From Bacteroidales bacterium (GTDB lineage: Bacteria; Bacteroidota; Bacteroidia; Bacteroidales; P3), in NCBI GenBank assembly GCA_017613375.1, contig JAGADZ010000053.1, positions 1 to 49,654 of the forward strand: a stretch of DNA of 49,654 nucleotides, written 5' to 3'. Under the pieces are notes generated by a model. That model had not been told where the DNA came from. It ran no database searches and saw only the letters and a program-made list of their open reading frames with translations. Each line of letters opens with the position of its first letter. The first letter of the stretch is position 1. The position numbers were made by a program, and so were the translations under genes. Shown here piece by piece: positions 1-49,654 of this stretch.

Positions 1-110
1 GCTGACTTGGCTTCGCGTACAATCTCCTCTACGGTATAGGGCACATTGGGATTCTGTTCTTTGGTGACTTCGGCTCCGCATATGGCGGCAGTGATAATGA
101 GTTTTTCCAT
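1..110 (-). CDS. kce: 3-keto-5-aminohexanoate cleavage enzyme (BKACE family), 5' end only
   Basis: Only the first 36 codons lie in the window; the rest runs off the left edge. The N-terminus begins MEKLIITAAICGAEVTKEQ and continues with NPNVPYTVEEI. This is the opening strand and first helix of the BKACE (DUF849) TIM-barrel family and closely resembles Kce of lysine fermenters. Kce condenses 3-keto-5-aminohexanoate with acetyl-CoA to give acetoacetate and 3-aminobutyryl-CoA in the cytoplasm. A promoter-like TATATTTG box lies upstream on the minus strand at 190-197. BKACE members differ in substrate, and the residues that set specificity are outside the window, so the lysine assignment rests on N-terminal similarity only. 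Confidence 0.7.
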   Translation of the reverse strand, partial: MEKLIITAAICGAEVTKEQNPNVPYTVEEIVREAKS

Positions 111-189
111 GTTTATTATATTTTTATATTATTCTAATTTCCTGACAATGTGCAGACTTGTTGCAAGTGCACCTTATGTGTGAAAAATG

Positions 190-197
190 CAAATATA
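190..197 (-). promoter_or_regulatory. Putative -7 box for the kce-like gene
   Basis: Read on the minus strand this is TATATTTG, which fits the Bacteroidota consensus TAnnTTTG. It would start transcription about 73 nt before the kce ATG at 110. No clear TTG -33 element is visible, so this is a weak call. Confidence 0.4.
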
Positions 198-227
198 CAA
201 ATAAATAACTGTCTAAAAAAATATTTT

Positions 228-258
228 TTGGCAATCCAATTCTTTCTTCGTATTTTTG
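228..258 (+). promoter_or_regulatory. Bacteroidota-type promoter for the 284-744 pair
   Basis: A -33 TTG (228-230, within TTTG) and a -7 box TATTTTTG (251-258) are separated by 20 bp, matching the Bacteroidota sigma-ABfr consensus. The box ends 26 nt before the ATG at 284. Confidence 0.7.
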
Positions 259-283
259 CAAATCGAAACAGCAAAATATAAAT

Positions 284-499
284 ATGGAAGCAACATCGAT
301 CAACCCTGCACAGCGAATGATTATTGAGTCGTTCGCCGCATCACATGACGAAGAGGAGTTAAAAGACTTGATGGATATGTTGCGCAACTTCTATGCCACA
401 AGGCTGAAACGAGAGATGCAGCGTCTCTGGGAGAACGGAACCCTTGACCAAACGACATTTGATGCTGTTGCTATCAAACAACTGCCTCCACTGAAATGA
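284..499 (+). CDS. Small conserved protein, antitoxin-like (71 aa)
   Basis: A short, charged, helical protein with no signal peptide. It has the pattern INPAQ near the N-terminus, then an acidic EEELKDL helix, FYA and LWENG. I recall proteins of this pattern (about 70 aa, INP...LL...YA...LWE) as common in Bacteroidota, often next to PIN-domain or DUF2442 partners in toxin-antitoxin-like pairs. That recollection is the only basis for the antitoxin suggestion; no DNA-binding motif is visible. Its stop codon overlaps the start of the next gene (ATGA at 496-499), so the two are translationally coupled. A good promoter lies 26 nt upstream of the start. Confidence 0.6.
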   Translation: MEATSINPAQRMIIESFAASHDEEELKDLMDMLRNFYATRLKREMQRLWENGTLDQTTFDAVAIKQLPPLK

Positions 500-744
500 A
501 TACGTTGCCTCGCATAAAAACGGTTGTACCCATGGATGGTTACCGACTTTCCGTATTGTTTGACGATGGAAAGAAGGTCGTTTACAACGTGGCTGAGGAT
601 ATTGAAACAGTTGGTGCGTTTAGCGACCTACGAACTGTTGAAGGTTTGTGGCCTCAGGTGCAACTGGACAAAAGCCGTACGGTTGTCTTTTGGGATGATT
701 GGATAGACCTACCGTCAGATACCATCTATGAATATGGTCAATAA
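496..744 (+). CDS. DUF2442 domain-containing protein (82 aa)
   Basis: The protein matches the small DUF2442 fold: a strand with VVPMDGYRLSVLFDDGKKVVY, an acidic middle, then a C-terminal strand VVFWDDWIDLPSDTIYE. Members bind no known ligand. They are often found in two-gene modules with DUF4160 or small antitoxin-like proteins. The start overlaps the stop of the 71-aa gene by 4 bp, and a rho-independent terminator follows directly, so the pair forms its own two-gene transcription unit. Function unknown. Confidence 0.75.
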   Translation: MNTLPRIKTVVPMDGYRLSVLFDDGKKVVYNVAEDIETVGAFSDLRTVEGLWPQVQLDKSRTVVFWDDWIDLPSDTIYEYGQ

Positions 745-750
745 ATAAAA

Positions 751-780
751 AAGGAGTCTCAGAAATGAGACTCTTTTTTT
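751..780 (+). terminator. Rho-independent terminator after the DUF2442 gene
   Basis: Stem GAGTCTC (754-760) and GAGACTC (767-773) with a 6-nt loop, followed by a run of seven or more T. It starts 7 bp after the stop codon. Confidence 0.9.
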
Positions 781-927
781 ATGCAAAGAATCTGTCACAA
801 GCCTTCTATACCGGGCAAAGGGACAGGTACCAGTCTCAAATCTTTTGACACAAAAAAAACGATGGGATTAATAATGTTATTTATGAATGCATGTCGATGA
901 GACATTCTGACAATCAGTGGTTATGGT

Positions 928-986
928 ATGCATTAACATGAAGTTCACAGTCTTTTGGTCCATAAAGTTGTGAACTTTAAATGCAT
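928..986. repeat. Two-step inverted repeat upstream of the ruvC promoter
   Basis: Inner arms AAGTTCACA (941-949) and TGTGAACTT (969-977) are perfect complements. Outer arms ATGCATT (928-934) and AATGCAT (980-986) extend the symmetry. The element ends 4 bp before the -33 TTG, a position suited to an operator, but it could also be a hairpin of an upstream transcript. Confidence 0.55.
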
Positions 987-990
987 TATC

Positions 991-1021
991 TTGCCGGTAT
1001 CGGCAAAAAGTAGTACATTTG
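991..1021 (+). promoter_or_regulatory. Bacteroidota-type promoter of ruvC
   Basis: -33 TTG at 991-993 and -7 box TACATTTG at 1014-1021 with a 20-bp spacer. The box ends 26 nt before the GTG start at 1047. Confidence 0.8.
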
Positions 1022-1046
1022 CAAATTATTTCAGAGTAGCATCACC

Positions 1047-1652
1047 GTGGACGAAAAATGTCATACAGAGAAAATTATATTAGGCATTGACCCTGGTACT
1101 CAGATATTGGGATACAGTATTTTGGAAGTTGTCGATGATACACCTCGCTTGGCGGTGATGGATGTGTTGTACCTGAAAAAAATCCCTGACTTCAACCTCC
1201 GCATTCGTAAGATTTTCGACTCGACATTGAGGGTTATCGACACTTTTCATCCCGATCATCTTGCCATAGAGGCTCCTTTTTTCGGGAAAAATGTTCAGTC
1301 TATGCTGAAACTCGGCCGTGCACAAGGGGTGGCAATAGCAGCAGCGATGTGTCGCGACCTCTCTTTCTCGGAATACGAGCCTGCAACAATCAAGCAGACG
1401 GTTACAGGCAACGGCAATGCCGCCAAGGAACAGGTGGCTATGATGCTCGGTACTATTTTCGGTTTTGAGGACAAGCCCCAATATCTCGATGCCACCGACG
1501 CCCTCGCAGTGGCTTACACATGCTTCATGGAACGATGCAACCCATATGCTGATTTACGTCAGCAGTTGGCTGTCAAGGGACACAAACGTGGCAAGTCTTC
1601 ACGTAAATCGTGGACGGAATTTGTCAATCATAATTTGGAAATAACAAGTTGA
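1047..1652 (+). CDS. ruvC: Crossover junction endodeoxyribonuclease RuvC
   Basis: RuvC cuts Holliday junctions symmetrically with RuvAB during recombinational repair. The 201-residue protein has the RNase H-like fold signature ILGIDPGTQILGYS and all four acidic metal ligands: D15, E75 (in LAIEAPFF), D148 and D151 (in LDATDALA). The start is GTG at 1047; the nearby ATG at 1058 is out of frame. The promoter 26 nt upstream supports the GTG. The C-terminal 30 residues are basic (HKRGKSSRKSW), fitting DNA contact. The gene stands alone; no ruvA or ruvB is adjacent. Confidence 0.95.
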   Translation: MDEKCHTEKIILGIDPGTQILGYSILEVVDDTPRLAVMDVLYLKKIPDFNLRIRKIFDSTLRVIDTFHPDHLAIEAPFFGKNVQSMLKLGRAQGVAIAAAMCRDLSFSEYEPATIKQTVTGNGNAAKEQVAMMLGTIFGFEDKPQYLDATDALAVAYTCFMERCNPYADLRQQLAVKGHKRGKSSRKSWTEFVNHNLEITS

Positions 1653-1758
1653 TTAAGAAATAACAGTAATACAAAGTGAAATGGTATGATTATTTATTGT
1701 ACTGATTATAAGAGTGAAATAATCTTTAACCGTTAAACTTTAAATTAACTAAACAGAT

Positions 1759-3114
1759 ATGTCGACAGAAAACAGTAAAAACGGTTTCAGCAGCTCTTTC
1801 GGCGCTATAATGGCAGCTGCAGGTTCTGCTGTTGGATTGGGAAATATTTGGCGATTTCCTTACATCTGTGGGAAATATGGTGGCGGAGCATTCCTTTTGG
1901 TCTATATTTGTTTCGTCTTTTTTATCGGTATGGTTCTGATGATGAGTGAATTTGTTATTGGCCGCAGGACTCAGAGCACACCGGCAAGGGCATATCCGCT
2001 GTTGCGGCCTGACAAGCCAAGGTGGCGTATGGTGGGCCTGCTCGGTCTGGCCACATGTTTTCTTATCCTTGGAGTGTATCTTGTTATCTCGGGTTGGACA
2101 TTGAACTATTTCTGGGAGTCGTTGACGGGAACGCTGGGATCTATTGACAATGACGGTTTCGGTGACCATTTCAAACAGTTTGCGTCCTCTGCCGGACGCC
2201 CTGCAGTTTCTCTTTTGCTGTTCTTGCTGTTCACATTGCTTGTTATAATTGGAGGTGTGGAGAAAGGTATTGAACGTATATCCAAATTGTTGATGCCTAT
2301 TCTGGTGGTGCTCCTCATCGTAATGTGCGTACGCTCGCTAACTCTCGACGGTGCGTCAGCAGGTGTGGCCTACCTGTTCCAACCAGACTTCAGCAAACTT
2401 ACAGGAGAAGGTGTCCTCGCTGCTTTGGGACAGGCACTGTTCTCACTCTCTGTGGGTATGGGCGTGATGATTGTCTATGGCTCATATCTGCCTCTGAATG
2501 ACAATATCCTGAAGACTTCCATGTGGATTACGGTTTGCGATTTCTTTATTGCTATTCTTGCCGGTGTGGCAATATTCCCTGCTGTTTTTGCCACAGGTCA
2601 GGAACCTACTGGTGGTCCTGGTCTGGTTTATCAGGTATTGCCTGTTGTGTTTAATTCTTTCGGCTCCCTGGGACGACTCTTCTCTGTGGTATTCTTCCTC
2701 CTGCTTTCACTGGCGGCATTGACTTCGGCAATATCTCTTCTCGAGGCTCTGACGGCATGGCTGAATGAAAAAGGCATGAAACGTGCGGTAGCAGCAGTAT
2801 TGGTGTCGTTGTGCGTCTCTGTCGTGGCCGTCGCGGCTTCGTTCTCGTTTGGTGTGTGGGGTAGTGTCAAACTTGGAAGCTTGACAATTTTTGACTTGCT
2901 TGATAAACTGACAGGGACATACTTGCCGCCAATTTGTGCATTCTTGACGATAGTTTTCTTCGGATGGGTTATGAAAAAAGAGGACATTATGGACGAACTC
3001 TCAAATCATGGTACCGTGAAGATAGGCTATTTCAAAGTGTTTTACTTTTTCCTGGTCCGTTTCGTCGCACCGCTGTCACTCCTTGTCGTATTGGTTACAG
3101 GGTTCTTAAATTAG
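1759..3114 (+). CDS. Neurotransmitter:sodium symporter (NSS/SNF) family transporter
   Basis: A 451-residue polytopic membrane protein with about 11-12 hydrophobic segments. The first helix carries the hallmark AAAGSAVGLGNIWRFPY and then YGGGAFLLVY, the unwound Na+/substrate site of LeuT-like transporters. It should import an amino acid or similar solute with Na+ across the inner membrane; the substrate cannot be told from sequence. The length is typical of the bacterial 11-12-TM NSS group. The upstream gap (1653-1758) has no clear TAnnTTTG box but does have a TTTAAC/GTTAAA-rich stretch (1733-1750). The gene is followed after 6 bp by a lipoprotein gene, probably co-transcribed. Confidence 0.93.
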   Translation: MSTENSKNGFSSSFGAIMAAAGSAVGLGNIWRFPYICGKYGGGAFLLVYICFVFFIGMVLMMSEFVIGRRTQSTPARAYPLLRPDKPRWRMVGLLGLATCFLILGVYLVISGWTLNYFWESLTGTLGSIDNDGFGDHFKQFASSAGRPAVSLLLFLLFTLLVIIGGVEKGIERISKLLMPILVVLLIVMCVRSLTLDGASAGVAYLFQPDFSKLTGEGVLAALGQALFSLSVGMGVMIVYGSYLPLNDNILKTSMWITVCDFFIAILAGVAIFPAVFATGQEPTGGPGLVYQVLPVVFNSFGSLGRLFSVVFFLLLSLAALTSAISLLEALTAWLNEKGMKRAVAAVLVSLCVSVVAVAASFSFGVWGSVKLGSLTIFDLLDKLTGTYLPPICAFLTIVFFGWVMKKEDIMDELSNHGTVKIGYFKVFYFFLVRFVAPLSLLVVLVTGFLN

Positions 3115-3120
3115 ATTCAT

Positions 3121-4356
3121 ATGCTACGCAGGTTTTGTATTGTCTCGCTTTGTGCTCTGCTGCTCGTCTCTTGTGGTGGCGTGTCAATAAAAAAGACCAT
3201 CGACCCCAAGGTCGTGGACTTTAAGGCTGTGTATGACCCGGATTTTGACAATGTACTCTATACTTCCATGTTGCTCGCTTCGGCAAACTATCAAGGCAGT
3301 GAGATTGCACAACTGTTTACCGTAACGGTGACATCTCCGCAGAATAATGCAGTGTTGCGTATAGTAGTCGATTCCACAAGCTTGAACTATATTAGTATTA
3401 CACAGGAGTCTTTGCCTAAACGTGGTGTGGAGTACACCTTTAATCCTGTAATTAAATGGAAATTCGACAATCTCTATCGTCTTCGCCAACAGGGCAATGT
3501 TGACATTACTTTCACTTGCTTTATCAATGACGAAGAGGTGGATGTGAAGAATATTCGTCTGAATTACCGACCTGTCAACGAGTGTCTTATGTCGCTGCTC
3601 GGGCACGATGGCAATTATCGCGACTACAGATGGCTTTTCACTGCCTATGTCAATGAAGACCATCCCATGATAGACAATATCCTAAGCGAAATTCTTTCGC
3701 AAGGTATCGTGACTACTTTCGACGGCTCGCGAACAGAAAAAAAAGTCGAGACCCAGATGCGGGCTATCTGGTATTATGCATTGCACAGGGGTATTGCCTA
3801 TTCTTCTATAACATGCACTTCCAACCCGTCGCGTAAAGCCAATTCCCAATATATCCGTTTCTTCGACGATGTGTATCAGAACAGACAGGCCAACTGTGTC
3901 GACGCCTGTGTCTTCTTCTCGTCGATAATGCGTAAGGTGGGACTTTTCCCAATTATTTTCGTGGATCCCTGTCACGCTTATCTCGGCTACTATACCGATA
4001 AAACAAAGAAAAAAATTGCTCTCCTCGAAACAACGCTCACAGGATGGGTCAACCTTCCTGAATTGGACAATCATATCGATTCCAACACGGGAAGACTTGA
4101 AGAACGCTATTTTAACAAGGTCGCCAAGTATTTGTCTGAAAAACAGAAAAAGTCCTATCTGGAAGGGGAAATGACACTTGAGGAATTGAAGATGGCTGTG
4201 TCGAACAATCTCTTCGACCGCGCTTCATCTTACCAAAAAGAGAATAATAAGAACAATATGCAGCTCTATAACGACCCGTCACAAGTTACCTATCAGATGC
4301 TTGTCGTTGACGAGTTGCGTAACAAGGTGTCGCCTATTCCGTCGGTGGAGAATTAA
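3121..4356 (+). CDS. Transglutaminase-like fold lipoprotein
   Basis: A 411-residue protein with a lipoprotein signal (lipobox LLLVSC, lipidated C18). The middle looks like a beta-rich domain; residues about 215-310 carry a transglutaminase-like cysteine protease core: C259 in QANCVDACVFF, H285 in VDPCHAYLGYY and E303 in ALLETT, in the usual Cys-His-acid order. It may act as a peptidase or cross-linking enzyme in the periplasm or at the outer membrane, but many relatives are poorly characterised. It sits 6 bp after the NSS transporter and just before truA, so it may be in one operon with them. Family-level assignment only. Confidence 0.72.
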   Translation: MLRRFCIVSLCALLLVSCGGVSIKKTIDPKVVDFKAVYDPDFDNVLYTSMLLASANYQGSEIAQLFTVTVTSPQNNAVLRIVVDSTSLNYISITQESLPKRGVEYTFNPVIKWKFDNLYRLRQQGNVDITFTCFINDEEVDVKNIRLNYRPVNECLMSLLGHDGNYRDYRWLFTAYVNEDHPMIDNILSEILSQGIVTTFDGSRTEKKVETQMRAIWYYALHRGIAYSSITCTSNPSRKANSQYIRFFDDVYQNRQANCVDACVFFSSIMRKVGLFPIIFVDPCHAYLGYYTDKTKKKIALLETTLTGWVNLPELDNHIDSNTGRLEERYFNKVAKYLSEKQKKSYLEGEMTLEELKMAVSNNLFDRASSYQKENNKNNMQLYNDPSQVTYQMLVVDELRNKVSPIPSVEN

Positions 4357-4368
4357 AACAGATTGCAG

Positions 4369-5142
4369 ATGCGTTACGCCATACACTTAGCATATAATGG
4401 GGCAAACTATTGCGGATGGCAGACCCAGCCGGATTTGCCTACAGTGCAGCAAACGTTGGAGGAGGCTCTCACCACGTTGCTTCGTATTCCAACGGCGGTC
4501 GTTGGATGTGGCCGTACTGATACAGGCGTGCATGCTTCGGATTTCTATGCCCATTTCGATTTACAGTGTCCGTTGCCAGACAATCTCGTGTTCAAATTGA
4601 ACAGTTTCCTGCCACAAGACATGGCTATTTTTGACATATTCACGGTCGAGGATAACTTTCATGCCCGTTTTTCAGCGACATCACGCACTTATCAGTATCA
4701 TGTCTCTCCCTGCCGATTGCCTTTCCTTCAGGGGATGTACTGCCGTATCTATTTTGTCCCGGATATCGAAGCCATGAACCGTGCTGCGGAGGTGCTGATG
4801 GAGTATGACGACTTCACCTCGTTTGCCAAACTGCATACCGACAATAAGACAAACATATGTCATCTCACAGAGGCTCATTGGGACCGTGAAGGAGAACAGA
4901 TGGTCTTCACCATTTCTTCCAACAGGTTTCTACGCAATATGGTACGCTCTGTGACGGGGACTCTGCTCGATGTCGGACGCGGCAAGCTGTCAATTGGCGG
5001 CCTTCGTGAAATAATAGAGAAGAAAGACCGCTGTGCCGCTGGTGTAAGTATGCCGGCACAGGGACTGTTCCTGACACAGGTGGTCTATCCTTGGGACAAA
5101 TATAAAACAGACACATTTACACAATCCATTATTCATTCATGA
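4369..5142 (+). CDS. truA: tRNA pseudouridine synthase A
   Basis: TruA isomerises uridines 38-40 of the tRNA anticodon stem to pseudouridine. The sequence starts MRYAIHLAYNGANYCGWQ, the typical TruA N-terminus, and has the catalytic aspartate D51 in CGRTDTGVHA. Downstream FHARFSATSRTYQY and NRFLRNMVRSVTGTLL are also family motifs. I chose the ATG at 4369 over an in-frame TTG at 4363 because it matches the family N-terminus. Length is about 257 residues, normal. The stop codon overlaps the start of prmA (ATGA), so the two are coupled. Confidence 0.95.
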   Translation: MRYAIHLAYNGANYCGWQTQPDLPTVQQTLEEALTTLLRIPTAVVGCGRTDTGVHASDFYAHFDLQCPLPDNLVFKLNSFLPQDMAIFDIFTVEDNFHARFSATSRTYQYHVSPCRLPFLQGMYCRIYFVPDIEAMNRAAEVLMEYDDFTSFAKLHTDNKTNICHLTEAHWDREGEQMVFTISSNRFLRNMVRSVTGTLLDVGRGKLSIGGLREIIEKKDRCAAGVSMPAQGLFLTQVVYPWDKYKTDTFTQSIIHS

Positions 5143-5984
5143 AATATAACGAGGTTTATATCAAACTGTCACCTGTCGAGCCCTATCGCGACTTGCTTAC
5201 TTATTCGTTAGGCGAGGAAGGTCCATATGACAGTTTTGTGGATACTCCTGATGGAATCAAGGCCTATGTGCCGACATCTGAATTCCAATCGGAATACCTT
5301 GATTCTTGTATCGAAGAACTGAAAAATATCGACACAGCTTTGCAGTGTTCTTACAGTGTGGTCGAGATGCCAGACAAAGACTATAATGAAGAATGGGAAC
5401 GTCAGCATCAGGCGGTTCTTGTGGAGAACTTCTGCTGGGTTCGGGCTCCTTTCCATCCGCGACGTGACGATGTGAAGTATGATATAGTCATAGAACCGAA
5501 GATGTCGTTCGGTACAGCCCATCATGCAACAACATATCTAATGCTTTCCCTGCTCGAGACAGAGAATGTTGAAAACAAGTGCGTCCTTGACATGGGGAGC
5601 GGTACGGGAGTCCTCGCCATCCTCGCAGCGAAGAAAGGAGCGGCTTATGTTGAGGCTATTGATGTTGACGAATGGGCATTCCGCAATGCGAAGGAGAATT
5701 TTGAGCGTAACAATGTTAATGTCACCGCAATGCTTGGCGATGCGTCACTCTTGAAGGAAAATAAACATTTCGATGTTGTTCTGGCTAACATTAACCGTAA
5801 TATTCTGCTCCGCGATATGGGAGCTTATGTAGGCGTCCTCAATCTCGGCGGCACATTGCTTGTAAGTGGCTTTTATGAGCATGATGTCGATGCTCTGCGT
5901 AAATGTGCCTCGGAACTAGGACTCAATTTTGGCGAATACAAATGCCGCAACGAGTGGGCGGCGATACGATTTGTGAAAAGTTGA
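5139..5984 (+). CDS. prmA: Ribosomal protein L11 methyltransferase
   Basis: A SAM-dependent methyltransferase that trimethylates ribosomal protein L11. After an N-terminal substrate-recognition domain (about residues 1-110) comes the class I methyltransferase fold with motif I VLDMGSGTGVLAILAAKKGA and motif IV VVLANINRNIL. The motif MSFGTAHHATT before the fold is typical of PrmA. 281 residues, normal length. The gene begins inside the truA stop codon. Confidence 0.93.
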   Translation: MKYNEVYIKLSPVEPYRDLLTYSLGEEGPYDSFVDTPDGIKAYVPTSEFQSEYLDSCIEELKNIDTALQCSYSVVEMPDKDYNEEWERQHQAVLVENFCWVRAPFHPRRDDVKYDIVIEPKMSFGTAHHATTYLMLSLLETENVENKCVLDMGSGTGVLAILAAKKGAAYVEAIDVDEWAFRNAKENFERNNVNVTAMLGDASLLKENKHFDVVLANINRNILLRDMGAYVGVLNLGGTLLVSGFYEHDVDALRKCASELGLNFGEYKCRNEWAAIRFVKS

Positions 5985-6049
5985 TTTCGTTTTTTTCATT
6001 AATACAATCTCACAGTCAAGCATTATACAACAAATAAAACAAACAGGTT

Positions 6050-6901
6050 ATGGATTTATCAGGCAGAAGAAGAAGTAGCAATGTGGAAGACCGCCGTGGT
6101 ATGAGTGGCGGCAAGATTGCCGGTGTCGGAATCGGCGGTATTATTATTGCAGGCCTTATAACACTGTTATTAGGCGGTGACCCGTCGGAGGTGCTGCAGC
6201 AACTTGGAAGCCAGACCACCACGACGACAGAATATACCCCGTCGGAGCAGGAAGAACAGCTTCGCGAGTTTGCCGAGAAGATTCTTGCAAGCACCGAGGA
6301 TGTATGGAATGCAGAGTTTAAGAAAATGGGACGCACATACAAGGCCCCCAAATTGGTTCTTTTCCATGGCAGTGTACAGAGCGGCTGCGGCAATGCTTCA
6401 TCGTCTATGGGACCGTTCTATTGCTCTGCTGACGAATGTGTCTATCTGGACCTTGATTTCTTCAACGAGATGCCCAAGTCGTTAGGGGCTGGAGGCGATT
6501 TTGCTTATGCTTATGTTATAGCTCATGAGGTGGGACATCATGTGGAACATCTGCTTGGCACTTTGGACAAGGCTCATAGCCAGATGGCTCGTGTCAGCGA
6601 GAAGGAAAAGAATCAGATAAGTGTTCGTATAGAACTGTTGGCCGATTTTTATGCTGGTGTGTGGGGCTACCATGAAAACCAGATGTTCGGCTCTCTCGAA
6701 GAAGGTGATTTGGAAGAGGCTGTCAATGCCGCTCAGAAGATAGGCGATGACTATCTCCAGAAGAATGCACGTGGATATAGTGTACCTGAATCGTTCACGC
6801 ACGGTACTTCAGCACAACGGGTGAGATGGCTGAAGAAAGGCCTCACTTCGGGAGATATCCGTCAAGGCGACACCTTTACACCTTCCTACAATTCGTTGTA
6901 A
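6050..6901 (+). CDS. Neutral zinc metallopeptidase, YpfJ/KPN_02809 family
   Basis: A 283-residue membrane-anchored protein. The N-terminus is a short basic region (SGRRRSSNVEDRRGM), followed by a single membrane segment (about residues 25-45, IAGVGIGGIIIAGLITLLLG). The rest would be extracytoplasmic and holds the zinc motif HEVGHHVE (H159, E160, H163) after ending YVIA. Further family marks are CGNASSSMGPFYC and ELLADFYAGVW, the latter giving the third zinc ligand. Members are common in bacteria but their substrates are unknown. It lies 65 bp after prmA with no clear promoter box, so co-transcription is possible. Confidence 0.88.
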   Translation: MDLSGRRRSSNVEDRRGMSGGKIAGVGIGGIIIAGLITLLLGGDPSEVLQQLGSQTTTTTEYTPSEQEEQLREFAEKILASTEDVWNAEFKKMGRTYKAPKLVLFHGSVQSGCGNASSSMGPFYCSADECVYLDLDFFNEMPKSLGAGGDFAYAYVIAHEVGHHVEHLLGTLDKAHSQMARVSEKEKNQISVRIELLADFYAGVWGYHENQMFGSLEEGDLEEAVNAAQKIGDDYLQKNARGYSVPESFTHGTSAQRVRWLKKGLTSGDIRQGDTFTPSYNSL

Positions 6902-6974
6902 AAAAGTTTTTGAATTATTCTATTGGAGAGACCTGTCCGCTTCTTGTAGGTCGCGTTCAGATGCTTTCCCTGCA

Positions 6975-7334
6975 TTATTTTATCACTTTCAACTTTGTAA
7001 ATCTCGCTTCCGGGACATTCTGGTTGTAGTGATAGTAGCACTCTGTCTTTGAATAATTGGGGTCGAGATAGATGCGTCCCGACACGTTGTCGCCCTTATG
7101 CAAAAAACGGTCTGCCCCGAAAACAACGACGACATTGTTGTACAATACTGTGTCACGAGTCATATATTCACCACCGATAGTGTCTGGAGCACTTAATTTT
7201 ATGGCATAACCCAAGTCTGTGATACCGGTGCATTCCTGATAGTCGACGACAATGCCCGTAAACTCAAAATCCTCGTAATTATTGCATCCTACATACAGAA
7301 GCGATGCAAGTGCTATGATAATACAATGTTTCAT
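6975..7334 (-). CDS. Small lipoprotein of unknown function
   Basis: 119 residues with a lipobox (LLYVGC, C17). The mature part is predicted beta-rich, with the segment FTGIVVDYQECTGITDLGYA and ending in FTKLKVIK. I do not recognise a family. It lies 35 bp downstream of dapD on the same strand and is probably co-transcribed with it. It converges with the YpfJ-like gene; the 73 bp between them hold no strong terminator. Confidence 0.7.
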   Translation of the reverse strand: MKHCIIIALASLLYVGCNNYEDFEFTGIVVDYQECTGITDLGYAIKLSAPDTIGGEYMTRDTVLYNNVVVVFGADRFLHKGDNVSGRIYLDPNYSKTECYYHYNQNVPEARFTKLKVIK

Positions 7335-7369
7335 TTTTACTTATTCTTTGGCTTATAATTCAAACTGCC

Positions 7370-8182
7370 TCATACTGCTACTTGAAAGTCACGGAGTGCT
7401 TCGTTGAGAGAGGTCTTCTTGTCGGTACTCTCTTTGCGTTTCCCTATAATCAGAGCACATGACACACCGTAGTCGCCGGCAGGGAAATGCTTGGTATAGG
7501 TGCCGGGAATCACCACGCTGCGTGGTGGCACGAAACCTTGATAGTACAGAGGCTCGTTGCCGCTGACATCAATGATTTTTGTCGATGCCGTAATCACTGT
7601 ATTTGCACCGAGGACAACCTCTGAGGCCAGATGCACACCTTCAACAACAATAGACCGTGAACCGAGGAAACAATGATCTTCGACAATTACGGGAGCGGCC
7701 TGAATGGGCTCCAATACACCGCCAATACCGACGCCTCCGCTTAAATGAACGTTTTTGCCTATCTGAGCACAGCTCCCGACGGTAGCCCAGGTGTCCACCA
7801 TGGTACCGGAATCGACATATGCTCCTATGTTGACATAAGAAGGCATCAGGACAACCGAGGGGGCAAGATAAGCTCCGTAGCGTGCCGTCGCAGGAGGTAC
7901 AACACGAACTCCGCTCTTGGCAAAATCATGTTTCAACGGTATCTTGTCATGGTACTCAAAAGGCCCAGCTTCAATGGTTTCCATCCCGCAGATGGGAAAG
8001 TATAACAGTACGGCTTTTTTTACCCATTCGTTGACAACCCATTGGCCGTCTTTGGGCTCCGCAACACGTAACTCTCCTTTGTTGAGTTCCTCAATCACTC
8101 TGCCGATTGTCTCACGGACCTTGTCTTCCTTTAGTAAATCACGCTCAATAAATGCCTCTTCTATTATTTCTTTGTCAGTCAT
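7370..8182 (-). CDS. dapD: 2,3,4,5-tetrahydropyridine-2,6-dicarboxylate N-succinyltransferase
   Basis: DapD transfers succinyl from succinyl-CoA to tetrahydrodipicolinate in the succinylase branch of lysine and meso-diaminopimelate synthesis. The 270-residue protein has an N-terminal helical domain and a left-handed beta-helix of hexapeptide repeats (about residues 100-220), with VVPPATARYGAYLAPSVVLM, VNIGAYVDSGTMVDTWATVG and GGVGIGGVLEP. Length and motifs match proteobacterial DapD. dapF lies elsewhere in this window (29714). It is divergent from the gene at 8472; the gap between them carries hexamer tracts. Confidence 0.95.
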   Translation of the reverse strand: MTDKEIIEEAFIERDLLKEDKVRETIGRVIEELNKGELRVAEPKDGQWVVNEWVKKAVLLYFPICGMETIEAGPFEYHDKIPLKHDFAKSGVRVVPPATARYGAYLAPSVVLMPSYVNIGAYVDSGTMVDTWATVGSCAQIGKNVHLSGGVGIGGVLEPIQAAPVIVEDHCFLGSRSIVVEGVHLASEVVLGANTVITASTKIIDVSGNEPLYYQGFVPPRSVVIPGTYTKHFPAGDYGVSCALIIGKRKESTDKKTSLNEALRDFQVAV

Positions 8183-8304
8183 GATAATGGTATGTTGATA
8201 TGTTGATTTGTTGAGATAAAAATGTTAACGTTTGCTCCGCTTCGGTCGCAGGCCATGACTAAAGGTCTGGCAGAAAGTTTAAAGAAATAAATCATCAAAT
8301 AATA

Positions 8305-8366
8305 GTTAAAGTTAATGTTAATGTTAAAGTTGAAATAGTTATCGTTTTCGTTAATCAGTTAACGTT
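8305..8366 (+). repeat. Degenerate hexamer tract GTTAAN/GTTTTC
   Basis: About ten tandem units phased mostly at 6 bp: GTTAAA, GTTAAT, GTTAAT, GTTAAA, then GTTGAA, GTTATC, GTTTTC, GTTAAT and GTTAAC. It lies in the 289-bp divergent gap between dapD and the gene at 8472. The same kind of tract recurs at 29653-29707 and 30659-30685. Confidence 0.75.
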
Positions 8367-8447
8367 GATAATTAGTATTTATTTTATTTTTTTTTCAGTT
8401 TATTAACAATAAAAAAGCTTTTTTCGAGTAATTATAAAGGTACGAGG

Positions 8448-8455
8448 TATTTTTG
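8448..8455 (+). promoter_or_regulatory. -7 box for the 8472 gene
   Basis: TATTTTTG fits TAnnTTTG and ends 17 nt before the ATG. The -33 region (TTTTTTC near 8420-8425) is only a weak match, so this is a moderate call. Confidence 0.55.
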
Positions 8456-8471
8456 TAATGGAATCAAAAAG

Positions 8472-9464
8472 ATGAAAAAAACAATTCTTTTTATAGCACT
8501 GACAATCGTGTTTTCGCTATTGCCGGCGGAGAATATCATGGCTCAGAACAGGGACGCGATGAGTAGGTACGAGACCGATATTCAGGCTCTTCTGGCTAAG
8601 GTCGCCGGTGCACCGACAGACAACGAACGCTACAATGCCAATGAGATGATGGTGCAGCTCTTTGAGGAAGCCCTTGGCATTGAGGGATCGATAGGGTGGA
8701 AGTGGAATTTCGGAACACAGGTGTCGGTACTTACATCCAGTGACAAACGTTTCAGAATCATCACATGGCCTGTGGTGAGAGACAACGGTGAATACGAGTG
8801 TTTCGGCTTCGTACAGTCATACAATGAGAAGACAGGGGAATACGATGTGTATGTCCTAAACGACATGTCCGATGAGATAATCTCACGAGAAGAGGTTGTG
8901 TTGGGTCCGGAAAATTGGTTGGGTAGTGTCTATCAGGAACTCATAGAGACAAAGCACGAGGGGAAAATGTACTACACCCTCATAGGTTGGACGGGGTGCA
9001 ACAATCTGACACAGCGTAAGGTCATTGAACCTATCTGTTTCCGTCAGAACAGCTCCAAGCCGCAGTTCGGTCAGGCTCTTTTCCGCAGAGAGAAGAATCT
9101 GCGACGCGTAGTCCTTGAGTATTCCCGTAACGCTATGGTGAATGTCGTCTTTGACGAACAGGTTATACGTACCGTTACAAATAAGAGGATTAAAAAGAAA
9201 GGTAAGACATACAATATTCAGGAGGTTCATGAGGAGAAGGTAAAGATGATTCTGTTCGATGAGATAGCCGCAATGCTCCCTGGCATGGAAGGTCTATATC
9301 AGTATTATGCTCCCACTGGTACCGAACTGGCATATGTTTTCGTTAATGGACGCTGGGAATTGCGTGACAATGCACAAGGACGTCTCAATGATCCAAGGCT
9401 CAACAAAGATTTCGAGCCACTGCCGAAGACCAATCCTGCCTACGACATGCCTCTGAACAAATAG
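8472..9464 (+). CDS. Secreted protein of unknown function
   Basis: 330 residues with a classical signal peptide (MKKTILFIALTIVFSLLP, cleavage likely after the AxA-like site ENIMAQ). The mature part starts with a helical segment, then a beta-rich domain (WPVVRDNGEYECFGFVQSY) and YYTLIGWTGCNNLTQRKVIEP. I recall similar secreted proteins of about 300 residues in Bacteroidales, with no assigned function. It leads a rightward gene run that continues with the metallophosphoesterase 38 bp downstream. Confidence 0.7.
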   Translation: MKKTILFIALTIVFSLLPAENIMAQNRDAMSRYETDIQALLAKVAGAPTDNERYNANEMMVQLFEEALGIEGSIGWKWNFGTQVSVLTSSDKRFRIITWPVVRDNGEYECFGFVQSYNEKTGEYDVYVLNDMSDEIISREEVVLGPENWLGSVYQELIETKHEGKMYYTLIGWTGCNNLTQRKVIEPICFRQNSSKPQFGQALFRREKNLRRVVLEYSRNAMVNVVFDEQVIRTVTNKRIKKKGKTYNIQEVHEEKVKMILFDEIAAMLPGMEGLYQYYAPTGTELAYVFVNGRWELRDNAQGRLNDPRLNKDFEPLPKTNPAYDMPLNK

Positions 9465-9502
9465 ATGTCGTGCTTTGCTGAATAATTAAGACTCAACCAG
9501 AT

Positions 9503-10582
9503 ATGCGGACTGGAGGCTTTGTTGTTGTTTTGGTATTCGTACTGATGTTGGTAGGTTATGTGTGCTGGCATCTGTGGCGGATTGCACCAGGCGTAACGAA
9601 ATGGGTTGTCGTCAGTCTGTTCTTCCTCTGGATGGTCTGTTTCTTCGTCAATTTTGCTATTATGAACCGTGCCCCTGTGGGGGTAGCCACGGTGTTATAC
9701 GAGGTGGGCAACACTTGGCTGATTGCTTTCCTTTATCTGTTGCTGCTTTTTGTATTGAGCGATGTCGCTGTTGTATGCCATCTGCTTCCAAAGACATTGT
9801 TTAAGGACAGTGTTATAGGCTTTGTTTCCATTGTAGGAATTGTTGCAGTGGTGATGACTGTGGGAGGATTCCACTATCACAAAAAATACCGAGAGGAGAT
9901 AAAAATTGTCTCAGACAAACCTCTTGAGAAACACCTTACTGTTGTATTGGCCAGCGACCTGCACCTGGGTTACCATAATCGCAAGACAGAACTGGCTAGG
10001 TGGGTGGGTTTAATAAATGCAGAACATCCAGACTTGGTGCTTCTTGGCGGAGATGTCGTTGATATGGGTCTGCGGTCTGTCATGGAAGGCGATTACGCCG
10101 AGGAGATACGCCGAATAAAGGCACCCGTTTGGACAGTTTTGGGCAATCATGAATACTATAGTCATGTGGATGAGGTCGAACGGTTCTTTGCCGATGCCGG
10201 TATCATGTTGCTGAAAGACTCTGTGTCTCATTTCAAAGGGGTTGATGTCATTGGCCGTAACGACAGGACAAATCTTAAAAGAAAACGTTTGGAAGAATTG
10301 GTTGCTGGACTTGAGGGCTTCACTATACTTCTCGACCATCAGCCTTACCACCTTGAAGAAGCTGAGGCGGCAGGAATAGATTTCCAGTTCAGTGGGCACA
10401 CTCACCGTGGGCAGGTTTGGCCTCTCTCATGGATTACCGATATCATGTATGAAAAATCGTGGGGACAATACCGGCGAGGCTCGACGCTCTACTACATAAG
10501 TTCGGGCTTGGGAATATGGGGACCCAAAATTCGCATTGGCACTCGCTCGGAATATATAGTGTTGCATATCGAAAACAAATAA
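9503..10582 (+). CDS. Membrane-anchored metallophosphoesterase
   Basis: A 359-residue protein with about four N-terminal transmembrane helices (residues 1-125) and a calcineurin-like phosphoesterase domain. The metal-binding motifs appear in order: LASDLHLGYHN (D-x-H), LLGGDVVDMG (GD), VLGNHEYY (GNHE) and FSGHTHRGQVWP (GHTH). It resembles the YaeI/YkuE branch, which includes UDP-diacylglucosamine and phospholipid-linked phosphodiesterases, but the substrate here is unknown. The catalytic domain orientation depends on the helix count. Followed by the flavodoxin gene 17 bp downstream. Confidence 0.88.
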   Translation: MRTGGFVVVLVFVLMLVGYVCWHLWRIAPGVTKWVVVSLFFLWMVCFFVNFAIMNRAPVGVATVLYEVGNTWLIAFLYLLLLFVLSDVAVVCHLLPKTLFKDSVIGFVSIVGIVAVVMTVGGFHYHKKYREEIKIVSDKPLEKHLTVVLASDLHLGYHNRKTELARWVGLINAEHPDLVLLGGDVVDMGLRSVMEGDYAEEIRRIKAPVWTVLGNHEYYSHVDEVERFFADAGIMLLKDSVSHFKGVDVIGRNDRTNLKRKRLEELVAGLEGFTILLDHQPYHLEEAEAAGIDFQFSGHTHRGQVWPLSWITDIMYEKSWGQYRRGSTLYYISSGLGIWGPKIRIGTRSEYIVLHIENK

Positions 10583-10599
10583 ACGAACAATTAATCAAT

Positions 10600-11136
10600 A
10601 TGAAACGCATAGCATCAATTTTCACCGCTTTCTGTCTTATGCTTGTGGCTTGTGCCCAGACACAGAAAAATTCAAACAGTCAAATGAATAATAAAACAGA
10701 TAATATGAAAAAAACATTGGTAGTCTATTTTTCAGCCACAGGGACCACAAAGGCTGCTGCTGAACGTCTCGCAGCGGAAGTAAACGCCGACCTCTACGAG
10801 ATAACACCCGAAGTCCCTTACACGGATGCTGACCTCGATTGGCGTGACAAAAACTCGCGTTCCACCATCGAGATGAAAGACAAATCGTCACGTCCTGCCA
10901 TAAAGGGACACTGTGACAATATTGTTGATTACGATACTGTTTGGATAGGGTTTCCTGTATGGTGGTACACTGCACCCACTATTGTCAACACTTTCATCGA
11001 AGCACACGACCTAAGTGGCAAGGTTATTAATGTATTTGCCACCAGCGGTGGTAGCGATGTGAAAGACTCGTATAACGACCTTAAAAATGCATACCCTCAG
11101 TATATCTGGGGTGAAAGTCGCCTGATGAACAAATAG
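10600..11136 (+). CDS. Flavodoxin-family lipoprotein
   Basis: 178 residues from the ATG at 10600. The N-terminus is a lipoprotein signal (FCLMLVAC, C18), then a Ser/Asn/Gln-rich linker, then a flavodoxin domain starting KTLVVYFSATGTTKAAAE, whose TGTTK loop binds the FMN phosphate. WIGFPVWWYTAPTIV and FATSGGS are also typical of the FMN-binding flavodoxin_4 group. A longer frame starts at 10459 but overlaps the upstream gene and lacks the signal. An in-frame ATG at 10705 would give a cytosolic form of 143 residues. Location outside the inner membrane is inferred from the lipobox. Confidence 0.85.
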   Translation: MKRIASIFTAFCLMLVACAQTQKNSNSQMNNKTDNMKKTLVVYFSATGTTKAAAERLAAEVNADLYEITPEVPYTDADLDWRDKNSRSTIEMKDKSSRPAIKGHCDNIVDYDTVWIGFPVWWYTAPTIVNTFIEAHDLSGKVINVFATSGGSDVKDSYNDLKNAYPQYIWGESRLMNK

Positions 11137-11160
11137 TTGAATCTTTGGTCAAATATAATC

Positions 11161-11868
11161 ATGAAAAAAATTATCTTTACTATTATTGCCGCCACCCTCG
11201 TATTGTGCGGTTGCAGCAAGTCGAAACAATTCAAGGTTGCACTTTCTCTCGACAACGCCGAAAACAAAAGTGTCTATCTCTGCAAGACGGTAGATGGAGA
11301 AATGCTTTGTATCGATTCAGCAGTGATAGAAAACAAACAGGCTGTTTTTTATGCAGATGTCGATGACCCTCAGATGCTCTACACCATAAAGTACAACTTG
11401 AATGACAATTGCGGTGTTTTTACCTTTTTCTCCGAGAACAACGACATGACGATTTCGGGTGACTTCAACAGTATGCAACTCTGGAAAATTTCAGGATGCC
11501 GCACAATGGAGGAACTCGTCGCTCACCATGAGAAATGTATGGAACTATACGAAAACAAAATGTTGGATCTCTATGCCAATATGGAGAATGCCTATATGGC
11601 CAACGATACCGTGCAAGCTGCCGAGATTGACACCGTATTGAAATCTCTCATGAAAGACTATTACAACTATCAGGCTGAATTTATTAGAAGCCATTCCGAC
11701 AGCTATCTTGCACACTATTTGCTTGACAGTTTCAAGCAGGATTTTGATATCGAAGTAGTGAAAGAGCTTGCGGCTGGTTTAACCAATGAATCGGTATTCA
11801 GAAACAATGTGAAAAAGTATATCGAGGAATATCAACCAGGAAGAGCACCTTCCTGCTGTGGGATGTAA
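11161..11868 (+). CDS. DUF4369-like lipoprotein
   Basis: 235 residues from ATG 11161, with a lipobox (LVLCGC, C18). The N-terminal part (residues 25-110) is beta-rich with SLDNAENKSVYLCKTVDGE and MTISGDF, like the DUF4369 domain that precedes thioredoxin domains in Bacteroidota lipoproteins. The remainder is helical (EELVAHHEKCMELYENKM) and no thioredoxin CxxC domain follows. It ends in a Cys pair (PSCCGM). A TTG 24 bp upstream is less likely as a start. It is the last gene of the run, followed by a strong terminator. Confidence 0.72.
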   Translation: MKKIIFTIIAATLVLCGCSKSKQFKVALSLDNAENKSVYLCKTVDGEMLCIDSAVIENKQAVFYADVDDPQMLYTIKYNLNDNCGVFTFFSENNDMTISGDFNSMQLWKISGCRTMEELVAHHEKCMELYENKMLDLYANMENAYMANDTVQAAEIDTVLKSLMKDYYNYQAEFIRSHSDSYLAHYLLDSFKQDFDIEVVKELAAGLTNESVFRNNVKKYIEEYQPGRAPSCCGM

Positions 11869-11902
11869 TTAGTTTGCTCGTATTTAGATACAGCCTTTTT
11901 GT

Positions 11903-11949
11903 GATTCGCCAGGTTTTTAAAATTCATAATCCTGGCGAATCCTTTTTTT
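11903..11949 (+). terminator. Rho-independent terminator before dxs
   Basis: Perfect 11-bp arms GATTCGCCAGG (11903-11913) and CCTGGCGAATC (11931-11941), a 17-nt loop, then seven T. Confidence 0.9.
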
Positions 11950-11963
11950 CAAAAAACTTTTAT

Positions 11964-11971
11964 TATCTTTG
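11964..11971 (+). promoter_or_regulatory. -7 box of dxs
   Basis: TATCTTTG matches TAnnTTTG. It ends 27 nt before the TTG start at 11998, the same spacing as for ruvC and dnaX. The -33 region overlaps the T tract of the preceding terminator and has no clear TTG. Confidence 0.6.
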
Positions 11972-11997
11972 CAAAATAATAAATAATATATATTGTT

Positions 11998-13905
11998 TTG
12001 CAAGGTGTTATTTTAGAAAATATTAGCAACCCGGAAGAGCTGAAGAAACTGCCCAAAAGCGATTTGGGAGAATTGGCGATGGAATTGCGTCACTATATTG
12101 TAGACACCTTGTCCACCCATCCAGGACATCTTGCATCGTCGTTGGGCACCGTGGAGTTGGCCATTGCACTGCATTATGTGTTCAACACTCCCGATGATAA
12201 GATAATCTGGGATGTAGGGCATCAGGCCTATGCTCACAAGATTCTGACAGGGAGACGTGACGAGTTTCCGACAATCCGCACATATGGCGGTTTGAGTGGC
12301 TTCCCAAAGATGGACGAGAGCCCTTACGACGCTTTCGGAACAGGTCATTCGTCGACATCGATTTCCGCTGCTTTGGGTATGGCTATGGCCTCAAAAATGC
12401 AGGGGAATACGTCGAGGCAGCATATCGCTGTTATTGGCGATGGCTCGATGACGGGAGGCGAGGCTTTCGAGGCCTTGAACAACGCGGCGGTGTCGAAGGC
12501 TAATATTCTCGTTATCCTCAATGACAATGGGATTTCAATTGACAAGGCGGTGGGTGGCTTGAGCCGCTATCTGGTGAAGATTACCGCCTCTCCACGATAT
12601 AACAGACTGAAGGAGCGAATGTGGCGAAAGACCGGTGGCGACGAACGCGACTCTAAGAGCAAGAATTTCTTTTCGAGGACTCTTTTCTCTCTGAAGTCTG
12701 CCTTGCTCCAGAGCTCTAATCTGTTTGAATCGTTGGGCTTTCGCTATTTTGGTCCTGTGGACGGCCACAATGTCGGTTATCTGGTGGATGTGCTTTCTCA
12801 GCTGAAGGAACTGAAAGGTCCTCGTCTACTGCATATAGTGACGAAGAAGGGTAAAGGTATGAAGATAGCGGAGAAAAACCCTGTGACATACCATGCCCCT
12901 GGGCTTTTCGATGTGGAGACGGGACGTCAGATTTCGAACAAAAGAGAGGACCAGCCGCTTAAGTACCAAGAGGTTTTCGGACATACGATAATAGAACTGG
13001 CTGAAATGAACGACCGTATCGTGGGCATTACTCCGGCAATGCCTACAGGCTGCTCTCTCAATTTGATGATGGAACAGATGCCTGACCGGGCTTTTGACGT
13101 TGGTATTGCGGAACAGCATGCTGTCACTTTTGCTGCGGGTCTTGCGGCACAGGGTATGGTCCCGTTTTGCAATATCTATTCGTCTTTCATGCAGCGAGCT
13201 TACGACCAGGTGATTCATGATGTGGCTCTGCAGAAGCTTCATGTGGTATTTTGTCTGGACAGGGCTGGCCTTGTGGGTGATGACGGTCCTACTCACCATG
13301 GAGCTTTCGATATGGCATTTTTCAGAGCTGTACCAAATCTGACAATCTGTGCCCCTATGGATGAGCATGAGTTGCGTGACATGATGTATACTGCCCAGAT
13401 GGACGATATGGGTGCTGTCGTTATTAGATATCCGAGGGGTCTTTCGGTTCATTCCGATTGGAAGAACAAGATGCAACGCATTGAACCAGGTAAAGGACGC
13501 TGTCTTCGCAAAGGAGCCAATGTGGCACTTCTCTCCATAGGACATGTCGGTAACGATGCGGTGGCTGCTGCGGAGAGACTCGAAAAAGAGGGAATCAATG
13601 TGGGGGTATATGACATGCGTTTCGTCAAACCGTTGGACAAGGCTCTCCTCGACGAGGTCGCAAAAACATACGGCTATGTGATTACGATTGAAGACGGATG
13701 TCTTGAAGGTGGTTTCGGCAGTGCCGTTGTTGAGTATTACAATGAGAGCAGGGCCGCCGATAAGGAGTTCGCTGTGCCGGAAGTAATCAGGCTCGGTATT
13801 CCAGATCATTTTGTCAGTCACGGTCCCGTTCAGCAACTCCACAAGGATTGTGGTTTCGATGTGGAGTCAATTGTTCAGAAAGTCAAAGCGATTTACAATG
13901 AATAG
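11998..13905 (+). CDS. dxs: 1-deoxy-D-xylulose-5-phosphate synthase
   Basis: DXS joins pyruvate and glyceraldehyde-3-phosphate with thiamine diphosphate to give DXP, the first step of the MEP isoprenoid pathway. The 635-residue protein shows WDVGHQAYAHKILTG, the ThDP motif GDGSMTGGEAFEALNNA...LNDN, and in the pyrimidine domain AEQHAVTFAAGLA and CLDRAGLVGDDGPTHHG. The start must be TTG at 11998: no in-frame ATG or GTG lies before the conserved region, and the promoter box is 27 nt upstream. The 3' end overlaps the LRR gene by 8 bp. Confidence 0.95.
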   Translation: MQGVILENISNPEELKKLPKSDLGELAMELRHYIVDTLSTHPGHLASSLGTVELAIALHYVFNTPDDKIIWDVGHQAYAHKILTGRRDEFPTIRTYGGLSGFPKMDESPYDAFGTGHSSTSISAALGMAMASKMQGNTSRQHIAVIGDGSMTGGEAFEALNNAAVSKANILVILNDNGISIDKAVGGLSRYLVKITASPRYNRLKERMWRKTGGDERDSKSKNFFSRTLFSLKSALLQSSNLFESLGFRYFGPVDGHNVGYLVDVLSQLKELKGPRLLHIVTKKGKGMKIAEKNPVTYHAPGLFDVETGRQISNKREDQPLKYQEVFGHTIIELAEMNDRIVGITPAMPTGCSLNLMMEQMPDRAFDVGIAEQHAVTFAAGLAAQGMVPFCNIYSSFMQRAYDQVIHDVALQKLHVVFCLDRAGLVGDDGPTHHGAFDMAFFRAVPNLTICAPMDEHELRDMMYTAQMDDMGAVVIRYPRGLSVHSDWKNKMQRIEPGKGRCLRKGANVALLSIGHVGNDAVAAAERLEKEGINVGVYDMRFVKPLDKALLDEVAKTYGYVITIEDGCLEGGFGSAVVEYYNESRAADKEFAVPEVIRLGIPDHFVSHGPVQQLHKDCGFDVESIVQKVKAIYNE

Positions 13906-15241
13906 AGCTGCATCGGCCATATTGCTCCTTTTGCTTGTCGCAGTTTCACCTTCATGGGCTTTCGACTTTAGGAAGAATATCGGGGGAACGGATTTGTATT
14001 TTCTTGTCAACGACGTGAACAAAAGTACGGTGACTGTTGTCTGTCCCGGAGAGAAGGACGCTCCCTACGACGGAGTCCAGCGACAACCCCAGGGTCGACT
14101 GGTCATTCCTTCGGAAGTCCAATATGATGGACAACGCTACTTTGTCACTGCAATTGGAGACCATGCATTTGCAGGATGCACACAGCTTACCTATATAAGC
14201 ATTCCCCGAAGTGTGACCTCGATTGGCCGTTTCGCTTTCTCGGGATGCGAATCTTTGCATAGTGTGGAATTGGCCTGCGACAGTCTTGGGGCGGTGGACG
14301 TTGCATTTCGCAATGCTATGGACGGTTCTTTGACCCCGATAGATACCATAATTATTTCTCCGTCAGTCCGTGTGCTGCCGGCTTTTCTTTTCTGCGATAT
14401 GGAACACCTGAAGGTCTTCAACTTCAATGCGGAATCACCGGAGTCTATGAAATACATCTTCTTTGGGTTGAAGAGTGAGACGGTGATAAAACTGGGAGAT
14501 AACGTCACTGAGATACCGGCATACATGTGCTATAATTTTGAGGGATTAAAAGCCATGGAAGGTGGCGATAATGTGAAGACAATCGGTGAAAATGCCTTTG
14601 TCCATTGCATTAATCTCCAAAAGATAAGGATCTCTCCAGCGGTAGAATGTTTAGGGAACTCTTGTTTCGCCTACAACAAACCGCAGTCGATAGTTTTCGA
14701 GTCGGTCAATATGCCCCACATAGGTGATAACCCTTTCATAGGAGTTGACAAGGGCACGGCCGTCTATATACCGTGTCAGCTCCGTACGGCCTATGTTCAT
14801 TCCCAGATAGGACGCTACTTTCCCAAGCCGTTGCTCTCGGATGAATGTCCCGAGGCTTATAACAGGGCAAACGAATTGGAAATAATCTATTTTTCAGACA
14901 CAGTATACATTCATGACACCGTTGTTGTCCATGACACAATATGGATGACGGGTATTTATGGGAGTGCTATTCGCGACAGTGTCGATGCAAGGACACATAT
15001 AGCCCAGAATGTCTGGATTGAGAAAAACTCCGTTCATATCACAGTGACTGATTTCTTTGCAGGCGAGACTTATTCCATCTACGATGTCGATGGTCAAATC
15101 GTCGTCAGCGGACGCTTGCCAGAGAAGCCTGCCAAAAAACCTTTCGTCATCAAACTTCCAAAGAAAGCTCGTTTCTATCTTACAATAGGCTCTTTCAATC
15201 CCTTCCTGCTAGATATGCCCAACAAGCAGGTTCATATCTAA
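13898..15241 (+). CDS. BspA-type leucine-rich-repeat secreted protein
   Basis: 447 residues from ATG 13898, which lies inside the end of dxs. It starts with a signal peptide (AILLLLLVAVSPSWA). Residues about 75-300 are LRR_5/BspA-like repeats with the pattern AIGDHAFAGCTQLTYISIPR, SIGRFAFSGCESL and TIGENAFVHCINLQKI. The C-terminus has a short beta region (YSIYDVDGQIVVSGRLP) that resembles a type IX secretion sorting domain but is not a textbook match. BspA proteins are usually surface adhesins. Its 8-bp overlap with dxs suggests translational coupling, odd for such unrelated products. Confidence 0.82.
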   Translation: MNRAASAILLLLLVAVSPSWAFDFRKNIGGTDLYFLVNDVNKSTVTVVCPGEKDAPYDGVQRQPQGRLVIPSEVQYDGQRYFVTAIGDHAFAGCTQLTYISIPRSVTSIGRFAFSGCESLHSVELACDSLGAVDVAFRNAMDGSLTPIDTIIISPSVRVLPAFLFCDMEHLKVFNFNAESPESMKYIFFGLKSETVIKLGDNVTEIPAYMCYNFEGLKAMEGGDNVKTIGENAFVHCINLQKIRISPAVECLGNSCFAYNKPQSIVFESVNMPHIGDNPFIGVDKGTAVYIPCQLRTAYVHSQIGRYFPKPLLSDECPEAYNRANELEIIYFSDTVYIHDTVVVHDTIWMTGIYGSAIRDSVDARTHIAQNVWIEKNSVHITVTDFFAGETYSIYDVDGQIVVSGRLPEKPAKKPFVIKLPKKARFYLTIGSFNPFLLDMPNKQVHI

Positions 15242-15242
15242 T

Positions 15243-15277
15243 TTGCTATTCATGGCATGGGAATGTATGAATGGCAA
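15243..15277. terminator. Hairpin between convergent genes
   Basis: Arms TTGCTATTCAT (15243-15253) and ATGAATGGCAA (15267-15277) form an 11-bp stem with one G-T pair. It fills the 43-bp gap between two convergent genes and may stop transcription from both sides. There is no T run, so termination is inferred. Confidence 0.5.
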
Positions 15278-15284
15278 TGCTATA

Positions 15285-16043
15285 CTACCATCTAAAACCA
15301 ACTATAACGTTAAATCCTAGATTTAAACCGCAGTCCATGAATGCAGTCAGTTTTGATTCTTTGGAAGAATTCCATCCAGAACTGAAACTTTCAAAGAATT
15401 TCCCACTAGTAAACAACGGTATCAGTGCATCAAGAGAGCCTTTCACGAAGAAAGCGTCACCGAAATAATATGTTATACCCGCAGATACGTCAATACCGAA
15501 ATCCCAGGTAAAAAATGACATGTCCTCGTAACCGCAAGCAGGTGCGTTTTCTGCAGTCGACAGTGATTCGGCTTTGCCCCCAAACAATAAGCGTTCATAG
15601 ATGCCGACTCCAAGGTCTGCTTGTGTCTCGTCCATAATTTCGTATGCGAGATAAACGTTTTCTGTTATCGCAATACTGTGAGCAGTGAACCTGTAGTCGT
15701 AGGTTGTTCCAACTGCATCTTTCAATATGGCATTCGTTATGAGTTTGTTGTAAAAGGCTCTGCCGTCAAAACCGAACGAAAGGTTCTGATTGATATCCTG
15801 TTCCATGCCTGAGTAAAATCCTATGGAAGGGGTTATCATCGCGGTTGTCGCATTTCCGTCAAGCGTGTATCCTGTTGGAACCTGCAGCGAAAAGGGCTTG
15901 AAATTGTGATTCAGACCTGCGGTAATGCCTAAACGGCTGTCACCATTCCAGAACATAAAGAACTGTGCCTCCGTTTTCTGCATTGAAGATATCGCAAATA
16001 TAAATGCTGTAGCAAAAAACAATTTGATATTAGAATGTTTCAT
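15285..16043 (-). CDS. Outer-membrane beta-barrel protein
   Basis: 252 residues with a signal peptide (LFFATAFIFAISSMQKTEA). The mature protein is made of alternating-residue strands with many aromatic residues and ends in GFNVIVGFRW, whose terminal aromatic residue is the usual signal for barrel insertion by BAM. Segments such as PSIGFYSGMEQDINQNLSFG resemble porin-family OMP_b-brl proteins. Ligand and role unknown. Monocistronic and leftward, converging with the LRR gene. Confidence 0.78.
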   Translation of the reverse strand: MKHSNIKLFFATAFIFAISSMQKTEAQFFMFWNGDSRLGITAGLNHNFKPFSLQVPTGYTLDGNATTAMITPSIGFYSGMEQDINQNLSFGFDGRAFYNKLITNAILKDAVGTTYDYRFTAHSIAITENVYLAYEIMDETQADLGVGIYERLLFGGKAESLSTAENAPACGYEDMSFFTWDFGIDVSAGITYYFGDAFFVKGSLDALIPLFTSGKFFESFSSGWNSSKESKLTAFMDCGLNLGFNVIVGFRW

Positions 16044-16350
16044 CGTGTTTTTACCTGTTTTATACTATTGGTTCATCAGTTTCTTGATTGTGAATAAGAA
16101 AGATGTTTTATTGCAAAAACGCTATTTGTCGATAATTATTGTATATATTAAACACATTTTTTTTTGTTGACTATTTGGAACCTTTTTTTCTATTTTATTC
16201 CTGTCCAATTGTATGGACTTTGGGTGCCATGTTTTTTCGTAATCCTATACTCGAAAAAAAGTTTAAACCTCTTTTCTATAAAAAATGTCTGAATTGGTTC
16301 AATTTACATGTCTTTTGTTGACAAAAAAACAAAAAATCATTCCGGACTTT

Positions 16351-16380
16351 TTGTCGTTTCAATTATTTGTTGTATCTTTG
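16351..16380 (+). promoter_or_regulatory. Bacteroidota-type promoter for the propionate gene cluster
   Basis: -33 TTG (16351-16353, in TTTTTG) and -7 box TATCTTTG (16373-16380), 19-bp spacer. The transcript would have a leader of about 100 nt before the ATG at 16486. It is the only clear promoter for the mce-mmd genes. Confidence 0.75.
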
Positions 16381-16392
16381 TATTGCATACTG

Positions 16393-16431
16393 TTTTTGCA
16401 TAAAACTGTTTTATAGTTTTTTATGCAAAAA
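16393..16431 (+). promoter_or_regulatory. Leader hairpin in the mce 5' UTR
   Basis: TTTTTGCATAAAAC (16393-16406) pairs with the downstream GTTTTTTATGCAAAAA (16416-16431), giving a 14-bp stem with a two-base bulge and a 9-nt loop. It begins only a few bases after the inferred transcription start, so it may stabilise the mRNA or affect early elongation. Confidence 0.5.
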
Positions 16432-16485
16432 ATAGTTTGTTTTTGTATTTGAAAAATTAATATTAATTATAAAAACATAAAATTT

Positions 16486-16893
16486 ATGACACCTTCGCAC
16501 ATAGAGCACATTGGCATCGCAGTTACAAATCTGGACGAAGCCATCCGTTACTGGGAAGATGTAATGGGTCTCAAATGTTATGCCATTGAGGAAGTTACAG
16601 ACCAGAAAGTTAAAACAGCATTTTTCAAAATAGGTGATGTGAAGATAGAACTCCTTGAGCCTACATGCCCAGAGAGCACAATTGCCTCTTTCATAGAGAA
16701 AAATGGTGGTAAGGGCGGAATGCACCATATCGCTTTTGCTGTAGAAAACACTGACACAGCACTGAATGAATGTAAAGAGAAAGGCGTCCGCCTAATTGAC
16801 CAGCAGTCTCGCGGCGGTGCAGAAGGCCTTCATATCGGCTTCCTGCATCCTAAGAGTACCCTCGGCGTCCTTACAGAACTATGCTGTAAGTAG
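16486..16893 (+). CDS. mce: Methylmalonyl-CoA epimerase
   Basis: Interconverts (R)- and (S)-methylmalonyl-CoA, between the B12-dependent mutase and the decarboxylase. The 135-residue protein is a vicinal-oxygen-chelate fold with two beta-alpha-beta modules: HIEHIGIAVTNLDEAIRYW with the first metal ligand histidine, IELLEPTCPES, GGKGGMHHIAFAVEN with the second, and GVLTELC at the end with the metal-binding glutamate. It opens the decarboxylase cluster, 72 bp before mmdA. Length is typical. No mutase gene is in this window. Confidence 0.95.
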   Translation: MTPSHIEHIGIAVTNLDEAIRYWEDVMGLKCYAIEEVTDQKVKTAFFKIGDVKIELLEPTCPESTIASFIEKNGGKGGMHHIAFAVENTDTALNECKEKGVRLIDQQSRGGAEGLHIGFLHPKSTLGVLTELCCK

Positions 16894-16965
16894 TTACCTT
16901 TATGTTATGCTCCCAATAACTATTCAAGGGAGTTGCTATTGATTAAAAACAAAAAAATAATTTAT

Positions 16966-18525
16966 ATGGCATTTGAAGAAAAAATAAAAGAACTTCTTGA
17001 TAAAAGAAGTGAAGCCAAAATGGGCGGTGGCCAAAAACGTATTGAAAAACAACACGAACAAGGCAAGTTGACTGCCCGCGAACGTATCGCTCTACTCCTT
17101 GATGAAGGCTCTTTCGAGGAATTTGACATGTTCGTCACTCATCGTTGTACAAATTTTGACATGCAGAAACAGTCGTTTCTCGGCGATGGCGTTGTGACTG
17201 GTTACGGTACAATTGACGGCCGTCAGGTATACGTCTTTGCTCAGGACTTTACTGTCTTCGCAGGCTCTCTCTCCGAGACCATGTCTCTGAAGATTTGCAA
17301 GGTTATGGACCAGGCTATGAAAGTCGGTGCACCTGTCATAGGTCTCAATGACTCTGGCGGAGCCCGAATCCAGGAGGGATGCAATTCTTTGGCAGGATAT
17401 GCCGAGATTTTTGAACGCAATATTCTCGCCTCTGGTGTTGTCCCTCAGATTTCTGCTATTTTTGGCCCTTGTGCCGGAGGTGCAGTTTATTCTCCTGCTC
17501 TTACCGACTTTATCCTGATGTCAAAGGAGAACAGCTATATGTTCCTCACAGGCCCCAAGGTGGTCAAGACTGTTACAGGTGAGGATGTCACTACTGACAA
17601 ACTCGGTGGCGCTATGGTTCATGCAACCAAGTCTGGCGTCGCTCATTTCGTCGGAGAGACCGAAGAGGCCACTCTCCAGTTGATTCGCGATATCATCAGC
17701 TACATCCCGTCAAATAATTTCGAAGAGGCTCCGTATGTTCCTACAGAGGATCCTATCGACAGACTGGAAGACAGCCTCAATACTATTATTCCTGAGAACC
17801 CCAATCAGGCTTACGATGTCAAGGATGTTATCCACGCAATCGTTGATGATGGCAAATTCTTGGAAGTACATGACAAGTTTGCACCCAATCTTGTTGTAGG
17901 TTTCGCTCGTTTCGGAGGCGTATCTGTAGGTGTCGTCGCAAATCAGCCCAAGGCTATGGCAGGTGTTCTTGACTGCAACAGTAGCCGTAAGGGTGCACGC
18001 TTCGTGCGTTTCTGCGACGCATTCAATATCCCACTGGTGACTCTTGTTGACGTACCGGGATTCCTCCCTGGAACAGGTCAGGAATATGCTGGCGTTATTG
18101 CCCATGGCGCTAAATTCCTTTTCGCCTACGGAGAGGCTACGGTGCCTAAGGTTACTGTCACTCTGCGTAAATCTTACGGTGGTGCGCATATCGTTATGTC
18201 ATGCAAACAACTCCGCAGTGATATTAATTATGCTTGGCCGACGGCTCAGATTGCAGTTATGGGTGCCAGCGGTGCTACCGAGGTGCTTCAGGGACGTGCC
18301 CTCAAGGAAATCACTGATCCCGAAGAGAAAGCCAAGTTTATGGCCGAGAAAGAAAAAGAATATAACGATCAATTCGCCAACCCATACAACGCTGCCAAGT
18401 ACGGCTACATTGACGATGTTATCGAACCTCGTAACACACGTTTCCGTGTTATCCGTGCATTGCAGGCTCTCGCGACAAAGAAGGATTCGTTGCCGATGAA
18501 GAAACACTGTAACATTCCTCTCTAA
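16966..18525 (+). CDS. mmdA: Methylmalonyl-CoA decarboxylase alpha subunit (carboxyltransferase)
   Basis: 519 residues from ATG 16966 (an in-frame TTG at 16933 gives an unconvincing extension). The protein belongs to the acyl-CoA carboxyltransferase family shared with propionyl-CoA carboxylase beta. It carries two crotonase-like domains with [52 protein letters not shown] and [14 protein letters not shown]. It moves CO2 from methylmalonyl-CoA to biotin on the carrier subunit. The neighbouring gamma, biotin carrier and beta subunits make the decarboxylase role much more likely than an ATP-dependent carboxylase. Confidence 0.93.
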
Positions 18526-18539
18526 AAAGGTTGTCGAAA

Positions 18540-18562
18540 CAGATACCCCTGACAGGTGTCTG
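18540..18562 (+). other. Small hairpin between mmdA and the Cys-rich gene
   Basis: CAGATACC (18540-18547) and GGTGTCTG (18555-18562) form an 8-bp stem with a G-T pair and a 7-nt loop. No T run follows. It could be an mRNA processing or stability element that sets subunit ratios. Confidence 0.45.
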
Positions 18563-18616
18563 GAAAAACAAATAATTATAAATTAACAGTCCTGAAGGAC
18601 AAAAATCAAACAAACA

Positions 18617-18979
18617 ATGAAAAAAGCTTTATTTACAGGATTCCTTGGAATCGTTTTCGCATTTGCTATGGTGGCCTGCAACGGTAACACCACAGAAAAC
18701 GACACTACTGGCGACACCAATGTTGTACCCGCTCAGCAGGACGAACATTGCATGCATCATTGCCAGGCTACTTGCCCCGACAGTGCTTGCCTCGCTGCCA
18801 ATTGCGAAAACTGCACCTGCCCTGACTCCGCTGCTTGCCATCAGAAACCAGGCTGCAAAGGTCACGAAGGTTGCCATCATGATGGTCAAGGTTGCAAAGG
18901 CCATGGTGAAGGTTGCCAAGGTCATGGTGAAGGCTGTCACCACGACGGCGCTTGCCAGAAAGAATGCGAAAGAAAATAA
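18617..18979 (+). CDS. Cys/His-rich lipoprotein within the decarboxylase operon
   Basis: 120 residues with a lipobox (AFAMVAC, C21). After an acidic Thr/Asn linker, residues 45-118 hold 15 more cysteines and 11 histidines. The first half has close cysteines (CMHHC, CPDSAC, CENCTC); the second half is an imperfect 7-residue repeat of the type GCKGHGE, with GCHHDGQ variants, encoded by 21-bp DNA repeats at about 18851-18955. This density suggests metal binding (Zn, Cu, Ni or similar) or extracytoplasmic redox chemistry; neither is shown by a known family. It sits between mmdA and the gamma subunit gene in the same direction, where I know of no standard subunit. Confidence 0.8.
   Translation: MKKALFTGFLGIVFAFAMVACNGNTTENDTTGDTNVVPAQQDEHCMHHCQATCPDSACLAANCENCTCPDSAACHQKPGCKGHEGCHHDGQGCKGHGEGCQGHGEGCHHDGACQKECERK
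18851..18955 (+). repeat. 21-bp coding repeats in the Cys/His-rich gene
   Basis: Five imperfect units of about 21 bp built on GGTTGCAAAGGCCATGGTGA, encoding GCKGHGE-like heptads. They probably grew by tandem duplication. Confidence 0.7.
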
Positions 18980-18988
18980 TCTTGTCGC

Positions 18989-19071
18989 ATCAATGAATTC
19001 GGAGTGCGGATGCCGTATCATTACGGCATCCCATACACCGAAACGGCTTTATTAATTAATTCCGAATTGAT
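18989..19071 (+). promoter_or_regulatory. Nested hairpin covering the start region of the gamma gene
   Basis: The inner stem GGATGCCGTA (19008-19017) and TACGGCATCC (19022-19031) is perfect with a 4-nt loop. An outer stem pairs ATCAAT plus TCGGA (18989-19003, with a 4-nt bulge) to TCCGAATTGAT (19061-19071). The right outer arm ends 6 nt before the ATG at 19078, so the fold would hide the ribosome-binding region. Confidence 0.5.
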
Positions 19072-19077
19072 CGTAAT

Positions 19078-20061
19078 ATGAAAATAATTAAGAAATTATT
19101 GACAACAGGCCTCTTTGTTATGGCTCTCGGCACCACTCCTTTGTGGGCACAGCTTGATAACCAGAGTGCCTCGGAAGATTCACTTACCCACTTCGAATAC
19201 AATAATCAAAAAGAGGAACGGGTTCTTGATGAGAGACACTTCATCTCTTATAGATTCGGCTGTGTGGGTGACAACGGCCCCCTTGTGGTTATTGATAGTA
19301 CTGATAATGCTGTAGATATCATCTTCCTGAATGAAAACAGCACATGTGACACTACTATCAGATTCATCGCCGATGAACCACACGGCCGCCACGATCTCGC
19401 TAATATCCTCCGCCCAAAAAGTGTGGCATTCTATGAGGAATATGTGATTTTTGTGGCTTCCTCAAAGAAAGACTCTTCTTATCTTGCCGTTATTGATTTT
19501 GACGGAAATTTAGTCAATCGCGTTGATTTTGGATGCTGTGCACAGGCTTTCGAGATTTACCGTGACAAAATTATCGTTGCAGGTCGCAACCAGCTTGGCT
19601 ATGACTATATTTTCCTGAGTCTCGCCAATGGAGTGGAGGGTCTGTCTACAGACTCTACGATGTGCTCCCGTATACATTACCATATCCCGAAACAGGCTGA
19701 CCGTATTCGCGAGTCTGACCCTGTTGGTATTGGTCTTACCGTGGTTGCTGTATCTGTAGTGTTCCTTGCATTGCTATGCATCTCGCTTATCCTCAAGGGA
19801 TATGGAAAACTTATCATGAAGACTCAGGACCGCAAGGCAAGCAAGTCTATGTCTAACAAGGACGCTGTGGCTGCTGTTCCTTCGGCTTCGGAGACTTCCG
19901 GCGAGATTTATGCGGCTATTGCAACGGCTATCTACCTTTACGATGAAGAAATGCATGACGAGGAAAATACAGTCATCACTATTCAGAAGGTGGAACGTGC
20001 ATGGACTCCCTGGAACGCTAAATATTATAATATGAATCATTATTTTAATAATAAGAGATAA
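19078..20061 (+). CDS. OadG-like gamma/delta subunit with a large N-terminal secreted domain
   Basis: 327 residues. A signal peptide (LLTTGLFVMALGTTPLWAQ) is followed by an extracytoplasmic domain of about 190 residues with short strands (SYLAVIDFDGNLVNRVDFGC) suggesting a propeller-like fold. Then comes the one OadG membrane helix (DPVGIGLTVVAVSVVFLALLC, about residues 215-240) and the family C-terminus GEIYAAIATAIYLY...WTPWNAKYYNMN. OadG-type subunits hold the sodium-pumping decarboxylase together and are usually about 80-120 residues in Proteobacteria. Long forms occur in Bacteroidales as far as I recall. Role of the N-terminal domain unknown. Confidence 0.85.
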   Translation: MKIIKKLLTTGLFVMALGTTPLWAQLDNQSASEDSLTHFEYNNQKEERVLDERHFISYRFGCVGDNGPLVVIDSTDNAVDIIFLNENSTCDTTIRFIADEPHGRHDLANILRPKSVAFYEEYVIFVASSKKDSSYLAVIDFDGNLVNRVDFGCCAQAFEIYRDKIIVAGRNQLGYDYIFLSLANGVEGLSTDSTMCSRIHYHIPKQADRIRESDPVGIGLTVVAVSVVFLALLCISLILKGYGKLIMKTQDRKASKSMSNKDAVAAVPSASETSGEIYAAIATAIYLYDEEMHDEENTVITIQKVERAWTPWNAKYYNMNHYFNNKR

Positions 20062-20113
20062 TAAAACGGAAGTATAATAAAACACGTTTTGTCTCATTCA
20101 AAAATAATATAAG

Positions 20114-20542
20114 ATGAAAAATTTCAAATTCAAAATAAACGGCACAGAGTATTCTGTCGATATCAACGAGGTGGAAGGCCAGGAGATTTCATTGGATGTG
20201 AACGGCACTCCGTATAAAGTCACCGTCGACAAAGAATTAAAACAGAAACAAGTTGTTATGACAACACGCACTGCTCCACGTGTCACAGCGGCACCGAGTG
20301 GTAATGTCCAACCTGCATCAGCATCTGCAGGAACCAAGATAACCACACCGCTTCCAGGAACAATCCTCGATGTGTTCGTCAATGTCGGCGATACCGTTAA
20401 GGCTGGACAGACAGTGGTTCTCCTTGAGGCAATGAAGATGGAGAACAACATTGATTCTGATGTCGACGGTACCGTCAAGGAGGTTAAGGTTCGCAAGGGT
20501 GATTCTGTCCTTGAAGGCGACGTAATGGTAGTTATTGGATAG
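20114..20542 (+). CDS. mmdC: Biotin carboxyl carrier subunit of the decarboxylase
   Basis: 142 residues: an N-terminal part (KFKINGTEYSVDINEVEG), a flexible Ala/Pro/Thr linker (about 50-75) and a C-terminal biotinyl domain with the biotinylation site EAMKMEN, Lys108. The biotin arm carries CO2 from the alpha subunit to the membrane beta subunit. It follows the gamma gene by 52 bp and precedes the beta subunit by 81 bp, the usual order in these operons. Confidence 0.94.
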   Translation: MKNFKFKINGTEYSVDINEVEGQEISLDVNGTPYKVTVDKELKQKQVVMTTRTAPRVTAAPSGNVQPASASAGTKITTPLPGTILDVFVNVGDTVKAGQTVVLLEAMKMENNIDSDVDGTVKEVKVRKGDSVLEGDVMVVIG

Positions 20543-20623
20543 TTGAAAGCTTTTAGGCATGTCTGACAAAGACAAGGTGCCAATGAACTTTTATACTTTA
20601 TAACAATTAAAACTTAATAATCA

Positions 20624-21793
20624 ATGAATATTTTAGCTTCAGGTGGCTTCATGGAATTCATGTCGACGCAGCTTGTACAATTCCTTCATTATACAGGCTT
20701 CGCCAATGTGGAGATAGGCCACATAATAATGATTTTAATTGGTTTGATATTCATTTTCCTGGGTATCAAAAAGGAGTTCGAACCGCTGCTGCTTGTCCCT
20801 ATCGGATTCGGTATGATTGTCGGCAATATTCCTTTCTATCCCGGATTGAAAATTGGTATCTACGAAGACGGTTCTGTGCTTCATATCCTTTATCACGGTG
20901 TCCAGAACGGATGGTATCCGCCACTGATTTTCCTCGGTATCGGTGCAATGACCGACTTCTCGGCTATGTTGTCAAATCCTAAGTTGATGCTTATTGGTGC
21001 TGCTGCCCAGGTGGGTATTTTTGCAGCATATATGGGCGCTCTTGCTCTGGGGTTTGCTCCTAACGAAGCTGGTGCTATCGGTATCATTGGTGGTGCTGAC
21101 GGACCTACGGCAATATTCCTGTCGTCGCAGTTGGCTCCCGACTTGATGGGTGCAATAGCGGTGTCTGCATATTCATACATGGCTCTTGTTCCTGTGATTC
21201 AGCCTCCTATTATGCGATTGCTGACCAATAAACAGGAACGGACCATTCGTATGCGTCCTCCGCGTCAGGTTACCAAACTGGAGAAGATCTCCTTCCCGAT
21301 ACTTGGTCTCATTTTCTGTGCTTTCATTGTTCCTTCGGGCTTGCCGTTGCTCGGTATGCTCTTCTTTGGAAACCTTTTGAAAGAGTGCGGCGTGACAAAA
21401 CGTCTGTCGGAAGTTGCTTCTAATGCCATTGTCAATATTTGTACATTGCTTATCGGTATCACAGTGGGTGCTTCTACTCAGGCTACTACTTTCCTCACAG
21501 GCCGCTCTGTCCTTATCTTCGCTTTGGGTGCTGGTTCATTCATCGTAGCAACAACTTTTGGCGTTTTGTTTGTCAAGTTTATGAACATGTTCCTGAAAGA
21601 GGGTAACAAGATTAATCCTCTTATCGGTAACTCGGGTGTGTCGGCAGTGCCTGATGCAGCACGTGTATCCAACAACGTTGGTCTTGAATATGATAAGACT
21701 AACTATCTGTTGCAACACGCAATGGGTCCCAATGTAGCAGGTGTGGTAGGCTCTGCTGTCGCTGCAGGTATTTTGCTTGCATTCTTGCACTAA
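20624..21793 (+). CDS. mmdB: Sodium-pumping methylmalonyl-CoA decarboxylase beta subunit (OadB-like)
   Basis: 389 residues, about nine or more transmembrane helices. The central motif GGADGPTAIFLSSQLAPDL contains the Asp thought to take part in Na+ and proton handling in OadB, and MALVPVIQPPIMRLLT and NVAGVVGSAVAAG are also conserved. It decarboxylates carboxybiotin and exports Na+ across the inner membrane, storing decarboxylation energy as a sodium gradient. Confidence 0.94.
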   Translation: MNILASGGFMEFMSTQLVQFLHYTGFANVEIGHIIMILIGLIFIFLGIKKEFEPLLLVPIGFGMIVGNIPFYPGLKIGIYEDGSVLHILYHGVQNGWYPPLIFLGIGAMTDFSAMLSNPKLMLIGAAAQVGIFAAYMGALALGFAPNEAGAIGIIGGADGPTAIFLSSQLAPDLMGAIAVSAYSYMALVPVIQPPIMRLLTNKQERTIRMRPPRQVTKLEKISFPILGLIFCAFIVPSGLPLLGMLFFGNLLKECGVTKRLSEVASNAIVNICTLLIGITVGASTQATTFLTGRSVLIFALGAGSFIVATTFGVLFVKFMNMFLKEGNKINPLIGNSGVSAVPDAARVSNNVGLEYDKTNYLLQHAMGPNVAGVVGSAVAAGILLAFLH

Positions 21794-21835
21794 ATGTTCA
21801 GTATAATAATATTATAATAAAAACAACTCAATATT

Positions 21836-23908
21836 ATGATAGCAAAAGAATTACTTAACCCGAGAAGCATTGTTATCTGCGGTGCTTCCTCGGATGTACA
21901 TAAACCTGGCGGAAAAGCACTGAAAAACTTGCTTGAGAGTAATTTCAAGGGAGACGTCTATGCCGTCAATCCAAAAGAGTCTGAAGTTCAGGGAATCAAA
22001 TGCTACGCCAAGGTCGACGACCTTCCTCAGGTGGATTGTGCAATCCTTTGCATCGCTGCCAAGTTCTGCGCTCAGACGGTCGATGTATTGACTCAGCAAA
22101 AGGGTACAAAGGGCTTCATCATTGTTTCCGCAGGCTTCTCAGAAGAGAACGCCGAGGGTGCAGCCATCGAGAAACATATTGTTGACAGTATCAATGCTGT
22201 TGGAGGTTCTTTGATAGGTCCTAACTGTACAGGTTTTCTGAACACCAATTATAGCGGATGCTTCGATACCCCGATTCCAAAACTGGATCCTCACGGTGTC
22301 GATTTTATCACCGGTAGTGGTGCCACGGCTGTTTTTATAAAAGAATATGGTATTAGCAATGGTTTGACGTTCAATAGCGTATGGGCTGTTGGAAACTCTG
22401 CGCAACTTGGTATCGAGGATGTCCTTGAACACCTTGATGAGACATTCGACCCAGAGAAGTCCAGCCGTGTCATCATGCTCTACATGGAGAAGATTGGCGA
22501 CCCGCAGCGTCTGCTCAAGCACAGCCGTTCCCTTATCAACAAGGGTTGTCATATCGCAGCCATCAAGAGTGGTGGCTCTGCAGCTGGCAGCCGTGCCGCA
22601 TCCAGCCACACAGGAGCCCTTGCTACCAACGATGCAGCTGTCGATGCACTGTTCCAAAAAGCTGGTATTGTGCGTTGCCAGAACCGTCAAGAACTTACCA
22701 CAGTATGTGCGGTTTTCATGCACCCCGAAATCAAGGGCAAACGCTGTGCAGTTATTACCCACGCTGGCGGCCCTGCCGTTATGCTTACCGATGTTCTCAG
22801 TAATGGCGGCATTGAGGTTCCTTCTCTGAAGGAGCATCCCAAAGCCCCGGAACTGCTGTCCAAACTTTTCGGAGGGTCTTCAGTGGGCAACCCCATCGAT
22901 TTCCTTGCTACGGGCACGGCAGAGCAGCTGGGCTATATTATCGATGCAGTGGAGAACGACTTTGACGAGATAGATTTCTCAGTTGTCATCTTCGGTTCGC
23001 CTGGATTGTTCAGCAACAAGGAGGTATACGACCTGCTTGACGAGAAGATGAAGACTTGCAAGAAACCGATATTCCCAGTTTTGCCTTCAATCATCAATGT
23101 CAAGAAAGAAATCGAGGACTTCATTGCAAAAGGACGTATCAATTTCCCGGAGGAATGTGTACTTGGAAACGCACTCGTCAAGGTGTACAATACTCCCAAG
23201 CCTCAGCCCGAACATGTGGAGACTCCGCAAATCGATGTGGCTCGTATCCGCAAGACCGTGGAACGTTGCAAGGATGGCTATATGGAGATTGCAGACTATA
23301 ACGAGTTACTCGATGCTGCTGGCATCAGCCGCAAGAAATCAGTCGAGGTGTCCAAGAAAGAGGATGCCCTTGCTTTCGCAAAAGAGGTTGGTTGTTCAAA
23401 GGATGTTCCTCTTGTGATGAAGGTTGTAGGTCCTCTGCATAAGAGCGACGTCGGTGGCGTGACACTCGGTGTCAAAGACCTCGATACTGTAGCAAAGGAA
23501 TTCGACCGTCTGATTGTCATTCCGGAGACTTACGCTGTAGAGATGTATCCTATGCTTGACGGTACCGATGTTTATATCGGTGCAATCCGCGACCCGAAAT
23601 TTGGTCATCAGATTTTCTTCGGATTAGGTGGTATCTTTATTGAGGTTCTCAAGGATGTCCAGAGTGCTTTGGCACCTATCACTGCCGCAGAGGCCAAAGA
23701 GATGCTCAAACAACTCAAGGGTTACAAGATCCTCGAAGGTGTTCGTGGCCAGGAAGGCGTGAATATCGACCTCTATGCTGAACAGGTGGCTCGCGTGAGT
23801 GCTCTCGTTCAGGCCGCTCCTGAGATTGCAGAAATGGACCTCAATCCTCTGCTCGGCAATCCGCGTTATGTGACGGCTGTCGACGCTCGTATCCGTCTTG
23901 AGAAATAA
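21836..23908 (+). CDS. ADP-forming acyl-CoA (acetyl-CoA) synthetase, fused alpha-beta
   Basis: 690 residues. Residues 1-450 are the CoA-binding and succinyl-CoA-ligase-like alpha part: LNPRSIVICGASSDVHKPGG and the phosphorylated histidine H258 in ASSHTGALAT. Residues about 480-690 are the ATP-grasp beta part, with VMKVVGPLHKSDVGGV and EMDLNPLLG. The enzyme converts acyl-CoA, ADP and Pi to acid, ATP and CoA. Acetyl-CoA is the usual substrate; propionyl-CoA is plausible here because it directly follows the decarboxylase beta gene (42-bp gap). Substrate choice cannot be read from sequence. Confidence 0.88.
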   Translation: MIAKELLNPRSIVICGASSDVHKPGGKALKNLLESNFKGDVYAVNPKESEVQGIKCYAKVDDLPQVDCAILCIAAKFCAQTVDVLTQQKGTKGFIIVSAGFSEENAEGAAIEKHIVDSINAVGGSLIGPNCTGFLNTNYSGCFDTPIPKLDPHGVDFITGSGATAVFIKEYGISNGLTFNSVWAVGNSAQLGIEDVLEHLDETFDPEKSSRVIMLYMEKIGDPQRLLKHSRSLINKGCHIAAIKSGGSAAGSRAASSHTGALATNDAAVDALFQKAGIVRCQNRQELTTVCAVFMHPEIKGKRCAVITHAGGPAVMLTDVLSNGGIEVPSLKEHPKAPELLSKLFGGSSVGNPIDFLATGTAEQLGYIIDAVENDFDEIDFSVVIFGSPGLFSNKEVYDLLDEKMKTCKKPIFPVLPSIINVKKEIEDFIAKGRINFPEECVLGNALVKVYNTPKPQPEHVETPQIDVARIRKTVERCKDGYMEIADYNELLDAAGISRKKSVEVSKKEDALAFAKEVGCSKDVPLVMKVVGPLHKSDVGGVTLGVKDLDTVAKEFDRLIVIPETYAVEMYPMLDGTDVYIGAIRDPKFGHQIFFGLGGIFIEVLKDVQSALAPITAAEAKEMLKQLKGYKILEGVRGQEGVNIDLYAEQVARVSALVQAAPEIAEMDLNPLLGNPRYVTAVDARIRLEK

Positions 23909-23933
23909 GATTGATATAGATAATATGTTTATG

Positions 23934-23970
23934 CCAAACCCTCTGCATTGCAATAATGTGGAGGGTTGGG
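23934..23970 (+). terminator. Stem-loop after the acyl-CoA synthetase gene
   Basis: AACCCTCTGCATT pairs with AATGTGGAGGGTT (13 bp including G-T pairs), then GGGTTT. The T run is short, so it may be a weak terminator or an attenuator before galE. Confidence 0.5.
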
Positions 23971-23985
23971 TTTAAAAAGAGTTAT

Positions 23986-25005
23986 ATGAGTAAGATACTT
24001 GTTACCGGAGGTGCCGGTTATATTGGTTCCCATACTATCGTCGAATTGCAGCAAGCAGGCTACGATGTTGTTGTTATAGACAATTTGGACAATTCTTCAC
24101 GGGTGTCTCTTCAGCGTGTGGAGAAGATTACAGGCAAACCTGTCGTTTTTTACAAGGCTGATATCCGAGACAGGAATGCACTGAATGGAATCTTAGAAGA
24201 AAATCGTTGTGATGCCTGTATCCATTTTGCTGGACTTAAGGCAGTCGGAGAATCTGTGGAAAAACCGTGGGAGTATTATGAGAACAATATTGGTGGTACG
24301 CTTGTACTGCTTGATGTTATGCGACAACACGGCTGCAAGAATATTATTTTCAGCTCGTCAGCAACGGTATATGGTGACCCTGTCCAGATACCTATAACGG
24401 AGGAATGCCCAAAGGGACAATGCACTAATCCTTATGGATGGACAAAAAGTATGCTCGAACAGGTGATGATGGATATACAGAAGGCTGATCCGGAATGGAA
24501 TATTGTATTGCTAAGGTATTTTAACCCTATTGGTGCACATCCGAGTGGAACCATAGGTGAGAATCCAAACGGAATACCAAACAACCTTATGCCTTATGTA
24601 ACACAGGTCGCCATCGGTAAGAGAACGGAACTGGGCGTTTTCGGTAACGACTATGATACACCTGATGGTACAGGAGTGCGTGACTATATCCATGTTGTGG
24701 ATCTTGCAAAAGGCCATGTCAGTGCATTGCAGGCTATAGAGCGGAAATGCGGTTTGGCGATATACAATCTCGGTACAGGTCATGGTTATAGTGTCCTTGA
24801 GATAGTTAAAGCTTTTGAGAAGGTGAATGGTGTCAAAGTTCCATACAGTATCAAGCCGCGTCGTGCAGGCGATATCGCCACATGCTACAGCGACCCTGCG
24901 AAGGCTCTGCGAGAACTTGGTTGGAAAGCGCAGTATGGTATTGAGGAGATGTGTAGAGATAGTTGGAATTGGCAACGTAAGAACCCCAATGGATTTGAAG
25001 AATAA
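23986..25005 (+). CDS. galE: UDP-glucose 4-epimerase
   Basis: Interconverts UDP-glucose and UDP-galactose using bound NAD. 339 residues from ATG 23986; the upstream in-frame ATG at 23956 lies inside the hairpin and adds an unusual extension. It shows VTGGAGYIGSHTIVELQQAGY (Rossmann NAD site), FSSSATVYGDP with the catalytic Ser/Thr, and NPYGWTKSMLEQ with the YxxxK pair, then RYFNPIGAHPSG. Supplies UDP-galactose for polysaccharide or glycan synthesis. No galactose catabolic genes are nearby. Confidence 0.94.
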   Translation: MSKILVTGGAGYIGSHTIVELQQAGYDVVVIDNLDNSSRVSLQRVEKITGKPVVFYKADIRDRNALNGILEENRCDACIHFAGLKAVGESVEKPWEYYENNIGGTLVLLDVMRQHGCKNIIFSSSATVYGDPVQIPITEECPKGQCTNPYGWTKSMLEQVMMDIQKADPEWNIVLLRYFNPIGAHPSGTIGENPNGIPNNLMPYVTQVAIGKRTELGVFGNDYDTPDGTGVRDYIHVVDLAKGHVSALQAIERKCGLAIYNLGTGHGYSVLEIVKAFEKVNGVKVPYSIKPRRAGDIATCYSDPAKALRELGWKAQYGIEEMCRDSWNWQRKNPNGFEE

Positions 25006-25014
25006 AAGTTTTTT

Positions 25015-25497
25015 ATGATTATGAAAAGGTTAGTTCTCTTAGTTTTATTCTTGACATTTGCACTTGCTTCAGTGCAGGCACAGAAACAGTATTACAACGA
25101 AAAGGCAGATGCAATGGCCCAAATAAAGGCGGCTTCGGTGCTTGCCAAACAGAGTGGACGATATGTTTTGTGTCAGGTTGGAGGCAATTGGTGCCCTTGG
25201 TGTATCCGTTTTGCTGACTTCGCAACGACAGACAGCGTTATTGCTCCTATAATAGAGAAGAATTTCGTGTATGTCCATATCAATTATTCCAGGGAAAACA
25301 AGAATCCAGAGGCAATGCAGTACTTAGGGAACCCTGCCCGTTTTGGATTTCCTGTGTTCGTGGTGCTTGACGAAGAAGGTCGACCAATACATATCCAAGA
25401 GTCAGCTTCATTGGAGGAGGGGAAAGGATATAACCGTAAGAAAGTGGAACAGTTCCTGTTGCAATGGACAAAGCAGGCTGTTACGACACTGAAGTAA
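25015..25497 (+). CDS. Secreted thioredoxin-like protein
   Basis: 160 residues; a signal peptide (LVLLVLFLTFALASVQAQ) and a thioredoxin fold with the active-site motif NWCPWC, then FGFPVFVVLDEEGRP with the cis-proline FP. Family resemblance is to the thioredoxin_7/DUF255-like periplasmic reductases. It probably reduces disulfides or handles oxidative damage in the periplasm. A second in-frame ATG at 25021 (MKRLVLL) may be the true start. It follows galE by 9 bp and ends at a terminator. Confidence 0.82.
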   Translation: MIMKRLVLLVLFLTFALASVQAQKQYYNEKADAMAQIKAASVLAKQSGRYVLCQVGGNWCPWCIRFADFATTDSVIAPIIEKNFVYVHINYSRENKNPEAMQYLGNPARFGFPVFVVLDEEGRPIHIQESASLEEGKGYNRKKVEQFLLQWTKQAVTTLK

Positions 25498-25520
25498 AAA
25501 GCTTTCGGATTTTAATAAAA

Positions 25521-25551
25521 AAAAGAGAACATCACGTGTTCTCTTTTTTTT
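25521..25551 (+). terminator. Rho-independent terminator after the thioredoxin-like gene
   Basis: AAAAGAGAACA and TGTTCTCTTTTTTT with a 5-nt loop; the symmetrical A and T tracts would also work from the other side. Confidence 0.9.
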
Positions 25552-25564
25552 ATTATTAATTGTT

Positions 25565-25594
25565 TTGTCAATATGTGAAAAATTATTAATTTTG
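25565..25594 (+). promoter_or_regulatory. Bacteroidota-type promoter of the zinc-ribbon gene
   Basis: TTG at 25565-25567 (in GTTTTG) and TAATTTTG at 25587-25594, 19-bp spacer. The leader is about 58 nt. Confidence 0.7.
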
Positions 25595-25658
25595 CAATTG
25601 ATACAACATGACGGTTGTATCTGATGAAAAAATAAAACTAATTTAAAAATAATCAATT

Positions 25659-26318
25659 ATGGCACAAATTAGATGTTCAGTATGTGGTTATACATACGAT
25701 AGTTCATTTGCGGTTTGCCCCAATTGTGGCAATCAGCAGGGTCAGAATAATCAACAAGATGCTACGATTTACGACAAACGCAGCAATGCAGAGCCGACTC
25801 TTCCACCGTATAGTAATCCTGCTCCGAAAAACAATGTTTCAACAGATGATTTTGGAATGCAATTGGGAGATGCCCTAATACATTTCATTTATAGGATTGT
25901 GTACTTTTTCTTCATTCTTCCGGTGGCTCTCTGGAAAAAAGCAGTGGAACGTTTGAGCAAGCAACGTAGGTCTAAGGCTCTCGATGCCGCGGAAATCAAG
26001 ACGGATTGGCCTTTCTTGACATGGATGAAACGATTTGTGCTGGAGTTTTTGATTGACGGCTTGATTCTTGTTGCATGGCTGTTGTTCTTATTGATATTCA
26101 TGTTCTCAATAGACTGGGAGATAGGCGATGCTTTTGAATTTGCAGCAGGCCCGACATTGGGAATGTTCTATGTTATTTTCTTCTCACCGGTGTTTTTGAC
26201 ACTTGTTAGAGATATTATAGTCCTTGGTGTTGTACTCCCGATACGTTGGTGGATAAGCTTCTTCAACCGTCCGGCAAAGACATACGATTTGACACATGTC
26301 GGTAGTATAAAGAGATGA
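25659..26318 (+). CDS. Zinc-ribbon membrane protein of unknown function
   Basis: 219 residues. The N-terminus is a zinc ribbon with two CxxC pairs (CSVCGYTYDSSFAVCPNCG). A Gln/Asn/Pro-rich linker follows, then about three to four hydrophobic segments (IYRIVYFFFILPVALW, FLIDGLILVAWLLFLLIFMF, FYVIFFSPVFLTLV). The ribbon would face the cytoplasm if the first helix crosses outward. No enzyme motif is visible. It is a single-gene unit between two terminators. Confidence 0.75.
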   Translation: MAQIRCSVCGYTYDSSFAVCPNCGNQQGQNNQQDATIYDKRSNAEPTLPPYSNPAPKNNVSTDDFGMQLGDALIHFIYRIVYFFFILPVALWKKAVERLSKQRRSKALDAAEIKTDWPFLTWMKRFVLEFLIDGLILVAWLLFLLIFMFSIDWEIGDAFEFAAGPTLGMFYVIFFSPVFLTLVRDIIVLGVVLPIRWWISFFNRPAKTYDLTHVGSIKR

Positions 26319-26429
26319 TTAAAAAAGTTAAAATGATGTCAAATATAAGATATTGATTTTTAATATATGACATTATACAACCATTAATCTGTATCTTTAT
26401 ACTCTACCAAGATAATAGTTATCATAAAT

Positions 26430-26456
26430 GGGTATCCGTGAGGGTACCCTTTTTTA
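26430..26456 (+). terminator. Rho-independent terminator after the zinc-ribbon gene
   Basis: GGGTATCC (26430-26437) and GGGTACCC (26442-26449) make an 8-bp stem with one G-T pair and a 4-nt loop, followed by seven T. Confidence 0.85.
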
Positions 26457-26548
26457 TTAAAAGTTCCTTTGAACTACAAACTGACGGAGTGTATACATTT
26501 ATTTTTCAATATTTAATAACAAACCTCTTATTATCTAAAAAAAAAACG

Positions 26549-26556
26549 TAAATTTG
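26549..26556 (+). promoter_or_regulatory. -7 box of dnaX
   Basis: TAAATTTG matches TAnnTTTG and ends 27 nt before the ATG at 26583. The -33 element is poor. The spacing favours the start at 26583 over the in-frame ATG at 26568, which would leave almost no leader. Confidence 0.6.
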
Positions 26557-26582
26557 CAGACAAAATAATGGTTGGGATTATT

Positions 26583-27695
26583 ATGGAAAACTACATAGTA
26601 TCAGCACGTAAATACCGTCCGACGACTTTTGAGAGTGTCGTAGGACAGCAGCATGTGACATCAACATTGAAAAATGCCATCCGCACGGGACAATTGGCAC
26701 AGGCTTTCCTCTTCTGTGGTCCGCGAGGTGTGGGGAAGACGACATGTGCGCGTATTTTGGCTAAGACCATCAATTGTATGAATCCCACTGCGGATATGGA
26801 GGCGTGCAATGAGTGTGAGTCGTGCCGCTCGTTCAACAATGGCACCTCTATGAACATCTTTGAGTTGGATGCCGCCTCAAACAACGGTGTTGATGGTATC
26901 AGGGAATTGGTTAAGCAGGTGAATATTCCACCTCAAGCAGGTAAGTACAAGATTTATGTGATAGATGAGGTGCACATGCTGTCGTTAAGTGCTTTCAATG
27001 CATTCCTGAAGACTTTGGAAGAACCGCCGTCATATGCGAAATTCATACTGGCGACAACGGAGAAACACAAGATTATTCCGACAATATTGTCACGCTGTCA
27101 GATTTTTGATTTCAAACGTATACAGACGAGTGATATAGCGAAGCATCTACAGTATGTGGCATCTCAGGAAGGTGTGAGTTATGAACCTGAGGCAATACAG
27201 ATCATTGCCCAAAAGGCCGAGGGTGGATTGCGTGATGCATTGTCCATTTTCGACCAACTTGTGAGCTTTACTGGTGGCAACCTGACATACAAGCAATGTG
27301 TCGAGAATCTGAACATGTTGGACAGCGAGTATTATTTCCGTTTTGTAGATATGTTCAGGGGCGGAGAGCTCTCGAATGCTCTGGTCCTTTATCAGGAGAT
27401 TGTGGATAACGGTTTCGACGGTCAGCATTTTTTGACGGGCTTGTCGGAGCATTTACGCAATTTACTCGTCAGTATTGACCCTGTGACGCACAAGCTGCTG
27501 GATGTGGGTGATGCTATGCGTCAGCGTTATGGTCAGCAGTCTGTTGCATGTGGACTGCCATTGTTGATGAAATGGCTTGAGATTGCATCGGATGCGGAAT
27601 ACCGCTACCGTGATGCGAACAATAAGAGACTTTTTGTTGAGGTGGCATTGATGAAACTCGCCTCGGTGATGAAGGGCTTGGAGAGCGGAGGATAG
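26583..27695 (+). CDS. dnaX: DNA polymerase III subunit gamma (DnaX up to an in-frame TAG)
   Basis: Clamp-loader ATPase. From MENYIVSARKYRP the 370 residues show the AAA+ Walker A GPRGVGKTTCARILAKTIN, a zinc module with four cysteines (CMNP...CNECESC), Walker B IDEVHMLS, sensor/SRC motif ILSRCQIFDF, and the C-terminal collar domain ending LMKLASVMKGLESGG. This corresponds to domains I-III only. A TAG at 27693-27695 stops the frame, but the same frame stays open to 28328 and encodes the rest of the family's usual length. TAG is an ordinary stop in other genes here (mce, dxs, ligA), so it is not globally reassigned. The product may be a natural short gamma form, or the gene may be damaged or misread. 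Confidence 0.9.
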   Translation: MENYIVSARKYRPTTFESVVGQQHVTSTLKNAIRTGQLAQAFLFCGPRGVGKTTCARILAKTINCMNPTADMEACNECESCRSFNNGTSMNIFELDAASNNGVDGIRELVKQVNIPPQAGKYKIYVIDEVHMLSLSAFNAFLKTLEEPPSYAKFILATTEKHKIIPTILSRCQIFDFKRIQTSDIAKHLQYVASQEGVSYEPEAIQIIAQKAEGGLRDALSIFDQLVSFTGGNLTYKQCVENLNMLDSEYYFRFVDMFRGGELSNALVLYQEIVDNGFDGQHFLTGLSEHLRNLLVSIDPVTHKLLDVGDAMRQRYGQQSVACGLPLLMKWLEIASDAEYRYRDANNKRLFVEVALMKLASVMKGLESGG

Positions 27696-28328
27696 ATAGC
27701 AAGGGCGCCTGAGGCGGGACACGAAAAAAAAGAATGTGGGAATGATGTAAAGAGTGAATGCGGAAAAACGGCGGATTCTACAGATGTGATAAATGTCACA
27801 AAAGAATCGGCTCCAGTGGAGAATGGAGAGCGGAAGACTGAGAACAGGGAAGGGGTGACGGATGCGGCAAAGCCTATGAGGGGTCTGCCTCATGGGATTC
27901 TTTCGTCTGTCTCGATATCAGGGCCTATTGATATTAAGTCTGTCAAAGGATTGGAAACACGTAAGGTTGAAGAACTGACGCAGAAAAGGTTGGAGGAATT
28001 ATGGGAGGAACTTGCGGCAAACAGTAAGGATGAGCCGAAACTGTACGAATTGTTATGTGACAAACGTGTTGAACTGAAGAACAACAATCTCTTTAATGTG
28101 TGGGTGCCGAATTTGTATCTGGACAATGTGTTCCGTCAGTATCAGGATAAGATTCTTTCTTTTCTTAGAGGCAGGACGGGCAACGAGGCGTTATTGTACA
28201 AAGTTGTGGTTGAAGTAGAGAAGCGTGAGACGCAAGCTTATATGCCGCGAGAGAAGTTTGATGAGATGGCGAAGCGCAATCCGGAGATGTATAAGCTGCG
28301 GAAGTTGTTCCCGGATATTGATTTTTGA
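27696..28328 (+). CDS. dnaX: DnaX C-terminal (tau-like) part, same frame after the TAG
   Basis: 210 codons in exactly the dnaX frame, open from the base after the TAG. The first 70 residues are a polar linker (APEAGHEKKECGNDVK...), as expected between clamp-loader and tau domains. The rest is folded: KVEELTQKRLEELWEELAA, LFNVWVPNLYLDNVF and the end PREKFDEMAKRNPEMYKLRK, which resembles C-termini of Bacteroidota DnaX. The first standard start codon is GTG at 27786 with no ribosome-binding site I can see. Expression could come from readthrough, from reinitiation (GGAGG at 27687-27691 lies just before the TAG) or not at all. Total length with the upstream part is 581 codons, a normal full DnaX. 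Confidence 0.8.
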   Translation: MARAPEAGHEKKECGNDVKSECGKTADSTDVINVTKESAPVENGERKTENREGVTDAAKPMRGLPHGILSSVSISGPIDIKSVKGLETRKVEELTQKRLEELWEELAANSKDEPKLYELLCDKRVELKNNNLFNVWVPNLYLDNVFRQYQDKILSFLRGRTGNEALLYKVVVEVEKRETQAYMPREKFDEMAKRNPEMYKLRKLFPDIDF

Positions 28329-28359
28329 AATCAACTAATAGGTTAAGGTTATTATTAAG

Positions 28360-29625
28360 ATGGGGACGATATTTATTACTTTGGGTGCATTGATTTTTTG
28401 TGCACACTTGTTTTCGGCGATTTTCAGTAAGCAGCGTATCCCTGATGTGCTGTTTCTTGTGGTTATAGGTATATTGCTTGGGCCTGTGTTCGGTGTTGTC
28501 ACACCGGATATGCTCGGTGGCGTTGGCTCCGTTTTCGCTTCGTTGACACTGGTATTCATCCTTGTAGATAGTGGTATAGACATACATATAGATGACCTAA
28601 GGAAATATTGGGTTGGAATGGTACAGGTGATGTGTTATTCGTTTGTGATTTCGATGACTGTGGCGTCGCTGATGGCACATTATTTGGCCGATATGGAATG
28701 GTCGTCATCGATAATAGTGGGCAGTATTGTGGCAGGCACGGGTGCAGGTATTGTTATTCCAATGGTGCGACAAATGAAAGTTGGGGCACAGACGCGTACG
28801 GTTCTCACATTGGAATCGGCCATCTCGGCGGTGTTGTGTATTGTGGTCTCTTTGGCAATCATGGAGGGTCTGAAGATGGGACAGATACGTGCGGTGTCTG
28901 TTTTTGGTAATGTACTGGCGTCGTTTACGATGGCGTTGATATTAGGAGTGACGAGTGGGATAGTGTGGTCGGGAATGCTGCAGAGGGTGCGTAAGTTACA
29001 GAACTCGATGTTCTTGACGCCGGCATTCGTTTTTGTTGTATACGGAATCACGGAGGCTCTTGGATTCAGCGGTGCCATCGCGGCACTGGCATTCGGTGTG
29101 GTGCTGGGTAACGCATCCTATTTCGAGTTGTCGTTCATAAAGAAGATACAAGGGAAAAGACGTAGACAGATGCAGTCGCTGGAGGATAAAGAAAAGGCGT
29201 TTTTCAAGGAGATTGTGTTTATCCTGAAGACTTTCTTCTTTATCTATATCGGAATAAGCATACCGTTCACTGACACCATTGCCCTGTTATATGGATTGAT
29301 AATTGTTGCAGCTTTGTTTGTGGCCCGTTTTATTCTTGTTGCCATAGTGGGACGAAAGAACACGAAGACAGACAGGCTTATTGTGTCTGTGATGATTCCT
29401 AAAGGATTGGCTTCAGCGGTGCTTGCTGCCATACCACGACAGATTAATGAGACTGCCGGCTATGATGTCATTCCAAATGCTGAGCGTATGGAATGTATTG
29501 TCTACTCTATTATTTTCTTCTCAATAGTTGTTTGTTCGTTGCTCGTATTGCTAATGCGCCGTCAGATTATTGACAAGGACTTCAAGCCGGAAAATGCACT
29601 TGAGGAAGTATATGATTATGAATGA
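28360..29625 (+). CDS. Cation:proton antiporter (CPA family)
   Basis: 421 residues, about 11-12 transmembrane helices. Family marks are FSKQRIPDVLFLVVIGILLGP, FILVDSGIDIHIDDLRKY, and ALGFSGAIAALAFGVVLGN; a conserved late segment is SVMIPKGLASAVLAAIPRQ. It should exchange Na+ or K+ for H+ across the inner membrane. A cytoplasmic loop of about 30 charged residues (KIQGKRRRQMQSLEDKEK) splits the helices. It follows the dnaX frame by 31 bp. Confidence 0.87.
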   Translation: MGTIFITLGALIFCAHLFSAIFSKQRIPDVLFLVVIGILLGPVFGVVTPDMLGGVGSVFASLTLVFILVDSGIDIHIDDLRKYWVGMVQVMCYSFVISMTVASLMAHYLADMEWSSSIIVGSIVAGTGAGIVIPMVRQMKVGAQTRTVLTLESAISAVLCIVVSLAIMEGLKMGQIRAVSVFGNVLASFTMALILGVTSGIVWSGMLQRVRKLQNSMFLTPAFVFVVYGITEALGFSGAIAALAFGVVLGNASYFELSFIKKIQGKRRRQMQSLEDKEKAFFKEIVFILKTFFFIYIGISIPFTDTIALLYGLIIVAALFVARFILVAIVGRKNTKTDRLIVSVMIPKGLASAVLAAIPRQINETAGYDVIPNAERMECIVYSIIFFSIVVCSLLVLLMRRQIIDKDFKPENALEEVYDYE

Positions 29626-29652
29626 TGATGACTGTTGATTTAAAGTAAAAAA

Positions 29653-29707
29653 GTTATAGTTGACGTCAAGGTAATAGTTGAAAATCGTTTTCGTCTTCGT
29701 AATAGTG
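29653..29707 (+). repeat. Degenerate hexamer tract before dapF
   Basis: Units GTTATA, GTTGAC, GTCAAG, GTAATA, GTTGAA, then GTTTTC, GTCTTC and GTAATA, mostly at 6-bp phase. It ends 6 bp before the dapF ATG and fills most of the 88-bp gap. Confidence 0.65.
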
Positions 29708-29713
29708 TAAAAA

Positions 29714-30523
29714 ATGAGAAATATTGATTTTTATAAATTCGACGGTGCAGGTAATGATTTTGTTCTTGTGGATATCCGCACACATGATCCTCGGCTTACA
29801 GACGTCGAGATAGAAAGGATATGTCATCGCCGTTTCGGAGTGGGAGCTGATGGGCTTATGACGTTAGGCAGCTCTGAGGATGAGTCGTGTGACTTTGTCA
29901 TGACCTATTATAACAGCGATGGTAAAAAGGCATCTATGTGTGGCAATGGAGGACGCTGTATTACGGCTTTTGCCCATATGCTTGGTCTTGGTCACAAGGA
30001 CAATGCAGACGGAAAGTATACTTTCAATTTCATTGCCTATGATGGGATGCACCATTCTGAAATGCTGATGTGGGACGATGTGTCTGGTATTGGATTGGTC
30101 AAACTCGGAATGCGTGAGGTCGGATGCAAAGATGTAAAGCGTTGTCTGGACGGATGGTTTTTGGATACAGGTTCGCCGCACTATGTGCAGAGAGTCGATG
30201 ATTTGGAACACTATGATGTATTCTCTCAGGGACGGGAAATTCGTAATAACAAAGAACTGTTTCCTGAAGGTACAAATGTTGATTTCATAGAAGACCTGTC
30301 TGACGGGCGTCTCTTTGTGCGTACCTATGAACGCGGTGTTGAAGATGAGACGTGGGCATGTGGTACAGGTGTGACAGCATCGGCTATAGTGAGTGGTAAC
30401 GGACGTATCGTGACACTCGGTGGAGATTTTAAGGTGGAGTTCAACGCAACAGGTGACACCTATCGTGATGTTTTCCTTACCGGTCCAGTATCGTTCAATT
30501 TCAAAGGAACAATCAAAATATAA
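29714..30523 (+). CDS. dapF: Diaminopimelate epimerase
   Basis: Converts LL- to meso-diaminopimelate, the last shared step before lysine and peptidoglycan. 269 residues in two mirrored domains. The two catalytic cysteines are present: C76 in SMCGNGGRC and C216 in WACGTGVTASAI. KFDGAGNDFVLVD at the N-terminus and RRFGVGADGLM are family signatures. Together with dapD in this window it points to the succinylase pathway. Confidence 0.95.
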   Translation: MRNIDFYKFDGAGNDFVLVDIRTHDPRLTDVEIERICHRRFGVGADGLMTLGSSEDESCDFVMTYYNSDGKKASMCGNGGRCITAFAHMLGLGHKDNADGKYTFNFIAYDGMHHSEMLMWDDVSGIGLVKLGMREVGCKDVKRCLDGWFLDTGSPHYVQRVDDLEHYDVFSQGREIRNNKELFPEGTNVDFIEDLSDGRLFVRTYERGVEDETWACGTGVTASAIVSGNGRIVTLGGDFKVEFNATGDTYRDVFLTGPVSFNFKGTIKI

Positions 30524-30658
30524 ATGAAGTCAGAAAAAACAGAGTGCCAATTAATACCAAAGGAGAGAAGAAAAATTATTGAAAGTCAAAGATGACGTTG
30601 GAAATTGAGGTATGATGTGTGATGTCGTTTTAGTTTAAAAAAAATCAAGGTTAAAAAA

Positions 30659-30685
30659 GTTTTCGTTTTCGTTATCGTTTTCGTC
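30659..30685 (+). repeat. Hexamer tract GTTTTC before ligA
   Basis: Units GTTTTC, GTTTTC, GTTATC, GTTTTC and GTC in perfect 6-bp phase, 20 bp before the ligA ATG. The wider 181-bp gap (30524-30704) is AT-rich, includes a GTTTAA-like stretch, and shows no other signal. Confidence 0.75.
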
Positions 30686-30695
30686 AAAAAAATAA

Positions 30696-32795
<2,100 letters not shown>

Positions 32796-32804
32796 GATTG
32801 TTTT

Positions 32805-34037
32805 ATGAATTCAAGACACAAAACAGGGTTCATATTGATTTGTTTTTTTTCGTTTGCAGTTCATGGCTCGCTAACGGGACAGGGATTGTACACCTTCTCG
32901 CTACTGTCGGGCTATACTGTCCCCAATTCTTCAGAATTGAGCTATATTGGCGGCGTTTCTGCCGGTGTCGATGCCTCCGTGGCATTTTGTCAGTACTGGG
33001 GATATGAGACTGATGGCTTTTTCCCATATCTAAGGAGACCATATAATCTTGGTGTCAGATGCAACTTTACCAGTTTTCAACGCGACATTGCTGGACAACG
33101 CATAGGACTGAGTGGATTTATACAGGAACCTTTGTTGAAATTTCGTCACGTAATGGTTATGAAAGGGGACTCGGTTCCTGTGACGGTACTTGATCCGCTA
33201 TGTCTTGAAATGGACTTTGGCTTGGCATTTTACACCAACCCTTACTGCCGCACTCCAAACCCTGATAATTTATTTATCGGTTCATATACCAATTGCTTGA
33301 TAGGGATAGGATTGTCGTACAGCACACGGTTGCGTGATATGTCGCAGATTGTTGTGGCAGCCAAGTTTGCACATTCTTCAAACGGATATCTCAAGAAGCC
33401 AAACAAGGGATTGAACTATCTGCAATTGTCTGTTGGCTATACTCTGCCGGCCAGACTTTACCAAGATAGTCCTGCAAGGGTGTCTAAATTTGATACAGTT
33501 CTGTTATCTGGCAGGGGATTATTATTGCCTGTGTACCAAAGACAGCTATGGCCTGTCGACAATCATGCGTTTCGAGGGGGAGACATAATGTTCTCTTATG
33601 CCGGTGGCGTCGTTATGCCGCGTTACACGGGTGCAAGCAGCAACTACTTCTACGCCCATACCGCCCGTCTGGGGTATTACTATCGTTTCAATCCCGCCCG
33701 TGCCGCAGGCATCAATTTTGACTTGACATATAATTATAGCCATACAGCTGTAATCAGACATTGGCATGAGGACTACAATCTTCCGTTTTATATTGCTGTT
33801 GCAGCGGCATATGAAGCAACATATCATCGTCTGACACTTCATACTGCTCTTGCTGCCTATCTCTGTCGCAGCATGCACGGCACCACTCCATTGTATGAGA
33901 GAGTGGGACTTTTCTACAATTTCGGCGACGAATACCGTCGTGTGCGTCATTTTGTGGGAGTCTCTCTTAAATCACACATGGCTCATATAGATTTTATCGA
34001 ATGGCATTATGGCCTTAAATTCAGAGTGAAAAAATAG
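32805..34037 (+). CDS. PagL-like (acyloxyacyl hydrolase family) outer-membrane protein
   Basis: 410 residues with a signal peptide (LICFFSFAVHG). The central segment AAKFAHSSNGYLKKPNKGLN matches the lipid A 3-O-deacylase (PagL) active-site pattern HxSN...PNxG. The His and Ser are at the right spacing, but the position of the PagL glutamate is Asn here, so catalysis by the same triad is uncertain. Alternating-residue strands and aromatic residues suggest a barrel; the protein is longer than PagL (about 150-190), with extra strands at the C-terminus. It may modify lipid A acylation. It starts 10 bp after ligA. Confidence 0.75.
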   Translation: MNSRHKTGFILICFFSFAVHGSLTGQGLYTFSLLSGYTVPNSSELSYIGGVSAGVDASVAFCQYWGYETDGFFPYLRRPYNLGVRCNFTSFQRDIAGQRIGLSGFIQEPLLKFRHVMVMKGDSVPVTVLDPLCLEMDFGLAFYTNPYCRTPNPDNLFIGSYTNCLIGIGLSYSTRLRDMSQIVVAAKFAHSSNGYLKKPNKGLNYLQLSVGYTLPARLYQDSPARVSKFDTVLLSGRGLLLPVYQRQLWPVDNHAFRGGDIMFSYAGGVVMPRYTGASSNYFYAHTARLGYYYRFNPARAAGINFDLTYNYSHTAVIRHWHEDYNLPFYIAVAAAYEATYHRLTLHTALAAYLCRSMHGTTPLYERVGLFYNFGDEYRRVRHFVGVSLKSHMAHIDFIEWHYGLKFRVKK

Positions 34038-34051
34038 TTTAATAAAATAAC

Positions 34052-34714
34052 ATGACAATGAAAACAAGTTTAAAAACGACCTCAAGACTGATGTTGGTGT
34101 TGGGACTTCTTTTTGCCGTTTCATCCTGTTGCGAGAAAAAAGAAACTCCCGCCACCGCCAGCCCTGACGCAACAATCAACACCATTATGCAACGCAAGAG
34201 TGTTCGCTCCTATACGGGTGACGCCATCCCTGACGACATTATGGAATCTTTGCTCCGTGCAGCCATGGCGGCACCTTCCGGAATGGATATCCGTCCTTGG
34301 CATCTTGTCGTTTTGACCGATAAAAGCAAGTATGCGGAAGCATTTGAAGGTAACTTCAATATGGAGAAATTCATGCAGTCTGGTGCTGTTGTCGTCTTTT
34401 GTGCCGACACCACGGTGACGCGCCCTCCGCGTGAGAATCCCAACGCTCCGGCAGAAACCAAACCCAACCCTATGTGGCGTGACGATATGGGTGCTTGCAC
34501 CGAGAATTTCCTCATTGCTGCCGAGGCTTATGGCTTGGGCGCAGTATGGACGGCATGCTATCCGTTTCAAAACACTATGGAGCCGGTCCGCAAGTATCTG
34601 AACCTCCCTGGCAATGTGGTTCCCTATGCCATCGTTCCCGTGGGATATCCTGCTGGAGAGAATACACCAAAGGATAAATGGGACACTACACGAGTTCACT
34701 ATAATCGTTGGTGA
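34052..34714 (+). CDS. Nitroreductase-family lipoprotein
   Basis: 220 residues. A lipobox signal (LLFAVSSCC, C26) is followed by a short linker and an FMN-dependent nitroreductase domain: MQRKSVRSYTGDAIP with the phosphate-binding RxSVR, AAMAAPSGMDIRPWHLVV, and C-terminal GLGAVWTACYP and YAIVPVGYPAGE. The family reduces nitro groups or related substrates with NAD(P)H and is normally cytosolic. Lipidation would put this one outside the inner membrane, where NAD(P)H is absent, so its electron donor is unclear. An in-frame ATG at 34058 is an alternative start. Confidence 0.85.
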   Translation: MTMKTSLKTTSRLMLVLGLLFAVSSCCEKKETPATASPDATINTIMQRKSVRSYTGDAIPDDIMESLLRAAMAAPSGMDIRPWHLVVLTDKSKYAEAFEGNFNMEKFMQSGAVVVFCADTTVTRPPRENPNAPAETKPNPMWRDDMGACTENFLIAAEAYGLGAVWTACYPFQNTMEPVRKYLNLPGNVVPYAIVPVGYPAGENTPKDKWDTTRVHYNRW

Positions 34715-34748
34715 GCTCTACGTGCAGAAATAATTACTGTAGAACATA

Positions 34749-34788
34749 AACATGGGGCGTCCATATGCTATGATGGACACCCCATGTT
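34749..34788. terminator. Long hairpin between convergent genes
   Basis: ACATGGGG plus GTCCAT pairs with ATGGAC plus CCCCATGT, one mismatch, 8-nt loop. It lies between the nitroreductase gene and the leftward PPDK-like gene and probably stops both, although T runs are missing. Confidence 0.65.
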
Positions 34789-34808
34789 GTATCTCATGGC
34801 ACTCGACT

Positions 34809-37499
34809 TTATACAGTCTTCCTTTTTTCTGCTATCTCGGCGGCTACCCAGGGCTTGTTCAAGTCAAATATCTCGGAAATAGGACGTGACAGTTTTTCCA
34901 CAAGCAGATGCGTGTTGTCTTGATGGTCAATTTGTTCAAGTTCACGGGCGACATTTGACCAATCATGCGTCGAGTCAAGTAGGGTGACAAAATTGTATAG
35001 GTCGAAGTTATTGATAATCATATTGTCAATGCCTTCGGTCTCAATACGGGAATTGGCTCGTGCCAGTTTTATCTCGCCGACCTCTTCGAGCACGTGAAGG
35101 TATTTTTCATACAGGACATATTCGTTCATCAGAAAAGCGACAGTACGGTCGTTAAGCATATTCCATATCGCTGTCGGTAGCGGTCTGGCTACAAATCTGC
35201 CGATCATGAAAGAACCCGCTTTCAGCCCGTTTAGATTGTTGTTGATGCATTTTTCCGCTGCACGCTTGAAGAAATCGACTTTTCGATTGTTGGAGAGCAA
35301 GTTGAAAACGCGAGATTGGTCCTGATGGTCTCCCATTTTGCTGTTGAGGACCTGTTTTACATAGAGTTCTTTGTTGTCGTTATACCAGTTGTTGACTACG
35401 CCGCGAGCAGTCTCTGGTTGATTCTGCAGGTCACAGCGAATAAGACGGGCGAGCTTGTTTACATCTGTTATGAAAGATGTCTGTTCGGATGTGACAATCT
35501 CTTGGTATTGTTGATAGGCTTTCTTCATATCCTCAAAGACCTCTATTTCGTTGTCTTCCAGTTTGACAGGTTGGCCGTTAAGGTATTTTGTAAAACGTGC
35601 CGGTTTGAACTTTGCAACACCTTTGTAGATGGTTTGGCGTATGCTCGAAATGGTTATCTTGTCCAATTCATTGATTACCATGCCGTCAGAATTGACAAGG
35701 CTGTTGCCGACCTTGCGTATCCCATAGTTTTGTAAATCCATGAAGGCTGGTATGCCGTATCCACGACACGCTGTTACAACATGGATTGCTGCGGGACTCA
35801 TGCTTAGTATGGCATCAAGCTCACCCAAAGTTATGGTGTCTACCGGGACGAAACGCTCTTGGCATAGACATACGGCTTCTCCTTGTCTTTTCAGTTCCTG
35901 TGCTTTCGCGGAGGAGAAACATAATGTGGCCGTGATGGCGGTGTTGGGAAGCACACTCAGCCCTTTCCCAAAGAGTTCAAGCTGCTCTATTGAGTGGTCG
36001 TCTATGGTGTTGTTGACGATTTGTCTTAGGTGATAGGGCTTGATGAGTGACGTCACGTCTTTTGCCTCTATCATACCTCTATTCAGTAATTCAACTGAAC
36101 TGATTAAAGCTGCTCGACCCGTCATCTCGGATTTGTTAAGCTGCAAAACGGCAAATAGGCTGGTCTTGCGAGGCCTCGTCTCAACAGCAAATTCAATCGT
36201 CACAGGTGACTTGTAGCGCATCTCAAGGGAGTCAAGGAGAGGATCGAAGTGGAATACTGCAGGATAGTCCTCTTTTATCTCAAGGCGGTCGAAGTATTCG
36301 ATGTCTATGGAGGTCACATCTCCGGTCATTATCTCCTCGCCGAAAATATTACGATAACTCTCTATCTGTCGTCCATGGCCGGTACGACTGTGGTGACTAT
36401 ACAATACCCCGGGGTAGGATTCTTCGTTGCCGATAGTCCATACCATTCTTTGCAGTATCAACGAAGGATAGGCCTGTTTCCCCTGCATGAATGTTAGAAT
36501 CATGTCTTGGTTCTCAATATAAAAATCGCGGACATGGAGTACCATGCAGAGTGCTTGGTAGAATGCGTCGTTGAGAAGCCTGAAACCGTCACTGCGGGCA
36601 TTGATGATGTTCTGTTCCATCAATGCTATTCGTTCGGTCTGCGCTTCAACGGACAGCTCGATGTCGTTTTTGTCATAGATTTTCTCTATCCCCAACATCT
36701 CGCTGATATTGTGTAGTGTGCTAAGGTATACTCGGTTGGACATCGATGTCATGTAATGCTGGCTCAGACCTTTATAGGCATCACGTGTGACACCGATATT
36801 TAGCATCGTCGGCATTAAACCCGGAATATAATGAGGCATGGCACACCGTATGGCGAAAATCAATGGGTTTTCACTACTGCCAAGCCTGTTTTTGGTCATA
36901 ATCTCAAGGTTATGGATGGCTTTACCAAGTAATTCCTCCAACATCTCAGGCTTTTCAAATGCGTTGGCGGTAATGATACAGAAGTCTGGCACAGGATAGC
37001 AGTTGCGTGTCAAGTCCAAAAGCATCCGCCCTTTGTAGCTTATCTGGTCATCGGTGAAATCTCCGTCAACAAGCGTGGTGATAAGATTTTCAGAATTGAA
37101 GAGAGTGTTTTTGTCGACATAATTACGGCACTCCTTCCGGAAGTTCTCTCGGATAGTCTCTAATTCGTCAATCTTTACTGGGGTGTATGAAGGCTCTTTT
37201 CTCTCATCGCACATCGCATCGCCAAAACGTTCTCTGAGTAATAGTTCAAGATAATGTTTTCTGCCGTCATCATGTTGGAGCATGAGATAGTACATGTCGT
37301 ACCATCTGGGTGGGAATTCGTGCTTGATGCCGGGGTCGTCACCAGAGAGTTTGTATATTACTGTTCCAGGTTTGTTGCCCTTCAGGGTGTTGTCTTTGTC
37401 CTCTATGTTTTTGTTGAATACTTCACGTCCTTCATCGGCATATTTTTTCACCATGAAGTGATTGGGATAGCTTGCACGGATAAGGAAGTCTGTAATCAT
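34809..37499 (-). CDS. PPDK-like ATP-grasp/phosphohistidine protein without a PEP barrel
   Basis: 896 residues. Residues about 155-460 match the ATP-binding half of pyruvate phosphate dikinase: FAIRCAM (R218), IPGLMPTMLNIGV, SYPGVLYSHHSRTGHGRQ, GEEIMTGDVTS and IEFAVETR. Residues about 510-600 are the swivelling phosphohistidine domain, with H573 in AAIHVVTACRGYGIPAF at the catalytic His position. The C-terminal 290 residues are helical and lack the PEP/pyruvate TIM barrel and its CRTEHMF-type motif. It could therefore phosphorylate a different acceptor, as rifampicin phosphotransferase does. It is the last gene of a leftward operon, 14 bp after the S41 protease. Confidence 0.82.
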   Translation of the reverse strand: MITDFLIRASYPNHFMVKKYADEGREVFNKNIEDKDNTLKGNKPGTVIYKLSGDDPGIKHEFPPRWYDMYYLMLQHDDGRKHYLELLLRERFGDAMCDERKEPSYTPVKIDELETIRENFRKECRNYVDKNTLFNSENLITTLVDGDFTDDQISYKGRMLLDLTRNCYPVPDFCIITANAFEKPEMLEELLGKAIHNLEIMTKNRLGSSENPLIFAIRCAMPHYIPGLMPTMLNIGVTRDAYKGLSQHYMTSMSNRVYLSTLHNISEMLGIEKIYDKNDIELSVEAQTERIALMEQNIINARSDGFRLLNDAFYQALCMVLHVRDFYIENQDMILTFMQGKQAYPSLILQRMVWTIGNEESYPGVLYSHHSRTGHGRQIESYRNIFGEEIMTGDVTSIDIEYFDRLEIKEDYPAVFHFDPLLDSLEMRYKSPVTIEFAVETRPRKTSLFAVLQLNKSEMTGRAALISSVELLNRGMIEAKDVTSLIKPYHLRQIVNNTIDDHSIEQLELFGKGLSVLPNTAITATLCFSSAKAQELKRQGEAVCLCQERFVPVDTITLGELDAILSMSPAAIHVVTACRGYGIPAFMDLQNYGIRKVGNSLVNSDGMVINELDKITISSIRQTIYKGVAKFKPARFTKYLNGQPVKLEDNEIEVFEDMKKAYQQYQEIVTSEQTSFITDVNKLARLIRCDLQNQPETARGVVNNWYNDNKELYVKQVLNSKMGDHQDQSRVFNLLSNNRKVDFFKRAAEKCINNNLNGLKAGSFMIGRFVARPLPTAIWNMLNDRTVAFLMNEYVLYEKYLHVLEEVGEIKLARANSRIETEGIDNMIINNFDLYNFVTLLDSTHDWSNVARELEQIDHQDNTHLLVEKLSRPISEIFDLNKPWVAAEIAEKRKTV

Positions 37500-37513
37500 T
37501 TTTTTGTACGTAG

Positions 37514-38554
37514 TTAGGGATTCAGTTCTATTATTAATGAAGCGGCAGAGTCAATGATGTTGTCCCGTTTCTGTGCCACAGCGGTTGGATTAAGTTTTAC
37601 GACACGGTCCGGAGGAACGCCGTTTTCATAGTTGGCTCCGTCGGGAGCGATGGTTCTTGTAACGCCAAACCGGTAATACCACCCGTTTGGCAAAGCTCCG
37701 CCAGCAGGGACTGCAAGTCCACCACCAGTGGTGTCTCCTATGACGGTCACATTGGGATAACTCTTAAGACAAAGTGCAAAACTCGATGCGGCGCTGTAGG
37801 AACCTCTGTCGGTGAGAAGAACGAATGGTTTTCTGAAGGGGGTGACGTCATCATTATGTGGTGCCAATACAGCAACAGGGTCACTGAAATCAGAATGACT
37901 GGGTCCGTTTTTGATTTGTGTGTAATACAGTGTTTGCCCGTTGTCAGGCAGGAGTTTCATGATGTTCCACTCGTTTTGGATTTCGCCTCCGCCGTTCTGT
38001 CGTATGTCGAATACTATGCCTGAAATGTCCGGGTAACGATTGATGACACTTGTTATCTGGCTTGTGGCAGCCGAGTTGCTGAAAGAACTGTAGCGTATAT
38101 ACAGGACTCTCCCATTGGCGATGGTGTTGTAGGCAAAGCCGCCGGTGGTGTGGTGGTCGGCACGCAGGTAGGTCAACGCCACAGTATTGAGGTCGAAATT
38201 GCCATTGCCGTATTTTTGAAGATATATGGCCTCACTACCGAAAACATCGTTGTTTCCCCATAGGTTGACATGCCCGTCGTCAAGACTGTTCAGTAGTTTT
38301 GAAAGTACCGCAAACAGGCTATCATTGCTCATGCCGTCGAAGACCTGGGGAGCGAGACTGTCGTACATCGCTTGCCAGTCGACGTCTTTTACGTCGAACA
38401 GCGAGTATCTTTCGTCAACCTGTTGCCATAGATATGCAAAGTTTTCCGAGGCAGAGGGCTCCGTGTCGTCACCCATCAGAAGTTTCTCGCATCCTGTTGT
38501 CAATGTCAACGTCAGAAATAACGTCAGTGTTACTGTTATTCGATTACGATACAT
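37514..38554 (-). CDS. S41-family (C-terminal processing) peptidase, lipoprotein
   Basis: 346 residues with a lipobox (LTLTTGC, C22). After a helical N-terminal region (YLWQQVDERYSLF) and LDDGHVNLWG comes the S41 core: ISGIVFDIRQNGGGEI and the nucleophile loop LTDRGSYSAASSFALCLKSY, with GDTTGGGLAVP near the end. No clear PDZ domain is visible. It likely cleaves proteins in the periplasm or on the cell surface. It overlaps the upstream barrel gene by 19 bp. Confidence 0.87.
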   Translation of the reverse strand: MYRNRITVTLTLFLTLTLTTGCEKLLMGDDTEPSASENFAYLWQQVDERYSLFDVKDVDWQAMYDSLAPQVFDGMSNDSLFAVLSKLLNSLDDGHVNLWGNNDVFGSEAIYLQKYGNGNFDLNTVALTYLRADHHTTGGFAYNTIANGRVLYIRYSSFSNSAATSQITSVINRYPDISGIVFDIRQNGGGEIQNEWNIMKLLPDNGQTLYYTQIKNGPSHSDFSDPVAVLAPHNDDVTPFRKPFVLLTDRGSYSAASSFALCLKSYPNVTVIGDTTGGGLAVPAGGALPNGWYYRFGVTRTIAPDGANYENGVPPDRVVKLNPTAVAQKRDNIIDSAASLIIELNP

Positions 38555-39429
38555 TCTCTCTTTGTTACAAGATTAATTACAAAGTCTATCAATAACATAT
38601 GGCGTACATGGTCGAAACGCCAATATCCGCTGTTTCCACTGCTGTAATAGGTCCAACAGTAGGAGAAAGAGATTCGACTTCCAGGACCGGTGGCGACATC
38701 GAATCCGATATCTGTGGAGAGCCCTGCCAATGGTTTGAGGTTCCATTCATAGTTGTCGAGAATGGACGCAGATACAGGCTGTGTGGCAGTGTAGTTGTCT
38801 ATATAGGCATAGCCGGGCCTCAAAACTGCAGCGAAAGGCATTAGTCCCATCTCGGCATGACATTTCCAATTGCTATACCCGAAATCTTTTTCTCCTCTTG
38901 CGATAATTTCGGGACCGGCAAAGTCGCTCACTCCGGCAGCGGCATTTTCGTAGTTCGGATTCACTGTCACGTCAAGGAAATTGGTCAAGGCTGCACCTAT
39001 AAATATGTTGATGTCCCAATACCGGTTTATATATTTTATTGCTTTTATTCTAAAGGTGTTGGTGATGTCAAAAGCGTTGAAGTTATAATCTGGTTCAGGG
39101 GCATTCTCGAAAAGTCCCACAGAGGTGGTGCCAACAAGTGAGAAAGCCCATAGGGAATGTGATGGCCTGAATTCTAACCCAAAATCAGGCTGAATGAAAA
39201 GACCTTTGTATCGGAACGGAGCGGTCCCCAAATCTCTGTATACACCATATCCGGAGCCGGAGCCGACAATCAGCGACCAAAACGAATAACCTGCCGAAGT
39301 GGAAATGATTGGGTCTCCCATTGATACAGTATTGTCATTCCTCTGTGCTTGAACAGTATTTGCTGACGCAAGAGAAAAAATGAATATCAAGAAGATGCTG
39401 GAAATCATCCCCTTCGACTTTTTTAACAT
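38536..39429 (-). CDS. Outer-membrane beta-barrel protein of unknown function
   Basis: About 297 residues from ATG 39429 (MLKKSKG); a longer frame from 39456 adds nine residues without a better signal. The N-terminus is a signal peptide (FLIFIFSLASANTVQAQ). The remainder is alternating strands with aromatics: SAGYSFWSLIVGSGSGYGVY, FIQPDFGLEFRPSHSLWAF and YWDINIFIGAALTNFLDV. It is the first gene of an operon with the S41 protease and the PPDK-like enzyme. No known family was recognised. Confidence 0.7.
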   Translation of the reverse strand: MLKKSKGMISSIFLIFIFSLASANTVQAQRNDNTVSMGDPIISTSAGYSFWSLIVGSGSGYGVYRDLGTAPFRYKGLFIQPDFGLEFRPSHSLWAFSLVGTTSVGLFENAPEPDYNFNAFDITNTFRIKAIKYINRYWDINIFIGAALTNFLDVTVNPNYENAAAGVSDFAGPEIIARGEKDFGYSNWKCHAEMGLMPFAAVLRPGYAYIDNYTATQPVSASILDNYEWNLKPLAGLSTDIGFDVATGPGSRISFSYCWTYYSSGNSGYWRFDHVRHMLLIDFVINLVTKRECIVIE

Positions 39430-39481
39430 TATATTGTTATTAACATCTAAAAGCATCCACGAATATTAATAAAAAAAAATG

Positions 39482-39489
39482 TACCTTTG
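39482..39489 (+). promoter_or_regulatory. -7 box of the coiled-coil lipoprotein gene
   Basis: TACCTTTG fits TAnnTTTG, 60 nt before the ATG at 39549. No clear TTG -33. It lies 12 bp from the opposing box at 39501-39508. Confidence 0.55.
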
Positions 39490-39500
39490 CAAATCATTTG

Positions 39501-39508
39501 CAAAGATA
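39501..39508 (-). promoter_or_regulatory. -7 box of the leftward barrel-protease-PPDK-like operon
   Basis: TATCTTTG read on the minus strand, about 72 nt before the ATG at 39429. Together with 39482-39489 it forms a symmetrical pair around TTTGCAAATCATTTGCAAA, so the two transcripts start facing each other. Confidence 0.5.
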
Positions 39509-39548
39509 AAAATACTTTTTTGAATAGAAAAATAAAATAATTAAGTAC

Positions 39549-41465
39549 ATGAAAATATTTACTTTAAAACATTCTTTCGCGATTGTTTGTGCTGCTTTTC
39601 TGGGATCGGTGATGTTTCAATCCTGTAGCGGCGGCGCAGGATCGGCATCCGAGGAGGAAATCGCTATTCTGCAGCGAAAACTCGATTCAACGATGGAACT
39701 CTATTCCCAGGTAAAAGCGGGGGGTGGAGATTTCGATACAATCCTCGCATCCAAAGACAGTGTTATCAATGCTCAGGCAGCGGAAATTCAGAGGCTTATC
39801 AATGACATGAAAGACAACAGGCCTGCCCCGACTGCCGACGCAGCCCAGTTGGAACAACAACGTCGTCAGATAGCTGAGAAAGAGAACAGAATCAGACAAC
39901 TCCAACAACAGATAGAACGTCAGACTCAACAAATCAATGCCCTGCAAAATGGCAATGCAAACAACAATACCAACACAAATACGGCGGAATATACTAACCG
40001 TATCGCGGAATTGCAACGCCAAATCAAGAGCCAGGAAAGACAGATTGCGGATTTGAACACTGAAATCCGTAACCTGCAGCAGGCCAGTGCGGGTAAGACG
40101 GAATGTGAACGCGTCGCCAATGGATATAAGGAACAGATTGAGGGTCTGAACCGCGAGGCTAACGGCTACAAACAACAGATTGCAGATTTGAACAAACAGA
40201 TTACTGCTTTGCAGGCTCAGATTGAAAATATGCGTAGAAATGCTGGTAATGCTGATGCTGCGTCAGCCGCTGAATTGCAGAGAGCTCAGAACGAGCTTGC
40301 AGAACTGCGTTCCACGTTGGCCGCATGTCGCGAACAGAGTACGAGACTTCAGAACGACTTGAATCGCTCACAAAATCAGTATAACACTACCGCTGCAGAA
40401 TTGGAGCAGTGCCGTACAGACCTTGCAGCTCAGGTCGCACAACTCAGAGGCCTCCAGGCTGACCAGGCTGCAGGAGGAAGAACGGAATCTCAACTACGCG
40501 GTGAATTGGCGGAATTGACACAGCGTGAGGCCGCTTGCCGTGCAAAAACCGAGGAACTGACCAACCAGCAGCAGGCTTTGACTCGTCAGTATGAGAAAGA
40601 CAAATTGGCCCTCCAGGCTTCTATAGAGAACCTCAAAGGTCAGATAGCAACAATGCAGTCGCGTATTGACCAGCTGACAATTGAGAATAATAACCTTGTA
40701 CAGGCCTCACAGAACCAGACTGCGACTTCTCCTGCCGACGCAAGAACTATTGCCGACTTGAACGCTCAGGTCGAGGCTCAGCGTCTGCAGATTGCACAAC
40801 TTCAGGCCGACCTTCAACAGAAGAACAGAGAGCTTCAGGCTGCCCAGGCAAATAATAATACTCCTGCTACTGCAGGCACTGTGAATCAGAAACTTGCTGA
40901 ATTGCAGACTCTCTGTGAGAGCTATGCTGCGGAAATCACACGTCTTCGCGCTGAGAACGAAGCTCTTCGTAACGAGAATGCGGAATTGAAGGATAGAATT
41001 GCATCTGAAGCAAGTATTTTTGCCGAGAACGAACGTCTGCAGCAGAAAGTGAGACTGGCATCGGTACTTGTCACTTCTGATATGAAAGTGACTCCAGGCA
41101 AGAGTTTCAAGGGCAATGTCGTGAAGCCTACCAACAAGGCTGCTCAAACCAAGGTTGTCCGCATCGATTGCCGCATACTTGATAACAATGTCGTGGATCC
41201 GGGCTCAATTACAATATATGCTCGTATTGCGAGTGCCAACAACAGGGTTCTGTGCAATGGCAATGCTGATAACTACATGTTTGACCTGAACGGAACCCAG
41301 ATGCAGTATACGGTGAAACAGGATATTGAATTCACTGGCTTGGCACGTAACCTTACTATGTTGTGGAAAATAAATGATAGCGTTGAGCTTGCACCAGGTC
41401 TTTACTGGGTTACTCTCTATGCCAATGGCTATGAGATAGGTAAGGTTTCGTTCAAACTGGATTGA
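39549..41465 (+). CDS. Long coiled-coil lipoprotein with a C-terminal beta domain
   Basis: 638 residues. A lipobox (GSVMFQSC, C26) is followed by about 460 residues of heptad-rich, Gln/Glu/Ala/Leu-dominated coiled coil (for example RQQIAEKENRIRQLQQQIER and QIADLNKQITALQAQIENM), broken by Asn-rich linkers. From about residue 505 a compact beta domain follows (TSDMKVTPGKSFKGNVVKPT, then YWVTLYANGYEIGKVSFKLD). It could be a long envelope spacer or tether. The gene is rightward, 36 bp before the MurL-MurD fusion, so a cell-wall link is possible but unproven. Confidence 0.8.
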   Translation: MKIFTLKHSFAIVCAAFLGSVMFQSCSGGAGSASEEEIAILQRKLDSTMELYSQVKAGGGDFDTILASKDSVINAQAAEIQRLINDMKDNRPAPTADAAQLEQQRRQIAEKENRIRQLQQQIERQTQQINALQNGNANNNTNTNTAEYTNRIAELQRQIKSQERQIADLNTEIRNLQQASAGKTECERVANGYKEQIEGLNREANGYKQQIADLNKQITALQAQIENMRRNAGNADAASAAELQRAQNELAELRSTLAACREQSTRLQNDLNRSQNQYNTTAAELEQCRTDLAAQVAQLRGLQADQAAGGRTESQLRGELAELTQREAACRAKTEELTNQQQALTRQYEKDKLALQASIENLKGQIATMQSRIDQLTIENNNLVQASQNQTATSPADARTIADLNAQVEAQRLQIAQLQADLQQKNRELQAAQANNNTPATAGTVNQKLAELQTLCESYAAEITRLRAENEALRNENAELKDRIASEASIFAENERLQQKVRLASVLVTSDMKVTPGKSFKGNVVKPTNKAAQTKVVRIDCRILDNNVVDPGSITIYARIASANNRVLCNGNADNYMFDLNGTQMQYTVKQDIEFTGLARNLTMLWKINDSVELAPGLYWVTLYANGYEIGKVSFKLD

Positions 41466-41501
41466 TAACCACATACATCGCTTAGGTATTCCTCAATAGA
41501 T

Positions 41502-44240
41502 ATGTCTTCCAAGCAATGTAATTATGAATCTTTGAGGCTCGCTTATCCTGAATTCACCTACGAGAGCTTCAACTACAGTGTGCAGGCCGACGGTCTGCAC
41601 ATTGCTTTCTTTTTTAGACTGAACGACGATATTTGCTTTGAGCCTACAGCTTATATACCGTCACGCTCTTTTTTGCATCCCGATAGACTCTCAAGTCACG
41701 TGCTGGATTCCTTGGTCTTTCATATCGGTATGATTGAACTGATAAGCTATTGGAAGGCGGCATGCTCCCCTGTGGTGGTTGTGAAACCATTCGCACTTAC
41801 GGATGAACAGATAGCGTTTTGGAAGAAATTGTATTTCAACGGTCTCGGGGAATTTTTCTATACCAATGGCATTGATGCAGACATGGACAGCTTTATGACT
41901 GTCAGATGCGACAGCTCTGTGTATACATGTCGGCTTGACGATATTGCTCTATTCTCTGAGGACATTATACATGATACTCATATTGTCCCAATTGGAGGAG
42001 GCAAGGATTCTGTTGTCACACTTGAGATTCTCGGAGGCGGTGCAAATACGTCAGGCTCTTTGACAACGCCTCTCGACAAATCCAGTAGGCCGTTGCCGCT
42101 AATTATGAATCCTCGCGGTGCCACTATGGAATGTGTGCAACGGGCCGGCTATTCCATGGACGACGTGATTGTGGTCAACCGTACCATACATCCGCGCCTT
42201 CTGGAACTTAATAAGGATGGCTTCCTCAACGGTCACACTCCCTTCAGTGCTATGCTGGCATTTTATACGCTGCTCTGTTCGGCACTTACAGGAACACGCC
42301 GCCGTATTGCTTTGTCCAACGAGAACAGTGCCAATGAGTCCACGGTTGTTGGGACCTCGGTTAATCACCAATACTCCAAGAGCCTGGAATTTGAGAATGA
42401 TTTCCGCTCTTATGTCGCGAATTACATATCAAAGGAGTTCGACTACTACAGTTTCCTCAGACCTTTGAGCGAATTGCAGATAGCGATGCTATTCTCTCGC
42501 TACGGCCATTATTTCGATGTGTTCAAGAGTTGCAATGTCGGCAGCAAACAGGATATCTGGTGCGGTCATTGTGCAAAGTGCCTTTTCGCTTATATTATCC
42601 TTTCTCCATTCATAGAACCCGAACGCCTTACTGCTGTATTCGGCAAGAACATGCTCGACGATATGACTCTTCAGTTGGAGTTCAGACAGCTTACAGGAAT
42701 GGCGGAGACAAAGCCTTTCGAATGTGTGGGAACTGTCAGCGAGGTGAACAGTGCATTGTCGTTGTCTCTGGCAAAATGGTATTGTGGCGATCGACCGGCT
42801 CTGTTATCTGATTATAGGCCTATGCCGGTGATGACATCGCTTGATACTATGTTTGCTGAAAACAACCTCCCTGAGGAGGACTATAAAAAACTCAAGTCTG
42901 CGTTGCACAAACAGGAGTCTGTGGAAAATATTTTTCGCTACAGGGAACTCTTTAATCTATTTGCCGGCAAGGAAATACTGATTGCTGGATATGGTAGGGA
43001 AGGTATGAGTAGTTACGAATTGCTGCAGCGTATGTTTCCGCGCCGCAAATTCGATATAGCTCATAATAATGAAGAAATTCTTGTTGCATTACGGGGGAAA
43101 CACTACGATATGGTGCTGAAGTCGCCTGGAATTCCGACTTTCTTTTTCGACGGTCTATGCGATAAAGAAGTTTTGACATCACAGAGCGATATCTTTCTGC
43201 AGGTTTATGGAGACAGAACAGTGGGAGTGACAGGTACCAAAGGGAAGAGTACTACCACTATGATCATATACGAGGCCTTGAAATACGATGGTCGTGGAGA
43301 TGTGATAATGGCTGGGAACATGGGGTTGCCTCTCTTTAATATCATACCACAACTGTCGGAATCGGCTGTTGTCGTCGCGGAACTTTCATGCCACCAGCTC
43401 GAGGGTATTCATCGCGGACCGCATATTGGTGTTCTGCTCAATCTCTTCGAGGAACATTTGGACCATTATCGCAGCTATGGCGACTACCAGATGGCTAAAA
43501 TGCAGATAGGCCTCAAACAACGTGAGGGTGATGTGTTTTTCTACTGCTCGGATAACGAAGACCTGTCTGCCAAAGTGGAGGAACAGAGATGGAAATTTCG
43601 GTCAGAGGTGGTGAATTATTCGAGGAGTATGGCTTCGGATTCTGATTTCAATGGCATGCTCCAAAACTCACCTTTCAAGGGCGATCACAATATAACCAAC
43701 TGCATCGTCGCTTGGATGACAGTTCAGCGTCTCGGTGTAGAGAAGAATGTCTTTGCAAAGGCCTTACGGGATTGTAAACCGTTGGAACATCGCCTCGAAC
43801 GTGTCGCAACAGTCGAGGGTGTTACATATTACAATGACTCCATATCTACAATACCACAGGCGGCAATAGAGGGAGTATGTGCATTGAAGGAGGTCGACAC
43901 ACTGATACTTGGCGGCTTCGACCGAGGCATAGACTATGCTCCTTTGGTGGACTTCCTCTGTCGCACAGAGGAGGGAAAAGCTATTGGCAATCTTGTTTTC
44001 TTCGGCTCTGCCGGAAAACGTATATATGATGCTTTTGTCAAAGACAACAGTGTCGCTCGTCGCGAATTGTGCCATTTCGGGGCCGATTACAGCATGGAGG
44101 ACGCTGTACGTTTCGCTGCAGCAAATACTCATAGGGGTAGGATATGTCTGCTCTCTCCGGCAGCATCGAGTTATGACCATTACAAGAATTTTGAATATCG
44201 AGGCAGGGATTTTAAGGAATGTGTAATGAAATTGAAATGA
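41502..44240 (+). CDS. MurL-MurD fusion: UDP-MurNAc-L-Ala-L-Glu epimerase and Glu ligase
   Basis: 912 residues. Residues 1 to about 480 match MurL, the UDP-MurNAc-L-Ala-L-Glu epimerase: VPIGGGKDSVVTLEIL (about 162-177), LSNENSANESTVVGTSVNHQ and WCGHCAKCLFAY. Residues about 488-912 are a Mur ligase of MurD type: ILIAGYGREGMSSYELLQ, the P-loop GVTGTKGKSTTTMI (about 575-588), AGNMGLPLF, LNLFEEHLDHY, the conserved lysine region, YYNDSISTIPQAAIEG and LLSPAAASSYD-like LLSPAASSYDHYKNF. In the known MurD2-MurL route, MurD2 adds L-Glu and MurL inverts it, so no glutamate racemase is needed. Here both activities would be in one chain. Its stop overlaps the M20 gene start. Confidence 0.87.
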   Translation: MSSKQCNYESLRLAYPEFTYESFNYSVQADGLHIAFFFRLNDDICFEPTAYIPSRSFLHPDRLSSHVLDSLVFHIGMIELISYWKAACSPVVVVKPFALTDEQIAFWKKLYFNGLGEFFYTNGIDADMDSFMTVRCDSSVYTCRLDDIALFSEDIIHDTHIVPIGGGKDSVVTLEILGGGANTSGSLTTPLDKSSRPLPLIMNPRGATMECVQRAGYSMDDVIVVNRTIHPRLLELNKDGFLNGHTPFSAMLAFYTLLCSALTGTRRRIALSNENSANESTVVGTSVNHQYSKSLEFENDFRSYVANYISKEFDYYSFLRPLSELQIAMLFSRYGHYFDVFKSCNVGSKQDIWCGHCAKCLFAYIILSPFIEPERLTAVFGKNMLDDMTLQLEFRQLTGMAETKPFECVGTVSEVNSALSLSLAKWYCGDRPALLSDYRPMPVMTSLDTMFAENNLPEEDYKKLKSALHKQESVENIFRYRELFNLFAGKEILIAGYGREGMSSYELLQRMFPRRKFDIAHNNEEILVALRGKHYDMVLKSPGIPTFFFDGLCDKEVLTSQSDIFLQVYGDRTVGVTGTKGKSTTTMIIYEALKYDGRGDVIMAGNMGLPLFNIIPQLSESAVVVAELSCHQLEGIHRGPHIGVLLNLFEEHLDHYRSYGDYQMAKMQIGLKQREGDVFFYCSDNEDLSAKVEEQRWKFRSEVVNYSRSMASDSDFNGMLQNSPFKGDHNITNCIVAWMTVQRLGVEKNVFAKALRDCKPLEHRLERVATVEGVTYYNDSISTIPQAAIEGVCALKEVDTLILGGFDRGIDYAPLVDFLCRTEEGKAIGNLVFFGSAGKRIYDAFVKDNSVARRELCHFGADYSMEDAVRFAAANTHRGRICLLSPAASSYDHYKNFEYRGRDFKECVMKLK

Positions 44241-45337
44241 GGAATATAGAGTACTACAAAGAAATACGCCAAAAGCTTCATAGCCATCCGGATGTGTCTG
44301 GGAAAGAGTCCTATGCACACGACTTGATTGTTTCGGAACTGCAGGCTCTTTCTCCAACTCGCATTTTCACTCATGTTGGTGGATATGGTGTTGTGGCTTA
44401 TTGGAAGAAAATTTCATGTGATGCAAAACAGGGACTTACAATAGCGTTCCGTGCCGATATTGACGCATTGCCTATTGGTCATTGCTGCGGTCATGACGGA
44501 CATACCGCCATACTGCTCCGCTTTGCGGAATATGTGGCGACACACGATTTGAAAAACAATGTCGTGCTGGTCTTCCAGCCAGAAGAGGAGACAGGCAAGG
44601 GCGCTCGTAAAATCATAGATGAAGGCGTCCTGAAAGAGTTGGGGATTAATGCTATTTACGGACTTCACAATCTGCCCGGATATCCAAAAGGAACCGTGGT
44701 CGTGGAGAATGAATTATGTCCTTTTGCCTCCGCATCATCGGGAGTCGTATACAGGCTTGTAGGCCGCCCTACCCATGCCTCATCTCCCGAAAAGGGAATC
44801 AATCCTGGATTGGCTGTCGCTGAGATTATTGAACGTTTTCACGACTTGAATCTCCTTGACAAGAATAACTGGCGTTTCCGAATGATTACGTTGATATGCT
44901 GTAGGATAGGGGAGGAGGCTTTCGGCACATCTGCAGGTGATGCAGAAGTTATGTTCACTATGAGGACGTTCTTCGACAAAAACTTAGACCTGCTCTTCAG
45001 GGATGCCGACGCGATAGTCGATGAGGTGGCTGCTCGTTATGGTCTTCGGGTGGAGAAAGAAGTGCGTGAGCCTTTCAGCTCTACTTGGAGTATGCCGTGG
45101 CTTCAGAAACGGATGGAAGAGTATTTGAAACCATTCTTTAAGATAGAAAGGATTGAACATCCTTTTCTATGGTCGGAGGATTTCGGAGAATACCTGCATG
45201 GTATCCGAGGAGTCTTCTTCGGATTGGGAAGCGGCGAAGACCAGCCGGAACTGCATCACCCCGACTACAACTTCCAGGACGACATTATTGAAACAGGCTC
45301 CAAATGCTTTGAATTGATAGTTGAAAATGCAGAATAA
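44237..45337 (+). CDS. M20-family metal-dependent amidohydrolase
   Basis: 366 residues from the ATG at 44237, which overlaps the preceding stop as ATGA; a start at 44219 is also in frame. It has the M20D pattern of N-acyl-amino-acid and indole-acetyl-amino-acid hydrolases: HSHPDVSGKE, AFRADIDALPI, HCCGHDGHTAILL, VFQPEEETGKGA and a late HHPDYNFQDD. It would hydrolyse an acylated amino acid or peptide in the cytoplasm. The DALPI-to-HCCGHDGH spacing is shorter than in many relatives, with a loop missing. Coupling to the MurL-MurD gene suggests a role in cell-wall recycling, which is inference. Confidence 0.86.
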   Translation: MRNIEYYKEIRQKLHSHPDVSGKESYAHDLIVSELQALSPTRIFTHVGGYGVVAYWKKISCDAKQGLTIAFRADIDALPIGHCCGHDGHTAILLRFAEYVATHDLKNNVVLVFQPEEETGKGARKIIDEGVLKELGINAIYGLHNLPGYPKGTVVVENELCPFASASSGVVYRLVGRPTHASSPEKGINPGLAVAEIIERFHDLNLLDKNNWRFRMITLICCRIGEEAFGTSAGDAEVMFTMRTFFDKNLDLLFRDADAIVDEVAARYGLRVEKEVREPFSSTWSMPWLQKRMEEYLKPFFKIERIEHPFLWSEDFGEYLHGIRGVFFGLGSGEDQPELHHPDYNFQDDIIETGSKCFELIVENAE

Positions 45338-45402
45338 TAATAAACACCAAATGCCCTGTTTTGGCTTTGTATGTCCTTTTGGCACTGTCAGTCTTATTTA
45401 TT

Positions 45403-45439
45403 CTTTAAAACTTTAAACAATAACCTTTAACCTTTACCA
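45403..45439. repeat. CTTTAA/CCTTTA tract
   Basis: CTTTAAAACTTTAAAC, then CCTTTAACCTTTACC; on the minus strand it reads GTTAAAG-type units like the hexamer tracts elsewhere. It lies before the C69 peptidase gene, in a 130-bp gap with no clear promoter box. Confidence 0.5.
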
Positions 45440-45467
45440 AAAGTAATTAATTAAAAAATAATATTTC

Positions 45468-47120
45468 ATGACCTTATTCAAAATTCAAAATTTAAGACAC
45501 ATTTTTTTATTTTGTGCCCTTTTTGGCATAGTTTCGCTGAATGCACAACCGTGCTATAACGATTACAACTCACAGTTGATAGATGGACAGTCTTGCACCT
45601 CTATCATGGTTGGACGTGGTGCATCGACAGATGGCTCGGTAATCACATCTCATACCTGTGATGGTCGTTACCGTACATGGATGATAATGGAACCGGCCAG
45701 GGATTATCGCCCTGGAGCAGTGCATGTGGTCCGAAAAGGAACAATGCATACATCTTTCCGCGATGACACAACTGGTGTGCGCGTCGCAGGTACAATTCCT
45801 CAGGTGGCACATACTTTCGCTTACCTCAATACTGCCTACCCTTGTCTTAACGAGAAACAGTTGGCTATAGGAGAAACCACATTTGGAGGCCCGGACACTC
45901 TCGTCAACAAGAACGGCATGTTCCTCATTGAGGAATTGGAGCGTGTGGCACTGATGCGGTGTGACAACGCCCGCGACGCGATACGTCTTATCGGACATCT
46001 CGTCAAGGAATACGGCTACGGTGACGGAGGTGAATGCATCACGATAGCCGACAAAAATGAGGTCTGGCAGATGGAGATTCTCGGTGAAGGTCCTGACAAG
46101 ATAGGCGGCGTATGGGCTGCACAGCGTGTTCCCGACAACCATATCGCCGTCAGTGCCAATATTCCTCGTATCGGTCGTCTGCAACGCGACAACCCTGAAT
46201 ATTTCATGTGCTCAGACAATATCGAGCGTGTGGCACGCAAGTACGGCCTATGGGATGGAAAAGGAGAATTTGTCTTTTGGAAAGCTTTTAACGCATCTTA
46301 CGCCAACGGAAAGAACTTCCGTGAACGTGAATTTTTTATCATGAATGCCCTTGCTCCGTCATTGGGCCTTTCCATGGATATGGACGAACTGCCTTTCTCC
46401 GTCAAACCGGACCAGAGTGTCGATGTCTCTGATGTTATGGAACTCCTGCGTTCTACATATGAAGGCACGGATTTGGATATGTGCCGTAATGTGATGAGTG
46501 TGGTTACACGCCGCCGCCCCGACGGTACTACATACAACGATACTATTATCAGCCCTGTAGCCAATCCATGGATGGGTGGCAATATGCAAAACACGCTGAA
46601 TTATCTCGCCCCAGGTACGGTGACATTCCGCCGCACAGTGAGTGTCGCATGGTGCTCCTATTCATTCGTTGCACAACTGCGTAATTGGCTTCCCGATGAG
46701 GTCGGCGGTATATGCTGGCTCGCAGTCGACAATCCAGGTCAGAGCCCCAGAATACCTATTTTCTGTGGAACGACACGGCTGCCGAAGGCATACGATATCT
46801 GTGGACAGAAACAATATAACGAGAATGCTGTCCTTTGGCAGTTCCGCAGAGCTAACAAACTCGCCACGGTCGCATGGCAACGTACAAAAAGCGGCATGAT
46901 GAAAGAAGTGCTTAACCTCGAGCAAAATGCTGTCGCCGGACTTCCCGCACTTGAGGCATCGGTGAGAGCACTGAAAAACAGAGAAGACGAGAACTATAAT
47001 CCCTCGCAACAAGTGGCAAATCTTCTAAACGACTATACATACAAGATATATGACCAAGCTGCATATAGGTGGAAACAGTTGGAACAGACCTATTGGCAGA
47101 TGTTCGGTATGGGATTCTGA
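45468..47120 (+). CDS. C69-family dipeptidase
   Basis: 550 residues with a signal peptide (FLFCALFGIVSLNAQ). The peptidase U34/C69 motif CTSIMVGRGASTDGSVITSH starts at C43, the likely nucleophile that becomes N-terminal after propeptide removal. Further marks are HTCDGRYRTWM, ERVALMRCDNARDAI and GECITIADKNEVW. It would cleave dipeptides in the periplasm, in line with peptide use by the cell. It ends at a strong terminator. Confidence 0.9.
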   Translation: MTLFKIQNLRHIFLFCALFGIVSLNAQPCYNDYNSQLIDGQSCTSIMVGRGASTDGSVITSHTCDGRYRTWMIMEPARDYRPGAVHVVRKGTMHTSFRDDTTGVRVAGTIPQVAHTFAYLNTAYPCLNEKQLAIGETTFGGPDTLVNKNGMFLIEELERVALMRCDNARDAIRLIGHLVKEYGYGDGGECITIADKNEVWQMEILGEGPDKIGGVWAAQRVPDNHIAVSANIPRIGRLQRDNPEYFMCSDNIERVARKYGLWDGKGEFVFWKAFNASYANGKNFREREFFIMNALAPSLGLSMDMDELPFSVKPDQSVDVSDVMELLRSTYEGTDLDMCRNVMSVVTRRRPDGTTYNDTIISPVANPWMGGNMQNTLNYLAPGTVTFRRTVSVAWCSYSFVAQLRNWLPDEVGGICWLAVDNPGQSPRIPIFCGTTRLPKAYDICGQKQYNENAVLWQFRRANKLATVAWQRTKSGMMKEVLNLEQNAVAGLPALEASVRALKNREDENYNPSQQVANLLNDYTYKIYDQAAYRWKQLEQTYWQMFGMGF

Positions 47121-47121
47121 C

Positions 47122-47158
47122 AAAAGAAACAGCCGCGATTTCGCGGCTGTTTCTTTTT
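47122..47158. terminator. Bidirectional terminator between convergent genes
   Basis: GAAACAGCCGCGA (47126-47138) and TCGCGGCTGTTTC (47141-47153) form a 13-bp perfect stem, flanked by A and T runs on both sides, so it can serve the C69 gene and the leftward lipoprotein gene. Confidence 0.92.
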
Positions 47159-47176
47159 ATTATATTGTCTATCTGA

Positions 47177-47788
47177 TTATGAATTATTGCTCCCCGTTCT
47201 CTTCTCGACTTTGATGTAGTTCGGCATAGGAACCATGACACCTCCGACATTAAGTGATGGTTTTATGCGCAAGCCGACTTTGGAAGAAGTGCCATCGCTC
47301 GAAAAACTCTTTACGAAATTCTTCAACGACTCGATGCCGTTATTGCTGAACATGCTGTATATGTCGGTGTTGACATTCAGGGGCACCGCAGTGGTGGTGT
47401 TTCTCGTGATGGTGTAGCTCTGGGTATTTGTACCAGTGGCAAACTGGGTGTTGTCGATATCAAGAATCCAGTCCATGGCTGTCATGGCAGCATTTCGGTC
47501 AGTGGGATTCTTTACATTGATATTAACGTTCATCGCCATAGGGACTTGCTTGTTGACAAGGGCATTGGTCAGCTTCAGAATATCCGTTGCGGTGATATTG
47601 CCGTTTTTCAGAGCTTTGATATTTATTCCTGCAATGGAAAGATTTGTGACATCCTTAAGGGAATATTCACAATTTGCAAGATTGGCGATGCTGCTTGCCT
47701 GATCGGCAACACTCTGAAGGACATCGCATGATGAAAAGGAAAGGGTGAATGTCGCAATGATAAATAGATTAAATATTCTTTTTTTCAT
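47177..47788 (-). CDS. LEA14-like (LEA type 2) lipoprotein
   Basis: 203 residues with a lipobox (LSFSSC, C21). The mature protein carries an LEA type 2-like domain: VNINVKNPTDRNAAMTAMDW, LDIDNTQFATGTNTQSYT and TTAVPLNVNTDIYSM, the pattern of the immunoglobulin-like WHy fold. Bacterial members are envelope proteins without a defined reaction. Its promoter box on the minus strand (TAAATTTG, 47826-47833) lies 38 nt upstream of the start. Confidence 0.75.
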   Translation of the reverse strand: MKKRIFNLFIIATFTLSFSSCDVLQSVADQASSIANLANCEYSLKDVTNLSIAGINIKALKNGNITATDILKLTNALVNKQVPMAMNVNINVKNPTDRNAAMTAMDWILDIDNTQFATGTNTQSYTITRNTTTAVPLNVNTDIYSMFSNNGIESLKNFVKSFSSDGTSSKVGLRIKPSLNVGGVMVPMPNYIKVEKRTGSNNS

Positions 47789-47825
47789 GGCATTATGAAA
47801 TTATGTTATTACTTTTTATTTTCTG

Positions 47826-47833
47826 CAAATTTA
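47826..47833 (-). promoter_or_regulatory. -7 box of the LEA14-like lipoprotein gene
   Basis: TAAATTTG on the minus strand, consistent with TAnnTTTG; -33 region not clear. Confidence 0.5.
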
Positions 47834-48035
47834 CACAATTATTCTGATATAGACATGGATTGAATATTTTTTTTTCAATGAACACCGTTTTTTCTTTTGT
47901 TAATTCATGGCAATCCGTTTTTTTTTTTCATATTGTTCTACCCATTCTGATTACTCCAAAATTTTTTTTTATATTTGTATTGTCGTGCAGCATTCTCATG
48001 TTGAACCCAATATGAAATAATTGTTTACCTCCACC

Positions 48036-48066
48036 TTGCATAATTGCAAAATAATCATTATTTTTG
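48036..48066 (+). promoter_or_regulatory. Bacteroidota-type promoter of the secreted FN3 protein
   Basis: TTG at 48036-48038 and TATTTTTG at 48059-48066, 20-bp spacer, 58 nt before the ATG at 48124. Confidence 0.75.
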
Positions 48067-48123
48067 CAGGTGATAACGAAAATATAAATATTTGGAAAAA
48101 CGGATGATTAATATATTGTTACC

Positions 48124-49654
48124 ATGAAAAAGACTTTGTCAATACTTTTGTTTGTCGCCGCGGGATTGCCAATCTTTTCCCAGACTGTTGAGGATTACAG
48201 CAACCCGAGCAGGTACTCGTTCATCCCGTTTAACCCATTTAACATTACCGTCGAACGTCCTTCTGACGCATGGGACTATTGGGGATGTCCTTATTGCTTT
48301 CAAACACATATTCAATGGTTTCATTATAATCCAGTATCGGATATACCTGGTGATTTTGACACTTTTTACTATGCGTTGGAACAATTGGTCGTTGCCAGAT
48401 ACAATGCCAGTAGTCTGGAACCTATGACTGTATATGGCGTTGCCATACCGATATGGGATGCGGTGCAGAGATGGGATGACACTGCAGCATGGCTACTGAC
48501 AAGAGACTCTCTGTTTACCGGCTTTATTGCAATAGGGGGTTATCCTCGAGAAGAATTTTATGACACTATTGCCCATTGTTTTGATGTCCAAATACTAGAT
48601 ACAGTCCATTTCAGGATGGGTGTCAACATATGGCCAGACAACCTGTTCAAATTCGTTCCTCCAGATTATGATTTTACATGTCCTGACTCCATGTTCCGGG
48701 TTTTGGAGGTGTATTTTGACCATCCATATGTCATGACCGACACTTTCTGGGTCGGACAGCGTTTATACTTTTATGTGGAAGTGGAAGAGAACTCGGCACC
48801 TAATGAATGCTGTCCTAATTACGGAGGGCTTGGCGTTCCCGAGCATTTACCAAATGCTCTATGGGAAGATGTTCATTATTCTACAATTTGGTTTAACGAA
48901 TGGTATGGTTCGTGGTATCGAGTGCCACTGCCTTATTATTTACCATGGGGATATTCATGGGGACATTTGTTCTCTATTATTGCGCCGCCGCCGTGTTTTG
49001 TGATTCCACCGCTGAAGATTCGGAATGTACATAACAACTGTGCCGATGTGATGTGGGACAACCCTGTAAGTTCTGCCTATCGCAGGATTGAGCTTGGTCC
49101 TGCGGGATTCACTCCAGGGACGGGGATCATCATAGACAACTTCTATGGCGACAGCATACATTTCCAGAACCTTGCCCCTGACTTCGAATACGAGGTCCAT
49201 GTCAGCAGCTTCTGTTCCACGGACAGCGTCTACACAGAGCCCACAGTGGCATTCTTCTCCACTGCCTTGAACTGCGACATGCCGCAGAACGTCGCCGTCG
49301 CAGACATTACCGACAGCACAGCCATAATTTTCTGGCGAATGACAAGTCTGTCTGACTACTCTGAACTTGAATACGGACCTGCAGGCTTCAGCCACGGCGA
49401 AGGAAAACTCCTGAGCCCCATCCACAGCCTCGGCACGGGCAACTGTTCCGGGATGATGGACAGCCTGCAGCCCGGCACGGCATACACGGCATACGTGCGT
49501 ACATGGTGCGACTACACGGAGATGTACTCAGAATGGGAGCGTGTGGACTTCACAACAACAGGCGTGAACCCCAACGACACTGCTGACCATGACACGATAG
49601 GCATTGCGACTGTGGAACAACAGAGAGTCTCAATTGTCCCCAATCCAGCGACAA
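48124..49654 (+). CDS. Secreted FN3-domain protein with likely type IX sorting domain (3' end cut)
   Basis: Open from ATG 48124 to the window edge, 510 codons, no stop. It has a signal peptide (KTLSILLFVAAGLPIFSQ). Residues 20 to about 295 form an aromatic- and Tyr-rich region of unknown fold (DAWDYWGCPYCFQTHIQWF). Two fibronectin type III-like domains follow (about 297-385, with CADVMWDNP, and 388-480, with STAIIFWRM and LQPGTAYTAYVRTWC). The last residues, VEQQRVSIVPNPAT, look like the start of a type IX secretion C-terminal sorting domain. Base composition changes within the gene: A/T-ending codons dominate up to about 49000 and G/C-ending codons after it. Confidence 0.8.
   Translation, partial: MKKTLSILLFVAAGLPIFSQTVEDYSNPSRYSFIPFNPFNITVERPSDAWDYWGCPYCFQTHIQWFHYNPVSDIPGDFDTFYYALEQLVVARYNASSLEPMTVYGVAIPIWDAVQRWDDTAAWLLTRDSLFTGFIAIGGYPREEFYDTIAHCFDVQILDTVHFRMGVNIWPDNLFKFVPPDYDFTCPDSMFRVLEVYFDHPYVMTDTFWVGQRLYFYVEVEENSAPNECCPNYGGLGVPEHLPNALWEDVHYSTIWFNEWYGSWYRVPLPYYLPWGYSWGHLFSIIAPPPCFVIPPLKIRNVHNNCADVMWDNPVSSAYRRIELGPAGFTPGTGIIIDNFYGDSIHFQNLAPDFEYEVHVSSFCSTDSVYTEPTVAFFSTALNCDMPQNVAVADITDSTAIIFWRMTSLSDYSELEYGPAGFSHGEGKLLSPIHSLGTGNCSGMMDSLQPGTAYTAYVRTWCDYTEMYSEWERVDFTTTGVNPNDTADHDTIGIATVEQQRVSIVPNPAT

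Follow-up and report, generated by a model that had tools for sequence, protein, structure and literature searches.

Probable programmed UAG readthrough at the gamma/tau junction of dnaX in a genus of uncultured gut Bacteroidales

Recoding by frameshifting or slippage is classically illustrated by the dnaX gene. When viruses read through a UAG, as in gag-pol of murine leukaemia virus, signals located 3' of the stop codon also take part. In the sections consulted of two papers (PMC5009743, PMC3711429), the strategies described for dnaX expression in other organisms are −1 frameshifting, slippage, proteolysis, and split genes with runs of ten adenines (A10). Conserved in-frame stops have also been reported in bacterial genes, and in the sections consulted of that study many of them are thought to be short-lived (Belinky et al. 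2021, PMC7918605).

In this work, the dnaX locus of a Bacteroidales bacterium was analysed within a window of 49,654 nucleotides, which is the whole stretch of DNA considered (contig JAGADZ010000053.1, assembly GCA_017613375.1). The host belongs to a genus of uncultured gut bacteria, and dnaX is an essential DNA-replication gene. In this genus the gene is interrupted by an in-frame UAG between its gamma-like and tau-specific parts. Probably, programmed readthrough of this UAG, promoted by an RNA element on its 3' side, yields tau, and termination at the same codon yields gamma.

Several described systems share features with this locus. As in the −1 frameshifting of E. coli dnaX, one gene would give two products with a common N-part, and a hairpin is present 3' of the recoding site (sections consulted of PMC5009743 and PMC3711429). 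However, E. coli dnaX uses a slippery A AAA AAG, an SD sequence and a stem-loop, whereas the junction in the genus consists of an in-frame UAG without A AAA AAG, and the recoded product would be tau instead of gamma. The slippage of Thermus thermophilus dnaX and the split A10 genes concern the same gene and serve the same purpose, and A9-A11 runs are carried by sister genera of the one studied here (same sections). Unlike Thermus dnaX, there is no A run of at least eight near the junction in 104 of the 105 species in which both parts share one frame (called type 1), and no frame change in any of the 105.

Outside dnaX, the closest likeness is with murine leukaemia virus gag-pol, in which an in-frame UAG is also placed between an N-part and a C-part (sections consulted of PMC5009743; for the UAG, the abstract of PMC4178896), although here it lies in a bacterial chromosomal housekeeping gene, is followed by another 3' motif and would be decoded by a bacterial ribosome in the presence of RF1. 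The cases of Belinky et al. resemble dnaX in that a stop is common to related species inside a gene under purifying selection; however, in their example TAG and CAG replace each other through reversals, whereas the dnaX TAG is fixed in the genus and accompanied by a cis element (sections consulted of PMC7918605). The word dnaX does not occur in the main text of that paper, and searches of an open-access collection listed no study of UAG readthrough in this gene.

The dnaX locus and the conservation of its internal UAG

The dnaX ORF of the window reaches the TAG after 375 codons and then continues in an unchanged frame for 210 open codons, up to a TGA at 28326-28328 (Table 1). Of the alternative frames after the TAG, +1 is closed immediately and +2 after 4 codons (locus L001). 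The part before the TAG matches TIGR02397, the profile of the dnaX N-terminus, with 434.7 bits, and covers the first 364 positions of NCBIfam PRK14971. Of the 614 positions in this second profile, 486-609 are matched by the part after the TAG (E 4e-14). The two are therefore parts of one DnaX gene. A preliminary description of the window had reported the stop, the 210-codon continuation, the early closure of both other frames and the identity of the downstream part as a linker plus the DnaX C-terminus, all of which agree with this reading. A match to PF12169 in the gamma-like part is slightly below the cut-off. The true start is probably the ATG at 26583 in preference to that at 26568, because 76 of the 111 genus loci align from residue 6. 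The genome of origin (1.78 Mb, 78% complete) has a single dnaX, four other matches being weak.

Table 1. Features of the dnaX junction in the window
Feature	Position	Strand	Evidence
dnaX gamma-like part: AAA+ ATPase, lid, collar	26568..27695	+	PF13177, PF22608, TIGR02397, PRK14971 1-364
UAG stop codon at the gamma/tau junction, putatively recoded	27693..27695	+	TAG in 111/111 genus genomes read
Conserved 3' context ATA-GCA-AGG, from stop to hairpin; genus consensus ATW-GCA-AGR	27696..27704	+	near-invariance, against codon usage
Hairpin CGCC-UGA-GGCG	27706..27716	+	hairpin at +8..+12 in 99/105
Element tail, loosely conserved; GARCAYRK or similar in the longer-stem subtype	27717..27724	+	alignments
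Post-TAG frame: polar linker and DnaX tau C-terminal domain	27696..28328	+	PRK14971 486-609, Ka/Ks

By itself, an in-frame stop that separates long open frames is unexceptional. When at least 120 codons before the stop and at least 80 after it are required, the + strand of the window contains six further stops that divide two long open frames of the same frame (3112, 4354, 11134, 16891, 25003 and 32793). In one frame or another, all six have an ATG within the 37 bases on their 3' side, as ordinary adjacent genes do; within the same distance of the dnaX TAG there is no ATG in any frame. What exceeds chance at the dnaX stop is its conservation.

The comparison was extended to 120 genomes of the genus, of which seven gave no match to the C-part and two had the match at a contig start, leaving 111 that were read. 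The N frame, encoding the gamma-like part, ends with TAG in all 111. A profile of the C-domain places it in frame 0 relative to the N frame in 105 genomes and in +1 in the other six, the worst E value being 3.1e-20; choosing the frame by its longest open run gave 103 in frame, six in +1 and two in +2, and the profile moves these last two (L031 and L200) to the in-frame group. The post-TAG part was found in 113 of the 120 genomes, always in open frames of at most 259 codons, so that the N-part and the C-part never share one open frame.

Two genomes of the genus deviate from this picture. In G029 (97% complete, 20 contigs) neither the N-part of dnaX (best E 1.5e-5) nor the C-part was found, which may reflect an assembly gap or a real oddity. 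G031 carries on contig C222 a second, unbroken dnaX (a 621-codon frame, 67% identical) besides the copy of the TAG type; contamination, amounting to 5% in that metagenome-assembled genome, may be the cause.

The post-TAG frame itself bears the marks of selection. None of the 105 in-frame species has a stop in frame 0 within the first 100 codons after the TAG; the other two frames of the same stretches contain 334 and 327 stops. Pooled over 25 close pairs of sequences, Ka/Ks is 0.10 in the N-part (5000 codons), 0.40 in the linker (1230) and 0.18 in the C-domain (3485), values limited by the saturation of Ks in some individual pairs and by the linker of the pair L197/L201, which has 14 codons and reaches 1.2. 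In an alignment mixing split and unbroken genes, 18 of 18 C-domains match PRK14971. Taken together, these data indicate that the post-TAG frame is under purifying selection.

A sequencing error, a fresh nonsense mutation or a pseudogene, offered in the preliminary description as the plain alternative, might be suspected given that most of the named relatives are metagenome assemblies and that the genome of origin is incomplete. The presence of the TAG in every genome read, at the very junction where the preliminary description had proposed to look for it in relatives, and the Ka/Ks of the C-domain refute this alternative, whose probability we consider negligible. TadA-type mRNA editing requires a UACG loop and would not account for the +1 species.

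The element that follows the stop codon

The putative key signal, which the preliminary description had missed, is the near-invariant ATWGCAAGR directly after the TAG. In all 105 type 1 species, A, T, G, C, A and G occupy positions +1, +2, +4, +5, +7 and +8, respectively. The remaining positions are less fixed: either A or T is found at +3, 99 species have A at +6, and 104 have A or G at +9. The first three codons after the TAG encode Ile-Ala-Arg in 104 of the 105, and there may be some constraint on this peptide at the protein level. However, in the N-part ATC represents 58% of the Ile codons, GCA 15% of the Ala codons, and AGA or AGG 7% of the Arg codons. The choice of ATW-GCA-AGR runs against this usage, which points to a constraint on the nucleotides beyond that on the peptide alone.

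The second component is a hairpin. One with at least three base pairs and a start between +8 and +12 is present in 99 of 105 species, compared with 7 to 29 of 105 in control windows further along and with a rate of 17% in shuffled sequences. It mostly starts at +10 or +11, leaving a spacer of 9-10 nt of which nine are conserved. The commonest stems are CGCC/GGCG, GCC/GGC and GUCC/GGGC, and both arms are altered in some species, as in the CGCU/AGCG of L156. Among the six species that miss this strict test, five show weaker stems by eye (for instance, GUC-CUAA-GAC in L187), and the sixth, L028, lacks an evident hairpin. The folding energy of the +8..+32 segment (mean −4.6 kcal/mol) is near that of several control windows, with a mean z of −0.46 and z below −1 in 25 of 105; the position of the hairpin and the changes on both arms are better evidence for it than the folding energy. 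The length of the hairpin differs by subtype, and the tail (CAC or CAT) consequently falls in different reading frames, which suggests a signal at the RNA level. A conserved 3' context and a structure after the stop, both found here, would be expected at a site of readthrough.

The preliminary description had also drawn attention to a GGAGG (27687-27691), the small hairpin and a run of eight adenines (27724-27731) around the TAG. All three are at the positions given and the hairpin is conserved in the genus; the GGAGG and the A8 are not. The longest A run between −60 and +150 is of at most seven in 104 of 105 species, an A8 being present only in the window's own species, and near the junction it does not exceed five in 98 of 105. 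Within the genus, slippage of the Thermus type was rejected, as a run of about nine adenines is absent. Frameshifting of −1, of the E. coli type, was rejected both on these short runs and on the frame difference, which is 0 in 105 species and +1 in six.

With respect to its specificity, the element was searched with a covariance model built from 26 sequences of the longer-stem subtype only, because the mafft alignment mis-registers the hairpin subtypes by one base. Within the genus, the dnaX sites score from about 41 to 56 bits, and no place listed outside dnaX exceeds 21.6 bits. Nothing exceeds 23.2 bits, which was used as the noise level, in 294 other genomes from the order, among whose listed rows only three (genus g26) belong to the same family. 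The dnaX loci of the sister genera g185, g187, g26, g186 and others gave a best match of 10.3 bits. Other subtypes are poorly detected by the model, with scores of 22.5 (L023), 11.7 (L033, of type 2, see below) and 8.9 bits (L018) at true sites, and some genomes of the genus have no match under stricter filters, so that the restriction to dnaX and to the genus holds for the modelled subtype. A known Rfam RNA at the junction was rejected, since no family comes near its gathering threshold: between positions 27500 and 28000 of the window the best score was 14.6 bits against a threshold of 45. G372, from another family of the order, contains 23 matches to the model; those listed cover only the hairpin half (positions 14-31 to 14-35) and resemble a dispersed GC-rich hairpin repeat.

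Readthrough and its alternatives

In the genus-wide comparison, the reading with the strongest support is the one suggested in the preliminary description, in which termination gives gamma and amber readthrough gives tau. What would be expected of readthrough is a conserved stop, a downstream frame that is open and selected, and a stop that is ordinary elsewhere; the sequences examined are consistent with the first in all 111 genomes, with the second in 105 of them, and with the third in the stop usage and RF1 data given below. The exception is formed by the six species with the C-part in +1, which readthrough cannot explain. By analogy, the layout of in-frame stop, spacer of 9-10 nt and hairpin is that of a recoding site. 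From the conserved UAG, the frame, the selection and the element we infer that both proteins are produced.

The product released by ribosomes terminating at the UAG would be a gamma-like DnaX, about 370 residues long, with the ATPase, lid and collar. On the ribosome placed at the stop, AUWGCAAGR would sit inside the entry channel and the hairpin near the mouth of this channel, beyond the spacer. The conserved mRNA 3' of the stop would hinder RF1, and in a fraction of ribosomes an ordinary near-cognate tRNA would be accepted at the UAG. Continuation in frame past this codon would then give tau with its C-terminal domain. If this is true, the gamma/tau pair would be reached by one more route, a bacterial housekeeping gene would provide a genus-wide case of programmed UAG readthrough, and the short 3' motif would be a testable model for how mRNA in the entry channel can hinder RF1. 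Annotation pipelines might label dnaX genes of this kind as truncated or as pseudogenes.

An in-frame UAG would also be accounted for if the codon were reassigned to an amino acid, or read by a dedicated suppressor or pyrrolysine-type tRNA. However, the tau parts of the same 111 genes end with TGA in 62 cases, TAA in 25 and TAG in 24, and RF1 scores above the curated cut-off in the seven genomes tested (7/7), in agreement with the statement of the preliminary description that TAG is a normal stop elsewhere in the window. G122, a 100%-complete relative, has 45 tRNAs according to a covariance model, and ARAGORN names 45 in the stretches read; none of them has a CUA anticodon, nor does any of the 35 tRNAs detected in the incomplete genome from which the window comes. 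Therefore, the search for an amber suppressor tRNA proposed in the preliminary description had a negative outcome in both sets. UAG is not reassigned in the genus and there is no suppressor tRNA as far as seen, which makes reassignment or suppression highly improbable.

Another way of producing the tau C-domain would be as a polypeptide of its own, started 3' of the stop by termination-reinitiation or belonging to a separate downstream gene. In-frame ATG, GTG or TTG codons exist downstream in all 105 species (from codon 12 to 112), and in the window's own species a GTG at 27786 gives an ORF of 180 aa. The codon after the TAG, AUU or AUA, is of a kind that can start weakly, and might serve as a start here. 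On the other hand, this codon is ATT in 61 species, ATA in 44 and ATG in none, and the first ATG is found anywhere between codons 17 and 210, lying past codon 100 in 45 of 105. SD-like sequences within 20 nt upstream are present in 2 of 105, below the 9.5% rate of control windows. A separate start would leave unexplained that the frame is identical in 105 of 111 genomes and that no stop is tolerated from the TAG to the C-domain in any of the 105. Reinitiation, which the preliminary description had left beside readthrough as an option, is disfavoured by these data and we regard it as improbable, its forms with an ATG start or an SD sequence being rejected.

In a stop hop, or bypass, the peptidyl-tRNA would leave the codon that precedes the UAG and re-pair in frame with a matching codon downstream. 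In the bypassing of T4 gene 60, a stop and a hairpin are located near the take-off site, which is a precedent for the arrangement seen here, and in the six +1 species the N frame and the C frame do in fact disagree. However, the codon before the TAG is variable, with 17 kinds over the 111 genomes, and 8 of 105 species have it again in frame within 12 codons, below the shuffled mean of 15.4. A codon of the same box recurs in 66 of 105 (72.3 in shuffles), and the codon in any frame in 61 (58.0). Moreover, the C frame stays tied to the TAG while the length of the hairpin varies. Bypassing like that of T4 gene 60 was rejected, matching take-off and landing codons not being above chance, and a stop hop in general is quite improbable; according to the sections consulted of PMC5009743, natural in-frame stop hops are not known. 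Programmed readthrough remains the reading that we prefer for the 105 type 1 species.

Variants of the junction in the genus and in its relatives

The six species with the C-part in +1 (L033, L151, L154, L169, L175 and L178), called type 2, have the sequence NNY AGG CNT AGC TAG in the N frame. Their hairpin and tail resemble those of type 1, most often AGATCGCCACAAGCGGAACATA, and the N-frame stop is UAG in all six. Aligned by eye, type 1 TAG-A-TAG-C-AAG-ATCGCC corresponds to type 2 TAG-GCN-TAG-C-TAG-ATCGCC, with a length change of 2 nt. Type 2 probably represents a variant of the element for +1 frameshifting, in which tau needs a +1 shift. This raises a reading that does not exclude the previous one, in which the element is a general stop-stalling device that supports readthrough in 105 species and +1 frameshifting at NNY AGG CNT AGC UAG in six. 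The shared hairpin, tail and UAG in 6/6 speak for it; the candidate shift codon is ambiguous, however, and the re-pairing of the P-site tRNA after a +1 shift looks poor. In addition, the type 2 species do not form one clade in the N-part tree, where support is low. We hold this general role as tentative, its chance being a little short of even.

The relatives of the genus carry dnaX in other layouts. The nearest sister genera, g187 and g185, are 74-78% identical to the N-part of the window and have unbroken dnaX ORFs of 575-637 codons. Nine of their ten genomes were read, G456 having only a fragment, and an A10 run is present in the linker in eight of these nine. In L261-L263, L265-L267, L269, L270 and L039, the run of ten adenines lies at codon 450-505 of a dnaX whose frame is otherwise intact, a layout like that of Thermus slippage. 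In g26 and g186, of the same family, dnaX is split and carries A9-A11 runs in the 12 genomes read (12/12).

Twenty split dnaX junctions were fetched from genera and families of the order other than the genus studied, of which three ran off the contig and 17 were read. Their stops are TAA in nine, TAG in seven and TGA in one, and none of the 17 shows ATWGC after the stop in the printed sequence. Fourteen of them carry an A9-A11 run a short distance 5' of the stop, and the longest open frame that follows in these is the +2 (−1) one. In a tree of the N-part, from which L166 was omitted for its short N-part, the genus forms one clade (110 loci, with a support of only 0.36) next to g187 (0.976).

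This comparison suggests that, specifically in this genus, the TAG element has taken the place of A-run recoding. An extended proposal can be made, in which a compact UAG-AUWGCAAGR-hairpin element, fixed in the genus, drives efficient readthrough by ordinary tRNAs and replaces the A-run recoding of the sister genera, and in which a variant switched to +1 in a few species, one stimulator serving two kinds of recoding. We consider the chances of this whole proposal to be evenly balanced. The A-run layouts of the sister genera allow asking how recoding mechanisms replace each other.

Further variety exists among the split genes. L348 (f2), L344 (g192), L054 and L067 have a split dnaX in which the longest following frame is +1 and no A run is found near the stop. 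Possibly, yet another recoding signal operates in these four; L054, L067 and L348 share the sequence gtcaggcaatc before the stop.
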